Origin: an uncultured Clostridia bacterium
GTDB lineage: Bacteria; Bacillota; Clostridia; Oscillospirales; Acutalibacteraceae
Assembly (NCBI GenBank): GCA_947623175.1
Contig: CANQGK010000002.1
Location: 62,001 to 126,000, forward strand
Reading direction: 5' to 3'
DNA length: 64,000 nucleotides
The position numbers and the translations under genes are program-made. The notes under the pieces were generated by a model that did not search any database, had not been told where the DNA came from, and saw nothing but the letters and a program-made list of their open reading frames with translations. Shown one piece after another: positions 1-64,000 of this stretch; positions within the stretch are counted from its first letter, which is position 1, and each line of letters begins with the position of its first letter.

Positions 1-1067
1 GCGAAGGGCTCAAATACATAAGACAAGAGCTTTTAAAGGTTTTGGCAAATCTTTCGGATTTTGCGATAAAATATAAGGATACGCCTACCTTGGGCTATAC
101 CCATTATCAGCCGGCACAGCTTGTGACGATAGGCAAGCGCGCAACCCTTTGGATGCAGGATTTTTTGTCCGACCTTAACGAAATAGACTTTGCAATATCC
201 AACATTAAATTTTTAGGCTGTCGCGGTACTACCGGCACCGAAGCGAGCTTTGCGGAGCTTTTTGAAAACGATTCGGAAAAAATCAACGAGATGAATAAAA
301 AAATCGCGAGTGATTTCGGATTTACGGAGTGCTTCGACGTTTGCGGACAGACCTATCCGCGCAAGGTCGACAGTCGGATTTTGAACTGCCTTTCCTCAAT
401 CGCTCAAAGCGCTTACCGTATGGCTAACGATATCCGGCTTTTACAGCACGACCGTCAGATAGAAGAACCGTTCGAAAAAAATCAAATCGGCTCTTCGGCT
501 ATGGCTTATAAGCGCAATCCCATGCGCAGTGAGCGCATTTGTTCGCTTTCGCGCTATCTTATGGCGGACGCGCTGAACGCGCCGCTGACGGCAAGCACAC
601 AGTGGCTTGAGCGAACCCTTGACGATTCGGCGAACCGGCGTATTTCTCTGCCGGAGGGCTTTTTGTGCGCCGACGCGGTTTTGCGCCTTGCGCAGAACGT
701 TACCGACGGACTTCATGTAAACGAAAAGATAGTCGAGAAAACGGTCCGCGAGTACCTGCCCTTTATCGCTACCGAAAACCTTATGATGGAGGCGGTGAAG
801 CGGGGAGGCGACCGTCAGCAGATACACGAGATAATCCGTAAATGTTCCATGGAAGCCACCGTCAAAATGAAAAACGGCGAGGAATGCGATTTGCTTACAC
901 GACTTGCCGGCGAAAAGGAGTTCGGACTTGACGAAAACGAGATGAATCAATTGCTTACGCCGAGCTTGTATATAGGCAGATGCCCCGAGCAGACGGTAGC
1001 CTTTGTCGAAAAGGTTAAACCGCTGTTGGAGGGAATTGAAAGAAAATCGGCGGAGATAAATCTCTGA
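1..1067 (+). CDS. purB: Adenylosuccinate lyase, 5'-truncated by window
   Basis: Adenylosuccinate lyase cleaves SAICAR to AICAR and adenylosuccinate to AMP, so it serves two steps of purine synthesis. The frame is open from base 3, so the true start lies upstream of the window; the first ATG-like codons inside are not starts. The visible part carries the fumarase/aspartase-superfamily signature loop (GSSAMAYKRNP near 480-520) and the conserved TLGYTHYQPAQL segment near 90-120. It stops 18 bases before guaA, with which it is presumably cotranscribed. The family call is firm. Confidence 0.96.
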   Translation, partial: EGLKYIRQELLKVLANLSDFAIKYKDTPTLGYTHYQPAQLVTIGKRATLWMQDFLSDLNEIDFAISNIKFLGCRGTTGTEASFAELFENDSEKINEMNKKIASDFGFTECFDVCGQTYPRKVDSRILNCLSSIAQSAYRMANDIRLLQHDRQIEEPFEKNQIGSSAMAYKRNPMRSERICSLSRYLMADALNAPLTASTQWLERTLDDSANRRISLPEGFLCADAVLRLAQNVTDGLHVNEKIVEKTVREYLPFIATENLMMEAVKRGGDRQQIHEIIRKCSMEATVKMKNGEECDLLTRLAGEKEFGLDENEMNQLLTPSLYIGRCPEQTVAFVEKVKPLLEGIERKSAEINL

Positions 1068-1085
1068 TATCGGGAAGGAAAAGCA

Positions 1086-2624
1086 GTGGAAGAAAAAGTA
1101 TTGATATTAAATTTCGGCGGACAGTATGACCAGCTTATCGCAAGACGGGTAAGAGAATGCAATGTTTACTGTGAAGTTAAAGATTATACTGTGACGCTCG
1201 ATGAAATAAAGGCGTTTAACCCTATCGGCATTATTTTTACCGGCGGACCCGACAGCGTTTATGCCGAAAATTCTTACCATCCGGCAGAGGGTATTTTCGA
1301 ACTCGGAATACCGATTTTGGGTATATGCTACGGCTGTCAGCTTATCGCGCATCATCTGGGCGGCAGTGTTACCGCCGCCGCGGACAATTCCGCCAGGGAA
1401 TACGGTAAAACCCTTACAACCTATGATACCGACTGCCTGCTTTTTAAGGGCTTGCCCGAAAAAGGGATTTCCTGGATGAGCCATGGGGATTATATGGAAA
1501 AGGTTCCGAAGGGCTTTAAGCTTACCGCCCACAGCGATAAATGTCCTAACGTGGCTATCGCCGATAAGGAAAAAAAGCTTTACGGCGTACAGTTTCACCC
1601 CGAGGTAAATCATACCGAAAACGGTACGCGAATGATCGGGAATTTCTTATACGAGGTCTGCTCGGCTTCCGGCAATTGGACTATGGAGGGCTATAAACGC
1701 CGCGCTATTGCCGAAATACGCGAAAATGTGGGCGACGGAAGGGCGTTGCTGGCGCTTTCGGGCGGAGTGGATTCTTCGGTTTGCGCCGCGCTTTTTGCCG
1801 AGGCTGTCGGAAAGCAGCTGACCTGCGTCTTTGTCGACCACGGGCTTATGCGCAAAAACGAGGGCGACGAGGTCGAGGCGGCGTTTAAAAAATGGGATAT
1901 CAACTTTATAAGAGTAAACGCCAAGGACAGATTTTTGTCAAAGCTTGCGGGTAAAACCGAGCCGGAGGAAAAGCGCAAAATAATCGGCGAGGAATTTATC
2001 CGCGTATTTGAGGAAGAGGGCAAAAAGATCGGAAAAACCGATTATTTGGTACAGGGCACCATCTATCCCGACGTTATAGAATCCGGCAAAGAAAACGCCG
2101 CTACCATAAAAAGCCACCATAACGTCGGCGGACTTCCCGATTTTGTGGACTTTAAGGAAATATTGGAACCGCTGCGGCTTCTTTTCAAGGACGAGGTAAG
2201 GGCTTTGGGGCGAGAACTCGGCCTTGCGGAGTATCTTGTGAGCCGTCAGCCATTCCCGGGCCCCGGGCTTGCGATCCGCATTATCGGGGAAATAACCGAG
2301 GAAAAATTGGATATTTTACGTGAAGCGGATTATATTTTCAGAGAGGAAATTTCAAAAGCCGGAATAGAGCATACCATGAACCAATATTTCGCGGCGCTTA
2401 CAAATATGCGCTCGGTAGGAGTAATGGGCGACGGCAGAACCTATGATTGGGCGATCGCCCTGCGTTCGGTTTCTACGGCCGACTTTATGACCGCCGATTT
2501 TGTAAGAATACCCTACGATGTATTGGAAACCGTTTCGAGAAGAATCGTAAACGAAGTGCCGCATGTAAACAGGGTGCTTTACGACATTACCAGCAAACCC
2601 CCGGCAACGGTGGAATTTGAGTGA
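1086..2624 (+). CDS. guaA: GMP synthase (glutamine-hydrolysing)
   Basis: Converts XMP to GMP using glutamine and ATP, in the cytosol. The N-terminal class I glutaminase domain (about residues 1-190) has its nucleophile in GICYGC (Cys81) and the His/Glu pair in QFHPEVNH. The ATP-pyrophosphatase domain follows, with the P-loop LSGGVDSS near residue 225, and the C-terminal dimerisation domain ends in KPPATVEFE as in most family members. Length (512 aa) is typical. The start is GTG, chosen for the GGGAAGGAAAAG ribosome site 4-14 bases upstream. It sits second in a run of glutamine-dependent enzymes. Confidence 0.97.
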
Positions 2625-2651
2625 TTTTTAAATACTGCCGCAAAGAAATAA

Positions 2652-4304
<1,653 letters not shown>

Positions 4305-4308
4305 CCTT

Positions 4309-6147
4309 ATGTGTGGAATCGTTGGATTTGCCGGAAAAACAGACGCCGTATCGGTTTTATTGGACGGCTTGGAGAAGCTTGAGTACCGTGGATACGATTC
4401 GGCGGGAGTTGCCGTAGTATCGCAGGACGGAAGACTGCAAATTAAAAAGAGTAAGGGCAGATTAGCCGTTTTACGGGAGCAGCTTTCAAAATCGGAGCCT
4501 ATTGAGGGCAATATCGGTATAAGTCATACAAGATGGGCAACTCATGGCGAACCCAATGATATAAACGCTCACCCGCACACCGGTGAAAACGGAAAAATCG
4601 CCGTTGTGCATAACGGAATTATAGAAAATTATCTCGAAATAAAGCAATTTCTCATAAACGAGGGCGTAACCTTTTATTCGGATACCGATACCGAGGTTAT
4701 AGCGCAATTGCTCGACTATTATTACAAACAAAATTCCGATATAACGGAATGCGTTTACAAGGTGTTAAACCGCATACGCGGCGCCTATGCGCTCGGAATT
4801 ATCTGTTCGGACTGTCCGGATAAATTGATAGCTGCGAGAAAGGACGCGCCGCTGCTTATAGGCTATGGGGAGAACAGCAATTTTATAGCCTCCGACGTAA
4901 CCGCGCTTTTGGCATACACGAGAACGGTGTCTTATATGGACGATAATGAAGTTGCGGTTATCACACCCGACAGCGTTACGGTTTACGACGCCGACAAAAA
5001 CGTAATCGAAAAAGAAAAGCACACGGTAGAGTGGGATGTTTCAGCGGCGGAAAAGGGCGGCTACCGTCACTTCATGCTCAAAGAAATAACCGAACAGCCC
5101 GAGGCTATCGCCAAAACGGTAAATCCGAGGATGAAGGACGGAAGAATCTGCTTTGAGGAATTGGCGGAAAATCCCGACTTTTTAAAAGACGTATCAAAAA
5201 TATATATTATCGCCTGCGGTTCGGCGTACCATGTGGGAATGGTGGGCAAATATACCCTCGAAAAGCTTTTGAAAATACCCACCGAGGCTTGCCTTGCTTC
5301 GGAATTTCGTTACTGCGACCCGCTGGTTGACGAAAATACCCTGGCGATTGTGATAAGCCAATCGGGCGAAACGCTCGATTCGATGGCGGCGATGCGCGAA
5401 GCCAAAAAGCGTGGAGCCAAAGTGATTTCACTTGTAAACGTCATAGGCAGCTCCATAGCGCGCGAGTCGGATATTGTGCTCTACACATGGGCGGGCCCCG
5501 AAATCGCCGTCGCCACTACCAAGGCGTACAGCACACAGCTGGTACTGCTTACGATGTTTGCGGTTTACTACTCGGATATATTGGGGATAATAACCGAAAG
5601 CGAATACGTGTCGTTTATGCGCGAGCTTGAACTGCTGCCTTCAAAGGTTTCGGAAATTCTCAAGGACACCGAAAAATATCAGGAAGCCGCCGCGCGGTTT
5701 TTTAATCACGACAGCGTGTTTTTTATAGGCAGAAATCTCGATTACGCGTTAGGTCTCGAGGGATCGTTGAAATTAAAGGAAATTTCCTATATTCACTCCG
5801 AATCCTACGCCGCCGGTGAATTAAAGCACGGCACCATTTCGCTTATCGAGCCGGGCACGCTCGTGGTATCGCTTGCAACCTATGCGCCGCTTATTGAAAA
5901 AACGGCGTCAAACGTAGTCGAGGTGCAATCCCGCGGAGCGGAGGTTTTGACCATCGCCACACAAAGTAACGCCGAAAAGCTTAAAACAAAGAAAGAAAAT
6001 TCTTTCACCGTACCCGATACCGACCCGCTGTTACAGCCGAATTTGGGAGTAATTCCGCTTCAGCTGTTTGCCTATTACGTGGCGCTTAACAGAGGATGCG
6101 ATATCGACAAACCGCGCAACCTTGCAAAATCGGTTACGGTGGAATAG
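4309..6147 (+). CDS. glmS: Glutamine--fructose-6-phosphate aminotransferase
   Basis: Makes glucosamine-6-phosphate from fructose-6-phosphate and glutamine, the entry step to peptidoglycan and to the UDP-HexNAc sugars used by the polysaccharide locus downstream. The N-terminal class II glutaminase has the catalytic Cys directly after Met (MCGIVGF) and the YRGYDSAGVA segment. Two SIS isomerase domains follow (CGSAYHVG near residue 304, FIGRN near 475), and the protein ends with the family motif LAKSVTVE. Length 612 aa is normal. Only four bases separate it from pyrG. No glmS ribozyme is possible in that space, so control must be at the operon level. Confidence 0.97.
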   Translation: MCGIVGFAGKTDAVSVLLDGLEKLEYRGYDSAGVAVVSQDGRLQIKKSKGRLAVLREQLSKSEPIEGNIGISHTRWATHGEPNDINAHPHTGENGKIAVVHNGIIENYLEIKQFLINEGVTFYSDTDTEVIAQLLDYYYKQNSDITECVYKVLNRIRGAYALGIICSDCPDKLIAARKDAPLLIGYGENSNFIASDVTALLAYTRTVSYMDDNEVAVITPDSVTVYDADKNVIEKEKHTVEWDVSAAEKGGYRHFMLKEITEQPEAIAKTVNPRMKDGRICFEELAENPDFLKDVSKIYIIACGSAYHVGMVGKYTLEKLLKIPTEACLASEFRYCDPLVDENTLAIVISQSGETLDSMAAMREAKKRGAKVISLVNVIGSSIARESDIVLYTWAGPEIAVATTKAYSTQLVLLTMFAVYYSDILGIITESEYVSFMRELELLPSKVSEILKDTEKYQEAAARFFNHDSVFFIGRNLDYALGLEGSLKLKEISYIHSESYAAGELKHGTISLIEPGTLVVSLATYAPLIEKTASNVVEVQSRGAEVLTIATQSNAEKLKTKKENSFTVPDTDPLLQPNLGVIPLQLFAYYVALNRGCDIDKPRNLAKSVTVE

Positions 6148-6170
6148 CCATATTAAAAAGGAGAAGATCC

Positions 6171-7610
6171 ATGAGTATTCATGAAGAATGCGGAGTATTC
6201 GGCGTAATATCGCCCCGAAATTGCGATATCGCAAGCGTGGTATATTACGGCTTGTATGCGCTTCAGCATCGAGGACAGGAAAGCTGCGGAATAGTCGTAA
6301 ACGACGACGGTGTTTTCGCCTCCCACAAGGATTTAGGACTTGTGGGAGAGGTGTTTTCACCCAATATATTAAGCTCGTTGCCGAGCGGTAAAATCGCCGT
6401 AGGGCATGTGCGTTACGGCACCACGGGCGGCAACAACCGCAACAACTGTCAGCCGATTGAAATCAATCATCAAAAGGGCAGAATGGCAATAGCGCATAAC
6501 GGCAATTTAAGCAACGCCGTGGAATTGAGAAACGCGCTTGAATTGTCGGGCGCCATTTTCCACACGACGAGCGACACCGAAACCATCGCATACATAGTTA
6601 CCAAGGAGCGGCTTACAAGCGGATCTATTGAAGAAGCGGTAAGCAGGGCCATGAATACTCTCGACGGCGCATATTCGCTTGTGCTTATGTCGCCTCAAAA
6701 GCTTATTTGCGCACGCGATCCGTACGGTTTTCGCCCCTTGTGCTACGGCAAAACGGAGGATAACATGTACGTAGTCGCCTCCGAAAGCGCCGCGCTCAAA
6801 GCTATAGGCGCCGAATTTATAAGAGACGTACTGCCGGGCGAAATTCTTGTCTTTGACGGCGAAACGGTGGTATCCCACAAGGAGCATTGCGGTGAAAAAT
6901 TTAAAAGATTATGTTCTTTTGAATATATTTATTTTGCAAGACCCGATTCCGAGATAGACGGCGTATCGGTCCATGCGGCAAGAGCAAGGGCGGGCGAAAT
7001 TTTAGCTCGGTATCATCCGGCGGACGCCGATATCGTTATAGGAGTGCCCGATTCGGGATTGGACGCCGCGCTCGGATACAGCAAAGCCTCCGGCATTCCT
7101 TACACGATAGGTCTTATAAAGAATAAGTATATCGGAAGAACTTTTATTTTGCCCGGACAGTCGGGAAGACTTGACCGCGTTAAAATAAAGCTTTCCGCAA
7201 TAGAGGAAAACGTTCGCGGCAAAAGGGTAGTGCTTGTGGACGACTCCATTGTAAGGGGTACCACAAGCGGACGAATAGTAAAGCTGCTGCGCGAAGCGGG
7301 CGCCAAGGAAATACATATGCGAATATCCGCGCCGCCATTTTTGCACCCATGCTATTACGGAACTGATATCGATTCCGAGGAGCATTTGATAGCATGCAAG
7401 CATACGGTAAACGAAATTGCCGAAATAATCGGCGCCGACACGCTCGGTTATCTGCCGGTCGAAGAGCTTAAATCGATGATAGGCAGCTGCGATTATTGCA
7501 GCGCCTGCTTTGACGGAAAATATCCGACCGCCGTTCCGAGCGATACGCGCAGAGACCGTTTTGAGCAAAAATTATCCTCGAAAATCAAGGATAAAAATAA
7601 ACAGAGGTAG
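6171..7610 (+). CDS. purF: Amidophosphoribosyltransferase
   Basis: First committed step of purine synthesis: PRPP plus glutamine gives phosphoribosylamine. The start at 6171 follows AAAAAGGAGAAG and gives a six-residue propeptide before the class II glutaminase Cys (MSIHEE/CGVFG). Starts further upstream overlap glmS and lack conservation. The PRPP loop VVLVDDSIVRGTT lies near residue 355. Cys residues in LCSFEY and CDYCSAC match the 4Fe-4S ligands of the oxygen-sensitive Bacillus subtilis-type enzyme. Length 479 aa. Confidence 0.97.
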   Translation: MSIHEECGVFGVISPRNCDIASVVYYGLYALQHRGQESCGIVVNDDGVFASHKDLGLVGEVFSPNILSSLPSGKIAVGHVRYGTTGGNNRNNCQPIEINHQKGRMAIAHNGNLSNAVELRNALELSGAIFHTTSDTETIAYIVTKERLTSGSIEEAVSRAMNTLDGAYSLVLMSPQKLICARDPYGFRPLCYGKTEDNMYVVASESAALKAIGAEFIRDVLPGEILVFDGETVVSHKEHCGEKFKRLCSFEYIYFARPDSEIDGVSVHAARARAGEILARYHPADADIVIGVPDSGLDAALGYSKASGIPYTIGLIKNKYIGRTFILPGQSGRLDRVKIKLSAIEENVRGKRVVLVDDSIVRGTTSGRIVKLLREAGAKEIHMRISAPPFLHPCYYGTDIDSEEHLIACKHTVNEIAEIIGADTLGYLPVEELKSMIGSCDYCSACFDGKYPTAVPSDTRRDRFEQKLSSKIKDKNKQR

Positions 7611-7615
7611 ATAAA

Positions 7616-8713
7616 ATGCTTAAGAAATATGACCGCAAATTGATTTTTGAGGACGGAAGCGAATATCCGGGCTTTGCGTTCGGAGCGGACGGGCAAAAGG
7701 TTTGCGAAATTGTTTTTAATACGTCGATGGTGGGATATCAGGAAATACTTTCCGACCCGTCATATACCTATCAGGCGGTGGTGATGACCTACCCGCTTAT
7801 AGGCAATTACGGTATGGCGGACGACGATTACGAAACGGCAAGACCGACGCTCGGCGCCTTTATCGTGGGCGAATATAACGATATTCCCTCTAATTTCAGA
7901 AGCACCGCTTCTCTGGGAGAAGTTATGAAAAAGTACGGTATTCCGGGGATTTACGGCGTCGATACGCGGATGCTTACCCGCTCTATTCGCAATAACGGCA
8001 GCAGAAACGTGCTTATTGCGGATATTTCCACCACCAAGGAAGAGGGAATTAAGATACTTTCGGAGGCTGAAATCGCCGCCGACGCGGTATCGCAGGTCAG
8101 CCGCAAAAAAGCGGAGGAATACAAGGCGGATAACCCGCAGTTTCACGTCGTCGCTATCGATTGCGGTATGAAACAGAACATTGTACGGTCTCTGCTTAAA
8201 AGAAATTGCGACGTTACGGCGGTGCCTTATAATACTTCCGCCGAATACATAGAAGCCTTAAATCCCGACGGGGTGTTTATCTCAAACGGACCGGGCGATC
8301 CTACGGACGTGCCGGAGGTTGCGCAAACCGTTAAAAAATTGCGGGGCAAATATCCGATTTTCGGGATATGCCTCGGTCATCAGATAATCGCCTTGGCTTA
8401 CGGAGCCAAAACCTATAAGCTTAAATTCGGTCATCGCGGCGGAAATCATCCGGTTAAAAATCTCGATACGGGAAAGCTCGAAATCACTTCGCAAAACCAT
8501 TCCTACGCGGTGGACGGCGACAGTCTTACAAAAACCGATTTGAGAGTTACTCATATAAATCTGCTCGACGACACGGTCGAGGGTACCGAATGCGGTAAGG
8601 ACAGGGTATTTTCGGTGCAGTATCACCCCGAAAGCGCCCCCGGACCCGAGGACAGCACCTATTTATTCGATCGGTTTACGGAGCTTATGAAGGAGGGGAA
8701 GCGGAATGCCTAA
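7616..8713 (+). CDS. carA: Carbamoyl-phosphate synthase small subunit
   Basis: Glutaminase subunit that feeds ammonia to CarB for carbamoyl phosphate, used in pyrimidine and arginine synthesis. The N-terminal CPSase small-chain domain is followed by a class I glutaminase with GICLGHQ (Cys near residue 251) and [10 protein letters not shown] (His/Glu near 335). It begins five bases after purF, and its last eight bases overlap carB, which implies coupled translation and 1:1 subunit output. Length 365 aa is normal. Confidence 0.97.
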
Positions 8714-11700
8714 AAGAACGGACATAAAAAAGGTACTCGTTATCGGCTCGGGCCCTATAGTCATAGGTCAGGCGGCGGAGTTCGACTATGCCGGCACACA
8801 GGCCTGCCTGGCGCTTAAGGAGGAAGGCTACGAGGTTATACTCTGCAATTCAAATCCGGCAACCATTATGACCGATACGAGCATTGCCGATAAGGTCTAT
8901 ATGGAGCCGCTTACCCTCGAATATATCTCCAAAATCGTGCGCCGCGAGCGCCCCGACGCGATACTTCCGGGTATAGGCGGTCAGACGGGGCTTAACCTTG
9001 CCATGCAGCTTGAAAAGAAGGGCGTCCTCTCGGAATGCGGGGTAGAGCTGCTCGGCACGCAGAGCAGCAGCATCGAGCGTGCGGAGGATCGCGAGCAATT
9101 CAAGGAATTGTGCGAAGAATTGGGCGAGCCGGTTCTGCCGTCCGATATAGCCACCTGTATGGAGGACGGACTTAAGGTCGCAAACAGCATAGGCTTTCCG
9201 GTGGTTTTGCGCCCCGCCTTTACTTTGGGCGGCACCGGCGGCGGTTTTGCGGATAACGAGCGGGAATTTTCGGATATTATGAAAAACGCGTTGGCGCTTT
9301 CACCCGTTCATCAGGTTTTGATCGAGAAAAGCATTAAGGGCTATAAGGAAATTGAATACGAGGTAATACGCGACGCGAACGACACCGCAATTACCGTTTG
9401 CAATATGGAAAACCTCGACCCGGTAGGGGTTCATACGGGGGATTCCATCGTCGTATGCCCGTCGCAGACACTTACCAACAAAGAGTACCATATGCTGAGA
9501 AACAGCGCGCTTAAAATAATCCGCGCTCTCAAAATAGAAGGGGGATGCAACGTTCAGTTTGCACTCGATCCCAATTCGTTTAAGTATTATTTGATCGAGG
9601 TAAATCCGAGGGTTTCGCGCTCCTCCGCATTGGCTTCCAAAGCGAGCGGATATCCGATAGCGCGGGTATCCGCCAAAATCGGAGTGGGAATGCGCCTTGA
9701 CGAAATCCGGATCGCCAACACGCCGGCGTCGTTTGAGCCTACGCTCGACTATATCGTAACCAAGATGCCGCGCTTCCCGTTTGATAAATTTACCGACGCA
9801 AACAATTCTCTCGGTACTCAGATGAAGGCTACCGGCGAGGTTATGAGCATCGGCCGCACGGCGGAGGAAAGCCTGCTTAAAGCCGTTCGTTCGCTTGAAA
9901 TAGGACTTATACATCTGCATCACCGCAAGTTTGACGATAAATCCGCCGCGGAATTGCTCGATTATATAAAGGTCGGAACCGACGACCGCATTTACGCTAT
10001 AGCCGAGCTTTTGCGAAAGGGCTTTGACGTCGATAAAATAAACGAGGCTACGGGAATAGACCGATTTTTTATCGAAAAGCTTAAAAATATCGTCAATACC
10101 GAAAATCTGCTTAAGGAAAATCCCTTTGACAACGAGGCTTTGCTTGCGGCTAAAAAAATGGGATTTTCGGATAAGGAAATAGCCCTGCTTTGGAACACTT
10201 CCGAGCTTGAAATCTTTAATATCCGCAAAAATGCCGGCATAACTCCGGTTTATAAAATGATAGATACCTGCGCTTCGGAATTTAAGAGCTATATTCCGTA
10301 TTTTTACTCCACCTATTCGCAGGAAAACGAATCGGTGGTATCGGATAAGAAAAAGGTTATAGTTTTGGGCTCGGGCCCCATACGCATAGGGCAGGGCGTG
10401 GAGTTTGACTATTCGACCGTTCATGCGGTGCAGACCATTAAGGAGTCGGGCTTTGAAGCGATTATCATAAACAACAATCCCGAAACGGTTTCCACCGATT
10501 ATACATGTTCCGATAAGCTTTATTTCGAGCCGCTTTGCGTAGAGGACGTTATGAATATAATCGACCTTGAAAAGCCGTACGGAGTTATCGCCACCCTCGG
10601 CGGGCAAACGGCGATAAACCTTGCCGAGCCTTTATCGGAGCGCGGCGTCCAAATCATAGGCACCGATAAAAACGCCATCGACCGGGCGGAAAACCGCGAT
10701 TCGTTCGAAAAACTGTTGGAGTCGCTCGCAATTCCTCAGCCGGAGGGCAGAGCGGTAACCAATATCGAGGCAGGCCTTGCGGCGGCGGCGGAAATAGGAT
10801 ATCCGGTTTTGGTGCGCCCCTCATTCGTTTTGGGCGGAAGGGCTATGCAGATAGTCGCCAAGCCCGAGCATCTGACGAGATACCTTAAAACCGCGGTAGA
10901 GGTTGATGAGGATAAGCCGGTTTTGGTAGATAAATATCTGCGCGGCAAAGAGGTCGAGGTAGACGCTGTTTGCGACGGCAAAGAGGTATTTATTCCCGGA
11001 ATTATGGAGCTTGTGGAAAGGACCGGCGTACATTCGGGCGACTCCATAAGCGTATATCCTTCCTTCAGCATTTCGAATAAGGTAAAGGAAACCATTATAG
11101 ATTACACGAAGCGACTCGGTATAGGTATCGGCATTGTCGGACTTTTTAATATACAGTTTATTGTTGACAATAACGATAATGTATTTATAATTGAAGTAAA
11201 CCCGCGTTCTTCGAGAACCGTACCGTTTTTGTCAAAAGCTACGGGATATAATCTTGCAGATATCGCAACCCTCGTGATTTTGGGCAAAAGCTTAAAGGAA
11301 CAGGGCATAACCGAAATTTATCCCAAAGAAAAAGAGCGCTTTTACGTGAAGGTACCGGCGTTTTCCTTTTCTAAGCTTCGCGGTATGGACGCTTACCTTT
11401 CGCCCGAAATGAAATCCACGGGTGAGGCCATAGGCTACGATAAAAAAATACACCGCGCCATGTATAAAGCGATGGCGGCGTCGGGTATGCATCTGCAAAA
11501 TTACGGCACCGTAGTGGTTACCCTTGCCGACGAGGATAAGGAAGAAGCACTGCCGCTTGTAAGACGGTTTTACGATTTGGGATTTAATATCGAGGCTACC
11601 ATAGGTACGGCGGATTTTTTGAAATCGCACGGTATACGCACACGCCTTCGCCGCAAATTAAGCGAGGGCAGCGACGAAATACTGCAGTCCATAAGAGCCG

Positions 11701-11885
11701 GCTACGTAAGCTACGTTATATGCACGCGCGCCATTCTTTCGGGCGTTCATTATGAGGACGGCGTCGCGATTCGCCGGTGCGCGATAGAAAATAACGTTAC
11801 GATGCTTACGTCTTTGGATACCGTCAAGGTTCTTTTGGACGTTTTGGAGGAAACCACGATAGGTATCTCCACCATCAACGAATAG
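8706..11885 (+). CDS. carB: Carbamoyl-phosphate synthase large subunit
   Basis: Builds carbamoyl phosphate from bicarbonate, ammonia and two ATP. The two homologous ATP-grasp halves are both visible: [17 protein letters not shown] near residue 13 and [17 protein letters not shown] near residue 555. A C-terminal MGS-like allosteric domain follows, starting near residue 935. Length 1059 aa is complete. The ATG lies inside the end of carA behind AAGGAGGGG, so the ribosome site is within carA coding sequence. Confidence 0.97.
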
Positions 11886-11896
11886 GAGGGCTTATT

Positions 11897-12688
11897 ATGC
11901 ATTTTACGAAAATGCACGGACTCGGCAACGATTATCTTTATTATTTCGGCGAGCTTAAAAATCCCGAAAAATGGGCGGTAAGGCTTTCCGACAGGCATTT
12001 CGGAATAGGCTCCGACGGGATAATCACAATATCGCCGTCAAATAAGGCGGATTTTAAAATGCGTATTTTCAATGCCGACGGCAGTGAAGCTTTAATGTGC
12101 GGCAACGGAATACGCTGTGTGGGAAAGTACCTTTTTGACAAGGGCTATACCGACAAAACCGTACTTTCCGTCGAAACTCTTTCCGGCAATAAGGAATTGG
12201 TGATGAAAACGAGTTGCGGTAAGGTTGCTCAGGTTACGGTAAGCATGGGCAAATGCGAGGTAAAAACCCCCGTAACCCTCGATACTTCCTACGGGAAGGT
12301 AACACTTACCCCCGTTTCGGTGGGAAATCTGCACGCGGTCATATTTGTTGATTCCGCTGAAGACGCGCCTCTTACCACGGTAGGGAAGGAGCTTGAACAT
12401 AATCCGTATTTCCCCGACGGGGTAAACGTGGAATTTGCCGAGGTAAAAAATCCCGAGTATATAAGAATGCGCGTCTGGGAGCGCGGAAGCGCCGTCACGT
12501 TAGCCTGCGGCACCGGCGCATGCGCCGCCGCCGCCGCGGCGGTAAAGGCGGGGCTTGCTTTGAAAAACAGCGATATCACCGTAGAATTGGACGGCGGAAA
12601 GTTAAATATAAAAATATCGGACGACGATACGGCGTTAATGACCGGAACGGCGACCACCGTTTGTGAATGTGAGGTAGAGGATATATGA
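11897..12688 (+). CDS. dapF: Diaminopimelate epimerase
   Basis: Interconverts LL- and meso-diaminopimelate. Both catalytic cysteines are present: the first in MCGNGIRC (near residue 68-73), the second in ACGTGACA (near residue 204-209). The opening MHFTKMHGLGNDY is the family signature. Ribosome site AGGAGGG lies nine bases upstream, and the last four bases overlap dapL. At 263 aa it is slightly short but complete. It begins the diaminopimelate/lysine part of the operon. Confidence 0.96.
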   Translation: MHFTKMHGLGNDYLYYFGELKNPEKWAVRLSDRHFGIGSDGIITISPSNKADFKMRIFNADGSEALMCGNGIRCVGKYLFDKGYTDKTVLSVETLSGNKELVMKTSCGKVAQVTVSMGKCEVKTPVTLDTSYGKVTLTPVSVGNLHAVIFVDSAEDAPLTTVGKELEHNPYFPDGVNVEFAEVKNPEYIRMRVWERGSAVTLACGTGACAAAAAAVKAGLALKNSDITVELDGGKLNIKISDDDTALMTGTATTVCECEVEDI

Positions 12689-13863
12689 AACCGAATAAGA
12701 ATTATAAAGAATTAAAAGAAAGCTATCTTTTTTCCGAAATCGCCAAAAGAGTAGCGAAATTCAGTGAGGAAAATCCCGAAAAACAGATTATAAGAATGGG
12801 AATAGGCGACGTTACGCTGCCTTTGTGCGACGCCGTGGTAACGGCTATGAAGCAAGCGTCGGAGGATATGGGCAGAGCGGAAACCTTTCACGGCTACGGC
12901 CCCGAGCAGGGTTATGATTTTTTGCGCGAAAAAATAAAGGACTATTACGCCGAAAACGGCATAAGTCTTGATTTTAATGAGATATTTATTTCCGACGGCG
13001 CCAAAAGCGACGTAGGCAATATTTTGGACCTTTTCGATAAGGACAACACCGTTTTAATTCCCGATCCGGTTTATCCGGTTTACGTCGATACCAACCTTAT
13101 GGACGGCAGAAAAATCGTATTTTTAAACGCAAACGAAGCAAACGGATTTTTGCCGATGCCCGATTACGGCGTTTCGGCGGATATTATTTATCTTTGCTCG
13201 CCTAATAATCCCACGGGAGCGGTATATGACAGAGAGCAGTTAAAGGAATGGGTGGATTACGCGATAAAGAACGAAGCGGTAATTCTTTTTGACGCGGCTT
13301 ACGAGTCCTTTATTGACGATAAATCCCTGCCGCGCAGTATCTTTGAAATAAAGGGCGCCGAAAAATGCGCTATAGAATTTTGCTCGCTTTCGAAAACGGC
13401 GGGCTTCACCGGCACAAGATGCGGATATACGGTAGTACCCTCCGAGCTTGAATTTGACGGCTTCAGCCTTAATAAAATGTGGCTTCGCCGCCAGACCACA
13501 AAGTTCAACGGTGTATCTTACGTGGTTCAAAAGGGCGCTGAAGCGGTATTTACAAAGGAAGGCAGAAAACAAATCAAGGAAAATATCGCCTACTACCGCA
13601 AAAACGCCGAAATTATCACCTCCACCCTCGACGAGCTTAATATTTGGTACACCGGCGGCAAAAATTCCCCCTACGTCTGGATGCGCTGTCCGGATAATAT
13701 GAACTCGTGGGAGTTTTTTGATAAGCTTTTGACCGAAATCGGTGTTGTGGGCACTCCCGGCGCGGGCTTCGGCGAAAACGGCAAAGAATTTTTCCGACTT
13801 ACCGCCTTTTCCACAAACGAAAAAACCGCCGAGGCTATGGACAGATTACGCACATTATTTTAA
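12685..13863 (+). CDS. dapL: LL-diaminopimelate aminotransferase
   Basis: PLP class I/II aminotransferase that converts tetrahydrodipicolinate directly to LL-diaminopimelate, bypassing the succinyl or acetyl DapC-DapE steps. The opening MKPNKNYKELKESYLF, IIYLCSPNNPTGAV and the PLP lysine in SLSKTAGFTGTRCGY (near residue 237) fit DapL rather than aspartate aminotransferases. It overlaps dapF by four bases (ATGA), and the neighbours dapF and lysA support the role. Length 392 aa. DapL use is known in several Clostridia. Confidence 0.93.
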   Translation: MKPNKNYKELKESYLFSEIAKRVAKFSEENPEKQIIRMGIGDVTLPLCDAVVTAMKQASEDMGRAETFHGYGPEQGYDFLREKIKDYYAENGISLDFNEIFISDGAKSDVGNILDLFDKDNTVLIPDPVYPVYVDTNLMDGRKIVFLNANEANGFLPMPDYGVSADIIYLCSPNNPTGAVYDREQLKEWVDYAIKNEAVILFDAAYESFIDDKSLPRSIFEIKGAEKCAIEFCSLSKTAGFTGTRCGYTVVPSELEFDGFSLNKMWLRRQTTKFNGVSYVVQKGAEAVFTKEGRKQIKENIAYYRKNAEIITSTLDELNIWYTGGKNSPYVWMRCPDNMNSWEFFDKLLTEIGVVGTPGAGFGENGKEFFRLTAFSTNEKTAEAMDRLRTLF

Positions 13864-13879
13864 AAGAGAGTGAAAACGA

Positions 13880-15175
13880 GTGAACAAAACCCCTTTTGTA
13901 ACAAACGCACAATTAAAAGAAATAGTAAAAAAATATCCTACTCCTTTTCATTTGTATGACGAAAAGGGTATACGCGAAAATGCGAAAGCCGTAACAAAGG
14001 CATTCGCATGGAATAAAGGATATAAAGAATACTTCGCCGTAAAAGCCAACGCCAATCCGTTTTTGATGAGCATACTCAAAGAGTACGGTATAGGCGCCGA
14101 TTGCTCCTCTTTGACCGAGCTTATGCTCTCAAATGCGGTGGGAATTACCGGCGAAAACATTATGTTTTCCTCCAACGATACCCCTTTGGAAGAATTTGTT
14201 TTGGCAAATAAGCTCGGCGCTATTATCAATCTTGACGATTTTACGCATATCGCCATCCTCGAAAAAACTTTGGGCAAATTGCCGAAGACACTGTCTTTGC
14301 GCTATAATCCGGGCGGAGTATATAAGCTCAGCAACGGCATTATGGATAATCCAGGCGATTCCAAGTACGGAATGACAAAAAAACAGCTTTTCGAGGGCTA
14401 TAAAATCCTGCGCGAAAAGGGGGTAGAGCGGTTCGGTATTCACGCCTTTTTGGTAAGCAATACGGTTACCAACGACTATTATCCCGAGCTTGCAAGAACC
14501 CTGTTCGATTTGATCGTAGAGCTCAAAAACGAAACCGGCATAAGCATAAGCTTTGTAAACCTGTCGGGCGGTGTGGGCGTTCCCTATAGGCCCGAGGATA
14601 CCGCCAACGATATTGCCGTTATAGGCGCGGGGGTTAAAAAAGCGTTCGAAGAAGTGCTTGTGCCGAACGGACTCGGCGACGTCGCCATTTACACCGAAAT
14701 GGGCAGATTTATGATGGCGCCCTATGGGTGTCTTGTGACAAAGGCAATACACGAAAAGCATATTTACAAGGAATATATAGGCGTAGACGCCTGCGCCGCC
14801 AATCTTATGCGCCCCGCGATTTACGGCGCCTACCACCATATTACCGTTTCGGGCAAAGAAAACGAACCGCATGACCATATTTACGACGTCGTGGGTTCGC
14901 TTTGCGAAAATTGCGATAAATTTGCCGTCGACCGCGCACTGCCGCGAATAGATATGGGCGATTTGCTTATAATTCACGATTCCGGAGCGCACGGCTACGC
15001 TATGGGTTATAATTATAACGGACGTTTGCGCTCGGCAGAGGTGCTTCTCAAAGAGGACGGCAGTACCGCGCTTATCCGCCGCGCCGAAACTCCTAAGGAT
15101 TACTTTGCAACCTTCGACTGCTTCGATTCCTTTAAATTGGACGGAAATTATCCGACCGAAAAACAGTCTGTATAA
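13880..15175 (+). CDS. lysA: Diaminopimelate decarboxylase
   Basis: Fold-type III PLP enzyme that decarboxylates meso-diaminopimelate to L-lysine. Visible features are the PLP lysine in YFAVKANANP (Lys55), the active-site stretch DACAANLMRPAIYGAYHH and the ending LRSAEVL. The start is GTG behind AAAAGAGAG. Length 431 aa. It is the last gene of the operon, followed within six bases by a strong terminator. A second, more divergent enzyme of the same fold is encoded at 18654-19871. Confidence 0.94.
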   Translation: MNKTPFVTNAQLKEIVKKYPTPFHLYDEKGIRENAKAVTKAFAWNKGYKEYFAVKANANPFLMSILKEYGIGADCSSLTELMLSNAVGITGENIMFSSNDTPLEEFVLANKLGAIINLDDFTHIAILEKTLGKLPKTLSLRYNPGGVYKLSNGIMDNPGDSKYGMTKKQLFEGYKILREKGVERFGIHAFLVSNTVTNDYYPELARTLFDLIVELKNETGISISFVNLSGGVGVPYRPEDTANDIAVIGAGVKKAFEEVLVPNGLGDVAIYTEMGRFMMAPYGCLVTKAIHEKHIYKEYIGVDACAANLMRPAIYGAYHHITVSGKENEPHDHIYDVVGSLCENCDKFAVDRALPRIDMGDLLIIHDSGAHGYAMGYNYNGRLRSAEVLLKEDGSTALIRRAETPKDYFATFDCFDSFKLDGNYPTEKQSV

Positions 15176-15180
15176 ACAGA

Positions 15181-15230
15181 CGCCTTTACCGACCGCGCCC
15201 TAAGGCAAAACGCTCGGTAAAGGCGTTTTC
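15181..15230 (+). terminator. Terminator of the purB-lysA operon
   Basis: A 12-bp perfect stem (CGCCTTTACCGA at 15181-15192 with TCGGTAAAGGCG at 15214-15225) is followed by TTTT. It lies directly after the lysA stop codon. Confidence 0.88.
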
Positions 15231-15248
15231 TATAAATTTCTATAAAAT

Positions 15249-15273
15249 AAGCGGCGTGAAAATCACACCGCTT
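15249..15273 (-). terminator. Terminator of hsp20
   Basis: The stem AAGCGGYGTG pairs across a five-base loop (15249-15258 with 15264-15273, one wobble). On the - strand it is followed by ATTTTAT, just after the hsp20 stop codon. Confidence 0.7.
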
Positions 15274-15277
15274 TAAG

Positions 15278-15736
15278 TTATTCAATTTCCAAATGTTTGG
15301 CTTCGGGAATTGCTTCCTGTTTTTTCGGCAAGGTCAGGCGCAGAACACCGTTTTCGTATTTCGCCTTGATTTTGTCGGCGTCAATCGCCGAAACGTCGAA
15401 CTGACGGCTGTACTTTCCGTAGGAGCGCTCCACCCGAACGTATTTTTGCTTTTTATCCTTTTCCTCATGCTCCGAATGGCGCTCGGCATTAATTGTGAGC
15501 GTATTGTCGGAAAGGTCGAGGTGGATATCCTTTTTATCAAATCCCGGCAGATCCGCTTCGAGCAGGTAATGGTCGCCCTCGTCGGTGATGTCGGTCTTAA
15601 ATTCGGCGATGTCGCCGCTGCGGAAAAATGCGCCGAACGGTTCGTCAAAGAACTTTTTTTCAAATTCTTCCATTTCACGGAAAGGATTGTAAGCGATTTC
15701 ATTGTTGTGTCTGCGATAAGGTCTGAGTTCAAACAT
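15278..15736 (-). CDS. Small heat shock protein, Hsp20/alpha-crystallin family
   Basis: ATP-independent holdase that binds unfolding proteins in the cytosol. The alpha-crystallin domain spans about residues 45-140: it opens with FKTDITDEGDHYLLEADLPG and contains RSYGKYSRQFDV and YENGVLRLTLPK, followed by a short charged tail. Length 152 aa is typical. The ATG is preceded by GGAGG with an 8-base spacer. A CIRCE operator lies about 240 bases upstream, with a possible small ORF between, so HrcA control is plausible. Confidence 0.94.
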   Translation of the reverse strand: MFELRPYRRHNNEIAYNPFREMEEFEKKFFDEPFGAFFRSGDIAEFKTDITDEGDHYLLEADLPGFDKKDIHLDLSDNTLTINAERHSEHEEKDKKQKYVRVERSYGKYSRQFDVSAIDADKIKAKYENGVLRLTLPKKQEAIPEAKHLEIE

Positions 15737-15793
15737 AATAAATACCTCCGTACATTGTAATTATGTATTTTATTATGCCCGCCCTTTTCAAAT

Positions 15794-15892
15794 CTATGCC
15801 GATGGGGTAGGTTGGAAATCGGTTTCGGCGGCCCGTCGGGATTTACCGTCCTTTCGGTTCCGGCTGTGCGCCGCCGACTTGTTGTAGCCCAT
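15794..15892 (-). CDS. Candidate 32-residue basic protein upstream of hsp20
   Basis: A short frame between the CIRCE element and hsp20 opens with MGYNKSAAHSRNRKDGKSRR and ends in a Pro/Ser-rich tail. It has a good ribosome site (AAGGTGAGCCCC before ATG) and lies on the hsp20 strand 57 bases before that gene, so the two could share a transcript. Its first 20 residues are strongly basic. I recognise no family. It may be a genuine small protein or a leader peptide; conservation in relatives would decide. Confidence 0.4.
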   Translation of the reverse strand: MGYNKSAAHSRNRKDGKSRRAAETDFQPTPSA

Positions 15893-15977
15893 GGGGCTCA
15901 CCTTCTTTCTTTTTACAAGTTTATTTTACAACCCGTTTTCGCATATTTTGTTGAAATTTTTTTAACAATTTGTAAAT

Positions 15978-16004
15978 TTAGCACTCCGGCGGCGAGAGTG
16001 CTAA
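15978..16004. promoter_or_regulatory. CIRCE operator (HrcA-binding site)
   Basis: Perfect match to the CIRCE consensus TTAGCACTC-N9-GAGTGCTAA (15978-15986 and 15996-16004). HrcA represses heat-shock genes through this element. It lies between the - strand hsp20 unit and the + strand merR-like gene. Being palindromic it does not show direction, but hsp20 is the natural target. HrcA itself is not in the window. Confidence 0.93.
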
Positions 16005-16083
16005 AAATATCTCCGCCTTTTTTTAAAAACAAAAAGCGGATACCGATAAAAAGTTAAAAAAGTAAAAAAATCCGAAAAAGCGC

Positions 16084-16114
16084 TTGACATTCCCCTTAGG
16101 TCAAGGTGTATTCT
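16084..16114 (+). promoter_or_regulatory. MerR-type promoter with 19-bp spacer
   Basis: The -35 TTGACA (16084-16089) and -10 TATTCT (16109-16114) are 19 bp apart, too long for normal sigma-A use. The spacer contains the palindrome CCTTAGGTCAAGG (16093-16105). This is the classic layout in which MerR-family activators twist DNA to realign the two boxes. The regulator at 16147 begins just downstream, so autoregulation is likely. Confidence 0.82.
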
Positions 16115-16146
16115 TATCGGGAAATCACAAACGGAAGGGATCGCTT

Positions 16147-17472
16147 ATGACAATTAAAGACGTGGAGAAGCTTACGGGGCTTACCGCAAAAAGCATAAGG
16201 TTTTACGAATCGAAAAATTTAATTTCGGTTGAGCGAAACAGTGAAAATTTTTACCGCAATTATACCGATGCGGACGTCACGGAGCTTAAACGGATTAAAT
16301 TATTTCGCTATTTGGGCTTCAGTATCGAGGAAATCGAAAAGCTTATGACGATGGATGAAGCCGAAATAAGATCGGAGCTTAATAAAAAAGCGGAGACTTT
16401 TTCAAATCAAGCGGAGCTTTGTGAAAACAAACGCAGTCTTTGCCTGATTTTAGCCGAAGATTACGAAAACAGCGAAGCAGTTGCGGATGAATATAACGAT
16501 ACCGTTGATTTTTTGGAAAGCGACGAAATGAGCGAGCTTAAGGAGCAGATAAAGGATTTAAATACGCCTAATTTGACCGCCGCCGTTATAGATACCTTGA
16601 TATTTGCGGCGCCCGTTTTTTGGCTGTTTTTCAATATTATAACCCAAAGAACGGGAACGCTTCTGTTCAGCGGCATTTTGGCAATTGCCGGCACGGCGCT
16701 TACGGTATGGAATTGGATAAATTACGCCGATAACTATAAAAGAAATAAGGCGCGGGTAAAGCGAAAAAACCGCGGCGCGCTTTTTATTGTTCCCACCTTG
16801 TTTGCGGCGCTTATTTTGGGAATTGCGGCAGTAATTGCGGTTACGGCTCTGCTTCCGCGATTATCGCTGCCGGAAAATTACCTGTTTTATGAGCACGCGC
16901 CCGTAACGGGCGTCATACTCATTTGCCTTGTTATGCTGCCGATAATTTTGCTCTGCACGTTAACAGCCGCAAAAATTATGAACAAGCATACCGAGGATGC
17001 GGAAGAATACAGCGATTTGCTTTATATTTGGACTCATCTCGGGAAATTGCGCGTTGCCGCGGTAGTGATATGGGCGGTTGCTTTGTATTGCTGTGCGTTT
17101 AATTTCAATGCGGTCACCGGCGATAAAATCATATGTTATTCCCCGTGGAATCCGACGGGTACCGAATATGAATACTCCGACGTCGAATCAATAAATACCG
17201 GCTTCGGCAATAAAAATATTTCCGTCGCCGATTACAAGCGAAAGGGCAGTTTTTATTATCAAATAAAAATAAAGGGCAAAACCCTCACTTTTCACTGCCC
17301 GTCCGTTAACAAAAATATAAAAAGATACGAGGAGCATACCTATTTGGAATTGGAGGAATTTGATCGCGCTTTAACTTCGCTTGAAATCCCCAAAAAATCG
17401 GATAAAAAAGGCGTTGAAAACTGTGACTTTGATAAGGAGTACGTAGACAGGTTTTTAAGAATAATCGGCTGA
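16147..17472 (+). CDS. MerR-family regulator with C-terminal membrane domain
   Basis: Residues 1-70 form a MerR winged helix (MTIKDVEKLTGLTAKSIRFY) and residues 75-125 a probable dimerising coiled coil. Instead of a short effector domain, the protein continues with about five hydrophobic segments (near 140-157, 165-185, 205-232, 242-265 and 290-310) and a soluble C-terminal part with a tyrosine-rich region. Total length is 441 aa; ordinary MerR proteins have 120-280. The start at 16147 fits the downstream end of its 19-bp-spacer promoter. The ligand is unknown; membrane or cell-wall stress is my guess. Confidence 0.85.
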   Translation: MTIKDVEKLTGLTAKSIRFYESKNLISVERNSENFYRNYTDADVTELKRIKLFRYLGFSIEEIEKLMTMDEAEIRSELNKKAETFSNQAELCENKRSLCLILAEDYENSEAVADEYNDTVDFLESDEMSELKEQIKDLNTPNLTAAVIDTLIFAAPVFWLFFNIITQRTGTLLFSGILAIAGTALTVWNWINYADNYKRNKARVKRKNRGALFIVPTLFAALILGIAAVIAVTALLPRLSLPENYLFYEHAPVTGVILICLVMLPIILLCTLTAAKIMNKHTEDAEEYSDLLYIWTHLGKLRVAAVVIWAVALYCCAFNFNAVTGDKIICYSPWNPTGTEYEYSDVESINTGFGNKNISVADYKRKGSFYYQIKIKGKTLTFHCPSVNKNIKRYEEHTYLELEEFDRALTSLEIPKKSDKKGVENCDFDKEYVDRFLRIIG

Positions 17473-17575
17473 TAAAAGCCCGCTTGTACGCGCTTTTGCA
17501 AAATTTGTCGATAAATATCAAAATTTGTAATAATCGGAAAATAACCGGAAAAGAGTTAAAATTTATGCAAAATGA

Positions 17576-17604
17576 TTGACAAACAGACTTTTTTCACGTA
17601 TAAT
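17576..17604 (+). promoter_or_regulatory. Sigma-A promoter of the polysaccharide operon
   Basis: Consensus TTGACA (17576-17581), 17-bp spacer, consensus TATAAT (17599-17604). It is the only strong promoter seen ahead of the 21-kb polysaccharide locus and leaves an RNA leader of about 215 bases before the first gene. Confidence 0.88.
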
Positions 17605-17611
17605 TGTATTG

Positions 17612-17741
17612 TATTTAACGAGGACATTCCGAGACTTCCCGTAAACGGCAAAGCATAACGCCGTCTAACCGTTTTTGTAAGCCTGCGTTTGCCGTCGCAA
17701 AAATGCAATTCGTTATTCTTCATATAAATATTTCGAAAGGG
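17612..17741 (+). promoter_or_regulatory. Structured 5' leader of the polysaccharide operon
   Basis: The leader can form a perfect 8-bp helix, ACGGCAAA (17645-17652) with TTTGCCGT (17688-17695). Its GCCGTCT (17660-17666) is fully complementary to AGACGGC (17789-17795), the 3' arm of the terminator below. Mutually exclusive pairings of this sort are the hallmark of attenuation or riboswitch control. It matches no riboswitch class I can recognise. An antitermination element functionally like the EAR RNA or LoaP targets of other exopolysaccharide operons is possible. Confidence 0.5.
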
Positions 17742-17802
17742 GTCGTCTTATGGGAATTTGCTTTACACACAACGCAACCCATCCCGCAAGACGGCTTTTT
17801 TT
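17742..17802 (+). terminator. Intrinsic terminator in the polysaccharide operon leader
   Basis: Arms GTCGTCTT (17742-17749) and AAGACGGC (17788-17795) pair over 8 bp with one wobble. Inner helices ATGGG/CCCAT and TTGC/GCAA lengthen the stem, with a 5-base bulge on the 3' side. Seven T follow (17796-17802). It stands between the promoter and the first gene, so transcription must read through it for the locus to be expressed. Confidence 0.7.
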
Positions 17803-17842
17803 GTTAAATATTAAGGACGAAACAGTATGCCGCTTACTTTAA
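17750..17842 (+). CDS. Candidate 30-residue leader peptide
   Basis: An ATG at 17750, nine bases after GAAAGGGG, opens a 30-codon frame beginning MGICFTHNATHPARR. It runs through the terminator stem and ends at 17842, overlapping the start of the aldolase gene in another frame. A ribosome translating it would unfold the terminator, so it could act as a leader peptide. No run of one amino acid points to a specific signal. Chance occurrence cannot be excluded. Confidence 0.35.
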   Translation: MGICFTHNATHPARRLFLLNIKDETVCRLL

Positions 17843-18657
17843 TGTATATAACCAATAATCCCGAAATCGCGCTGATTGCGGAAAAAAACGGCGTGGAGCG
17901 AATTTGGATAGATCTCGAAACCCTCGGCAAAGCGGAGCGCCAAAAAAACGTCGATTCGGTTAAATCGCATCATACGGTGAGCGACGTTGCGAAAATTTCC
18001 ACTCTTTTAAATCGGGCAGAATGCATGGTGCGGATTAACCCGTGGAACGAAAACTCCGCCGAAGAAATCGAAAAGGTTATTGCCGCGGGTGCCGACCGCA
18101 TAATGCTTCCCATGTGGCAAAGCTTTTATGAAGCGGACTCATTTCTGCGCGCCGTAAATGGCAGAACCCGCACAACCCTTTTGCTTGAGACTAAAGGCGC
18201 CGTCGAAGCGGCGGATGCTGTTCTTTCCCACCCGCTTTTAGACGAGATACATATAGGCTTAAACGATTTGCATTTAAGCTACGGACTTACCTTTATGTTC
18301 GAACTCTTGACAAACGGCGTCGTCGAGGATTTATGCCGGAAATTTGCCGAAAGGGGCATATCCTATGGCTTCGGCGGCATCGCAAAAATAGGCGGAGGGA
18401 CGCTTCCCTCGGCGCAAATAATTATGGAGCATTACCGTCTCGGCTCGACGAGGGCGATACTCTCGCGAAGCTTTTGCAACGCGGAGGAAATAAGTGATAT
18501 TAAGACGTTCGAGAGCTTATTTTGCGAAAATATGAAAAAGCTTCGTGATTACGAAGACTTTATGCCGTATGTTACTGCGCGGGATTACGCCGAAAACAAG
18601 CTCAACGTAGACAGCCGCGTAAAACAGATCGTTTCCGATATTAAGGAGCAAAAATGA
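17827..18657 (+). CDS. HpcH/HpaI aldolase / citrate lyase beta-family protein
   Basis: A (beta/alpha)8 barrel of the PEP/pyruvate aldolase superfamily. It shows RIWIDLE near residue 26, an Arg in MVRINPW, GADRIMLPMW near 91 and the acidic LLLETKGA near 120, the usual metal/pyruvate region. Family members cleave or form C-C bonds between pyruvate (or acetyl-CoA/oxaloacetate) and an aldehyde. It is the first gene of the polysaccharide locus and overlaps the PLP decarboxylase by four bases, suggesting the pair makes one precursor, perhaps a non-sugar substituent. The substrate is unknown. Ribosome site: TAAGGACG. Confidence 0.8.
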   Translation: MPLTLMYITNNPEIALIAEKNGVERIWIDLETLGKAERQKNVDSVKSHHTVSDVAKISTLLNRAECMVRINPWNENSAEEIEKVIAAGADRIMLPMWQSFYEADSFLRAVNGRTRTTLLLETKGAVEAADAVLSHPLLDEIHIGLNDLHLSYGLTFMFELLTNGVVEDLCRKFAERGISYGFGGIAKIGGGTLPSAQIIMEHYRLGSTRAILSRSFCNAEEISDIKTFESLFCENMKKLRDYEDFMPYVTARDYAENKLNVDSRVKQIVSDIKEQK

Positions 18658-19871
18658 AACTAACCCGCACAGAAATGGCTTGGCTTAACGAGAAGGTCGG
18701 CGATTCTTTTTATCTGCTCGACAGCGAGCAATTCAGGCAAAACTTCTTAGAGCTTAAAAAAGAATTTGAAGCGATTTATCCGAATTTCAATATTGCCTAT
18801 TCTTACAAAACCAACTATACGCCGAAGCTTTGCCGGATTGTAAACGAGCTTGGAGGCTATGCGGAAGTTGTTTCCGATATGGAAATGGAAATTGCATTGC
18901 GCGTGGGTGTAAATCCCGAGAAGATTATTTGGAACGGCCCGTTTAAAAATGCCGGCAAAGTGAGGGAGCTCTTGCTGTCGGGCGGCACGGTAAATTTAGA
19001 CTCCGCGTATGAGCTTGATATTATAAAAAATACAGCCGAAAAATACCCGGAAAACAAATTAAATATAGGCATTCGCTGTAATTTTGAGATTAACGACGGC
19101 GTCCTCTCGCGCTTCGGGTTTGATACCGAATCAAAGGAGTTTTACGACGCGCTGTCTCTTTTCGGGAAATATAAAAATTTATGTCTTTCGAGTTTGCAAT
19201 GCCATTTTGCAACCCGCAGGCTCGATACTTGGAAGCCTCGGGCGGAGGGCATGCTTGCGTTGACCGATAAATTGGGACTTAAGCCGCGGCATATCGACCT
19301 CGGCGGGGGGCTGTTCGGTAAAATGGCGGATTCGCTAAAGGCGCAGTTCGATACCGAAATTCCCACATATAAGCAATACGCCGAAGAGGTAGCTGCGGTA
19401 TTTCGTGAGCATTTTAAAAATTTCGAAGAAAAGCCGATGCTTTTAATCGAGCCCGGAAGCGCTCTGGCGGGCGATTGTATGCGGTTTGCCGCCAAGGTGG
19501 TTAATATAAAAAACGTAAGGGGAAAATCCATCGCAACCTTGCTTGGCAGTATTTACAACATTAACCCTACGCTTAACAAAAAGAATCCACCGCTTGAGGT
19601 AATCGCTATGGGGGGGCGTCGGGAATACTACCGCGACCTTGATTTCGGAGGATTTACCTGCATCGAGTCGGACTATTTGTACCGCCATTACGACGGATTG
19701 CTCGCAAGGGGAGACGTGGTGCTGTTCGGCAATGTGGGTTCCTATTCGATCGTACTTAAGCCGCCCTTTATCCTTCCGAATTTTCCTGTCATCGACATAT
19801 CGGGCGGGGATCTCGAAATTATCAAACGCGGCGAGAGCTTTGACGATATTTTTCATACTTTCAATTTTTAG
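18654..19871 (+). CDS. Fold-type III PLP-dependent decarboxylase (LysA/ODC-like)
   Basis: Alanine-racemase-type barrel plus beta domain. The PLP lysine is in YSYKTNYTP (Lys52), the phosphate-binding glycines in HIDLGGGLFG, LLIEPGSALAG stands for the EPGR motif, and CIESDYL near residue 336 carries the catalytic cysteine of diaminopimelate/ornithine decarboxylases. It differs clearly from the housekeeping LysA at 13880. Start ATG overlaps the aldolase stop (ATGA). It could decarboxylate or epimerise an amino-acid-like precursor. A G7 run lies near 19610-19616. Confidence 0.8.
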   Translation: MKLTRTEMAWLNEKVGDSFYLLDSEQFRQNFLELKKEFEAIYPNFNIAYSYKTNYTPKLCRIVNELGGYAEVVSDMEMEIALRVGVNPEKIIWNGPFKNAGKVRELLLSGGTVNLDSAYELDIIKNTAEKYPENKLNIGIRCNFEINDGVLSRFGFDTESKEFYDALSLFGKYKNLCLSSLQCHFATRRLDTWKPRAEGMLALTDKLGLKPRHIDLGGGLFGKMADSLKAQFDTEIPTYKQYAEEVAAVFREHFKNFEEKPMLLIEPGSALAGDCMRFAAKVVNIKNVRGKSIATLLGSIYNINPTLNKKNPPLEVIAMGGRREYYRDLDFGGFTCIESDYLYRHYDGLLARGDVVLFGNVGSYSIVLKPPFILPNFPVIDISGGDLEIIKRGESFDDIFHTFNF

Positions 19872-19879
19872 GAGAAGTT

Positions 19880-20590
19880 ATGTGGTATACACTTAACAGG
19901 GGGCTCAAGCGCTTTTTCGACCTGCTTATCTGTACCGTGGCGCTTGTGGTTTTAACGCCGCTTTGGATTGTTGTTGCCATAGCAATTAAATGTGACAGCG
20001 ATGGCGCCGTACTTTTCAAACAGCAAAGGCGCACCCGAAACGGCAAAATTTTTACCATGTATAAGTTTAGGTCCATGGTAGTCGACGCCGAGAGTCAAAG
20101 CGCGGGACTTTTCAATTATAAGGACGATCCGCGCGTTACCCGCGTGGGAAGGTTTCTTCGCGCAAGCAGTATCGACGAGCTGCCACAGCTTTTGAACGTC
20201 GTCAAGGGCGATCTTTCGATCGTGGGCCCACGTCCATGCGTTGCCTATGAATTGGGCGATTTTGAAACCTTGAACGAAAGGTACAAAAAGCGGTTCGAGG
20301 TTCGCGGCGGCATTACCGGACTTGCCCAGATAAAGGGGCGAAACGAAAATTCCTGGGAAGAAAAGGTTACATACGATAATATTTATATCGAAAAGTTTAA
20401 AAAGCAGGGCATATGGCTTGATATAAAAATCATAGCCGGCACCGTTGCGAAGGTGTTTAAAAAGCAGGATATTTACGAGGAAAAGTTGGATGAGACTTTA
20501 AGCGACGGCGAAGCAGCGAGACTTGCCGAGGCGGAGGTTATTCGCTTGGCGCACCTACAGACTAAGGAAAAAGCCGAAATGACTAATTGA
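19880..20590 (+). CDS. Undecaprenyl-phosphate sugar phosphotransferase (priming)
   Basis: Starts the repeat unit by moving a sugar-1-phosphate from a UDP-sugar to undecaprenyl phosphate at the inner face of the membrane. A single hydrophobic anchor (residues 14-36) is followed by the family core: [10 protein letters not shown] near residue 57, the [21 protein letters not shown] region and GPRPC. It is the small, single-membrane-segment form (236 aa) and has a C-terminal Glu/Lys-rich tail. Ribosome site AGGAGAAG. Confidence 0.92.
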
Positions 20591-20601
20591 AGGGAAAGCT
20601 T

Positions 20602-21528
20602 ATGAAAACAGACGTTGCTAACCGGTTTATTTGGTACAATGGCGGAATTGTAAACGTAAACGACGCTAAAGTAAATATTCTTTCACCCACCGCTCAATTC
20701 GGGCTTAACGTGTTTGAGGGCATTCCGTGTTATTGGAATGACGAAGAAAACCGGCTTTACGCCTTTCGCATAGGCGACCATTACGACCGGCTTATACGTT
20801 CGGCAAAACTGCTTCAAATAGACTGCCCTTATTCCAAGGAGGATATGCAAAACGCCCTTACCGCCGTTATAGCGGCTAACGAATATACCGAAAACCTGTC
20901 GGTACGGCAAACCCTTTTTGTAGACGGCTTCGGCTCGTGGGGCTCCGAGAAACCGGTGGGCATGTTCGTGGCGCCCATCCCTAAAAAAAATACGAGCGCC
21001 GAGTATAACAAAAACGGGCTTAATTGCTCTGTGACTTCTTATCGCAGAATTTCGGATAATACCCTGCCGCCTCGCATAAAATGCGGCGCGAATTACATAA
21101 ACAGCCGCTTCGGTCAGCGCGAGGCGGTAAGAAACGGTTACGACGCCTGCATTTTTCTTAACGAATTCGGCAAGGTGGCGGAGGGCGCCGGCTCCTGCTT
21201 TTTTATGGTAAAAAACGGCGAGCTTGTCACCCCGCGCCTTACTGACGCCGTGCTGGAGAGCATTACGCGCGATACGGTGATAAAGCTTGCGGACTTTGCC
21301 GGCATTAAGGTATGCGAACGAGCGGTTGACCGAACCGAGCTTTATACTTGCGACGAGGCGTTTTTATGCGGCTCGGCTATGGAGATTACGCCGGTGCTTT
21401 CGGTGGATAAATACACCGTCGGCGACGGCAAAACGGGCAAGCTTACCGCCGAATTGCATAAAGCCTATCTCGAAGCGGCAACGGGTAAGAATAAAAGCTT
21501 TAAAAATTGGGTTACGCCTGTTTTTTGA
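20602..21528 (+). CDS. Class IV aminotransferase (BCAT/D-amino-acid transaminase-like)
   Basis: PLP enzyme of fold type IV, with PRIKCGANYINS carrying the PLP lysine (near residue 159) and EGAGSCFF the cofactor-binding turn. The ATG at 20602, behind AGGGAAAG, is preferred over a TTG at 20587 that overlaps the previous gene. It is encoded apart from ilv genes and inside a polysaccharide locus, so a role in making an amino-acid or amino-sugar-acid substituent, with the aldolase and PLP decarboxylase nearby, is more likely than valine synthesis. Substrate unknown; 308 aa. Confidence 0.85.
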   Translation: MKTDVANRFIWYNGGIVNVNDAKVNILSPTAQFGLNVFEGIPCYWNDEENRLYAFRIGDHYDRLIRSAKLLQIDCPYSKEDMQNALTAVIAANEYTENLSVRQTLFVDGFGSWGSEKPVGMFVAPIPKKNTSAEYNKNGLNCSVTSYRRISDNTLPPRIKCGANYINSRFGQREAVRNGYDACIFLNEFGKVAEGAGSCFFMVKNGELVTPRLTDAVLESITRDTVIKLADFAGIKVCERAVDRTELYTCDEAFLCGSAMEITPVLSVDKYTVGDGKTGKLTAELHKAYLEAATGKNKSFKNWVTPVF

Positions 21529-21538
21529 CGGTGCGATT

Positions 21539-22381
21539 ATGAATTTTGATAAATTTTCATTACTTATGACAACCTATAACGGTGAAACGCCTGAATTTTT
21601 GGATGCGTCGTTAAACAGCATTTTGATAGATCAAACCCGTATTCCCGATCAATTTGTTTTGGTGGTTGACGGGCCCATATCCGACGAGCTCGACCGCGTA
21701 ATAAAAAAATACGGCGAAAAATTCCCCCAAATTTTAGAAACCGTTTATCTTCCGGAAAATAAAGGGCAGAGCAAGGCTTCCGCCGAGGGCTTTAAATATA
21801 TTAAATATGATATTTTAGCCCGCATGGATTCGGACGATATCTGTGTGCCAAATCGTTTTGAAAGACAATTGAAAATATTGCGTCGCGGGGAAGCGGATGT
21901 AGTAGGGGGCTGGATTGAGGAATTTGACAGCAATCCCGATGCTCCTGAAACATTGAGAATAGTTCCCGAGAAACATATAGATATTGAAAAAACATTTTGT
22001 AAACGAATGCCGCTGAATAATGTGACGGTTATGATGAATAAAGCATTGGTGGAAAAATCCGGCGGATATGGCAGGGAATCGGTAAATGAAGATTATTCGC
22101 TTTATTGCCGAATGTGGATAAACGGTGCGGTCTTTTATAATATTCAGGATGTTTTATGCAAGGTACGCATCGGAAATGACATGGTTGGGCGAAGAAACGA
22201 TTTCAGAATATATAAAGATTGGAAAAAAGACCAAAAATATTTGGTTGAACACCGCAAGCAAAGCAAATTCGGCGCTTTTATAAGCAATGCCGAATGTTTT
22301 ATATTTGTAATTACTCCAAAATGGGTAAAAAAGATTCTTTATGGCTCTGTTTTACGAAAAAAAATAAAAAATACGACATAA
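21539..22381 (+). CDS. Family 2 glycosyltransferase
   Basis: GT-A fold transferase acting on the cytoplasmic side of the membrane on lipid-linked intermediates. SLLMTTYNGETPEFLDASLNS opens the nucleotide-binding domain and MDSDDIC (near residue 97) is the metal-binding DxD region; VNEDYSLYCRMW near 183 carries the catalytic acidic pair. The start is the ATG at 21539; longer readings upstream lie inside the aminotransferase in another frame. Length 280 aa. Donor and acceptor cannot be told from sequence. Confidence 0.88.
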   Translation: MNFDKFSLLMTTYNGETPEFLDASLNSILIDQTRIPDQFVLVVDGPISDELDRVIKKYGEKFPQILETVYLPENKGQSKASAEGFKYIKYDILARMDSDDICVPNRFERQLKILRRGEADVVGGWIEEFDSNPDAPETLRIVPEKHIDIEKTFCKRMPLNNVTVMMNKALVEKSGGYGRESVNEDYSLYCRMWINGAVFYNIQDVLCKVRIGNDMVGRRNDFRIYKDWKKDQKYLVEHRKQSKFGAFISNAECFIFVITPKWVKKILYGSVLRKKIKNTT

Positions 22382-22423
22382 GGTTTTGGCATGACGGTTG
22401 GTAATTGATGGGGGAAAGTAAAA

Positions 22424-22843
22424 TTGAAGAATTATAAAATCGGTTACACAACCGGGGTTTTTGATTTGTTTCATATCGGGCATTTGAATATATTGCGGCG
22501 CGCAAAGGAGCAATGTGAGTACCTGATTGTAGGTGTGACTACGGACGAGCTGTGCCGTCAAAGAAAAAATAAATATCCCGTTATAAATGAAAAGGAACGC
22601 ATGGAGATAGTCGCGGCTATAAGATACGTCGATGAGGTGATTCCTCAAACCGATATGAACAAGCTGAGTGTGGTAAAGGCTGTCGGCGCAAACGCGGTAT
22701 TTGTCGGCTCCGATTGGAAGGGCACAAAGGCATGGATAAATTATGAGAAAGAATTTAAAGAAGTGGGTTGTGATGTGGTTTATCTTGAACACACCGAAGG
22801 AATTTCTACTACGATTTTAAGCGAGAAAATAGGCAAATTATGA
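22424..22843 (+). CDS. Glycerol-3-phosphate cytidylyltransferase-like protein (TagD/GCT)
   Basis: Nucleotidyltransferase that activates a phosphorylated alcohol with CTP. The HIGH motif is at residues 17-20 in GVFDLFHIGHLN, and EGISTT near the C-terminus matches the RTEGISTT motif of TagD with a His in the Arg position. The start is TTG, supported by GGGGGAAAG upstream. Length 139 aa. The neighbouring licD suggests that CDP-glycerol (or a similar CDP-alcohol) is used to add a phosphodiester-linked group to the polysaccharide. Confidence 0.85.
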   Translation: MKNYKIGYTTGVFDLFHIGHLNILRRAKEQCEYLIVGVTTDELCRQRKNKYPVINEKERMEIVAAIRYVDEVIPQTDMNKLSVVKAVGANAVFVGSDWKGTKAWINYEKEFKEVGCDVVYLEHTEGISTTILSEKIGKL

Positions 22844-23718
22844 GTGAGTTTAAATACGTTTTACAAGAACGTGAAGATATCTGCGGTATAAAAAAATTGC
22901 AGGATAAAATACTCGAAATAATGGTTTATCTTGACGGATACTTTAAGGCGCACAATATTAAATATTATTTAATGGGCGGCTCGGCACTCGGCGCGATCCG
23001 TCATAAAGGATTTATCCCGTGGGATGATGATTTGGATATTTTTATACCCTATCGCGATTATCTGCGTTTTTTGGAAATGAGCGAAAACGACGGGGAGTTT
23101 GATACCGAAAAATTTTATTTGCAAAAAGAGCGAACCGAGGAGCTTCCGGATTATATTTCAAAAGTGCGAATAAACGGCACCACTTTAATAGAGGAGGCAA
23201 ATCGTAATAAGCCGAATATGCATCAGGGCATATTTGTGGATATTATGTGCCTTAACAATGCCGCCCCCACCCGGCTCGGAAAAATAAAACAATATATTTG
23301 CGCAGGGTTGCTTAAAGCAAGAGCACTTACAAAAATCGGCTATAAAACGGACAGCAAAAAGAAGAAGATAGAATTATTTATATCAAAAATAACCGTAAAC
23401 GGACCTATAGAGCGCTTTTTATTGCATGAGGTGCGTAAATATAACAAATATGAAACTGTCGAAAAGACGCATTTGTTCGGCAGAGCAAAATTTAAGAACA
23501 GCTTTTATCTTGCTTCCGATTTCGGCGAACCGCGTTATGTCGATTTTGAAACCGTAAAGCTTGCCGTTCCGCAAAATGCGGAACATTACCTCGAAGAAAG
23601 GTACGGCGAGGATTATATGGAAATGCCGAGCGAAGAAACGAAAGCAATATATCAGTCGCATGCCTTTATATGGGATACCGAAAAGGATTATAAGGAGTAT
23701 ATTAATGAGCAGATATAG
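22840..23718 (+). CDS. LicD-family phosphotransferase
   Basis: Nucleotidyltransferase-fold enzyme that transfers phosphocholine, phosphoglycerol or a similar group from a CDP-alcohol to a glycan. The core signature is seen: LMGGSALGAIRHKGFIPWDD near residues 44-63, with metal ligands in WDDDLDIF. Overlaps the preceding cytidylyltransferase by four bases and the ATP-grasp gene by 14, indicating coupled expression. Length 292 aa is typical. Confidence 0.9.
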   Translation: MSEFKYVLQEREDICGIKKLQDKILEIMVYLDGYFKAHNIKYYLMGGSALGAIRHKGFIPWDDDLDIFIPYRDYLRFLEMSENDGEFDTEKFYLQKERTEELPDYISKVRINGTTLIEEANRNKPNMHQGIFVDIMCLNNAAPTRLGKIKQYICAGLLKARALTKIGYKTDSKKKKIELFISKITVNGPIERFLLHEVRKYNKYETVEKTHLFGRAKFKNSFYLASDFGEPRYVDFETVKLAVPQNAEHYLEERYGEDYMEMPSEETKAIYQSHAFIWDTEKDYKEYINEQI

Positions 23719-24652
23719 CGACGCTTTTAACAGAATGAAAATTTCACTCGATGAAATTTGCGAAAAATATAACAAAAGAAAGATTTGGTTTTATTGGGAC
23801 GCATTGAAGGCTTTTGTTATATACGGGGTAACTCCCAACCAATATATCGGGTTCGAATTTTACAAGAAAAGCCGTCTGGAAAAGATGCGATATTACACGG
23901 CACGAAAATCCGATAAAATAGAAAAAACCTTTAACGATCCGAGCAAAGCGCAGTATTTCAACGATAAAGTTTTGTTTAATCAAACCTTTACGCAATGGGT
24001 AAAGCGCGACTATATCGCTACGGAAAATGCTACTGACGAAGATCTGCAAAGGTTTGTAAACAAACACAAAAAAGTCATAGTGAAGCCGATTTCGTTATCC
24101 TCCGGCAGGGGGATACATGTGTATCGGGGGGGGGGTACGTTAAATGCCCTTAAAAATGATAAATATATATTGGAAGAATATATAGAGCAGCATAAAGAAA
24201 TGGCGCTGTTAAATCCCACTTCGGTTAATACCGTACGAGTATATACCGTTTTGGACAGACTTGGCGAGCCGCATATTGTCAGCGCTACTTTACGCATAGG
24301 CGGAAGCGGCAGCGAGGTTGATAATTTTCACTCGGGCGGAATATCGTATCCGGTAGATCTGAAAAGCGGGGTAATAAAGGGCGCCGGAAAAGATATTCAC
24401 GGCAGGGAATATTTATTTCATCCCGGAACGGGAACTCAAGTGGTTGGCTTTAAAATTCCGCGTTACGATAAATTGAAAGAATTTGTATTTTCCGCATGCA
24501 AAGTATTTCCGACGTCAAGATTGATAGCTTGGGATGTTGCCGTTACGGAAAATGGCTTTGAAATGGTCGAGGGAAACTACGAAGGGGATCCGGGCATTAT
24601 GCAATATGCCGACTGCTGCGGACACCTTGACATTTTAAAAAAATATCATTAA
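23705..24652 (+). CDS. Sugar-transfer-associated ATP-grasp protein
   Basis: Resembles the ATP-grasp group found in capsule loci (sugar-transfer-associated ATP-grasp). KPISLSSGRGIHVY (near residues 126-140) is the nucleotide-binding loop, ILEEYIEQH and SVNTVRVYT follow, and VEGNYEGDPGIMQ near 292 supplies the metal-binding residues. Such enzymes form amide, ester or phosphoryl bonds; here an amino-acid or acid substituent may be attached. The ATG at 23705 lies inside the end of licD. A run of ten G (24126-24135) codes Arg-Gly-Gly-Gly; loss or gain of one G would truncate the protein. Confidence 0.8.
   Translation: MSRYSDAFNRMKISLDEICEKYNKRKIWFYWDALKAFVIYGVTPNQYIGFEFYKKSRLEKMRYYTARKSDKIEKTFNDPSKAQYFNDKVLFNQTFTQWVKRDYIATENATDEDLQRFVNKHKKVIVKPISLSSGRGIHVYRGGGTLNALKNDKYILEEYIEQHKEMALLNPTSVNTVRVYTVLDRLGEPHIVSATLRIGGSGSEVDNFHSGGISYPVDLKSGVIKGAGKDIHGREYLFHPGTGTQVVGFKIPRYDKLKEFVFSACKVFPTSRLIAWDVAVTENGFEMVEGNYEGDPGIMQYADCCGHLDILKKYH
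24126..24135 (+). repeat. G10 homopolymer in coding sequence
   Basis: Ten consecutive G within the ATP-grasp gene at about codon 141-144. In frame as sequenced. Runs of this length are hypermutable by slipped-strand mispairing and are the basis of phase variation of surface glycans in several bacteria. Confidence 0.85.
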
Positions 24653-24719
24653 ATAAACAATAAAATCGCTTTTTACATGGCGCACAATATTTACAACAAT
24701 TCGCTTAGGGGTAATGTGA

Positions 24720-26024
24720 ATGAAATTATTAGTCGTAAGTCATAACGTTTTGAGTTTGACCGACCATAATGGAAAAACCCTGCTTTCGTATTTCGGTGGG
24801 TGGGAGCCTTCCGACTTGGCACAGCTTTATATTCAGGCAAAGGCACCAACCCTTAATAATTGCGGCAATTACTATCGCGTTACCGATAAGGATATGCTCA
24901 AATCAATCTTTACCCGAAAAAGCGGAAAATCTTACGGTAAAGCCGATATAAAGCCGGACAGTGATACGCCGGAGCTTAGCAAATTATACGAAAACGTTTA
25001 CCGCATAGGCTCAAAGCGAAAGCCCATTATGTATTTTTTGCGCGACCTTTTGTGGAGAATGGGCAATTGGAATACGGGAAAATTAAAAAAATGGGTTGCC
25101 GATTTTGCACCCGACGCGGTATATTTTGCATCGGGTGGATCGTCGTTTACCTACCGTATCGCTTTAAAAATCGCCAAAACATGCGGCTGCCCGCTTTTTA
25201 TTTCCTGTTTTGACGATTATTATTTTACGAGCCCCTGCAAAGGATATCTCGGCGCGGGAATTGCCCACAAAATTTTTATGCGGCAGGTTAAAAAGACAAT
25301 GAATTACGCCTCCTGCATATTCACAATATGCGACAAAATGCGCGAGGATTACTCTAAGTTATTTAATAAAGACTGTTATACCCTGCATACGGCGTCCACC
25401 GTAAAGGAGCCATTTGCGACGGACGGACAGAACAAAAAAATTTCATATATAGGCAATTTGGAGCTTGAACGCCATAAACAGCTTATAGCAATCGGCAAAG
25501 CTCTGAAAGGCTTTAAGGACGAGGGCTTGCCCTGTTCCGTCGATATTTATTCCGGCACGACAAATCCCGATATTTTAAACCTTTTAACCCCCGAAAACGG
25601 CGTTAATTTTCACGGCAGTATTGACGCGGACGAGGTAAAAAAGGTTATGTCCGAAAGCATGCTGCTTATTCATACCGAGTCGTTTGACCAAAAGATGAGG
25701 CTCAGAACCGCATATTCTGTATCTACCAAAATTGCCGATTCTTTGGCAAGCGGCATTTGTATTTTGGCGTACGGACCGAAAGAAGTGGCTTCGGTTAAAT
25801 ATTTGAGGGAAAACGCCGCCGCGTTTTGTATTACCGACAGTAACGAGCTTGAAAGCGGGCTTATGCAAATTATAAGCGACGGCGAAAAGCGCGAACAAAT
25901 CGCAAAAAGTGCCCTTTACTTGGCTCACAAAAACCACCTGCCCGAAAAGGTGCAAAAGGTTTTTTACGAAAATATATACAAATATACCGAGGCTTGGCGG
26001 CAAAATAGCATTAAGCCGCTTTAA
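24720..26024 (+). CDS. Glycosyltransferase (GT-B, family 4-like)
   Basis: GT-B-type transferase of 434 aa. The C-terminal half holds KISYIGNLELERHKQL (start of the nucleotide-sugar domain, near residue 240) and TKIADSLASGICILAYGP near 338, in the position of the EX7E donor loop. The N-terminal half (ISCFDDYYFTSPCKG) is divergent. Start ATG at 24720 follows AGGGGTAATG. The linkage formed cannot be predicted. It is one of the core repeat-unit transferases together with the GT2 and the two GT4 genes. Confidence 0.8.
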   Translation: MKLLVVSHNVLSLTDHNGKTLLSYFGGWEPSDLAQLYIQAKAPTLNNCGNYYRVTDKDMLKSIFTRKSGKSYGKADIKPDSDTPELSKLYENVYRIGSKRKPIMYFLRDLLWRMGNWNTGKLKKWVADFAPDAVYFASGGSSFTYRIALKIAKTCGCPLFISCFDDYYFTSPCKGYLGAGIAHKIFMRQVKKTMNYASCIFTICDKMREDYSKLFNKDCYTLHTASTVKEPFATDGQNKKISYIGNLELERHKQLIAIGKALKGFKDEGLPCSVDIYSGTTNPDILNLLTPENGVNFHGSIDADEVKKVMSESMLLIHTESFDQKMRLRTAYSVSTKIADSLASGICILAYGPKEVASVKYLRENAAAFCITDSNELESGLMQIISDGEKREQIAKSALYLAHKNHLPEKVQKVFYENIYKYTEAWRQNSIKPL

Positions 26025-26060
26025 CAGGGCAAAACCAAGGGGCGAACCGGGGAATTTATT

Positions 26061-27191
26061 ATGACTGTGTATTTTTTATATTATTTTGCCATAGTGGCGC
26101 TTTATTTTTTGATTTTCGGCAAATCTTTTGCTTTGGTACGAAGCGATAATTCGGTTAAATCCGGGAAAAAAACAAACCTTAAATCGAATTATATTTTTAT
26201 AACCACTATTTTGCTTATATTGATTTTCGGCTTACGGAACCCAGAAATGGGGAATGATTTAAAGGGTTATCTGCCGTCGTTCGACAGACTTAACCTGTTT
26301 TCGTGGAAAGAAATATTTAAATTACACGATTTTTTAAATTACGAATACGGTTATATTATATTTAATAAGCTTGTGGGTTCTGTTTTCTGTAATCGGCAGT
26401 TTTTTCTGTTCGTCTGCGCCGCCGTTTCGATTATTCCTATAGGGTATACCATATATAAGCACTCCGATTACCCGCTTGATTCGTGGTTCGTTTATTTGGG
26501 TTTGCCGGTATTTTTGCTTACCTTTTCGGGACTGCGACAGGCGATAGCCATAGGTATCACAACCCTTTCGTACAACTTTATAAAGCAAAAAAAGCTTGTG
26601 CGATTTATATTTATAATTTTGCTTGCAAGTTTGTTTCATTCATCGGCGCTGGTGTTTTTGCTTGCCTATCCGGTTTATCGTATAAGGTTCGGCAAAAGGT
26701 TCGTTTTGTTTTCCATAATTCTTTTGCCGGTTGTATGGCTGCTTAGAAATCCCCTGTTTGAGCTTTTAACCAAATTGGCGGGTTATAACGAAGTGATGGA
26801 TAATAACGGCGCCGTTACCTTGTTTATAGTTTTTGCCTTAGTTTATCTGTTTTGCGTTTTTACCGGGGATACGGAGGACGAAACCGTAAACGGATTTACC
26901 AATTTGTTTTATATTGCCTGCCTTGTTCAGGCTATGGGCGGCTTAAGCTCAATCGCCGTAAGGGCGGGTTATTACTACATGATACCCTTGATAATAGTAT
27001 TGCCTAAGATAATTAACGAAAACCGCTTTTTTAAAAACGAGCGGGATCGACAGCTTGTACGAATAATTATTTTGGCGATATTTATAACATACGGATTATA
27101 CGATATTTATACTACAACTTGGGCGGAAAGCGGAAAATATTGCTTCTTCTGGAACGAATACGTCGCTCCCGTGCGTCCGTCAGTGAGGTAA
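26061..27191 (+). CDS. EpsG/Wzy-like polysaccharide polymerase
   Basis: Integral membrane protein of 376 aa with about ten hydrophobic segments (first at residues 1-20). GLRNPEMGNDLKGYLPSF (near 54-71) matches the first periplasmic-type loop of the EpsG family, and FSGLRQAIAIGITTLSYNF near 155-173 is the second conserved Arg-containing segment. This family joins flipped repeat units outside the membrane. With the flippase at 34225 and the priming transferase at 19880 it defines a Wzx/Wzy pathway. Confidence 0.85.
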   Translation: MTVYFLYYFAIVALYFLIFGKSFALVRSDNSVKSGKKTNLKSNYIFITTILLILIFGLRNPEMGNDLKGYLPSFDRLNLFSWKEIFKLHDFLNYEYGYIIFNKLVGSVFCNRQFFLFVCAAVSIIPIGYTIYKHSDYPLDSWFVYLGLPVFLLTFSGLRQAIAIGITTLSYNFIKQKKLVRFIFIILLASLFHSSALVFLLAYPVYRIRFGKRFVLFSIILLPVVWLLRNPLFELLTKLAGYNEVMDNNGAVTLFIVFALVYLFCVFTGDTEDETVNGFTNLFYIACLVQAMGGLSSIAVRAGYYYMIPLIIVLPKIINENRFFKNERDRQLVRIIILAIFITYGLYDIYTTTWAESGKYCFFWNEYVAPVRPSVR

Positions 27192-27196
27192 TTTAT

Positions 27197-28408
27197 ATGA
27201 AAATTGCCGAAATTAACAGCGTATATCGCGGCAGTACCGGAAAAATAGCCTGCCAAATCGCCGAAAAGGCAATAAACGGGCGTCAGCAAGTCATGCTTTG
27301 CGTTCCCAAAGGCAGACATAATAAAACCGCGCCGGCAGAGTATATACGCCTGTTCGGCAGCCGTTTTTCGGAGGATATACACATTATCCTTTACCGCCTT
27401 ACCGGCTTTACCGGCTGTTTTTCGCGATTTTCCACAAAAAGGCTGTTAAAAACTTTTGATAGATACAAGCCGGATCTTATTCATTTACACAATTTGCATA
27501 ACTGTTATATCAATCTTAAAATGTTGTTCGGATATATAAAAAAGCGCAATATTCCGGTTATATGGACCTTGCATGACTGTTGGGCGTTTACCGGCAGATG
27601 CCCGCACTTTATAATGTCAAAATGCGATAAGTGGAAAACCGGCTGTGCCGATTGCCCCTATCCTAAAAGCGCTTACCCGCAGACTTTTTTTGACAGAACC
27701 GATAAAATGTACCGTTTAAAAAAAGAATGGTTTACCGGAATAGAAAAGCTTACCTTGGTTACGCCGTCACGTTGGCTTGCGGATCTGGTGAAAAGCTCGT
27801 TTTTAAAGGATTATCCCGTCAAGGTTATAAACAACGGTATCGATTTATCCGTGTTTAAGCCCACAGAAAGCGATTTTCGCCAAAGACGTCAAATAGGCGA
27901 AAAATTTATGCTTTTGGGCGTTGCCGACAGCTGGGGCAGGCGTAAAGGACTTGACGTCTTTTCAACGCTTGCAAAGACGCTCGACGGTTCGAAATACCAA
28001 ATAGTATTGGTCGGCACCGACGCGGAGTCCGAAAACCTGCTTCCCGATAATATAATTTGCATACCCCGCACGCAAAATCAACAGCAGCTTGCCGAAATAT
28101 ATACCGCGGCGGACTTGTTTGTAAACCCGACGCGCGAAGAAAATTATCCGACCGTCAATATGGAATCCATCGCCTGCGGCACACCGGTGCTTACCTTTAA
28201 AACAGGCGGAAGCCCGGAATGTATCGACGAGACTTGCGGCGCCGCGGTAGACTGCGACGATACGGAAGCGCTTATAGCGGAAATAATCTGCATTTGCGAG
28301 GAAAAGCCCTATACCCCCGACGCATGCCTTAAAAGAGCAAAAGCTTTCGATAAAGATAAGCTGTTTGGAGAGTATTTGAATTTATATGAAAATCGTATTT
28401 GCATCTAA
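27197..28408 (+). CDS. Family 4 glycosyltransferase
   Basis: GT-B retaining transferase with both halves visible: MKIAEINSVYRGSTGKI and WTLHDCWAFTGRCPHF in the acceptor half, and LLGVADSWGRRKGLDVF then PTREENYPTVNMESIACG (the EX7E donor motif, near 312-330) in the donor half. The ATG at 27197 follows GTGAGGTAATTTAT; it starts just after the polymerase gene. Length 403 aa. Its 3' end overlaps the next transferase by 23 bases. Confidence 0.9.
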   Translation: MKIAEINSVYRGSTGKIACQIAEKAINGRQQVMLCVPKGRHNKTAPAEYIRLFGSRFSEDIHIILYRLTGFTGCFSRFSTKRLLKTFDRYKPDLIHLHNLHNCYINLKMLFGYIKKRNIPVIWTLHDCWAFTGRCPHFIMSKCDKWKTGCADCPYPKSAYPQTFFDRTDKMYRLKKEWFTGIEKLTLVTPSRWLADLVKSSFLKDYPVKVINNGIDLSVFKPTESDFRQRRQIGEKFMLLGVADSWGRRKGLDVFSTLAKTLDGSKYQIVLVGTDAESENLLPDNIICIPRTQNQQQLAEIYTAADLFVNPTREENYPTVNMESIACGTPVLTFKTGGSPECIDETCGAAVDCDDTEALIAEIICICEEKPYTPDACLKRAKAFDKDKLFGEYLNLYENRICI

Positions 28409-29519
28409 CTACTATAATCATCATCAAAGCTCTTTTTCAGAAGCTATGTATTCGTTAATCGGTGATGGTTATGCGTTTATTGAAACCATGCCGATTGAGC
28501 AGGAACGTATTAATATGGGATGGAGAATGGGCGAATATTCGCCGTTTGTCATACGAAGTTACCTGTCTTACGAAGCATATAAGGAATGCATCAGGGTTAT
28601 CAATGAAGCGGATGTTGTTATTGCCGGTTCTGTTCCTGAAAAATTTCTGCGTGAGCGCATGAAACAAAAGAAACTGACGTTCAGATATTCAGAACGAATA
28701 TACAAAGTCGCCAAACACATGATGATAAGAATTCTGTGGCACTTTTTTAAATTTCATTACCGAGACCATAGCAATCCCAATGTTTACCTTCTCTGTGCCA
28801 GCGCCTATGCGGCGGGCGATTACGCCAAAACCGGAGTTTTTAAAGGGAAAGCATATAAGTGGGGTTATTTTCCGGAAGTCAAGCGTTATGAGAATGTCGA
28901 CAGTGTCATTGCCGCGAAGCGGCCGGTTTCTATCTTATGGGTTGCAAGACTCATAGGTTGGAAACACCCCGAAGCTTCAATTCGGGTGGCAAAAATACTT
29001 AAAGATTCCGGATATACATTCGAGTTAAATTTAATCGGAAGCGGCGAGTTGGAAAATGAACTTCGCCGGATGATCGCCGATAACAGCCTTGAGAACTGCG
29101 TACATATGCTTGGCGCTATGCCGCCGGAAAAGGTGCGAGAGCACATGGAACAGAGTGAGATTTTCCTGTTTACCTCCGACCGTAATGAGGGCTGGGGCGC
29201 AGTTCTGAATGAATCCATGAACAGCGGCTGCGCCGTTGTGGCAAGTAATGCCATCGGTTCGGCGCCGTTTTTGATCGAGGAGGGCAAAAACGGGCTCGTC
29301 TACCGGGACGGTAACGTAGATGAGCTGACGGAAAAGGTAAAAATGCTGATAAATAATCGGGATATGCGTCGCGAACTCGGTAAACGGGCGTACCTTACTA
29401 TGACCGAGCAATGGAACGCCGAAAACGCGGCAAAACGATTGATAGAACTTGCAAATGCCATTAGTTCGGGGAAGGATACTCCATTCACAGATGGGGGGGT
29501 GTGCAGCAAAGCAGAGTAA
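28386..29519 (+). CDS. Family 4 glycosyltransferase
   Basis: GT-B transferase; VSILWVARLIGWKHPEASIR opens the donor domain near residue 180 and EGWGAVLNESMNSG (near 268-282) is the EX7E loop. The N-terminal segment FASNYYNHHQSSFSEAMY is typical of capsule GT4 proteins. Base composition becomes more AT-rich from about here to 34.2 kb. A G7 run (29493-29499) lies ten codons before the stop. Length 377 aa. Confidence 0.88.
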   Translation: MKIVFASNYYNHHQSSFSEAMYSLIGDGYAFIETMPIEQERINMGWRMGEYSPFVIRSYLSYEAYKECIRVINEADVVIAGSVPEKFLRERMKQKKLTFRYSERIYKVAKHMMIRILWHFFKFHYRDHSNPNVYLLCASAYAAGDYAKTGVFKGKAYKWGYFPEVKRYENVDSVIAAKRPVSILWVARLIGWKHPEASIRVAKILKDSGYTFELNLIGSGELENELRRMIADNSLENCVHMLGAMPPEKVREHMEQSEIFLFTSDRNEGWGAVLNESMNSGCAVVASNAIGSAPFLIEEGKNGLVYRDGNVDELTEKVKMLINNRDMRRELGKRAYLTMTEQWNAENAAKRLIELANAISSGKDTPFTDGGVCSKAE

Positions 29520-29549
29520 TATAATTAAAGAGATTTCAATATAAAAATA

Positions 29550-29618
29550 AACGGTTGAAAACGCAAAATCTCAACGGTTGAAAATACGAAATCTTAACGG
29601 TTGATATTGGAAAATCAG
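29550..29618 (+). repeat. Three tandem 23-bp repeats
   Basis: Three imperfect units with 23-bp period, each opening AACGGTTGA (29550, 29573, 29596). The first two units differ at a few bases; the third is more diverged. They fill the 188-base gap between two transferase-type genes. No flanking cas genes and no spacers, so not CRISPR. Function unknown. Confidence 0.75.
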
Positions 29619-29707
29619 TACGTGCTTCCGATTACGGCGCTTAAAAACTGATTGCATTGACAATGTTCTGAATTATATAAATATAAATTTCAAGGAGTCA
29701 GCATAAA

Positions 29708-30595
29708 ATGAGATTGACTAAAAAATTAAGACAAGTATATAGACAGTTATGGAATATAGAACGTAATACTTTGGGATGGCTTTCCTTTTCGATCCGTCAT
29801 CCGGAAGAGAAAAAAGAACTTAATAAAAATAAACGGTTTTATAATATACATCAAGGGCATCGGTGTTTTATACTCGGTAACGGTCCGTCATTAAAGGATA
29901 TCGATTTATCCTTGCTGGCGAACGAGTATACGTTTACGGTAAATCAAATTTCCCGTAATCCTCATTTTAAAGAATTGAAAACAAATTATCATTTTTATAC
30001 GGATGCTGATTTTTTTGAAATTGACGAAAATAATCCGGAAGATATGGAATTTTTGGATGCTATAAAGAAATTAAACACGGAAGATAACCAACCTACCGTC
30101 TTTTTTAATATTTCGGGTATGAGTTTTGCTAAAAAGTATGGTCTTGATAAACATCTTGATCTGCATTATATATACGGACGTTTAAATTTTTTGGAAAATT
30201 TTAAAAGAATAGACTATTCGAAATTTGTTCCGGGATTTAGTACAGTGGTTCAATTTTGTATCACAATGGCAATTTATATGGGGTTCAGCGAAATATATTT
30301 ACTCGGCTGCGATAATACGGGAATTATTACTGTCATCCAAACCATGTTAGACAATCAAGTTGACAATTATGCTTATGAGGTATCGGCTAATGAACAAAAA
30401 CGAATGAAAAAAGTTGCGAGTAAACATAACCTTTATGATTACGCATGCGGATATTCCTATATTTTAAAAGATTATATACTTCTTTATTCCTATTGCCAAA
30501 AGCGCGGAATCAAATTGCTGAATTGCACGGAACAAAGCGCGATAGATGCAATTCCGAAAGTAAGACTAAGTGATGTATTAAAAAATAACAAGTAA
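29708..30595 (+). CDS. DUF115/GT42-like (sialyltransferase-like) protein
   Basis: HRCFILGNGPSLKDIDLSLL (near residues 51-70) is the nucleotide-binding opening shared by DUF115 proteins and GT42 sialyltransferases, and GFSEIYLLGCDNTG (near 195-208) is the second conserved block. These families use or resemble users of CMP-sugars. Two CMP-sugar synthetase-like genes lie directly downstream, so a transferase for a CMP-activated sugar acid is the best guess. Start ATG behind AAGGAGTC. Length 295 aa. Donor is inferred only from context. Confidence 0.65.
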   Translation: MRLTKKLRQVYRQLWNIERNTLGWLSFSIRHPEEKKELNKNKRFYNIHQGHRCFILGNGPSLKDIDLSLLANEYTFTVNQISRNPHFKELKTNYHFYTDADFFEIDENNPEDMEFLDAIKKLNTEDNQPTVFFNISGMSFAKKYGLDKHLDLHYIYGRLNFLENFKRIDYSKFVPGFSTVVQFCITMAIYMGFSEIYLLGCDNTGIITVIQTMLDNQVDNYAYEVSANEQKRMKKVASKHNLYDYACGYSYILKDYILLYSYCQKRGIKLLNCTEQSAIDAIPKVRLSDVLKNNK

Positions 30596-30707
30596 CACGC
30601 CGACATGCAAGGAATAAAGATTTACAACGCCACCCACATTAGAAAACTCGAAGTATTTGAATGGGTGAATTTTGACTGTTTATTTTCAGAGAAAGGAATG
30701 CCGAAAA

Positions 30708-31439
30708 ATGAAAACAGTAGCATTTGTTCCGATAAAACTAAATAATCAGCGCACTCCCGGAAAGAACATAAAACGATTTGATGATGGTACTCCACTGATA
30801 ACTTTGTTTTTAAAAACGCTTGTTCAAGTAAAAGGAATAGATGATATATACGTGTTCTGTAGCGATGAGTGCATAAAAGATTATCTGGTAATGGGGGTTA
30901 AATGTTTAAAAAGACCTGAATATTTGGATACGCAAGAAGCAACCCCGCAGGACATCATATACGAATTCACAAAAAGAATTGATGCCGACGTATATGCTGT
31001 ATGTCATTGCACTTCACCATTTGTCACACGCGAACATTTTGAAGAATGTATCGAATCGGCAAAAAGCGATGAGTTTGATTCATCATTTACCGCAGAACGG
31101 CTACAGCATTTAATGTGGATAGAAAATAAGCCTATGAACTTTGATCCGTCCAATATTCCGAGAACACAGGATTTGCCGGTATATTACAGTGAGGTTTCGG
31201 CAGCGTATGTTTTTAAGAAAGAAGTTTTTACAAGGTATCATCGAAGAATTGGTCTTCACCCACATATTACGGCTGTGAGTGGGATTGAATGTATTGACAT
31301 TGACTATCCGGAGGATTTTGAAATGGCGAATGCGGTATATATGAATATTGTGAAAAATAGTGCGGGGGGGGGTAACTCCTTAATAAAGGTATGTGCACCC
31401 ATACACACATATTCTTTAATTGGACAGGAGGTTGCCTGA
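30708..31439 (+). CDS. CMP-sugar synthetase-like cytidylyltransferase, copy 1
   Basis: NeuA/KdsB-type nucleotidyltransferase of 243 aa. VPIKLNNQRTPGKNIKRF at the N-terminus replaces the usual PARxGSKxxPxKN loop, so it belongs to a divergent branch. YAVCHCTSPFV near residue 100 and IDIDYPEDFE near the C-terminus match family blocks. ATG at 30708 follows AAAGGAATG; a start 12 codons earlier lacks support. A run of nine G (31364-31372) near the end sets the reading frame of the last 20 residues. The stop overlaps the start of copy 2 (TGATG). Confidence 0.82.
   Translation: MKTVAFVPIKLNNQRTPGKNIKRFDDGTPLITLFLKTLVQVKGIDDIYVFCSDECIKDYLVMGVKCLKRPEYLDTQEATPQDIIYEFTKRIDADVYAVCHCTSPFVTREHFEECIESAKSDEFDSSFTAERLQHLMWIENKPMNFDPSNIPRTQDLPVYYSEVSAAYVFKKEVFTRYHRRIGLHPHITAVSGIECIDIDYPEDFEMANAVYMNIVKNSAGGGNSLIKVCAPIHTYSLIGQEVA
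31364..31372 (+). repeat. G9 homopolymer at the end of cytidylyltransferase copy 1
   Basis: Nine G. With G9 the frame continues 20 residues and ends on the start codon of copy 2. With G8 it would stop after four more codons, and with G10 immediately after the tract. A length change would therefore alter the tail and uncouple copy 2. Confidence 0.8.
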
Positions 31440-32134
31440 TGAAAACGGTAGTCTTGCTTCCAATAAAGCTAAATAATCAACGCGTTCCCGGCAAAAATAT
31501 AAAGCGGTTTTCTGACGGAACACCATTAATGACTTTAATTCAGAGATCTTGTTTGAATGTTTCTAAAGTAGATGAAATCTACGTCTATTGTAGTAATGAA
31601 ATTGTAAAGGAATACATTTTGCCGGGAGTTAAGTTCCTTGAGAGACCCGTGTTTCTTGATGGGGATGGCATTAATAGTAATGATATTATTAGAGAATTTA
31701 TAAAAACAGTTGATGCAGATATTTATGTAGAGACACACGCAACAGGACCTTTTACGCAAAGTAGCAGTATAAATGCTTGTGTAGAAGCTGTAGCTTCAGG
31801 AGAATATGATTCTGCTTTTTTGGCAAAGAGAATTCAAGAATTCTTGTGGCAGAATGGAACACCAATGAATTTTAATATTCAACATTTCCCCAGAACGCAA
31901 GACTTGATTCCTATTTATTCAGAAGCGCCGGGGGCATATGTTTTTACAAAGAAAACTTTTGAAAAGTATGGACGCCGAGTAGGAGTTAAACCGTACATCC
32001 ATGAAGTTTCGGAAGTTGAAAGCAGGGACATCGACTACCCAGAGGATTTTGAAATTGCAAATGCAATTTACATGTCAATGATAAAGGAGGAAAAAAATGA
32101 ATCATGCGATGCTGTTGGATTGCACATTACGTGA
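31439..32134 (+). CDS. CMP-sugar synthetase-like cytidylyltransferase, copy 2
   Basis: Tandem paralogue of the preceding gene: same LPIKLNNQRVPGKNIKRF opening, THATGPF block near residue 101, FPRTQDLIPIYSEAPGAYVF and RDIDYPEDFE. By eye roughly half the residues are identical, so the pair arose by an old duplication and may use different sugar acids. Start ATG at 31439 is behind AGGAGG, overlapping the stop of copy 1. The last 38 bases overlap the aldolase gene, whose GGAGG ribosome site lies inside this gene. 231 aa. Confidence 0.82.
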   Translation: MKTVVLLPIKLNNQRVPGKNIKRFSDGTPLMTLIQRSCLNVSKVDEIYVYCSNEIVKEYILPGVKFLERPVFLDGDGINSNDIIREFIKTVDADIYVETHATGPFTQSSSINACVEAVASGEYDSAFLAKRIQEFLWQNGTPMNFNIQHFPRTQDLIPIYSEAPGAYVFTKKTFEKYGRRVGVKPYIHEVSEVESRDIDYPEDFEIANAIYMSMIKEEKNESCDAVGLHIT

Positions 32135-33719
32135 TGGAGCATACTTGATTGATAAGTATTTTGGAGATCTTACGATTCAAGGGATTATTTCCGGATTGGT
32201 AAAGGCCAAAATAGATTATATAGAGATCGGCTTTTTGCAAAACGAGGGCTTCGGAGAAGGGAAAACCGTTTTCAAAAATTCCGCAGACGCGGAAAGATAT
32301 ATACCGAAGAACAGGGGAAATTGCCTGTTCACTGTTCTTGCGGATTTCAGCAGATATTCTATAGAAAATCTGGACGAAAGAACGGAAGACAGTATTGATG
32401 CGGTACGGGAATGCTTTTTTAAGCAGGAACGCTTTGATGCGATTGAAAATTGCAGAAGAATCAAAGAAAAAGGATATCTTGTTTTTGTACAGCCGGTGGA
32501 TATTCTCGGATATACGGATAAAGAACTTATCGAATTTATCGAGAAGGTCAATGAAATAGAACCTTACTGCTTTTCCATTGTGGATACTTTCGGTTCTATG
32601 TATCAGGAAGATTTGCAGAGAGTCTTTGAAATCATCAATCATAATTTAGTAAAAAGCTGTAAAATCGGCTTTCATTCACACAATAATATGCAGTTGTCAA
32701 ATGCGCTTTCACAGGACTTTATCCGAATGACCTGTGGGAAACGCGAGGTAATCGTAGACGGTACGATCTCCGGCATGGGGCGCGGCGCAGGAAATACACC
32801 CACAGAACTGATTGCTCAGTATATGGTCTCAAAGCTCGGCTATGGATATGATATGAACGCTATTCTGGATATTATAGACGGTTATATGGGCAATATCCGT
32901 TCCCGCTGCAGTTGGGGATATACGACGCCATACTTTATTGCGGGCTGTTACAGCGCGCATGTCAACAATATTACTTACTTAACCGAAAAGAACAGTATCC
33001 GTTCAAAAGATATCAGCTACATATTGAATAAAATCGGAGCTTTAAAACGGAAACGCTATGACTATGATTTATTAGAAAACACTTATTTGGACTTATTACA
33101 CTCCGACATCGACGACAGCTTAGCACTGTCTAAGTTGAAGCAAAGGATCGGCGGACGGTCGGTATTGATTATTGCTCCCGGACAGACTGCCACGCAATAT
33201 ACGACAGATATTCTGCAATATATCAACCTGAATAATCCGGTTGTAATTACGGTGAATTTTATCCACGATCGGATTCATTCGGATTACGTATATATGAATA
33301 ACGCAAAACGCTATGATTATTGGAAACCCAGCGAACATTTTAAGGAATGTAACAAGATTCTTGCCTCTAATTTGGCGGAACAAAGTGAAGTGTCGGATGG
33401 AAAAACATTGGTAGTTTCTTTTGTCAGCCTTGTAAAATGCGGTTGGGAACACATGGATAATTCTACGATTATGCTTCTGCGGTTGCTGGATAAGTTATGT
33501 GTTGGCGAAATTGCAATTGCCGGTTTTGACGGATATGGATATTCCGGCAACTATGTCAATGCCGAGTTGTCAACAAAAGTGGAAAATCCGACTGCCGTGA
33601 ACCAAGAAATTGAAGAAATGTTTACGGATTATTTGGAGACAAGAAACAATCAAGAGGTCAAAGTCAGCTTTATTACACCTTCCCGCTTTGAGAGCTGTCT
33701 GGAAAGCAGGAATCTATGA
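32097..33719 (+). CDS. DmpG/HMGL-like pyruvate aldolase fused to a DUF115-like domain
   Basis: Residues 1-300 form a DRE-TIM metallolyase barrel: LLDCTLRDGAY (6-16), the metal ligands HSHNN (near 193-197) and GMGRGAGNTPTE (near 226-237), closest in pattern to 4-hydroxy-2-oxovalerate aldolase. That enzyme class joins or splits pyruvate and an aldehyde. Residues 350-540 (GGRSVLIIAPGQTATQY onward) look like the nucleotide-binding DUF115 fold. It sits between CMP-sugar synthetase genes and a KdsC-like gene, which suggests synthesis of a 2-keto-3-deoxy sugar acid. ATP-, CoA- or PEP-binding signatures are not seen. 540 aa. Confidence 0.75.
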   Translation: MNHAMLLDCTLRDGAYLIDKYFGDLTIQGIISGLVKAKIDYIEIGFLQNEGFGEGKTVFKNSADAERYIPKNRGNCLFTVLADFSRYSIENLDERTEDSIDAVRECFFKQERFDAIENCRRIKEKGYLVFVQPVDILGYTDKELIEFIEKVNEIEPYCFSIVDTFGSMYQEDLQRVFEIINHNLVKSCKIGFHSHNNMQLSNALSQDFIRMTCGKREVIVDGTISGMGRGAGNTPTELIAQYMVSKLGYGYDMNAILDIIDGYMGNIRSRCSWGYTTPYFIAGCYSAHVNNITYLTEKNSIRSKDISYILNKIGALKRKRYDYDLLENTYLDLLHSDIDDSLALSKLKQRIGGRSVLIIAPGQTATQYTTDILQYINLNNPVVITVNFIHDRIHSDYVYMNNAKRYDYWKPSEHFKECNKILASNLAEQSEVSDGKTLVVSFVSLVKCGWEHMDNSTIMLLRLLDKLCVGEIAIAGFDGYGYSGNYVNAELSTKVENPTAVNQEIEEMFTDYLETRNNQEVKVSFITPSRFESCLESRNL

Positions 33720-34213
33720 AACAAGATATTCAATTTCTCGTTATGGATGTCGACGGTACGTTAACCGATGGTAAAATCTACATGGGCGAAAACGGCGAAC
33801 TAATGAAAGCGTTTGACATTAAAGACGGATGCGGAATCAAGGATATTTTACCGAAGCATGGAATCATCCCGGTTATCATAACCGCAAGGAAAAGCAAAAT
33901 ACTTGAAAATCGGTGTAACGAGTTAAATATTCAAGAATTGTATCAAGGCGTCAGGGATAAAACGAAACAGATCAAAAAAATTTTAAAACAGTATTCTGAA
34001 GTGGACAATAAAAAGTATCGTTTTTGTAATTGTGCGTATATCGGAGATGATATCTTAGATTTGCTTCCGATTATGGCGATTAAGGATGCGGGAGGACTGA
34101 CTGCCTGCCCGTCGGATGCTGTAGATGAAGTAAAAGCAACGGTTGATTTCATTTGCAAAAAAAGTGGAGGAAACGGGGCAGTTCGAGAATTTATTGAATG
34201 GATTATCTCTTAA
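33716..34213 (+). CDS. KdsC-like HAD phosphatase
   Basis: C0-type HAD hydrolase of 165 aa with all motifs: VMDVDGTLTDG (nucleophile and general acid Asp), PVIITARKS (motif II Thr/Ser region), a conserved Lys and YIGDDILDLLPI (motif IV). KdsC removes the phosphate from Kdo-8-phosphate; related members act on nonulosonate phosphates. It overlaps the aldolase gene by four bases (ATGA), which fits the order: condensation, dephosphorylation, CMP activation. Confidence 0.88.
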   Translation: MKQDIQFLVMDVDGTLTDGKIYMGENGELMKAFDIKDGCGIKDILPKHGIIPVIITARKSKILENRCNELNIQELYQGVRDKTKQIKKILKQYSEVDNKKYRFCNCAYIGDDILDLLPIMAIKDAGGLTACPSDAVDEVKATVDFICKKSGGNGAVREFIEWIIS

Positions 34214-34224
34214 GGAAAGCAGTC

Positions 34225-35658
34225 ATGGCAGGTATAATTAATAAAATTAAGTCTATTCCCCAAGGTGTAAAATCATCGGCGGCGCTGATTGCGGCACAGA
34301 TCGTGTCGATGGGAATTTCATATATTACCGTTCCATTGTTTACACGGCTGCTTACTACAGACGAATACGGACAAGTAAACGTATTTGTGTCTTGGGTGAG
34401 TTTGTTTGGGATTGTTGCAATGTTCGGTCTCGCCGGCGGTGTTTTCAACAATGGAATGGTGGACTATCCGGATAAACGTGATGAATTTTCTCTTTCGATG
34501 TTAGCGCTGTCAAACGTCATCACCGTTACATTTTTTGTGGTTTTATTCGCGCTGTATCCATTGATTAAGGATTGGCTGGGTCTGGATTGGAAATTGATCT
34601 TACTGATGTGTATTCTTTTTCTCTGTCAGCCCGCGTATAATTTCTGGTCGGCAAGGCAGCGATATGAATTAAAATATAAGGCACTTTTTATAACGTCGGT
34701 TCTGTTTACCGTTTTGACGCCTGCCGTCGCGCTCCTTTGCGTTGTCAATACAAGCGGAAGTCGGGCAACTGCTCGAATTTATGGAATGGAATGTGTTTCC
34801 ATATTCATATACGTTATTTTCTATGTACTTCTTTTTGTAAAAGGACAGCGAAAAGTTACAACAAAATATTGGAAAAGTGCGTTTCTTTTCAATCTGCCTT
34901 TGCTGCCTCATTTCTTTTCTTTTTACATACTCGGCAGTTCCGATCGGCTGATGATTTCTCGCATGGTGAGCGATTCGGCAACGGCGTTTTACAGTGTTGC
35001 AAACTCAGTCTCTTCGATTGCCGGTATTGTTTGGTCGGCTGTGCAGGCGTCCATCATACCGTTTACCTATGAACACTGTAAAAGAAAAGACTATAAACCG
35101 ATTGCCAAAGTGACACTACCTGTTTTGGCTGTTGTGGCGGCATTTTGTGTTGTTGTCATTATGCTCGCGCCAGAGGTCGTTGCGATCCTCGCAACCGCGG
35201 ATTATAAACAGGCCATTTATGCGATTCCACCCATTGTCGGCGGCGTATTTTTCCAAACGCACCATGGCATTTATGCCAATATTGTGTTTTATTATAAGAA
35301 ACCAAAGTATACAATGTATGCTTCAATAACCGCAGCTGTGACAAATCTGATTCTGAATTTTATTTTTATCCCCATTTTCGGCTTTATTGCGGCGGGGTAC
35401 ACAACGCTTTTCAGTTACTTCCTGCAGGCTGTCATCGACTATTTCGCTATGCGCAAGGTACTTAACGGCGAAACGGTCTACAACATGAAATATATCGGCG
35501 CATTATCGCTCGGCGTTATTGTTGTCGCGCTCGGCAGTAATCTCATCTATGACTACGCGCCCGTCCGCTACGGCATTATCGTCGCCACTTTGGCAGTAGC
35601 TATCATATTCCGTAAGAAGATCATCGGCATGTTCAAGCTTATGCGGACAAAATCTTGA
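34225..35658 (+). CDS. Wzx-type oligosaccharide flippase
   Basis: Polytopic MOP-superfamily protein of 477 aa with 12-14 hydrophobic segments; MGISYITVPLFTRLLTTDEY near residues 23-42 is the usual N-terminal signature. It moves lipid-linked repeat units across the membrane. The ATG at 34225 behind AAGGAAA is preferred to one at 34198 inside the phosphatase gene. Its C-terminus IIGMFKLMRTKS recurs as a vestige after the epimerase gene (36768-36830). Confidence 0.9.
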   Translation: MAGIINKIKSIPQGVKSSAALIAAQIVSMGISYITVPLFTRLLTTDEYGQVNVFVSWVSLFGIVAMFGLAGGVFNNGMVDYPDKRDEFSLSMLALSNVITVTFFVVLFALYPLIKDWLGLDWKLILLMCILFLCQPAYNFWSARQRYELKYKALFITSVLFTVLTPAVALLCVVNTSGSRATARIYGMECVSIFIYVIFYVLLFVKGQRKVTTKYWKSAFLFNLPLLPHFFSFYILGSSDRLMISRMVSDSATAFYSVANSVSSIAGIVWSAVQASIIPFTYEHCKRKDYKPIAKVTLPVLAVVAAFCVVVIMLAPEVVAILATADYKQAIYAIPPIVGGVFFQTHHGIYANIVFYYKKPKYTMYASITAAVTNLILNFIFIPIFGFIAAGYTTLFSYFLQAVIDYFAMRKVLNGETVYNMKYIGALSLGVIVVALGSNLIYDYAPVRYGIIVATLAVAIIFRKKIIGMFKLMRTKS

Positions 35659-35672
35659 TCGGAGGACGAAAA

Positions 35673-36764
35673 TTGAAAAAAGTTATGCTTGTCTTCGGCA
35701 CTCGCCCCGAAGCTATAAAAATGTGCCCGCTTGTCAACGAGCTTAAGCGGCGCCGCGAAATAAATACCGTCGTTTGCGTTACCGGTCAGCACCGGCGCAT
35801 GTTGGACGGCGTACTCGAAGCCTTCGGCGTTACTCCCGATTACGACCTTTCGGTTATGAAAGACAGGCAGACTTTGTTCGATATAACGACAAATATTTTA
35901 AACCGCATTAAATCCGTGCTCGAAACCGAAAAACCCGACGCAGTGCTCGTTCATGGCGATACTACCACCACCTTTGTAACCGCGCTTGCCTGCTTTTATT
36001 TGCAAATTCCGGTAGGGCATGTCGAGGCGGGGCTTCGCACCTACAATATTTACAGCCCTTACCCCGAGGAGTTCAACCGACAAGCGGTAGGCGTCATAAG
36101 CCGGTACAACTTCGCTCCCACCGAGCTTGCTAAGCAAAATCTTATTCGCGAGGGCAAGGATGAGGCCTCGATATACGTTACAGGAAACACGGCTATCGAC
36201 GCGCTTAAAACCACCGTGCGCGAGGATTATACCCATCCTGAGCTTGAGCGCGTGCGGGGCAGTCGGCTTATACTTATTACAGCCCATCGCCGCGAGAATT
36301 TAGGCGAACCGATGAAGCAAATGTTTCGCGCGATCCGCCGCGTCACCGACGAACACCCCGACGTCAGGGTGATTTATCCCATACATATGAATCCTGCCGT
36401 TCGCGAAACGGCTGACGCCATACTCGGCAATGACGAGCGAATCCGCATTACAGAGCCGCTTGACGTGCTTGATTTTCACAATTTTATGGCGCGAAGCTAT
36501 TTGATTTTGACCGACAGCGGCGGCATTCAGGAGGAAGCGCCGAGCCTCGGCAAGCCGGTTTTGGTTATGCGCGATACCACAGAGCGCCCCGAGGGAATTA
36601 AAGCCGGCACCTTAAAGCTCGTCGGCACCGAGGAAGAGACTATCTACGAGGAATTTAACCGCCTGCTTAACGATAAAGCCGCGTATGCCGCTATGTCAAA
36701 GGCAAGCAACCCCTACGGCGACGGCCACGCCTGCGAGCGAATAGCCGATATTTTGATTGATTAA
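35673..36764 (+). CDS. UDP-GlcNAc 2-epimerase (CapG/FnlC/WecB-type)
   Basis: Non-hydrolysing epimerase of 363 aa: VFGTRPEAIKM, VHGDTTTTF, GHVEAGLRT and LTDSGGIQEEAPSLGKP are all present. In a locus with CapE and CapF it probably performs the last step to UDP-L-FucNAc (CapG role) rather than ManNAc synthesis, though either is possible. Start TTG at 35673, with GGAGG seven bases upstream. High-GC codon use returns here after the AT-rich insert. Confidence 0.88.
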   Translation: MKKVMLVFGTRPEAIKMCPLVNELKRRREINTVVCVTGQHRRMLDGVLEAFGVTPDYDLSVMKDRQTLFDITTNILNRIKSVLETEKPDAVLVHGDTTTTFVTALACFYLQIPVGHVEAGLRTYNIYSPYPEEFNRQAVGVISRYNFAPTELAKQNLIREGKDEASIYVTGNTAIDALKTTVREDYTHPELERVRGSRLILITAHRRENLGEPMKQMFRAIRRVTDEHPDVRVIYPIHMNPAVRETADAILGNDERIRITEPLDVLDFHNFMARSYLILTDSGGIQEEAPSLGKPVLVMRDTTERPEGIKAGTLKLVGTEEETIYEEFNRLLNDKAAYAAMSKASNPYGDGHACERIADILID

Positions 36765-36767
36765 TGC

Positions 36768-36830
36768 GGTAGTCTCATCTACGATAATAAAATAATCGCC
36801 ATGCTTAAGCTTATGCGGGCAAAATCTTGA
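36768..36830 (+). pseudogene. Vestigial 3' end of a second flippase gene
   Basis: In one frame this gap reads GSLIYDNKIIAMLKLMRAKS then stop. The intact flippase ends GSNLIYDY...KKIIGMFKLMRTKS and is followed by the same TTGATCGGAGGA bases. The piece therefore derives from a related wzx end, left by duplication or cassette exchange around the epimerase gene. Not expected to be translated. Confidence 0.75.
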
Positions 36831-36844
36831 TCGGAGGATCTGAA

Positions 36845-37894
36845 ATGTCATCATTTACAAACAAAACCTTGCTTATTACCGGCGGCACCGGCTCATTCGG
36901 CAATGCGGTTCTTAACCGGTTTTTAGATACCGATATCGGCGAAATTCGCATTTTTTCGCGCGACGAAAAGAAGCAGGACGATATGCGTCACGAGTACCAA
37001 TCAAAATACCCGCGTTATGCCGAAAAAATCAAGTTTTACATCGGCGACGTGCGAAGTATAGATTCGGTTCGAAATGCCATGCACGGCGTAGATTACGTTT
37101 TCCACGCGGCGGCGCTCAAACAGGTGCCTTCCTGCGAATTTTTCCCTATCGAAGCGGTTAAAACCAACGTTTTGGGCACCGAAAACGTCCTTAACGCCGC
37201 AATCGACGCCGGCGTTAAGAATATCGTCTGCCTGTCTACCGACAAGGCGGCGTACCCGGTAAACGCCATGGGCACCAGCAAGGCGATGATGGAAAAGGTC
37301 GTTGTGGCAAAGAGCCGAACCGTGTCGCCCGATAAAACAAAAATCTGCTGTACGCGCTACGGCAACGTCATATGCTCACGCGGCAGCGTTATTCCGCTTT
37401 GGATCGAACAAATCAAGAAAGGCGAGCCGATTACCGTCACCCACCCGGACATGACTCGATTTATTATGTCGCTCGAAGAAGCGGTCGACCTTGTGCTGTT
37501 TGCCTTCGAGCAGGGCGAAAGCGGGGATATTCTGGTACAAAAAGCCCCCGCATGCACCATAAAAACGCAGGCGGAAGCGGTTTGTGAGCTTTTCGGCGGG
37601 GATAAGCAAAATATTAAAATTATAGGCATTCGCCACGGCGAAAAGATGTACGAAACCCTGCTTACCAACGAAGAATGTGCGGGCGCCGTCGACCTCGGCG
37701 GCTTCTACCGCGTTCCCTGCGACAAGCGCGGGCTTAATTACGATAAATATTTCACCTCCGGCAACAAAGAACGCAACACGCTGACCGAATTTAACTCCAA
37801 CAATACCGAGCTTTTGAATGTGGAACAGGTGAAGGAAAAGCTGTCGGCTTTGAAATATATCAAAGAACAGCTTGAGTCGGTGGAAAAGGCATGA
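36845..37894 (+). CDS. capE: UDP-GlcNAc 4,6-dehydratase/5-epimerase (CapE/FnlA-type)
   Basis: SDR enzyme of 349 aa for the first step to UDP-L-FucNAc. LLITGGTGSFGNAVL (near residues 9-23) is the NAD(P)-binding loop, and LSTDKAAYPVNAMGTSKAMM (near 126-145) is the active-site region in which Met-Gly-Thr-Ser-Lys replaces the usual Tyr-X3-Lys, as in CapE/FlaA1-type enzymes. The ATG at 36845 follows GGAGG; an in-frame TTG at 36827 falls inside the flippase vestige. Overlaps capF by four bases. Confidence 0.88.
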   Translation: MSSFTNKTLLITGGTGSFGNAVLNRFLDTDIGEIRIFSRDEKKQDDMRHEYQSKYPRYAEKIKFYIGDVRSIDSVRNAMHGVDYVFHAAALKQVPSCEFFPIEAVKTNVLGTENVLNAAIDAGVKNIVCLSTDKAAYPVNAMGTSKAMMEKVVVAKSRTVSPDKTKICCTRYGNVICSRGSVIPLWIEQIKKGEPITVTHPDMTRFIMSLEEAVDLVLFAFEQGESGDILVQKAPACTIKTQAEAVCELFGGDKQNIKIIGIRHGEKMYETLLTNEECAGAVDLGGFYRVPCDKRGLNYDKYFTSGNKERNTLTEFNSNNTELLNVEQVKEKLSALKYIKEQLESVEKA

Positions 37895-39051
37895 ATATAC
37901 TTGTAACCGGCTCCGCCGGATTTGTGGGAAAAAATTTGACCGAAGCGCTCAAAAATATCCGCGACGGCAAGGATAAAACCCGACCGTGCCTTTCTGTAGG
38001 TGAAATATACGAATACGACGTCGATACCGATCCGGCGCTTTTAGACGAATATTGCCGGAAGGCGGATTTTGTCTTCCACCTTGCCGGAGTGAACCGCCCG
38101 AAGGACCCAAAAGAGTTTATGGAAGGCAATTTCGGCTTTTCCTCCACGCTTTTAAATGCCCTTAAAAAGCATAAAAACACCTGTCCGGTTATGCTCTCGT
38201 CGTCCGTGCAGGCAACCCTCGTCGGTCGCTATGACGGAGAATACGGCAGAAGCAAGAGGGCAGGGGAGGATTTGTTCTTTGCTTATTCAAAAGAAACCGG
38301 CGCAAAGGTGCTTGTCTACCGTTTTCCGAACCTGTTCGGCAAATGGTGCCGTCCGAACTACAACAGCGCCGTCGCGACCTTTTGCCATAACGTCGCAAAT
38401 GACCTGCCGGTCACGGTAAACGACTCCGAGACCGAATTGGAGCTTTTGTATATCGACGACCTCGTATCGGAAATGCTGAACGCCCTCGAGGACAAAGAGA
38501 ACCGCGAAGGCAAATTTTGCACCGTTCCCGCTGCTCATAAGGTCATCCTCGGGGAAATTATAGATTTGCTTTATGCTTTTCACGATCAACCGAGAACCTT
38601 ACAAATGCCGGAAATCCCAACGGGAAGCTTCGCCAAAAAGCTCTACAGCACATATTTATCCTATTTGCCGAAAGAAAATATCGCTTTTCCTTTAAAGATG
38701 AATACCGACGCCCGCGGCAGCTTTACCGAGCTTTTGAAAACCGCAAGCGGCGGACAATTTTCGGTAAATATTTCAAATCCGAAGGTCACTAAGGGCGAGC
38801 ATTGGCATAACTCGAAATGGGAGCTTTTTATCGTCGTTTCCGGTCACGGACTTATCGAAGAACGTAAAATAGGCGACGACGAGGTATTGCGCTTTGAAGT
38901 AAGCGGCGAAAATATAGAAGCGGTTCATTTGCTGCCTGGATATACCCACAGCATAATAAATTTAAGCGAAACCGAACCCCTCGTAACCCTTATGTGGGCA
39001 AACGAACCCTTTAACCCGGACCACCCCGATACTTTTTCGGAGCCGGTGTGA
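37891..39051 (+). CDS. capF: CapF-type reductase/epimerase with C-terminal cupin
   Basis: Bifunctional enzyme of the UDP-L-FucNAc pathway. The N-terminal Rossmann domain (NILVTGSAGFVGKNLTEAL) reduces the 4-keto intermediate; the C-terminal cupin (KGEHWHNSKWELFIVVSG near 303-320) epimerises it. Length 386 aa and domain order match Staphylococcus CapF. It is the last gene of the polysaccharide locus; an inverted-repeat hairpin follows at 39111. Confidence 0.9.
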   Translation: MNILVTGSAGFVGKNLTEALKNIRDGKDKTRPCLSVGEIYEYDVDTDPALLDEYCRKADFVFHLAGVNRPKDPKEFMEGNFGFSSTLLNALKKHKNTCPVMLSSSVQATLVGRYDGEYGRSKRAGEDLFFAYSKETGAKVLVYRFPNLFGKWCRPNYNSAVATFCHNVANDLPVTVNDSETELELLYIDDLVSEMLNALEDKENREGKFCTVPAAHKVILGEIIDLLYAFHDQPRTLQMPEIPTGSFAKKLYSTYLSYLPKENIAFPLKMNTDARGSFTELLKTASGGQFSVNISNPKVTKGEHWHNSKWELFIVVSGHGLIEERKIGDDEVLRFEVSGENIEAVHLLPGYTHSIINLSETEPLVTLMWANEPFNPDHPDTFSEPV

Positions 39052-39407
39052 TATAGAAACGAAATCGGATAATAAGTTTGCCTAAATTTAATTGTAATTT
39101 TAAGACAAACAGGCTGCGGCGAAATTTTATTTTGCCGCAGCCTGTTATAATGATATTCCTTAAATTCGTTGATTTGCGCCTTTTTCTTATCCGGCAGTTT
39201 GGAACAATAGTATTCATTTTCTGTTATATTGTGTTCCACCGCTTCTCTGAATTTCGGATCCGTGCAGGGTTTAAACGGATACTTTGCTTTGAAATACTCA
39301 TCCAATTCAATACCTGTTCGCCTATTGGGCTTCAAAGAATTATGGTACCGGTCAAATAATTGCTTCCATTGACGAAGCATTTCGGGAGTCGCTTTTGCGG
39401 TCAGCAT
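38925..39407 (-). CDS. Uncharacterised - strand ORF, 3' part doubtful
   Basis: The start at 39407 has a strong ribosome site (GGAAGGTG, seven bases). The first 90 codons look coding: basic and aromatic-rich, with ATPEMLRQWKQLFDRYHNSL and ITENEYYCSKLPDKKK. After about 39150 the frame runs through the hairpin at 39111-39143 and into the end of capF, where antisense reading is unlikely to be genuine; a one-base shift would stop at TAA just before the hairpin. I suspect a frameshifted or truncated gene. No family recognised. Confidence 0.45.
   Translation of the reverse strand: MLTAKATPEMLRQWKQLFDRYHNSLKPNRRTGIELDEYFKAKYPFKPCTDPKFREAVEHNITENEYYCSKLPDKKKAQINEFKEYHYNRLRQNKISPQPVCLKITIKFRQTYYPISFLYHTGSEKVSGWSGLKGSFAHIRVTRGSVSLKFIMLWVYPGSK
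39111..39143. terminator. Hairpin between capF and the convergent ORF
   Basis: A 10-bp perfect stem, AGGCTGCGGC with GCCGCAGCCT, and a 13-base loop, with no good T run on either side. It lies between convergent genes, so a bidirectional terminator is likely. Bases AAACAGGCTGCGGCGAAATT recur at 44496-44515. Confidence 0.55.
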
Positions 39408-39543
39408 TTTGTACACCTTCCGTTTTTGAAGTCTTTGAAGTTTTTTGCGCTTCGGAATGCGTAAATAACTTGACATAATTTTACTAAATCGGTATAATTA
39501 TATTATAAAATGCGACGATATATATTTTTTTGCGTTTGTTATA

Positions 39544-39812
39544 GCAATGCAATCAGATTACAATGCGTTTTGCATGGAACGACGTCCGCGCCCGCTTTGT
39601 CGCACGGTATTACCATACGACAGTATGCTCTCAACCGTGCTTCGCGCGGAACACGAACGGCGTTCTCATGCAAAATCTTCGACCCGAGTCGGAGCGGATT
39701 TTTTCGTCCGGCAAGGAAGAGGACGCGGGAATACTGTCGTATTTCAAGGACGATGACACAGGCGGCGGAGAAATCCGTCCACCTCGGGCGCATTGTAATC
39801 TGATTGCATTGC
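39544..39812 (+). mobile_element. MITE copy 1 (~269 bp)
   Basis: The ends are 23-bp perfect inverted repeats (39545-39567 and 39789-39811), starting CAATGCAATCAGATT, with TA at each outer flank. A GC-rich non-coding interior contains a further inverted pair (ATACGACAGTAT / ATACTGTCGTAT). A near-identical copy lies inverted at 43990. TA flanks suggest mobilisation by an IS630/mariner-type transposase, not encoded here. Frames open through it are by-products of its symmetry. Confidence 0.85.
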
Positions 39813-39867
39813 TATGGCATTGCAGTCGTCTTATTTTAAATTCGGGTTATAGTCGTGCGGTTTATTA

Positions 39868-39905
39868 AAATAAAAAATTCCCAAAACCTTCGTTTCGGGA
39901 ATTTT
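39868..39905 (-). terminator. Terminator of tRNA-Thr
   Basis: A 9-bp stem (39874-39882 with 39897-39905) of the form AAAATTCCC / GGGAATTTT. On the - strand it is followed by TTATTTTAA immediately after the tRNA 3' end. Confidence 0.75.
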
Positions 39906-39980
39906 GGAGCTGAAGATGGGACTCGAACCCACGACCTGCTGATTACGAATCAGCTGCTCTACCAACTGAGCCACTCCAGC
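39905..39980 (-). tRNA. tRNA-Thr (CGT anticodon)
   Basis: A complete 76-base cloverleaf with encoded CCA. Acceptor GCTGGAG pairs with CTTCAGC (one wobble); the D-arm is GCTC/GAGC. The anticodon stem GCTGA/TCAGC encloses loop TTCGTAA, giving anticodon CGT, which reads ACG. The T-arm has TTCGAGT. It has its own consensus promoter and terminator. Confidence 0.95.
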
Positions 39981-40003
39981 GTTTTTAACAAGCCTGCCTT
40001 AGT

Positions 40004-40032
40004 ATTATACCAAAACAGTTCGATTAAGTCAA
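40004..40032 (-). promoter_or_regulatory. Promoter of tRNA-Thr
   Basis: On the - strand TTGACT (40027-40032), 17-bp spacer and TATAAT (40004-40009) lie 23 bases before the tRNA 5' end. Confidence 0.82.
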
Positions 40033-40069
40033 GCTGAATTTATATGTTTTTATGAAAGGTCTGTTTATT

Positions 40070-40468
40070 ATGGATAAAATAAATCAAAATATCAAAAAAG
40101 CTCGCAAAGAAAAGGGATATACTCAGGCGGAGATGGCAAAGCTTTTGGGTATGAAAACAAGCACCTATTCTCAAATGGAGCGCATGGGAAACGTGCCTGC
40201 GCAGACGGTATTGGAATTGGCGTCCGCTTTGAAAATCAATCTCTTAGAGATTATGGATCCCGAAAATCTACAGATTGATAAGCCCGAAGAGGTAGAAAAG
40301 GTCGCTCAGCCCGAGGTGGAGGTTGAAGAAAAAGAAGACGCTATGAGCCTGACAAACCGCGAAAAAAATATGGTACTGATGCTCCGCAATCTTACTTCCG
40401 GCGAGAGGGACGAAATATATACTACCATTAAAGACGCGCACGACAAATCCTATAAAAAAGAAGATTAA
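40070..40468 (+). CDS. XRE-family helix-turn-helix regulator
   Basis: Residues 5-60 form a Cro/C1-type HTH: KARKEKGYTQAEMAKLLGMK then TSTYSQMERMG. A short acidic linker rich in Glu and Val follows, then a C-terminal helical part (about 100-130). Length 132 aa. The ATG at 40070 has AAAGGT upstream at slightly long spacing; an ATG at 40052 has no ribosome site. It is 14 bases before mnmE and may be cotranscribed. Target unknown. Confidence 0.85.
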   Translation: MDKINQNIKKARKEKGYTQAEMAKLLGMKTSTYSQMERMGNVPAQTVLELASALKINLLEIMDPENLQIDKPEEVEKVAQPEVEVEEKEDAMSLTNREKNMVLMLRNLTSGERDEIYTTIKDAHDKSYKKED

Positions 40469-40482
40469 TCGAGGTTGAAACA

Positions 40483-41844
40483 ATGTTCGAACGAACTATT
40501 GCCGCCATTGCCACCCCTGCGGGCGACGGAGCTTTAGGGGTAATACGAATATCCGGTGATGACGCTATAGCGATTGCCGACCGTGTTTTTACCGCCTTCT
40601 CGGGCAAAAAGTTAAGCAGTCTTGAGGGCTACAGCGCCGCGTACGGCGAAATAATGGAGAATGAAATCCGACTTGACGACGCTGTTGCATTGGTTTTCAG
40701 AGCTCCGCACAGCTATACGGGCGAAAATACCGTTGAAATCACGGTGCATGGCGGCAGTCTTATGCTGCGTTCGGTACTTCGGCTTATACTCAAAAGCGGA
40801 GCCTTTTTGGCACAGCCCGGCGAGTTTACCAAAAGGGCGTTTTTAAACGGCAAATCGGACCTTGTTAAAGCGGAAAGCGTTATGGGGCTCATATCCGCTT
40901 CAAACGAAGCGGAGCTCAGATTGTCGCGAACCGCTCACAGCGGAAAAGTGGCAAAAAAAATAGCCGAAATCGAATCGGGGCTTACGGCGCTGGCGGCGTC
41001 GGTCGCGGCGTATTCCGATTATCCTGACGAGGATATCGAGGGCCTTAATTACGAAAATTTCAACTCAATGCTTCGATCGGCGCAAAATGCGTTGAATAAA
41101 ATGCTTAAGGAATATGACGCAGGTAAAATTTTGCGGGAGGGAATAGTTACCGCTATTGTCGGAAGACCGAACGTCGGTAAATCCACCCTTATGAATATGC
41201 TGAGCGGCGAAGAACGCTCTATAGTTACCGATGTTCCGGGAACCACTCGCGATATTGTGGAGGATACCGTAACGATAGGCGATTTAACCTTGCGCCTTGC
41301 CGATACCGCCGGTATACGCGATACCGACGATACGGTCGAAAGCATAGGCGTAAGACTTGCCAAAAAACGGATAGAAAGCTCTCAGCTTATACTTGCGGTA
41401 TTTGATTCTTCCGAACCGTTTTCCGACGAGGATTATGCGATGCTTGATTATATAAAGGATAAAAACGCCGTAATAGTTCTTAACAAAACCGATTTAAAGG
41501 ATATTGTAAACGCGGAAGCGCTTGACGGTTTTACGGTTGTTAAAATATCGGCAAAAGAGGGTACGGGTTACGACGAACTGTCCGAAGCGATAGCAAAGGC
41601 GGCGGGAATTGCAAGCTTAAGCCCCGACAGCGCCGTTCTTTTGAGCGAACGTCAAAGAGCCTGTGCTCAAAGGACTCTGGAGGGCGTAACCGCCGCGCGG
41701 GAGGCTTTAAATTCAGGCATGTCCGTGGATGCGGTGGGCGTTTGCATAGATGACGCCCTGGCGGCGCTTTTGGAGCTTACCGGCAAGCGGGTTACCAATG
41801 AGGTGACGGATGAAATTTTCCGCAGATTTTGCGTAGGAAAATAA
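40483..41844 (+). CDS. mnmE: tRNA modification GTPase MnmE
   Basis: With MnmG, installs the 5-carboxymethylaminomethyl group on wobble U34 of certain tRNAs. The N-terminal tetrahydrofolate-binding domain (ERTIAAIATPAGDGALGVIR) is followed by a helical domain and an inserted G domain (GRPNVGKSTLMN near residue 225, DTAGIRDT, NKTD). The C-terminus ends FCVGK, the family Cys motif. Length 453 aa. Confidence 0.96.
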   Translation: MFERTIAAIATPAGDGALGVIRISGDDAIAIADRVFTAFSGKKLSSLEGYSAAYGEIMENEIRLDDAVALVFRAPHSYTGENTVEITVHGGSLMLRSVLRLILKSGAFLAQPGEFTKRAFLNGKSDLVKAESVMGLISASNEAELRLSRTAHSGKVAKKIAEIESGLTALAASVAAYSDYPDEDIEGLNYENFNSMLRSAQNALNKMLKEYDAGKILREGIVTAIVGRPNVGKSTLMNMLSGEERSIVTDVPGTTRDIVEDTVTIGDLTLRLADTAGIRDTDDTVESIGVRLAKKRIESSQLILAVFDSSEPFSDEDYAMLDYIKDKNAVIVLNKTDLKDIVNAEALDGFTVVKISAKEGTGYDELSEAIAKAAGIASLSPDSAVLLSERQRACAQRTLEGVTAAREALNSGMSVDAVGVCIDDALAALLELTGKRVTNEVTDEIFRRFCVGK

Positions 41845-41906
41845 ATTACGGTTTTTACTCTTGCGTCGGCAAGCTTAAACCGCGCCGTAAAATATTATAA
41901 AAATTA

Positions 41907-41947
41907 ACGGCTGAATTACCTTTTGAGCAATTCAGCCGCTTTTTTTA
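41907..41947. terminator. Bidirectional terminator between mnmE and the symporter gene
   Basis: A 10-bp perfect stem, CGGCTGAATT (41908-41917) with AATTCAGCCG (41929-41938), followed by a T run on the + strand (41940-41946); on the - strand TTAATTTTT follows. It separates two convergent genes. Confidence 0.85.
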
Positions 41948-41958
41948 TTTTGTTTTAA

Positions 41959-43491
41959 TTAAAGCTCGCCGTCTTCCTTCATAGCGGCTACCTGCTGTGC
42001 CTGAATTTCGGGATCGTAAGAAATTACGGGCTCAACCTTGAGGCCTCGCTTTTTGCGGTCTATGTAGTTTTTGGTTATCTTCATTACAACTCCCGACATT
42101 GCAAGGACGCCGATAAGGTTCGGGATCATCATAAGTCCGTTGAAGGTATCGGAAATATCCCATGCAAGCGAGGAGGTCAAAACGGCGCCGAAAACGGTGG
42201 TAATAACGTGAATTATTTTAAATATAATTGTAGTCTTGGTGCCGAAAACATACTCCCATGCCTTTGCGCCGTAGTGCGACCATCCGAGCACGGTCGTGAA
42301 TGCAAACAGGAAGAGAGCGACGGCTACGAACTTAGCGCCGATGCCTCTCCATGGGAAGATTTGATTAAACGCCGAAGCAACGAGCGTCGCGTCGGAAGTG
42401 CCTTCTGCGATAGTGCCGTTTGAAAGGTTGTATACACCCGAGGTGAGAACTACCAAAGCGGTCATTGTGCACACGATCATAGTATCCGCAAATACCTCGA
42501 ATATGCCCCACATGCCCTGCTTGACGGGCTCTTTAACGTTTGAATTTGAGTGTACCATAACCGAAGAACCGAGACCCGCTTCGTTTGAGAAAACGCCGCG
42601 CTTGAAGCCCTGCGTCATAACCGTGCTTATTACAAAGCCGATACCGCCGCCGAGCGCCGCTATAGGCTTGAAGGCGTTTACGAATATTGCCTTGAAGGCG
42701 GGAAGAATGTTGGCGTAGTTTACGCCGATTATGATAAGACTTCCGGCGATAAAGAGGATTATCATAGCGGGAACTATTTTTTCGGCAAAGCCGGCTATTC
42801 TCTTAAGTCCGCCCAAAACGATGAGGGCAACCAAAAGCATTACCACAATTCCGATTATAAGCTGATAAAGATTAACACTGCCGAAAACTACCGTGTTTAT
42901 AAGAGATTTAACGGGAAATGCGCTTTCAACGTTTAAAACGATCTTGTTTACCTGAGCCATACTGCCTATACCGAAAGAGGCAAACATTGCAAATACGGCG
43001 AAAATAACGGCAAGCACTTTACCTATTGTTTTAAAGCCTTTTCTGCCGCCAAGACCGTCCTGCAAATAGTACATGGCTCCGCCCGACCATTCGCCTTTTT
43101 GGTTTTTGCGTCTGAAATAAATACCGAGAACGTTTTCGGAATAATTAGTCATCATACCGAAAAACGCGGCTACCCACATCCAGAAAACCGCGCCCGCGCC
43201 GCCTACGACGATAGCCGCCGAAACGCCGGCGATATTACCGGTACCCACGGTCGCCGCGAGTGCGGTACACAGCGCCTGAAATGGGGAAATAGACGCCTTT
43301 TCTTTGCTGTGACTTATAACGTCTTTTTTAAATATACTGCCTATGGTGTTTTTCCACCATTCGCCGATGTGTGAAATTTGGAAAAATTTCGTCAAAACTG
43401 TCATGAGAACGCCGGTAGCTATAAGCAGCCAAACGCCTTTTCCCCAGACAAACGAGTTGACGACGTCGTTAAACGATGTAATTTTGTCCAT
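41959..43491 (-). CDS. Sodium:alanine/glycine symporter (AGCS family)
   Basis: Polytopic membrane transporter of 510 aa. ATVGTGNIAGVSAAIVVGG (near residues 79-97) and YYLQDGL are AGCS signatures, and ten or so hydrophobic segments follow. The start ATG at 43491 is behind AAGGAAG. The gene lies downstream of a tandem glycine riboswitch with its own expression platform, so glycine is probably the physiological substrate or signal. Confidence 0.93.
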   Translation of the reverse strand: MDKITSFNDVVNSFVWGKGVWLLIATGVLMTVLTKFFQISHIGEWWKNTIGSIFKKDVISHSKEKASISPFQALCTALAATVGTGNIAGVSAAIVVGGAGAVFWMWVAAFFGMMTNYSENVLGIYFRRKNQKGEWSGGAMYYLQDGLGGRKGFKTIGKVLAVIFAVFAMFASFGIGSMAQVNKIVLNVESAFPVKSLINTVVFGSVNLYQLIIGIVVMLLVALIVLGGLKRIAGFAEKIVPAMIILFIAGSLIIIGVNYANILPAFKAIFVNAFKPIAALGGGIGFVISTVMTQGFKRGVFSNEAGLGSSVMVHSNSNVKEPVKQGMWGIFEVFADTMIVCTMTALVVLTSGVYNLSNGTIAEGTSDATLVASAFNQIFPWRGIGAKFVAVALFLFAFTTVLGWSHYGAKAWEYVFGTKTTIIFKIIHVITTVFGAVLTSSLAWDISDTFNGLMMIPNLIGVLAMSGVVMKITKNYIDRKKRGLKVEPVISYDPEIQAQQVAAMKEDGEL

Positions 43492-43532
43492 TGAAAAACC
43501 ACTTCCTTAAAAAATAAAATTTTTATAACGTA

Positions 43533-43571
43533 ATAAAAAAACGGCATACCTCAAGCAAATAAGGCATGCCG
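43533..43571 (-). terminator. Riboswitch expression-platform terminator
   Basis: On the - strand, the stem CGGCATGCCT/GAGGTATGCCG (43542-43571, one wobble) is followed by seven T (43535-43541). It lies between the glycine aptamers and the symporter start, and is likely to be the glycine-controlled switch point. Confidence 0.75.
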
Positions 43572-43594
43572 AAAAAAATCCGAACCGAATTTAA

Positions 43595-43818
43595 TCTTTG
43601 TCCTTTTGCCTGAGAGATTAGCGCTTTCGCGCTTTGCACCTTCGGCCCTCAATTTAAACCGGTAAAGGTTGTATCGCCAAGGCAAAGCGGGCAAAATTTT
43701 TACCCTGCCCGATTGTCGCTTGATACACTGGCTTATTGAGCTTCTCCAAAGTTATGTCAGCTTACAGTCCTCATCCTTACGGACGCCTGAGAGTTTTGCT
43801 CCTTCGGCAGCACAGCTT
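43595..43818 (-). promoter_or_regulatory. Tandem glycine riboswitch
   Basis: Two aptamers in series on the - strand. The upstream one (about 43750-43815) has GCCGAAGGAGCAAA, CTCTCAGGC and AGGATGAGGAC; the downstream one (about 43597-43690) has GCCGAAGGTGCAAA, CTCTCAGGC and AAAAGGACAAAG. These are the conserved core blocks of the gcvT-type glycine riboswitch. It precedes the AGCS symporter, a known target class. Confidence 0.94.
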
Positions 43819-43859
43819 TTCCTGCAAGCATCATACATAATATTTATTAAATTTATTAC

Positions 43860-43888
43860 ATTATAATACAACGCGAGGCAAAATGCAA
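43860..43888 (-). promoter_or_regulatory. Promoter of the riboswitch-symporter transcript
   Basis: On the - strand TTGCAT (43883-43888), 17-bp spacer, TATAAT (43860-43865), about 45 bases ahead of the first aptamer. Confidence 0.8.
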
Positions 43889-43989
43889 CATTTTTTGTAA
43901 ATTAACCTTAAAATTGATAAATTACCGTATTTTATGTCCGCAATTTAAAAAAATGCAAAATAAAAAAGCTTGATATAGTTATATGATTA

Positions 43990-44260
43990 GTCAATGCAAT
44001 CAGATTACAATGCGCCCGAGGCGGACGGATTTCTCCGCCGCCTGTGTCATCGTCCTTGAAATACGACAGTATTCCTGCGTCCTCTTTCTTGCCGGACGAA
44101 AAAATCCGCTCCGACTCGGGTCGAAGATTTTGCGTGAAAACGCCGTTCGTGTTCCGCACGAAGCACGGTTGTGAGCATACTGTCGTATGTTAAGACCGTG
44201 CGACAAAGCGAGTGCGGACGTCGTTCCACGCAAAACGCATTGTAATCTGATTGCATTGAC
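43990..44260 (-). mobile_element. MITE copy 2 (~271 bp), inverted
   Basis: Same 23-bp inverted ends as copy 1 (43992-44014 and 44236-44258) and the same interior in opposite orientation, with only scattered base differences. Outer flanks are TA on both sides; the extreme ends read GTC/GAC here against G/C in copy 1. Non-coding. Confidence 0.85.
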
Positions 44261-44309
44261 TATAGTAAAATATAATAAAACTTTAAAAAATTAAAAGTAA
44301 GGCGAAAAT

Positions 44310-44477
44310 ATGAAGCTTACAAAAGGTGAAAAAATTTACCTGATAAACGAGTACGATAACAAATGGACGGTAAAAACCGAAAACGGCAAGCTCACCGTTT
44401 GCGTCGACGTATTGAAAGAACTATGCAAAACCGAAACGGAATTGCGCGAGTATATCTTAGCAAACGATTTGTTTTAA
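44310..44477 (+). CDS. Uncharacterised 55-residue protein
   Basis: A short frame beginning MKLTKGEKIYLINEYDNKW and ending in YILANDLF. Behind AAGGCG and followed by a strong terminator, it looks like a genuine monocistronic gene. Predicted to be a small, charged alpha/beta protein with two Cys (CVDVLKELC). No family recognised. The right end of MITE copy 2 lies 50 bases upstream, and TATAAT-like bases occur in the gap at 44269. Confidence 0.65.
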   Translation: MKLTKGEKIYLINEYDNKWTVKTENGKLTVCVDVLKELCKTETELREYILANDLF

Positions 44478-44497
44478 ACAATCCTTTAAGGCGTAAA

Positions 44498-44537
44498 CAG
44501 GCTGCGGCGAAATTTTTGTTTCGCCGCAGCCCTTTTG
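44498..44537 (+). terminator. Terminator of the 55-residue protein gene
   Basis: A 13-bp perfect stem (GGCTGCGGCGAAA at 44500-44512 with 44519-44531), six-base loop, then CTTTT. The 5' arm is shared with the hairpin after capF. Confidence 0.85.
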
Positions 44538-44572
44538 AATAGTACTTTTTGTACAAGTTATAAAATAAAACT

Positions 44573-45343
44573 TCACATCATTTTAATTTGCAATCGAAGA
44601 TTGTCGCTTATCATAGCGATAAATTCCGAATTTGTGGGTTTGCCGCGGTCGGTTTGGATGGTGTAGCCGAAATAGGAATTTAGTACGTCAATGTCGCCTC
44701 GATCCCAGGCGACTTCTATTGCGTGACGGATTGCTCTTTCAACACGTGAAGCCGTGGTAGAGTACATCTTTGCGATAGTAGGATAAAGGAGCTTTGTTAC
44801 GGAATTTACTATTTCACTGTTCTTTACAGAAAGAATAATCGCTTCTCTTAAATAGTGATAACCCTTTATATGTGCAGGTACACCGATTTGATGGATAATA
44901 TCTGTAACCATAACTTCTAATTTAGTATCTGTTACAACGTTATTCTTTACAATCAGCGGCGCTTTATCGTTTTTCCAACCGGAAAGTCGGATTATACGTT
45001 CGGCTAAGGTATTGATATCGAAGGGTTTTAAAAAATAATACGCCGCTCCGGCTTCGAGAGTTTCTTTTTCAAGCCTTTGGTTATCGAAGCTTGACATAAC
45101 CGTTATCATAGGTTTGTCATCCATATCCTTCAATACTTCAAGAACGCCTAAAATATCAAGATTATGCATAAAAACGTCCGCCAATACAACGTCGGGCTTT
45201 TCTTTTTTTATGTACTCTATAACCTTTTTACCGTCCTTTTCGCATAAAACAACCTGCATACCGTAAGCTTTAAAAGCTTTAGCACAGCTTTGACCAAATT
45301 CCTCTGAATCGTCAGCAATGACAATTTTAAGTCTTTTTTCCAT
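44573..45343 (-). CDS. spo0A: Sporulation master regulator Spo0A
   Basis: Response regulator that starts sporulation when phosphorylated. The receiver domain (residues 1-125) has acidic DD at 11-12, phospho-acceptor Asp56 in VVLADVFM, and Lys in FLKPFD. The C-terminal effector domain carries the Spo0A-specific helix [19 protein letters not shown]. Length 256 aa. It places the organism in an endospore-forming lineage, though this gene alone does not prove sporulation. Confidence 0.96.
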
Positions 45344-45375
45344 AAAATATTCCTCCTTTGTATTTCGTTATACAT

Positions 45376-45404
45376 ATATTACCACAGTAACAAATAAAAT
45401 GCAA
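45376..45404 (-). promoter_or_regulatory. Sigma-A promoter of spo0A
   Basis: On the - strand TTGCAT (45399-45404), 17-bp spacer, TAATAT (45376-45381), about 30 bases before the spo0A start; the GGAGG ribosome site is at 45351-45356. Confidence 0.78.
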
Positions 45405-45487
45405 GAGAAATAACGAAAAAAGTGCTTAAAAATTATAATTTTACAAAAATAAACCGCGTTTTACATTTTTCGCGCCACTAATATTCC

Positions 45488-45501
45488 CTTTTTCGACAAT
45501 A
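45488..45501 (-). promoter_or_regulatory. Candidate Spo0A box upstream of spo0A
   Basis: The - strand reads ATTGTCGAAAAAG, containing the exact TGTCGAA core of the Spo0A box (45492-45498). About 90 bases upstream of the promoter -35, so autoregulation is possible. A seven-base core can occur by chance. Confidence 0.45.
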
Positions 45502-45612
45502 AACGACGGATTTTGCAAAAAATAATATATTGCAAAACGATTATAACAAGAAAAAGAGAGAGAGCGGTTAGGGCTTTGCGCGAAAATTAAATCGTGGCTG
45601 TAAAACAGTCAA

Positions 45613-45657
45613 AAAAATCCGAGGCTTGCTTAAAACGGAAGTCTCGGATTTTTTTCT
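45613..45657. terminator. Bidirectional terminator downstream of the AraC gene
   Basis: Stem AAATCCGAG (45615-45623) with CTCGGATTT (45643-45651), flanked by A runs on the left and T runs on the right, so it works in either direction. It lies between spo0A upstream sequence and the AraC gene end. The rest of 45405-45796 is AT-rich and shows no gene. Confidence 0.75.
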
Positions 45658-45796
45658 TTGCGAAAATAAAATGTTGATAATTTTTCTAAAACCATATATT
45701 TTGTCTATAACAACTAAACTGACGGAATGATCGGATTTTTATGAAATTGATCGGACGGGCAGTCTGTATCGGTTGGTGTTTATTATGCAATCATAC

Positions 45797-46621
45797 TTAT
45801 TTTTTATCCGAGCTGTCTTGGCGTAATTGGAGGTAGTGGTTATTTCGGTAATTTGTGGGGGTGACTCCGGTGAATTGTTTGAATTGGCGCATAAAGTGTT
45901 CGCTGCATGTGTATCCGCATTCATTGGCTATGGTATTAATGCTGTCATCGGTGTTTTCAAGCATCCAGATGGCGTATTTGATTTTTGTGTTAATAATATC
46001 CGACTGTGGTGTGGAATTAAAAATCTCTTTATATACTCTTCTGAAATAGTATTCGCTTAAACCGATACTTTTCGCAATATCGGCAACCTTCGGATTATTT
46101 TGAAAATTGCTTAAAAGATTGTTTTTTGCTTTATACATATCGTAAAAAAGCGGATGGTCAATCTCATATTCGGGTTCCGAGTTTACCGCCTGCCCTAAAA
46201 TATTGAAAAAGGTCTGGAGATAAAGATTTGTAATACGTTTACTGTTATAACGTTCTTCGCGTATCTCCTTAACAATGTTTGAAATAAGCTTGGAAAGCAA
46301 TTTGATATATTCTGCGGATATATTCCGATAAACGGTGTCTACAGTAAGACCGTAGTCGGAATAGTCGATTTTGTGGTTGCTGGAATACCGAATAAAATCG
46401 TTTACGAGGGGAATACCATTCAAATTAGTATAATATCTCGGCGTCGATTTGTCCAAAATCACCGCGCACGGTCCGTTTGACTCGATCGATTCACCGCCGT
46501 TTATCGAAATTGCGACAGGTGAATGTATAAGCAGTATTAAATGATTGGAAAGTCCTGTGCGATTTATGGTAAAAGGGTTGCCTTCATGTATAAAATGGTA
46601 GCCTGCCGATTCAACCTTCAT
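45797..46621 (-). CDS. AraC-family transcriptional regulator
   Basis: Residues 1-160 form a cupin-like sensing domain (HEGNPFTINRTGLSNHLILL is typical of the AraC ligand-binding type); residues 170-265 hold two HTHs (VADIAKSIGLSEYYFRRVYK and INTIANECGYTCSEHFMRQF). Length 274 aa. It is divergent from the large carbohydrate operon beginning at 46892 and is the natural candidate activator of it. A 17-bp-spacer promoter lies upstream. Confidence 0.92.
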   Translation of the reverse strand: MKVESAGYHFIHEGNPFTINRTGLSNHLILLIHSPVAISINGGESIESNGPCAVILDKSTPRYYTNLNGIPLVNDFIRYSSNHKIDYSDYGLTVDTVYRNISAEYIKLLSKLISNIVKEIREERYNSKRITNLYLQTFFNILGQAVNSEPEYEIDHPLFYDMYKAKNNLLSNFQNNPKVADIAKSIGLSEYYFRRVYKEIFNSTPQSDIINTKIKYAIWMLENTDDSINTIANECGYTCSEHFMRQFKQFTGVTPTNYRNNHYLQLRQDSSDKK

Positions 46622-46654
46622 CTTTTGACACCTCTTTCGCTTTCGGCTAATTGT

Positions 46655-46683
46655 ATTATATATTTTTGTATTTTAAATTGCAA
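46655..46683 (-). promoter_or_regulatory. Promoter of the AraC gene
   Basis: On the - strand TTGCAA (46678-46683), 17-bp spacer, TATAAT (46655-46660), about 35 bases before the ATG. Confidence 0.78.
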
Positions 46684-46725
46684 CAGTATTTTACCGATCG
46701 AATTTTACAGCAAAAAATTCCAATT

Positions 46726-46854
46726 TTGAACAATAGAGCATAAACAGCGGATTTGCGGCATATTTGCTTCTTGCTTTTATTACAAACAAAGCAAGAAATG
46801 TCAGTGCATTGGACAATATAAATCATTTACAAATTTATCGGTTTGAATTAAACT
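46726..46854 (+). promoter_or_regulatory. Promoter and possible AraC sites of the carbohydrate operon
   Basis: The -35 TTTACA (46826-46831) and -10 TAAACT (46849-46854) have a 17-bp spacer, about 35 bases before the first start codon. Two near-identical 10-mers, TTGAACAATA (46726-46735) and TTGGACAATA (46809-46818), lie 83 bp apart, about eight helical turns. The second abuts the -35, as activator half-sites of AraC proteins often do. Confidence 0.55.
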
Positions 46855-46891
46855 AATATTGTGAAATCATTACAAGGGAGGAAATGCAAGC

Positions 46892-49800
46892 ATGAAACAA
46901 ATTTCAAAATTAACGTCTGTTTTGCTCATATTCGGTATAATTATGGGGTTGGCGTTGCCCATATCCTTGATTTATGCCGAAAATGCCGCCGAAATACTTC
47001 CCGACGGAGTGGGAATGATAATTGAATTTGACAGCGGCAGTGATTTAAGCAGAGTGAAAGTGGATTCCGATAAAACCGAAGCGGAATATGACGACGCGGA
47101 GAACGCTTTAAGGGTAAACGCCGTATCCGATAATATTTCGGGCTCGCTGGTGCTTGACGTGGATGCTCCGGAGGTTTCGGGCAACGCGGCGCAATATCCC
47201 GTAATGGCTATGCGCGTAAAGCTGTCAAATGCGGAAATGGCTCGGGGAGCGAATTCGGCGCCGAGCATGTGGTATTGGCTCAAAAACGGAAAAACCGGAG
47301 AAATGCCCTCGAGCTATAAAGCCACGGATGAATGGCAAACGGTATATGTAGACTTTTCGAATTATACCGTAACGCGTAATGTCGAAAACCAGGCTTACTT
47401 TATCGACAGTGAAGAGAATGCCGAATACCGCTATCTTACATACAGACTTTACGATTACCGTAAGACCGACGTTAAAAAATCCGCGACCTTTTACGTTGCG
47501 TGGATAGGATTGTTTGACAGCGTAGAAAGCGTTTACAATTATTCCTCTATAAACTACAGTACGGTTATAGATTTTGATAAAGCGCCCGAATTTTCGGCTT
47601 CGGGTTCGGGTACGAGAAGCGCCGAAATCGGTGAAGAAAAGAACGTAACTCTTACCGAAACGACCGCTACTGCGGCGCTTGAATATGACGGAGAAGAAAA
47701 CGCGCTTAAGGTCGTACCGAAGCAGGTAGGAAAGGACCGCGGATTTTCACTTGACGTTTCTAAACTTAGTATTTCAACCAACGAATATCCGGTAGTGGCT
47801 TATCGGCTGCGTTTGACGGACGCCGCAACAGGCGATTTGAGATATTGCTATTATGCCGGAACCAGCATGCTCGAATACTCGGTGGCGCTTTCGACTACGG
47901 GCAAGGCGGCAAAAGGCGACGAGCTTTATACCGATCTTACCAGAAATCAGGTAAATACAAGCAATTACACGCCGCTTACGGACGCAAACAAAACCGACGA
48001 ATGGCAGCTTATGGTTTGTGATTTTTCCGACGAAGCCTATTCTTTCGGCGTTGACGGCGGAAATATTAAATATTGGAATGATGAAAAGTATAACGGATAT
48101 TGGTCTTATTTACAGCTTGCGCTTCCGAATTATCGTTCCGGAAGCACATATCCCAGCAGTTATCTTGCTCCCTATTATGTGGAATGGATAGGATTTTTCA
48201 GCGATATAACCTCTGCGAGAGAATATGCGGGCATCGAGAGCAAAACCATGTATGATTTCTCGGACGCTTCCGACGCCAAGGCTTTGCAGATAAACGGAGA
48301 CAATACCGAAATTTACGAACATTCTTCCGAAGGATACGTTACGGTGAAAGCCAAAAAAGAACCGGGAACCGACTCCTCGGTGAACGCCTTCTGTTTTATG
48401 CTGGACGTATCGTCGCAGTATCTTTCAAGCTCAAAATATCCGGTGCTTGCGCTGAGGGTGCGGCTGCGCAACGAGGACATGGCGCTTAAATCCAATTATA
48501 CCCTTATGGGCAATACGGACGGAATTATATCCGATAAGGCAAAATCGCCCGACGGAACGGTTTGCGGATATTCCAATCTTTACCTGGGAGGTCAGGGCAC
48601 TTACTTTGCGAGTGAGGATTGGCAAACGATTTATTTTGATTTTTCAAATCCGGCAAACCTGCGCTGGGAATATTATACCGAAGCTAAATCGAGCAATATA
48701 GGAACCGTTCTTGTAAATCTTTATAAGTATGCCTATACCGGTTATTCGCTTGAGGATGAATTTGATATTGCCTGGGCGGGCTTTTTTGAAAGCATTAAGG
48801 CGCTTGACGACTATACGGGCGACGTTGAGCCCAAGGTTACGGATCTTATCGTATTTGACAATCAGGCGAATGCCGCTTTGTTGGAAGCAAACGTTTCGGG
48901 TTATTCAAATACAAAGGTGAAATATAATTCTTCCGGAAAATATATGACGGTTACCGCAACAAGAGAGCCGGGCGTCGCTCTTAATAATCCCGACGGTTCG
49001 GTAAATTCCGACGCCTCTATAAATTCCTTCGCAACGACGCTTAATGTTTTGCCCTTTAAAAAGGACAGCGCGAAATATCCCGTTGTCGCATTGAGGGTAA
49101 GGCTCAAAAATCTCGATCAGTCCTTTAAATCGAATTTTTCCTTTACCTCGTCTACCGAAAAAATCGTATCCGATCTCGCGTCCGCCGAGGACCATAAGGT
49201 TAACGGATATACCAATACGTTTTTAGGCGGCGGAGGAAATTACCTTCCTACCTCGGATTGGCAGACGATATATGTTGATTTTTCGGAAAGCTCAAACCCG
49301 CGTTATGAATATTACCTTGACGGAAATAACAGCAATTATACCGCTATAAATTTACAATTTTACAATTACAATTTCATAAACTATTCTCTTGAAGATGCCT
49401 TCGACATTTCCTGGATAGGATTTTTCGGCAGTATTAAAGAGGCGCTCGCTCTGACGGGTGAAGAAATGCCGGAACCTGTGAAAAACGTCATAAAGTTTAA
49501 CAATATGCGCAATTCTTCATTGATTACAGTAGGCGACAACTCGGTTTTGCAATATGACAGCGAGGTCGGCGCAATAGCCGTTTCGCCCAAGACGGACAAT
49601 ACGCGGAATGCTTCTTATTTCAGCGTAGACCTTGTTCCGTATCGTCTTAATTCGGCGGAATATCCGATAGCGGCAATCAGAGTAAGGTCAAGTCAGATAG
49701 AAAATCTCATAAAATCAACGCCTGTGCTTTCGACTATGACCAAAAAAATCGGTGAAGACAGGCAGGCCGGCATACTTACCGGCTCATACATAACCGGTCA

Positions 49801-51100
49801 GGCAAAAAAATACAAGAAAACCGATGATTGGCAAATTATTTACTACGATTTCAGCAACCGTGAATTTGCCCGCTGTGAATATTTTGCCGAAGGTGAAAAA
49901 GCGAGCGATTGGTCTGTTTTGGCATTCGGCGCCTTTAATTACAACTACGAGCAGGCAAAAACCACCGATAAAATTTACGTTGATTGGTTCGGAGTTTTCA
50001 AATCAAAGGATGAGCTTGACCGTTATGCCGGCATAACGCGTAAAAAAGGCGCTTTGTACTACGATTTAAGCAACGAGGACAATATCGGCGAAATTTACAA
50101 TACGGGATATGATTCTCAGGTATCGTATGACCAAGAACAGCAGGCTTTAAAGGTAACAGCGTACGACATGGATAACGACAACGCGCTCAACAGCAACGTG
50201 GCGGGATTTTCGCTTGGCGCTTTGGCGGGAAATGACGTCGAAACGATATGTCCTACGAGCGAATACCCGATTTTGGCGGTGCGAGTTAAGCTTAAATCGC
50301 CCGACTCTTCACCCGGATGGTTTTATTTCAGAACGAGTACGGGTTCTACGGATTATCCCATTAACCGTCCGTCCTATCAAAAAACAGACGAATGGCAAAC
50401 GGTCGCCGTGGATTGCTCGCAAAGTATTATGAATTATTATTTCAACGGAGATTGGACGGGATGTACGCTCTGCCTCGGAGTAAACGGGCTCAGCGAGACG
50501 GGCGATACCTATTTTGTCAAATGGGTAAGAACCTTTAAGACTGTTGCTGAGGCTTACGCTTACACCGGTGAAAAGCCGCCGGTCGAAAAGCTCGATATTT
50601 CGGAAACGACAGACCAAACCTACACGAATAATAATACCGTTCAGACGTCTGTGGACGATGTTGAAACGAATAAGGAAGAACAGCCGGCGCTCACTCTTGA
50701 TGATTTGATCCGTGTAAAGTCCGCGGCGACAGGGTTTATCACGCTTACCGAAGAAAGGGTTACGGTCAAGCAGGTTATGACGGCAAAGCGTTTTATGAGC
50801 GCCTTTGTTACTGCAAGCGGCGTAACGCTTGAAACGGCTAATCCGATAGGTTGGCTGCTTAAGGATAATACTCCGGTTTACGACGGATACGAGCTTATAA
50901 TAAAAAAGGACAACGTCGAGCAAATGCGAATTGCAATAAGCGCCCCGTCGTACGGGGAGCCCGAGGACGGCGTTTTCCTTGATACTTGGCAGATAGTTTT
51001 GATTTGCGTCGGTTCTGCGGTTTTGCTTGCGGGATTGATCGTCTTGGCGGTATTTATTATCAGAAAAAGCTTACGCAGGAAAAAAGCTTTAAAAATATGA
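46892..51100 (+). CDS. Large surface protein with six carbohydrate-binding-like repeats
   Basis: 1402 aa. A signal peptide (residues 1-30) is followed by six diverged repeats of about 170-220 residues. Each contains a YPVxAxRVRL strand, a TDEWQTVYVDFS-like strand and ends in a VxWIGxFxS block (near residues 205, 425, 630, 850, 1040, 1225), the pattern of a beta-jelly-roll carbohydrate-binding module. A linker rich in Thr/Asn follows, then a short domain and a C-terminal membrane segment (about 1370-1392) with a basic tail. No catalytic motif seen. Probably displays glycan-binding modules outside the cell. Ribosome site GGGAGGAA. Confidence 0.75.
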   Translation: MKQISKLTSVLLIFGIIMGLALPISLIYAENAAEILPDGVGMIIEFDSGSDLSRVKVDSDKTEAEYDDAENALRVNAVSDNISGSLVLDVDAPEVSGNAAQYPVMAMRVKLSNAEMARGANSAPSMWYWLKNGKTGEMPSSYKATDEWQTVYVDFSNYTVTRNVENQAYFIDSEENAEYRYLTYRLYDYRKTDVKKSATFYVAWIGLFDSVESVYNYSSINYSTVIDFDKAPEFSASGSGTRSAEIGEEKNVTLTETTATAALEYDGEENALKVVPKQVGKDRGFSLDVSKLSISTNEYPVVAYRLRLTDAATGDLRYCYYAGTSMLEYSVALSTTGKAAKGDELYTDLTRNQVNTSNYTPLTDANKTDEWQLMVCDFSDEAYSFGVDGGNIKYWNDEKYNGYWSYLQLALPNYRSGSTYPSSYLAPYYVEWIGFFSDITSAREYAGIESKTMYDFSDASDAKALQINGDNTEIYEHSSEGYVTVKAKKEPGTDSSVNAFCFMLDVSSQYLSSSKYPVLALRVRLRNEDMALKSNYTLMGNTDGIISDKAKSPDGTVCGYSNLYLGGQGTYFASEDWQTIYFDFSNPANLRWEYYTEAKSSNIGTVLVNLYKYAYTGYSLEDEFDIAWAGFFESIKALDDYTGDVEPKVTDLIVFDNQANAALLEANVSGYSNTKVKYNSSGKYMTVTATREPGVALNNPDGSVNSDASINSFATTLNVLPFKKDSAKYPVVALRVRLKNLDQSFKSNFSFTSSTEKIVSDLASAEDHKVNGYTNTFLGGGGNYLPTSDWQTIYVDFSESSNPRYEYYLDGNNSNYTAINLQFYNYNFINYSLEDAFDISWIGFFGSIKEALALTGEEMPEPVKNVIKFNNMRNSSLITVGDNSVLQYDSEVGAIAVSPKTDNTRNASYFSVDLVPYRLNSAEYPIAAIRVRSSQIENLIKSTPVLSTMTKKIGEDRQAGILTGSYITGQAKKYKKTDDWQIIYYDFSNREFARCEYFAEGEKASDWSVLAFGAFNYNYEQAKTTDKIYVDWFGVFKSKDELDRYAGITRKKGALYYDLSNEDNIGEIYNTGYDSQVSYDQEQQALKVTAYDMDNDNALNSNVAGFSLGALAGNDVETICPTSEYPILAVRVKLKSPDSSPGWFYFRTSTGSTDYPINRPSYQKTDEWQTVAVDCSQSIMNYYFNGDWTGCTLCLGVNGLSETGDTYFVKWVRTFKTVAEAYAYTGEKPPVEKLDISETTDQTYTNNNTVQTSVDDVETNKEEQPALTLDDLIRVKSAATGFITLTEERVTVKQVMTAKRFMSAFVTASGVTLETANPIGWLLKDNTPVYDGYELIIKKDNVEQMRIAISAPSYGEPEDGVFLDTWQIVLICVGSAVLLAGLIVLAVFIIRKSLRRKKALKI

Positions 51101-51116
51101 AAGGATATGGTGTTTT

Positions 51117-52781
51117 ATGAAAGCAAGAAGAATAATCCCCCTTATAATCGTAATGTGTCTCGTTTTTGTTACATTTTGCGGCTGTAAAAAGGAAAAGGTC
51201 AGCTCTGTAGAAAGCGCGGTTTGGGGCGACGACGTATGGGGTGAAGAGGAAGCCGCGGATACTTCTTCCGTCATATCTTCAAAAACTCAAACCTCCGAGA
51301 GCGAAAAGATTACCGACAGCGAGGTTACCCTTAACCTGCTTATGAAGGATTATGCCGTTCAGCCTCTTAATAAAGACGCTGTAAAATTCAAAGAAATAAC
51401 GGCGAAAACCGGTATAAAGCTTAAAATAGACGTCGCTCCGGAAGCGTCCTACAGCATGAAGGTAAACACGCTTATCGCAAGCGGTATGGTGCCGGATATT
51501 ATGCAGGTTTCGCATAACCTTGTCAAAAACGCGCCGGACGGATTGTTTGTCGATATAGCGCCTATCATGAAAAAACAAATGCCCAATTTTTACCGCTGGA
51601 TTAAGGACGACGATTATATAAAGCTTAATTATATTAACGGCAAGCTTTACGGCACGGTAATGTGCGACGCGGGAAATTATCCGTTGGCTAAGAATCCGAG
51701 CGCCGACTCCGTTACGGGATATTTGCCGGTAATACGTTATGATCTGCTGGAAGAGAACAACATCAAGACGCCGACTACCATTGATGAATGGTATAACGCC
51801 TTAAAGCAGCTTAAGGTACTTTACCCGAACAGCACTCCGTGGTCGGGAAGAAGCTATTATCATATTGTTTATACCACTTTGCAGATGTTCTCGGGATTTA
51901 CGCCGAATACTTCATACAACTATTCGAACAAGCGCTTTACAATAGGCGTTTTGGAATCCGGATATAACAGATACGTCGAGCTGCTTCACAAATGCTATCA
52001 GGACGGCATTTTGGATCCGAATTTCATGTCGGCAAACAGCAACACATGGGAGCAGGGAGTTACCGGTTCGAGAATTTTCTTCTGGGTAGACAATAACGGC
52101 TATGCCAAGACTCAAACGAATGCGCTTAAAAATTCAAAAGCCGACGCCAAAATGCAGGTAATGCCGCTTATGTCCAATTACGACGGCAAAAAGTTTGCGC
52201 TGGTTTACGCTCAGAATACATACAGCGAAATGTTTACCTTAAGCGCCAAAAGCGCCAACAAGGATAAAATCATTAAATTCATGGATTGGTGCTATTCCGA
52301 TGAGGGGCTTTATGTAAATAACTACGGCAAAGAAGGCGTAACATACAAAAAGAACGCCAACGGCTCGGTTACAATTCCTCAAAATTTGATAGATAAGTAT
52401 AAAACCAAAGCGTCACCCGATTATGCGTTCAATTCGGAGTACGGACTTTGCTCGCTTGCATTTGCGCCGCTTGTCAGCAGAACCTTCAGCATAAGCTCTA
52501 CCATAGACAGGATCGACGGAGATGAATATCTTGAGGAAAACGCAAAAATAACAAAGGCGGATAAGAACGCCGGAAATTTCCACACCGTAATCGACGTGAC
52601 TCCTTATATAAAGGATGCAAACGCCGCTGAAATAGGAACTAATATCGACAATTATATTTATGAGCAGATCCCGAAATTCATTACGGGGCAGAGAAGCATG
52701 AGCGAATGGAACGCTTTTATTAATGAGGTAAAACAGTACGGATCAGATCAGTATCTTAAAGCTTTGAACAGCGCTTATTGA
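51117..52781 (+). CDS. Extracellular solute-binding lipoprotein (ABC carbohydrate type)
   Basis: Substrate-binding component of an ABC importer. The lipoprotein signal ends in FCGC (Cys near residue 22), followed by a Ser/Glu-rich linker. The binding fold begins near residue 68 (EVTLNLLMKDYAVQP) and holds SGMVPDIMQVSH and TIDEWYNALKQLK, typical of family 1 proteins of the LipO/YtcQ group. Length 554 aa. The partner permeases are probably those at 57043 and 57966. Confidence 0.88.
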   Translation: MKARRIIPLIIVMCLVFVTFCGCKKEKVSSVESAVWGDDVWGEEEAADTSSVISSKTQTSESEKITDSEVTLNLLMKDYAVQPLNKDAVKFKEITAKTGIKLKIDVAPEASYSMKVNTLIASGMVPDIMQVSHNLVKNAPDGLFVDIAPIMKKQMPNFYRWIKDDDYIKLNYINGKLYGTVMCDAGNYPLAKNPSADSVTGYLPVIRYDLLEENNIKTPTTIDEWYNALKQLKVLYPNSTPWSGRSYYHIVYTTLQMFSGFTPNTSYNYSNKRFTIGVLESGYNRYVELLHKCYQDGILDPNFMSANSNTWEQGVTGSRIFFWVDNNGYAKTQTNALKNSKADAKMQVMPLMSNYDGKKFALVYAQNTYSEMFTLSAKSANKDKIIKFMDWCYSDEGLYVNNYGKEGVTYKKNANGSVTIPQNLIDKYKTKASPDYAFNSEYGLCSLAFAPLVSRTFSISSTIDRIDGDEYLEENAKITKADKNAGNFHTVIDVTPYIKDANAAEIGTNIDNYIYEQIPKFITGQRSMSEWNAFINEVKQYGSDQYLKALNSAY

Positions 52782-52794
52782 TATCAGAAACGAG

Positions 52795-54171
52795 ATGAAA
52801 ACCTTTATGATTAAAAAACAGCTTGCCGCGGCGATGGTTTTATGTATAGTATTTTTGTCCTTTACGGGATGTAATTCCAAAACAGAATTTAATATGGATA
52901 ATTACTATCGCGATAAAAACTATTTTTATCCTCCGCAGGCGGTGGCTTCCGACAATCTGACTACCGAAGCTTCCGATGTTGACGACACAAAGGTCAATTC
53001 AGAGCTGCAGTCGAGCGACGCCGAGTCTCCGGATTATATAACGGTCAACACCACGCGTACCGATAAGGAGCTTTCGACCTCAATCAGCATTACCTCAAAC
53101 GGAGGGATGAAAAAGCTTGCCGCGGAAAAATTTACGGTTTACGACTATAATCCCGAGTGGTCGTTTAATCACGGAGCATATATCAATTATTTTAAGGGGA
53201 AATTTTACGCCTTTTGGCAAATGGGATATTTAAACGAGGATTCCTGCGGTCAGCACGTGGCGTATTCGGTTTCCAAGGACGGTAAAAATTGGAGCGCCGC
53301 CAAGGATTTCATTCCGGTCAAGGTGGATCGTTACGGTAACGAAATGCTTTCAAGCCCGTTCGGCACCTACGTTCATGACGGTAAGCTTATAGTTTATATA
53401 AGCGAGTTCGGATATGATCCCAACGAATTGGCAAATTCCTCGGATCCCAAGCGTCCGGACAATACAGATTCCGCGAAGAAATTAAACAATACCTTAAACG
53501 CCTGGTATACGACCGACGGAGAGAATTGGACTAAAGGCCCTTCGGTACCGAAAACCGGCGGCGGCAACCGAGATCCCAAAATTTTACCGTCGGGAAGACT
53601 TTTCTGGGCAGGCTTTACCGGTATCGCATACAGCGATGATTTGAGCGGGCTTAATAATTGGATGGCGTCGGGACCGAGTCTTGATCAGGTGCAAAACGCC
53701 TTAAAGCAAGGAAATCTTTCCATGCTTACCGAGGGAGCGGTTTACCAGTCAAAGGATAACGTCATACACTTTCTTATGAGATCCAATACTCAGTACCTGT
53801 GGGCGACGAGCAGTAAGGATAACGGAGAAACCTGGTCGGATATTTATCAGACTAATTTTACCGACGACTGTCAAAAATTCGATTTTCTCCACCTGCCCGA
53901 CGGACGGATCATGTATATCGGAACTCCGGGCTATACCGGATATAATTTCCGTATGCCGTTGGTTGCCGCCGTTTCAGAAGACGGTTATACCTTCGATAAG
54001 CAGTTTATAATACGGGATGAGCCGTATACCGCTAAAAAGGGCGCGTCGAGCAAGCTCGGCAACTACAGCTATCCTTCGGCTATTATAAACGGCGACTATG
54101 TTTACGTTATCTATGCAAAGCAAAAAGAAGTGATCGAAGTATCAAAATTCAAATGGACGGATTTAGTATGA
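52795..54171 (+). CDS. Beta-propeller lipoprotein, sialidase-like fold
   Basis: The lipoprotein signal has FTGC (Cys near residue 26). After a linker, residues 110-455 contain repeating propeller strands with two Asp-box-like motifs (SVSKDGKNWSAA and SSKDNGETWSDI) and an NRDPKILPSGRLFWAG block. This is the fold of sialidases and GH32/43-type enzymes, but the arginine triad of true sialidases cannot be assigned by eye, so it may bind or cleave a glycan. The last bases overlap the next gene (ATGA). 458 aa. Confidence 0.7.
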   Translation: MKTFMIKKQLAAAMVLCIVFLSFTGCNSKTEFNMDNYYRDKNYFYPPQAVASDNLTTEASDVDDTKVNSELQSSDAESPDYITVNTTRTDKELSTSISITSNGGMKKLAAEKFTVYDYNPEWSFNHGAYINYFKGKFYAFWQMGYLNEDSCGQHVAYSVSKDGKNWSAAKDFIPVKVDRYGNEMLSSPFGTYVHDGKLIVYISEFGYDPNELANSSDPKRPDNTDSAKKLNNTLNAWYTTDGENWTKGPSVPKTGGGNRDPKILPSGRLFWAGFTGIAYSDDLSGLNNWMASGPSLDQVQNALKQGNLSMLTEGAVYQSKDNVIHFLMRSNTQYLWATSSKDNGETWSDIYQTNFTDDCQKFDFLHLPDGRIMYIGTPGYTGYNFRMPLVAAVSEDGYTFDKQFIIRDEPYTAKKGASSKLGNYSYPSAIINGDYVYVIYAKQKEVIEVSKFKWTDLV

Positions 54172-57053
54172 AAACGACCGGTATAAAAAAAGCCTTATGC
54201 TTTGCTGTAGCCTTTTTCGTTGCCGTTTCGTGTTTTAAATTTTCGGCATATTCCGCGAAGGCCGAAGAGAGCGCCTTCGCGGACGCCCTTTCGACAAAAA
54301 GCGGCGAATTTATGCGCGATACGCTCAAAAGCTTGCCGGAAACTGTCGGAGAGGACAGCTTTGTCATTCCTTCGGAACAGGCGGTCGATGAAAAAGGCGA
54401 TTATTTAAAAGCCGTTTCGGACAGCGAATATACCGATGATCCCGTCGTGATGTTAAACAAGGATTGCGGTACCGTAAGCTTTTCTTTTGAAATCAAAAGC
54501 GCGGGGCGTTATTATCTTTCGACCGAATACCGCGTAACCTCCGGAAATTCGGACGCCGTACGCAATATCCTTATCGACGGTGTATCTCCGTATATCGAAA
54601 CCGATAACGTCATCTTTTACCGTATGTGGCGGGACAGCGGAGAGCCTACCGTAAACACGCTCGGAAACGAGGTATTGCCGACTATTGAGGAAATACCCGG
54701 TTATAACGCCGTTGACATTTGCGACGGCTATGGATATTATGCGACTCCGCTTATATTTTATTTTGATATAGGCAGGCATACCGTTTCCTTTGAATACGTG
54801 TCGCAGGATATGGCGGTCAAATATCTTAAGCTTTCCCCTTATAAAGAACTGCCGTCTTATCGGGAAGCGGCAAAGTCGCATAACGATAAAGCATCCGGCG
54901 AAGGGGTACTCACCTTTCAGGCGGAGGACTGTATGATTATGCGCAACAGTGCGTCCATACGCCTCGACAGCCATGGCGATCCTTCGGTTTTACCGAATAA
55001 ATACGGTTATAAGGTATATAACGCCATAGGCGGCGAAAGCTTCAGAAAAGGCAATCAAAGCGTTGCGCTTCGCTTTAACGTAAATACGTCGGGGCTTTAT
55101 AAGCTCGCTTTAAGAGGCGGGCAGATCTGGGACGACGGTATGCCCTCTTACAGAACGGTTATGATAGACGGCGAAATTCCCTTTGCCGAGCTTATGGAAT
55201 ACCGTTTCGATTACAGCTCAAGATTTAAGACCTTTACGCTTTCCGACAGCGACGGTAATCCGTATTTGTTCTATCTCGAAGCGGGAGAGCATACTTTGAC
55301 ACTTACCGTTACGTTAGGGGAAATGACCGATATTATTCAATCCCTCTATAAGGATATGATGCTGCTCTCGGACGTTATTCTGGACATTACGAAGCTTACC
55401 GGAAACGATCCCGATCCGAATTACGATTATAGGTTTTTTGAAAATATACCGGATCTCGAAGCAAATCTCAAAATATTGGCAAGCGATATAAAAGCGCAAT
55501 ATGACAATATGGTTTCCGTGTGCGGCGGTTCGACCGGCATGGCGAGCAATTTGGTCTCGGTATATAAACAGCTCGAAAGAATGACGGAGGATCCCTTTGT
55601 CATAGCCTCCCGTTACAGCCAGCTGACTTCCGCTCAAAGCAGTTTGGGATCATGGTATATGGAATTACAGTTTCAGTCCTTCGGATTGGATGAGTTTTCG
55701 GTTGCGGCAAAAGATGAAGCCGTGCCCGAAAGAAGCTCGAATTTCTTTCAGCGCTTTTGGCAAACCGCCGTTAATTTCATGTTATCATTTACCAAAGACT
55801 ATAATAACGTCGGCAGCAGGCTCGGAAGCGATACGGAATATACCGATTCGATCGACGTATGGATTTCGCGCGGTACCGAGTGGGCGGAGTCGTTGAAGGA
55901 GTTTGCCGACAGCAGCTTTACGCCGAAAACCGGCATTTCCGTAAACGTAAAGACCGTGCCGGCTTCACAGCTTAATACGGGCAGTGCAAACGTATTGCTG
56001 CTTTCAATCATATCGGGAGACGCTCCGGATATCGCGATGGGTATTTCAGCAACTTCACCGGTCGAATTTGCTATTCGAGACGCGGTAGTGGATCTGTCTC
56101 AAATGAAGGATTTCGACAAGGTCAAGGAGCGGTTTTTGCCGACGATCTTTACGCCTCTTACATATAACGGCGGTGTTTGGGCGCTGCCGGAGACTATGAA
56201 TTTTACGGTAATGTTTTATCGCAGGGATATTATTGAGCGTTACGGTATTTCCCTGCCGCAAACATGGGATGAGCTGCGCCATAAAATTTTGCCGAAGCTT
56301 TTCAAAAACGGCATGAGTTTTTATATGCCCGCGGATTTTGCGATGTTTTTATATCAGCATAAGGGCAGCTATTATTCCGAAGACGGACTTCGCTCGGCTC
56401 TCGATTCGCCGGAGGCTTACGAGGCGTTTGAGGAGTACACGCAAATGTTTACCCAATACGGCATCGACGTAAACGCCAACTTCTTTAACCGATTCAGAAC
56501 CGGAGAAATACCTATGGGAATAGGCAGCTATACGCTCTACCTCCAGCTTTTGACGTCCGCGCCCGAGCTTGTGGGAAAATGGGATATCGAAGCGGTTCCC
56601 GGAACGGAGAGCGACGGAAAAACGGACAGAAGCGTAGGCGGTATATCAGGCGAATGCGATATGATTATTAAAAAGAATTCGGTTACCGATTACGAGAGCT
56701 CCTGGGAATTTCTCAATTGGTGGACCTCGGCAGAGGTTCAACGCCTATACGCAATACAGATAGAATCCCTTATCGGAGCGGAATCACGCTGGAATTCCGC
56801 GAATTTGGACGCTTTTCTTTCGCTTGATTGGTCGGCGTCGCATGTCGGGGTGTTCGAGGATATGTGGAATTGGGCGAAAGAGACGCCGGTCGTACTCGGA
56901 AGCTATTATACCAGCCGTTATATAACCAATGCTTTCACGGACGTCGTCGTTTCGGGAAACACAAGCACGCGCGACGCGCTTGAAAACGCGGTAAAGGCAA
57001 TCAACAAAGAGCTTAAAACAAAGCAGGAGGAGTACGGAGTATATGCGAACTGA
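54168..57053 (+). CDS. Carbohydrate-binding/solute-binding fusion protein
   Basis: 961 aa. The N-terminal secretion signal ends in AKA near residue 33; an earlier AVSC could serve as a weak lipobox. Residues 70-225 and 250-410 look like two carbohydrate-binding jelly rolls (GRYYLSTEYRV, SGLYKLALRGG), residues 430-560 are helical, and residues 570-960 form a family 1 solute-binding domain (ISGDAPDIAMGIS, YRRDIIERYGISLPQTWDEL, WEFLNWWTS). Fusing glycan-binding modules to an ABC binding protein is unusual. Overlaps the permease gene by 11 bases. Confidence 0.75.
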   Translation: MKTTGIKKALCFAVAFFVAVSCFKFSAYSAKAEESAFADALSTKSGEFMRDTLKSLPETVGEDSFVIPSEQAVDEKGDYLKAVSDSEYTDDPVVMLNKDCGTVSFSFEIKSAGRYYLSTEYRVTSGNSDAVRNILIDGVSPYIETDNVIFYRMWRDSGEPTVNTLGNEVLPTIEEIPGYNAVDICDGYGYYATPLIFYFDIGRHTVSFEYVSQDMAVKYLKLSPYKELPSYREAAKSHNDKASGEGVLTFQAEDCMIMRNSASIRLDSHGDPSVLPNKYGYKVYNAIGGESFRKGNQSVALRFNVNTSGLYKLALRGGQIWDDGMPSYRTVMIDGEIPFAELMEYRFDYSSRFKTFTLSDSDGNPYLFYLEAGEHTLTLTVTLGEMTDIIQSLYKDMMLLSDVILDITKLTGNDPDPNYDYRFFENIPDLEANLKILASDIKAQYDNMVSVCGGSTGMASNLVSVYKQLERMTEDPFVIASRYSQLTSAQSSLGSWYMELQFQSFGLDEFSVAAKDEAVPERSSNFFQRFWQTAVNFMLSFTKDYNNVGSRLGSDTEYTDSIDVWISRGTEWAESLKEFADSSFTPKTGISVNVKTVPASQLNTGSANVLLLSIISGDAPDIAMGISATSPVEFAIRDAVVDLSQMKDFDKVKERFLPTIFTPLTYNGGVWALPETMNFTVMFYRRDIIERYGISLPQTWDELRHKILPKLFKNGMSFYMPADFAMFLYQHKGSYYSEDGLRSALDSPEAYEAFEEYTQMFTQYGIDVNANFFNRFRTGEIPMGIGSYTLYLQLLTSAPELVGKWDIEAVPGTESDGKTDRSVGGISGECDMIIKKNSVTDYESSWEFLNWWTSAEVQRLYAIQIESLIGAESRWNSANLDAFLSLDWSASHVGVFEDMWNWAKETPVVLGSYYTSRYITNAFTDVVVSGNTSTRDALENAVKAINKELKTKQEEYGVYAN

Positions 57054-57960
57054 AAATTCCGATTACAGACCCTCCAAATTTTCTCTGTTTTGGAAAAAGT
57101 ATTCGACGGGTTATATCATGCTCGCGCCCTTTGCCGTGCTGTTTTGTCTTTTCATTATTCTGCCGGTTATCGTAGCTGTGGTAATAAGCTTCACCGATTA
57201 CAATATGTTTGACCATTTCAGCTTTGTGGGCTTTAAAAACTATGAGCTGTTGATTTTGGACGACGATATTTTTTGGACGGCGATGAGAAACACGCTTGTT
57301 TTTGCGCTGATTGTCGGTCCTATCGGATATTTCTTGAGCTTTTTTGCGGCGTGGGTGCTTAATCAGATAAAGTTCAGAAATGCTTTCGCTCTGGCGTTTT
57401 ACGCTCCGTCCATTACTTCGGGCATCGCTATGAGCTCGGTATGGCTTTACATTTTTTCGTCGGACCGATACGGTCTTATAAATAATGTATTGATAAACTT
57501 CGGAATTACGGACGATCCGATTTTGTGGACGCAGGATCCGAAATATATTCTTACGGTCATAATTATCATTTCGATTTGGATGAGTATGGGTACGGGCTTT
57601 TTGGTATTTCTGGCAGGTTTGCAAAACGTTGACGTCACTATTTATGAGGCGGGAGCAATCGACGGCATCAATAACCGTTTTCAGGAACTGAAATACTTAA
57701 CCTTGCCGCAAATCAAGCCTCAGCTTATGTTCGGCGCCATTACGGCGGTTACAAATTCTTTCGGAGTGTTTGACGTTGCGGTGGCGGTCGCGGGTATGCC
57801 AAGCCCCAATTACGCCGGCCATACGGTAGTGGCTCACCTATACGATTACGCGTTTATACGTTTTCAGATGGGTTACGCCTCGGCAATCGCCACGATCCTG
57901 TTCATTCTTACGTTCGCGCTCGGAAAAGGGCTTATCAGAGCGCTCAGTGAAAGGGGATAG
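57043..57960 (+). CDS. ABC sugar permease (MalF/UgpA type)
   Basis: 305 aa with six membrane segments; YEAGAIDGINNRFQELKYLT (near residues 203-222) is the EAA loop that contacts the ATPase. No ATPase gene is present in the operon, as is common in Firmicutes, where a shared MsmX/MsmK-type ATPase is used. Starts inside the end of the fusion gene behind GGAGGAG, and pairs with the next gene. Confidence 0.92.
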   Translation: MRTENSDYRPSKFSLFWKKYSTGYIMLAPFAVLFCLFIILPVIVAVVISFTDYNMFDHFSFVGFKNYELLILDDDIFWTAMRNTLVFALIVGPIGYFLSFFAAWVLNQIKFRNAFALAFYAPSITSGIAMSSVWLYIFSSDRYGLINNVLINFGITDDPILWTQDPKYILTVIIIISIWMSMGTGFLVFLAGLQNVDVTIYEAGAIDGINNRFQELKYLTLPQIKPQLMFGAITAVTNSFGVFDVAVAVAGMPSPNYAGHTVVAHLYDYAFIRFQMGYASAIATILFILTFALGKGLIRALSERG

Positions 57961-57965
57961 GCTGT

Positions 57966-58832
57966 ATGAGTATACAAAAAACACATAATCTCAAAAGCAG
58001 ATTTTTATGGTGTCTGGTTTACGGACTGCTCATATTGCTGGCGCTTTTTACCTGTCTTCCGCTCGTTTATCTTATTTCGACGGCATTTAAGCCTATGAGC
58101 GAGCTTTATCTTTTTCCGCCGCAGTTTTTTGTAAAGCATCCTACGCTTGATAATTTTTCGACGCTTTTGGTTTCACTTTCGAGCTCCGCCGTACCTTTTA
58201 CGCGCTATATATTCAACAGCTTCTTTATCACCGCGATTATAGTTTGCGGAACGGTTTTTGCCAGCACCATGGGCGCTTATGCGCTGGTGAAGCATCATCC
58301 TCCGGGCAGTAAGCTGTTTTTTAACCTTGTGGTGGCGGCTTTGATGTTTTCGCCTTATGTAACGCAAATCCCGCGTTTTATCATCATCAACTCGATAGGG
58401 CTTAAAAGCTCTCTCTTGGCTGTAATATTACCGGCGATTGCCTCGGCGTACAATTTTTTTCTTATAAAACAGTTTATCGAGCAGCTGCCGGATACGATGA
58501 TAGAAGCGGCGCGCATTGACGGCGCGGGTGAGTTCTTTATTTACCGAAAAATCGTAATGCCAATGTTGGCGCCCGCATGGTCGACACTTATCGTATTCAG
58601 CTTTGTGTCTTCATGGAACGATTTTTTCTCACCGCTTATTTATATAAAAGACGTAGCCATGAAAACCCTGCCGTTGGCGCTCAATACGATCGCGTCGGGC
58701 GGCAGCGGAATAGGCAGAGCGGGCGCTGTGGCGGCGTCGGCAATGATCACCACATTACCGACAGTTATCATATTTACGGTTATGCAGCGTAAGGTAATGC
58801 AAACCATGATGTATTCGGGAATTAAGGGGTGA
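57966..58832 (+). CDS. ABC sugar permease (MalG/UgpE type)
   Basis: 288 aa with six membrane segments and the EAA loop MIEAARIDGAGEFFIYRKIV (near residues 178-197). The family-typical LPLVYLISTAFKP follows the first segment. With the preceding gene it forms the membrane channel of one importer. Ribosome site AGGGGATAGG. Confidence 0.93.
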   Translation: MSIQKTHNLKSRFLWCLVYGLLILLALFTCLPLVYLISTAFKPMSELYLFPPQFFVKHPTLDNFSTLLVSLSSSAVPFTRYIFNSFFITAIIVCGTVFASTMGAYALVKHHPPGSKLFFNLVVAALMFSPYVTQIPRFIIINSIGLKSSLLAVILPAIASAYNFFLIKQFIEQLPDTMIEAARIDGAGEFFIYRKIVMPMLAPAWSTLIVFSFVSSWNDFFSPLIYIKDVAMKTLPLALNTIASGGSGIGRAGAVAASAMITTLPTVIIFTVMQRKVMQTMMYSGIKG

Positions 58833-58836
58833 TAGG

Positions 58837-60975
58837 GTGAAACGCAAAATAACAGCGGCCGGATTAATCGGCCTTTTAATACTCTGCTTTCTGAACCCCT
58901 GCGTATCGGCTCAGGATTATGAAACGGCATATGTAATCAATAACGGTAAAAAGGTACCTATGCCGGCTGCATATACCTTTTCTTACAGTATCGACGCCGC
59001 CGTTTTACCGGACGGAAGCCTTTACGGGTATTTTGACCAGCCTTCCGATTTGAAATCGGACAAGGACGGGTTTTTGTATGTTGCGGACACCAAAAACAAC
59101 CGGGTATTGCGCTTAACCTCCGAAGGCATAGTAAATAAGGTTTACGACTCTGCCGATAACCTTGAGTTTAAAGAGCCGCAGGGCGTTTTCCCCGCATACG
59201 ACGGTACGCTTTTTATTGCCGACACCGGCAACGAAAGAATCGTGCGCCTGACGTCGGACGGCAAGACCGTAAGCGTCCTGCCGAGACCTCAAGCCGACGA
59301 GCTTTCGAGTCTTTCGGTATATTCTCCCACAAAAATCGCCTTTTCCGAGTACGGCGAGCTTTACGTTCTTATGGGTGAAAACATAATGACGTTAGACGAA
59401 AACAATAATTTCAGAGGTTATATCGGACAGACAAAAATCGGCTACAGCTTTGTGGAAGCCCTGCTTCGAAAGGTTGCCTCGGATATTCAGAAAAGAAGCA
59501 TAAAAAGGCGCACAGCCTCCGCTTACGATAACTTTTGCTTAAGCGACGACGGGCTTATATACGCGGTCAATCGGGATACGTCGGAGGGACAGCTTAAAGT
59601 AATCAATTCGGTCGGAAACAACATATACAGAAAGGTTTCTTCCGTATCCGATTCGGGTATTACGCTTTCCGGATATATTTCGAAATTTTTCACCGGAAAC
59701 GTCATCCGCAAATCCTTTTCATACGGCGAAAAAATCGACGGTAATGATCCTCTTTTTGCGGGTATATGCGTCGATAAAAACGGCATAGTAAGCGCTGTGG
59801 AAAAGCAGTCGGGCAGAATTTACCAATACGATCAGTCGGGAAATTTACTCGCGGTATTCGGTGGCTTGGGCGATAAAAACGGCGAATTTACCGTTCCCGG
59901 CTCTATGTGCTGTGACAAAAACGGAAATATATATATCCTTGATACCAGCAGGGGCGGAATTACGGTATATTCGCCCACAAAATTCATTATTACCGTTCAA
60001 AACGCCGTCACCGCGTATTATAACGGCGAATACGATACCGCAAAGGCGCTTTACGACGAAGTTCTGCAAATGGATTCAACCTATCCGCTCGCCTTCGAGG
60101 GACTTGCCGCCGCCGCGTATAAAGAAGGGAGACTTAACGACGCGCTCGCGTACTACAAAAGCGCCGGAGATCGCGTCGGCTACTCCAATGTTTTTACGGA
60201 ATACCGATACGGCATATTAAAGTCGCATTTTGTGTGGATATTTCTGGCGGCGGTACTTATAATTGCAATTGTCGCAGCGGCTTTGGTTACGGCGGCGAAA
60301 AAATCAAAAAAGGTGCTTTTGGCGGTCGAATACGATTCGGCGCCGATCGACTTTAAAAACGGTATTTTGCTTGCCGTAAGTATGATTTTTCGCCCCGGGC
60401 GCACTATCGAGGCCATACACACTTCGCGCAAACGGCTTAAAATCGGTTCGGCGTGGCTTATTATCGCGCTGCTTTTCGTAACGAGGATAATATTTATCTA
60501 TACGGTTCATTTCCCGCTGCAGGATATAGAGCTTTCGGACGTCAATTTGGCGCTTGAATTTTTTAAATTGATAGTTCCGGTGCTCACATGGGCTGTAGCC
60601 TCAAGCCTCATCACTTCTCAGATGGACGGGGAATCCACGTTGTCCGAGTGCTTTGTATGTACCGTGTATTCGATGGCGCCCTATATAGTCGTTAATCTTT
60701 TGGCGACGGCGCTTTCCCATATACTCAGTCAGAATGAGACCGGATTTTTTGCCTTGATGGTCAACGGTGTGACCGTATGGTGCGTTTTGCTTATTATCGC
60801 CACGGTACACCGAATAAACGACTACAGCGGCATGCGGACATTTTTCGTGTGTATCATAACCTTAATCGCGGTTGTGCTTATTTGGTTTACCGTGCTTTTC
60901 GGTTATTCGCTTGTCGTTCGTCTTTTCCGATTTTTCGGAGAGGTATCGGGGGAAGTTGAGCTTTTATTATGGTAG
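58837..60975 (+). CDS. NHL-repeat / TPR / Yip1-domain membrane protein
   Basis: 712 aa. A signal segment (1-25) is followed by an extracellular NHL-type beta-propeller (about 45-380; LKSDKDGFLYVADTKNNRVL, FIADTGNERIVRLTS, GNIYILDTSRGGITVYSPTK). A short TPR-like stretch (385-440, ALYDEVLQMDSTYPLAFEG), a membrane segment (465-487), and a C-terminal Yip1-type domain with about five more segments (500-700) complete it. Start GTG behind AAGGGGTGATAG. Such proteins accompany carbohydrate ABC genes in other Firmicutes; their role is unknown, perhaps sensing or assembly. Confidence 0.72.
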   Translation: MKRKITAAGLIGLLILCFLNPCVSAQDYETAYVINNGKKVPMPAAYTFSYSIDAAVLPDGSLYGYFDQPSDLKSDKDGFLYVADTKNNRVLRLTSEGIVNKVYDSADNLEFKEPQGVFPAYDGTLFIADTGNERIVRLTSDGKTVSVLPRPQADELSSLSVYSPTKIAFSEYGELYVLMGENIMTLDENNNFRGYIGQTKIGYSFVEALLRKVASDIQKRSIKRRTASAYDNFCLSDDGLIYAVNRDTSEGQLKVINSVGNNIYRKVSSVSDSGITLSGYISKFFTGNVIRKSFSYGEKIDGNDPLFAGICVDKNGIVSAVEKQSGRIYQYDQSGNLLAVFGGLGDKNGEFTVPGSMCCDKNGNIYILDTSRGGITVYSPTKFIITVQNAVTAYYNGEYDTAKALYDEVLQMDSTYPLAFEGLAAAAYKEGRLNDALAYYKSAGDRVGYSNVFTEYRYGILKSHFVWIFLAAVLIIAIVAAALVTAAKKSKKVLLAVEYDSAPIDFKNGILLAVSMIFRPGRTIEAIHTSRKRLKIGSAWLIIALLFVTRIIFIYTVHFPLQDIELSDVNLALEFFKLIVPVLTWAVASSLITSQMDGESTLSECFVCTVYSMAPYIVVNLLATALSHILSQNETGFFALMVNGVTVWCVLLIIATVHRINDYSGMRTFFVCIITLIAVVLIWFTVLFGYSLVVRLFRFFGEVSGEVELLLW

Positions 60976-60985
60976 GTGATTTGGC

Positions 60986-63175
60986 ATGAAAAAAATTAAA
61001 TTTTGGCTGTGTCTTCTGCTGGTTCTGTCCTTGTGCATGAATGCTCTGTGGCTTTTCGCCGAGGAAAACGACGGGAAATCGGAAGACTATAAGGCACATG
61101 AATTTATATCACCGGACGGCGCTTCCTATATACCGGCGGCTCAAAACGATAAGTATCGTCTGTCTTACTGCTCCGATACGGGAGCAATAAGAATTGAGAG
61201 CGCTTCGGGCGAAAATTTATGGGATTCGGCAGTAACGTCGGAAATTTACGATACCGCACAGCTCACCGATACCTTTCGTGCCTATACCAATTCACTGCTC
61301 TGCATCAGCTATTGCAAGAAGGACGATTTGAGCTGTAATTATTCGAAAGACTATTCTTCGCTTTATTCAAACAGCCGGGAGGCTTATAAGCTTTCCGACG
61401 GTATTCGCATAGATTACGGCTTTACATTGCCTAAAATAGAGCTGTCTCTTGAAATACGGCTTACCGATAAAGGACTCAAAGTGCGTATTCCGTATGACAG
61501 CGTTAAGGAAAAGGGCGATTATATTCTCTACTGCGCCGAGGTATTTCCTTTCTTCGGGGCGGCGTCCGACCAGGATGACGGATATCTGTTTTATCCCGAC
61601 GGGAGCGGCGCCGTTACCGAGTTTAAAAATTCCCGCACAAAAAGCCGCTTTACGAGCGAATTGGTATTGGACGTTTATTCGCCTGCAGACGATGAGGAAC
61701 AGCTTTCCGACTCGGTTTCCCGGGTGATGCTTCCGGTTTACGGCGTAAAGCGTAACGACAGAGCCTTTATCGCCTGCGCAGACAAGGGAGACGAAAACCT
61801 CAGCATACATGTTTCTCCCTGCCTCTTTATGTCCACCGTGCAGGTAAACAGAGCCTATTTCGTCTTTAAATACCGGACGCAGTACCGTATGTATGTTTCC
61901 AATACGGTTAAGGGAAATCAAGATACGGATACGCTGCAATACAAATTAAGGCTTAACGAAGAATTGCTCGACGGCGATCGAGAAATGAGCATCCTGTTAC
62001 TTGATGCGCCCGATGCCGATTACAGCGGAATGGCGAACGTCTACCGCGATCACCTGATAGAAAACGGGCTTATAGGCGAGAGGTTAGAGGACGGAGATCC
62101 GTATTTGGCGCTGGACATGTATATGGCGGTCAATAATCCGGATTCTTTAATAGGGAAAAAGGTTACGGCTACAACCGCGGATGGCGCTGTTGAGATTACC
62201 GATGATTATCTTAAATCGGGCGTTGATAAAATTTCTCTGCGCCTTTTGGGGTGGAGCGACGACGGCGGCAAGCTTCCGCAGAGTGCCAAGCCCGCATCCG
62301 AAGCGGGCGGCACAAAAGCGCTTAAAAAGCTTAACGCTTTTGCCGAAAAAAACCAAAATATCACCCTGCTTTTAGACGCCGATCCCGTACTGACGTCCGA
62401 AGTTAAAAATTCCGCGGTCATGGGCAATCTTATTCCGATTTCGGACGAAGACGAGGAGACTTTTTTGATGTCTCCCGCAAAAACCAAGCGGTTATTCGGT
62501 AAATTCGTTTCCCGTATTTCAAAATATCCGTCCTTAAAGCTTTCGGTGGACGGCATTGCCGAATATCTTTACGGCGATTTTAAAAAGGGGCGCAGCTATA
62601 CGCGAAAGGATACAAAGGCGGAAGAAAGCAATATGCTGTCAAGCGACTCGGTTTACGCCGCGGGCGGTGGTAATCTTTACGCGCTTAATAAAGTGAAGCG
62701 CCTTTACGATATACCGATTTCTTCCTCGGGTTATTCGATAACCGATTACAGCGTACCGTTTTATCAGATGGTCGTTCACGGCTATGTAAGGTATACCTCT
62801 CCTTTGCCGGCAAATCTCTCTCCCGACGTTCGGACGGAGTTTCTGAAATGGCTTGAGTACGGCTCCGATCCGTATTTTTTGCTGACCGAGGAAAATTCTT
62901 CCGTGCTTTCCGGCACTTCGGCGGATACGCTTTTCTCATCGCGAAATGCCGATTGGAAGGATACCGTTACCGATATTTTCGCAAAGTACAAGGCGGATTT
63001 CGGTGGTCTTGCAAACAAAAGTATCATAAGTCATACCCGAATCGGCACGACGGCGAGCGCGGTAAAGTACGAAAACGGTACGACGGTAATTATAAATTAC
63101 GGCGATTTCAAAATAACCTACGACGGTGTTGAAGTTGAGCCGCAGACTTACTCGGTGAAGGGAGCAAAAACGTGA
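60986..63175 (+). CDS. DUF5696-like exported protein, possible glycosidase fold
   Basis: 729 aa with a signal peptide (1-27). A beta-rich N-terminal half contains GYLFYPDGSGAVTEFKN (near 210), which I associate with DUF5696 proteins. The second half (about 360-650) alternates helices and strands ending in acidic residues (NITLLLDADPVL, KLSVDGIAEYLYGDF), suggesting a TIM barrel of glycoside-hydrolase type. No catalytic assignment is possible by eye. Stop overlaps the next gene's GTG start. The family name is from memory and needs a profile search. Confidence 0.6.
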   Translation: MKKIKFWLCLLLVLSLCMNALWLFAEENDGKSEDYKAHEFISPDGASYIPAAQNDKYRLSYCSDTGAIRIESASGENLWDSAVTSEIYDTAQLTDTFRAYTNSLLCISYCKKDDLSCNYSKDYSSLYSNSREAYKLSDGIRIDYGFTLPKIELSLEIRLTDKGLKVRIPYDSVKEKGDYILYCAEVFPFFGAASDQDDGYLFYPDGSGAVTEFKNSRTKSRFTSELVLDVYSPADDEEQLSDSVSRVMLPVYGVKRNDRAFIACADKGDENLSIHVSPCLFMSTVQVNRAYFVFKYRTQYRMYVSNTVKGNQDTDTLQYKLRLNEELLDGDREMSILLLDAPDADYSGMANVYRDHLIENGLIGERLEDGDPYLALDMYMAVNNPDSLIGKKVTATTADGAVEITDDYLKSGVDKISLRLLGWSDDGGKLPQSAKPASEAGGTKALKKLNAFAEKNQNITLLLDADPVLTSEVKNSAVMGNLIPISDEDEETFLMSPAKTKRLFGKFVSRISKYPSLKLSVDGIAEYLYGDFKKGRSYTRKDTKAEESNMLSSDSVYAAGGGNLYALNKVKRLYDIPISSSGYSITDYSVPFYQMVVHGYVRYTSPLPANLSPDVRTEFLKWLEYGSDPYFLLTEENSSVLSGTSADTLFSSRNADWKDTVTDIFAKYKADFGGLANKSIISHTRIGTTASAVKYENGTTVIINYGDFKITYDGVEVEPQTYSVKGAKT

Positions 63176-64000
63176 AAATCAAGCTAAACGAACGCCGCAG
63201 AGAGGCGCTTGTCGGATTATTCTATATACTGCCGTTCGCAATCGGCACGCTGGCGTTTTTTATATTTCCCGTAATCTCCTCGCTGCTTTTAAGCTTCGGC
63301 GATTTCGACTCTTCACGGCCGGGATTTCATATTATTTTAAGCGGTCTGCAAAATTACAAAAAAGCCTTTTTCGAAGACGCTAATTTTATTCCGCTGTTTA
63401 TTAAGGTCGTAAAAAACACTTTGGTGGAAATACCGCTGATAATCGTGTTTTCTCTGGTTATTGCCGTTGTGCTCGGCAAGGTAGACCGATTTAAGGGATT
63501 TTTCAGAGTCGTGGCGGTACTGCCCTTTCTTTTGGGAACGGGCGAAGTTATGCTGCAGCTTACCGCGCAGGGAATAGACCGTTCGATTATATCTCTCAAC
63601 GACGGCAGTATAATCAGTATGGAATTTGTATCCTATCTCGGGGATGATATAGTATCGGTTTTAAGCACATTGTTCGGCGCGATAATCAAGGCTTTATGGT
63701 CGGGCGGAGTGCAGATACTGTTATTTTTATCCGCCGTGCAGAACATATCTCCGTCACTTTACGAATCGGCGCGGCTTGACGGGGCGAATGAATATGAAAT
63801 GTTTTTTAAAATCACTCTGCCTATGATCTCGCCGGTATTGCTGTTGAATGTGATTTACACTATTGTAAATACCTTTACAAGCAGTACAAATTCGGTTCTT
63901 TCTTATATACAAAGCAACACGCTTCTTGCAAAACACGGCTTTGCCGCGGCGATGGGCTGGGTATATTTTGCCTTTATTATTTTGCTTGTGGGTTTGCTTT
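63172..64000 (+). CDS. ABC sugar permease (MalF/UgpA type), truncated by window end
   Basis: Open from GTG at 63172 (overlapping the previous stop, GTGA) to the last base; the 3' end lies outside. It shows the first membrane segment (LVGLFYILPFAIGTLAFFIF), four or five more, and the EAA loop YESARLDGANEYEMFFKITL near residues 200-219. A second permease pair probably continues beyond the window, giving this cluster two ABC importers. Confidence 0.9.
   Translation, partial: MKIKLNERRREALVGLFYILPFAIGTLAFFIFPVISSLLLSFGDFDSSRPGFHIILSGLQNYKKAFFEDANFIPLFIKVVKNTLVEIPLIIVFSLVIAVVLGKVDRFKGFFRVVAVLPFLLGTGEVMLQLTAQGIDRSIISLNDGSIISMEFVSYLGDDIVSVLSTLFGAIIKALWSGGVQILLFLSAVQNISPSLYESARLDGANEYEMFFKITLPMISPVLLLNVIYTIVNTFTSSTNSVLSYIQSNTLLAKHGFAAAMGWVYFAFIILLVGLL

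Follow-up and report, generated by a model that had tools for sequence, protein, structure and literature searches.

A DmpG-like aldolase as a candidate substitute for KdsA in a clostridial locus predicted to make a CMP-activated ulosonic acid

Genome annotation usually infers Kdo and sialic-type sugars from the presence of KdsA or NeuB, the PEP-dependent synthases that make the acid later activated with CTP. The window analyzed here, a 64,000-nucleotide stretch from an uncultured Clostridia bacterium, raises the question of how such an acid might be made where neither synthase is found. Within a polysaccharide locus containing transferases and a flippase (Wzx), two CMP-ulosonate synthetase-like genes (NT1 and NT2) and a KdsC-family phosphatase gene flank the gene for a DmpG-like aldolase (ALD). 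We consider it very probable that this block produces, with no PEP-dependent synthase, a CMP-activated 3-deoxy-2-ulosonic acid destined for a surface polysaccharide. We infer the chemistry from gene content and order, conserved metal-site residues, the predicted fold, and the occurrence of ALD and KdsA in the same genomic slot. The features of the block are as follows.

29708..30595, + strand, MptE-like gene, probable CMP-sugar glycosyltransferase (PF01973, 37.7 bits, cut-off 34.6)
30708..31439, + strand, NT1, CMP-ulosonate synthetase-like (CTP_transf_3, PseF-like branch; PF02348, 42.7 bits, cut-off 22.6)
31436..32134, + strand, NT2, CMP-ulosonate synthetase-like, overlapping the start of ALD (PF02348, 43.9 bits, cut-off 22.6)
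32097..33719, + strand, ALD (540 aa), DmpG-like aldolase (PF00682, 71.2 bits, cut-off 29, residues 6-258)
32097..33119, + strand, catalytic part of ALD, residues 1-341, a DmpG/HMGL-type TIM barrel plus a helical part
33120..33719, + strand, conserved C-terminal domain of ALD, about residues 340-540, with weak likeness to SteA C-terminal/MptE-type proteins
33716..34213, + strand, KdsC-family HAD phosphatase (TIGR01670, 144.6 bits, cut-off 106.95)

All five genes named in the original prediction (a GT42/DUF115-like protein, here MptE-like, two NTs, an aldolase and a KdsC-like phosphatase) are present, each with a domain model over its cut-off; we take PF01973 to be related to Maf/GT42 transferases. 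Between the MptE-like gene and NT1 lie 112 nt. From NT1 onward the genes as called overlap, by 4 nt (NT1/NT2), 38 nt (NT2/ALD), 4 nt (ALD/phosphatase) and 16 nt (phosphatase/Wzx), making the translational coupling proposed earlier credible from NT1 through the flippase. The phosphatase belongs to the KdsC/YrbI family (TIGR01670) and falls short of the kdsC equivalog NF007019 (139 vs 208 bits). NT1 and NT2 share 52% identity and represent two separate lineages, each found singly in other loci, with the closest NT1 relatives in L073 and L032. They score 57.4 (NT1) and 53 bits on the PseF model TIGR03584 (cut-off 205.7) and ~30 bits on KdsB models, under the cut-offs; both NTs and ALD lie far under the cut-off of every named equivalog.

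The claimed lack of NeuB and KdsA was borne out in the window genome: PF03102 (NeuB), for which 9 of 14 search controls give a match, and TIGR01362 (KdsA) each return 0 matches, although, with this assembly at 94.35% completeness over 54 contigs, a gene for either might have been missed. Its sole PF00793 match adjoins a prephenate-dehydrogenase-like ORF and reads by eye as a DAHP synthase. Similarity searches with NeuB, KdsA and DAHP synthase queries found neither NeuB nor KdsA within 121 fetched loci. In two sets of aldolase-bearing genomes, strong NeuB matches occur elsewhere in the genome in 1/26 and 18/40, and KdsA in 0/26 and 4/40; 41 of the 80 named loci, mostly of NT type, entered the second survey, and weak PF03102 matches (26-47 bits) that coincide with weak TIGR01362 matches were taken as DAHP synthases, two of them having been read, and counted as non-NeuB. 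A synthase that accompanies the block, which the original prediction had named as evidence against itself, was found in neither the window genome nor the 121 loci and is present elsewhere in some genomes. With no NeuB in the window genome or these loci, a NeuB-type nonulosonate pathway was rejected.

ALD itself has the marks of the DmpG/HMGL-type superfamily, namely a PF00682 match over cut-off, a like fold, and a metal-site aspartate with two histidines and an active-site arginine. The corresponding R12, D13, H193 and H195, in columns aligned to DmpG, are invariant in 57/57 ALDs, and we take them to be the metal-site and active-site residues. The earlier assignment therefore stands for the superfamily and the DRE-TIM-type barrel and gives way on a plain DmpG, since a domain of ~200 aa is added at the C-terminus; the VIA-align structure-match list covers ALD residues 1-336, the catalytic part. 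In the window ALD, this added domain has no Pfam match at E 0.001 or better, and 7 of its columns are invariant across 35 sequences. Searching PDB sequences with it gives 9hmz as the best match (E=0.0078), with 8sd5 at E=0.88. Among eight sets compared by hhalign, an MptE-like set is best (E 0.0004-0.0015 in the three best runs, 34% at most), while three other runs against that set reach 1.7-1.8%, not above controls (up to 2.0%). Two of the 35 domain members have an MptE-like match (E 0.0012), and two have a D-lyxose isomerase match (7.4e-05). We weakly propose that the domain binds a cytidine nucleotide or a CMP-sugar.

The surroundings of ALD relatives place the window block in a wider pattern. 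The 121 loci comprise the window, L032-L071 and L072-L151, with relatives kept as the best 80 of 567, and 97 loci with a full-length ALD (window included) were counted, leaving out loci whose aldolase is short, whose ALD scores no more than 540 bits or whose ALD was missed in ORF picking (e.g. L037, L052, L107, L113, L120, L143, L149). Many of the surveyed genomes are MAGs. NT, phosphatase and ThDP labels were assigned by a motif rule together with profiles built from these loci, with the multi-NT loci L041, L055 and L148 given a single label each. An NT is nearby in 71/97 loci and directly upstream of ALD in 64, whereas 2000 random draws of other genes from these loci, NTs and phosphatases set aside, gave a mean of 7.0 and a maximum of 15; the NT-ALD gap is at most 30 nt in 57 of the 64. 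A phosphatase lies directly downstream in 42/97 (random genes, 2000 draws: mean 4.8, maximum 13), and 25 of the 71 NT loci have none within six genes. The NT-ALD-phosphatase arrangement expected to recur elsewhere does so widely, in several bacterial phyla and on one plasmid, where the block is annotated as aldolase, 3-deoxy-manno-octulosonate cytidylyltransferase and HAD hydrolase. The NTs of the 71 loci form two deep groups, KdsB-like (33) and PseF-like (38), both of which presumably activate 2-keto-3-deoxy acids; when the NTs of three relatives were tried on TIGR00466 (kdsB equivalog), those of L077 and L146 passed and that of L145 failed. Along the ALD tree, the NT type switches 11 times or more. 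In L061, the locus read by eye for this feature, a PEP-mutase-like gene adjoins a short aldolase; a phosphonate pathway was rejected as a reading for the block in general.

Anchoring on the NT rather than on ALD shows which enzyme is likeliest to have been replaced. Strong relatives of the window's NT (at least 165 bits) occur in 29 places, each no more than 1.5 kb from an enzyme type that makes 3-deoxy-2-keto acids: ALD in 22 places, an HpaI/GarL-like aldolase in 5, KdsA in 2 and NeuB in 0, with no place lacking a partner. The two KdsA loci read MptE-NT-KdsA-KdsD-KdsC (L209) and NT-KdsA-KdsD-KdsC (L229), and their products score, respectively, 402 and 396 bits on TIGR01362 (KdsA, cut-off 314), 305 and 287 bits on TIGR00393 (KpsF/KdsD, cut-off 203.7), and 153 and 161 bits on TIGR01670 (KdsC family, cut-off 106.95). 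L228 reads NT-ALD-KdsD (KdsD 308 bits, cut-off 203.7), with no phosphatase seen beside ALD, and L056 carries on one strand a KdsD-like SIS gene (96 bits, under cut-off), an NT, ALD and a KdsC-like gene. Because ALD in L228 and KdsA in L209 and L229 share a slot beside one NT family, ALD most likely replaces KdsA, and would do so by pyruvate aldol chemistry. The original idea of a pyruvate aldolase in the place of a synthase is supported in that the slot holds ALD, an HpaI/GarL-like aldolase or KdsA; its framing around NeuB and KdsA together had missed KdsA as the likeliest enzyme to be replaced.

In the proposed pathway, ALD would act as a divalent-metal pyruvate aldolase joining pyruvate enolate to an aldose phosphate to give a 2-keto-3-deoxy sugar acid phosphate. 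This would lose its phosphate to the KdsC-family phosphatase, NT1 and NT2 would use CTP to form the CMP-activated acid, the MptE-like transferase, perhaps with others, would use the CMP-sugar, and the adjacent Wzx would export the finished unit. The predictions of this aldolase route that are testable in sequence (no NeuB or KdsA, a recurring block, an exchange of enzymes in one slot) came out in its favor. Points against it are the tyrosine that replaces the DmpG catalytic histidine, the NT loci with no phosphatase close by, the ALDs that keep company with a ThDP enzyme rather than an NT, the rarity of KdsD, and the NeuB or KdsA present elsewhere in some genomes.

A Kdo-type product is favored, and D-arabinose 5-phosphate, giving Kdo-8-P, is most likely the acceptor in at least some lineages, as judged from gene neighborhoods. 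For the window, the acceptor may instead be mannose 6-phosphate, which would yield Kdn, or some other aldose phosphate, and we give a product other than Kdo, which would be compatible with the aldolase route, a sizeable chance that stays short of even. It would fit the window NTs, under the KdsB cut-offs, and the phosphatase, for which the Kdn-9-P phosphatase model gives 109.6 bits (cut-off 180). It would also fit the finding of a KpsF/KdsD isomerase over cut-off in only 1/59 genomes tested, which gives most of them no evident source of arabinose 5-phosphate; in the window genome the search found just a SIS-only relative (124 bits vs cut-off 203.7) adjoining a ribokinase-like gene. KdsD as proof of Kdo was rejected, being under cut-off in 58/59 genomes. 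Against Kdn or another ulosonate stand the occurrence of the same NT family beside KdsA-KdsD-KdsC and of ALD beside KdsD in L228.

Two further alternatives concern what ALD does. In 20/97 loci ALD has a ThDP acetolactate-synthase-like enzyme for company instead of an NT, which shows that its link to CMP-sugars does not hold everywhere; RfbF and RfbH relatives of CDP-dideoxyhexose pathways occur in 11/20 and 10/20 of these loci vs 3/71 and 9/71 NT loci. ALD might accordingly supply a 2-keto acid for a side group or a ThDP carboligase rather than a sugar-acid backbone, the NT substrate being made elsewhere or imported. This is unlikely given the NT directly upstream of ALD in most loci, the lack of NeuB and KdsA finds in the 121 loci, the slot shared by ALD and KdsA, and the distribution of NT and ThDP labels, which require 3 changes on the tree vs 18 when shuffled. 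The two locus types also differ in sialyltransferase-type genes (PolyST-type PF07388 or MptE-like), present in 40/71 NT loci vs 0/20 ThDP loci (Fisher p 1.3e-6, kinship ignored), and in MptE-like genes alone (17/71 and 0/20), both counted by similarity to seed proteins, not per-protein Pfam calls. Aldol reactions of pyruvate can run both ways, and most of what is known of DmpG, GarL and HpaI comes from catabolism, which would suit an ALD that clears surplus ulosonate; we regard this as very improbable, as the ALD gene overlaps those for the phosphatase and an NT, the same locus encodes transferases and a flippase, and the window genome yielded no other synthase.

Beyond the window, we lean toward the view that KdsA has been replaced repeatedly, in several phyla, by two unrelated pyruvate aldolase families, one DmpG-like and in many cases joined to a domain that may bind nucleotide sugars, the other HpaI/GarL-like. 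This would constitute a widespread PEP-independent Kdo-type route, in which a missing KdsA or NeuB need not mean missing ulosonic acids. No description of the NT-ALD-phosphatase block was found in the literature searched (open-licence papers only). If the proposal is true, many KdsA/NeuB-negative bacteria may bear CMP-activated ulosonic acids on their surface, with bearing on host recognition, phage receptors and glycan discovery. Three unrelated enzymes, using two chemistries, would then serve one metabolic step, and the family would be a source of new carboligating aldolases acting on sugar phosphates.

Among known systems, the Kdo pathway (KdsD, KdsA, KdsC, KdsB) is the closest parallel. 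The window block likewise pairs a KdsC-family phosphatase with a CMP transferase, and some ALD relatives occur with a KdsB-type NT or KdsD, with ALD in the KdsA position; it differs in lacking KdsA, in a C-C bond proposed to come from pyruvate rather than PEP, and in NTs that are PseF-like and far under KdsB cut-offs. An ordinary kdsA-containing set in a Gram-positive is described for Bacillus coahuilensis (PMC4744853). With the NeuB pathways for sialic, legionaminic and pseudaminic acids the block shares NTs nearest the PseF model and, in many related loci, sialyltransferase-type genes, whereas the window genome and the 121 fetched loci yielded no NeuB. ALD has the same predicted fold and the same Arg/Asp/His/His site as DmpG (4-hydroxy-2-oxovalerate aldolase) and 3dxi, a putative aldolase of Bacteroides vulgatus. 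Unlike DmpG proper, it scores under curated-model cut-offs (81.7 vs 229 and 72.3 vs 286 bits), bears the extra C-terminal domain, and has tyrosine (Tyr16) at the position of the DmpG catalytic histidine, a position that among 57 ALDs is Y in 48, R in 8 and F in 1, and is His in L228. Finally, relatives of the HpaI/GarL class II pyruvate aldolases adjoin the same NT family as ALD yet belong to a different family, and the pair that was tested reaches 130-166 bits with the models for GarL, HpaI and rhamnonate aldolase, under the cut-offs.

Comparison with related loci strongly supports reading the block as a version of the Kdo/ulosonate pathway that does not depend on PEP, and no description of a nucleotidyltransferase-aldolase-phosphatase block as a PEP-independent route was found in the open-licence literature searched. 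The block occupies 29.7-34.2 kb of the window, in this order:

first gene, + strand, MptE-like gene
30708-31439, + strand, NT1, a CTP_transf_3 nucleotidyltransferase
31436-32134, + strand, NT2, a CTP_transf_3 nucleotidyltransferase
32097-33719, + strand, ALD, an HMGL/DmpG-type aldolase of 540 aa
last gene, + strand, KdsC-family phosphatase

As called, NT1 and NT2 overlap by 4 nt, NT2 and ALD by 38, ALD and the phosphatase by 4, and the phosphatase and a Wzx-type flippase by 16. The surrounding genes, which include an initiating sugar transferase, glycosyltransferases, LicD, an ATP-grasp protein, WecB, a small cytidylyltransferase-like gene, FnlA and WbcJ relatives and a Wzy-like membrane protein (judged by eye), identify the region as a surface polysaccharide locus. 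The adjoining NTs (30708-32134) belong to separate lineages and are 52% identical, and in other loci their nearest relatives are found singly; the pairing perhaps reflects two ulosonates or two uses. A second aldolase-type protein of the locus, a divergent HpcH/HpaI-family member (PF03328, 33.9 bits), flanks the initiating sugar transferase at 17827-21528, together with a diaminopimelate-decarboxylase-like protein and an IlvE-type class IV aminotransferase.

A search for the same block in other genomes, proposed with the original prediction, bore out its recurrence. Among 97 tabulated full-length ALDs, the window's included, an NT lies on the same strand within six genes in 71 and directly upstream in 64, and a phosphatase lies directly downstream in 42; the NT, phosphatase and ThDP-enzyme labels come largely from profiles built for this analysis, and many of the genomes are MAGs. 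When a gene other than an NT or phosphatase was picked at random from each locus, 2000 times over, an NT stood upstream in a mean of 7.0 loci (maximum 15) and a phosphatase downstream in 4.8 (maximum 13). The phosphatase is KdsC-like in 31 of the 71 NT loci and Gph-like in 15, and none was found within six genes of ALD in 25. Records with NT-linked ALDs span Bacillota, Bacteroidota, Campylobacterota, Synergistota and Candidatus Melainabacteria. On a plasmid of Leisingera (Pseudomonadota), an aldolase that aligns with 99% of ALD at 25% identity is followed by a 3-deoxy-manno-octulosonate cytidylyltransferase and a HAD hydrolase.

The predicted lack of NeuB and KdsA alongside the block was confirmed: neither NeuB nor the KdsA model had a match in the window's genome, which spans 2.38 Mb and is 94.35% complete, and tblastn at 1e-8 recovered no homologue of the two enzymes from the 121 loci fetched. 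The sole DAHP_synth_1 protein of the window's genome is encoded next to a prephenate-dehydrogenase-like ORF and is interpreted as a DAHP synthase. Among 26 genomes of the order chosen because the aldolase is present, none has KdsA over cut-off, one has a strong NeuB (G311, 325 bits) and 17 others have only weak NeuB matches (26-45 bits); among 40 further genomes, KdsA exceeds its cut-off in 4 and NeuB is strong in 18 (best match 235-360 bits). By this reading 44 of 66 genomes have neither, and the 22 that encode one or the other count against a PEP-independent route, though these synthases lie outside the fetched loci. Kdo specifically is further opposed by the absence of a KdsD/KpsF isomerase over cut-off from 58 of 59 genomes, the window's genome having only a SIS-only relative that adjoins a ribokinase-like gene. 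The acceptor in the window may therefore be another aldose phosphate.

Also weighing against the ulosonate reading are the 20 of 97 ALDs accompanied by a ThDP enzyme but by no NT (both occur with 2, neither with 6), a sub-group showing that ALD also serves pathways without an NT. RfbF relatives occur in 11/20 of these ThDP loci versus 3/71 NT loci, and RfbH relatives in 10/20 versus 9/71. Here ALD could make the 2-keto acid that the ThDP enzyme consumes, a role still in keeping with a pyruvate aldolase. ThDP loci with an acetolactate-synthase-like enzyme and no NT include L091, L094, L095, L097, L103, L105 and L111; such loci possibly make branched-chain dideoxy sugars from a longer keto acid. 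In two separate genomes the ThDP enzyme is two overlapping ORFs (L056, 7848-9444, 177+377 aa; L230, 5504-7193, 204+373 aa), which suggests split subunits or a frameshift. In L061 (8382-12307), by eye a phosphonate-type locus, a short aldolase has a cytidylyltransferase/PEP-mutase-like fusion on one side and a ThDP enzyme on the other.

For the block itself, an ulosonic acid is the probable product, as judged from the exchange of two NT clades, PolyST-type or MptE-like genes, and PfkB kinases near ALD. The NT partners split deeply into a KdsB-like and a PseF-like clade, and NT type switches at least 11 times on the ALD tree; when three of the KdsB-like NTs were scored on the kdsB equivalog model, those of L077 and L146 exceeded its cut-off and that of L145 fell short. 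PolyST-type genes (like seed proteins that exceed the PF07388 cut-off) or MptE-like genes occur in 40/71 NT loci versus 0/20 ThDP loci (Fisher p 1.3e-6, uncorrected for kinship). PfkB kinases resembling the kinase portion of KDPG-aldolase/kinase fusions lie near ALD in L050, L053, L071 and L144; the one of these four tested by model scored 542 bits (cut-off 700). Residues about 340-540 of long-form ALDs are conserved, and short ALDs without this C-terminal domain keep NT or KdsD neighbours, so it is dispensable for the family's basic role. In profile comparisons of the domain with eight sets, MptE-like was weakly ahead in its best runs, and some MptE-like runs were no better than controls; Pfam gave D-lyxose isomerase (7.4e-05) in two of 35 members scanned and MptE-like (0.0012) in two. 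We tentatively suggest, with low confidence, that the domain binds CMP or a CMP-sugar.

Which enzyme ALD may stand in for emerges when NT2, not ALD, is the query and neighbours within 1.5 kb are scored. At 1e-8, NT2 matched 29 places in 24 of 388 genomes of the order: the 19 strong places (at least 190 bits) adjoin a DmpG-like ALD in 16, an HpaI/GarL-like aldolase in 2 and KdsA in 1, and of the 10 weak places (at most 135 bits), 4 have NeuB, 1 has ALD and 5 have neither. At 1e-45, 391 genomes of the class gave 15 places, adding 10 to those from the order (166-317 bits; ALD 6, HpaI/GarL-like 3, KdsA 1). All 29 strong places thus have ALD (22), an HpaI/GarL-like aldolase (5) or KdsA (2), without exception. 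The HpaI/GarL-like aldolases, which take ALD's place beside the same NT family in L210, L211, L219, L221 and L222, are a candidate second replacement for KdsA; L210 and L211 were so labelled from model scores (130-166 bits, below cut-offs), and the other three from their 67-72% identity to those two proteins.

The gene orders can be set side by side. L209 reads MptE-NT-KdsA-KdsD-KdsC and L229 NT-KdsA-KdsD-KdsC, and both loci exceed the cut-offs of the KdsA, KpsF/KdsD and KdsC-family models. L228 reads NT-ALD-KdsD, its KdsD scoring 308 bits on the KpsF model (cut-off 203.7), and no phosphatase was seen next to its ALD. In L056 a KdsD-like SIS gene that scores below cut-off shares one strand with NT, ALD and a KdsC-like gene. 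From these orders and the neighbours of NT2, ALD occupies the KdsA position. This shared position is the strongest evidence that ALD would replace KdsA, and in the lineages of the KdsA/KdsD-type loci it points to Kdo as the product.
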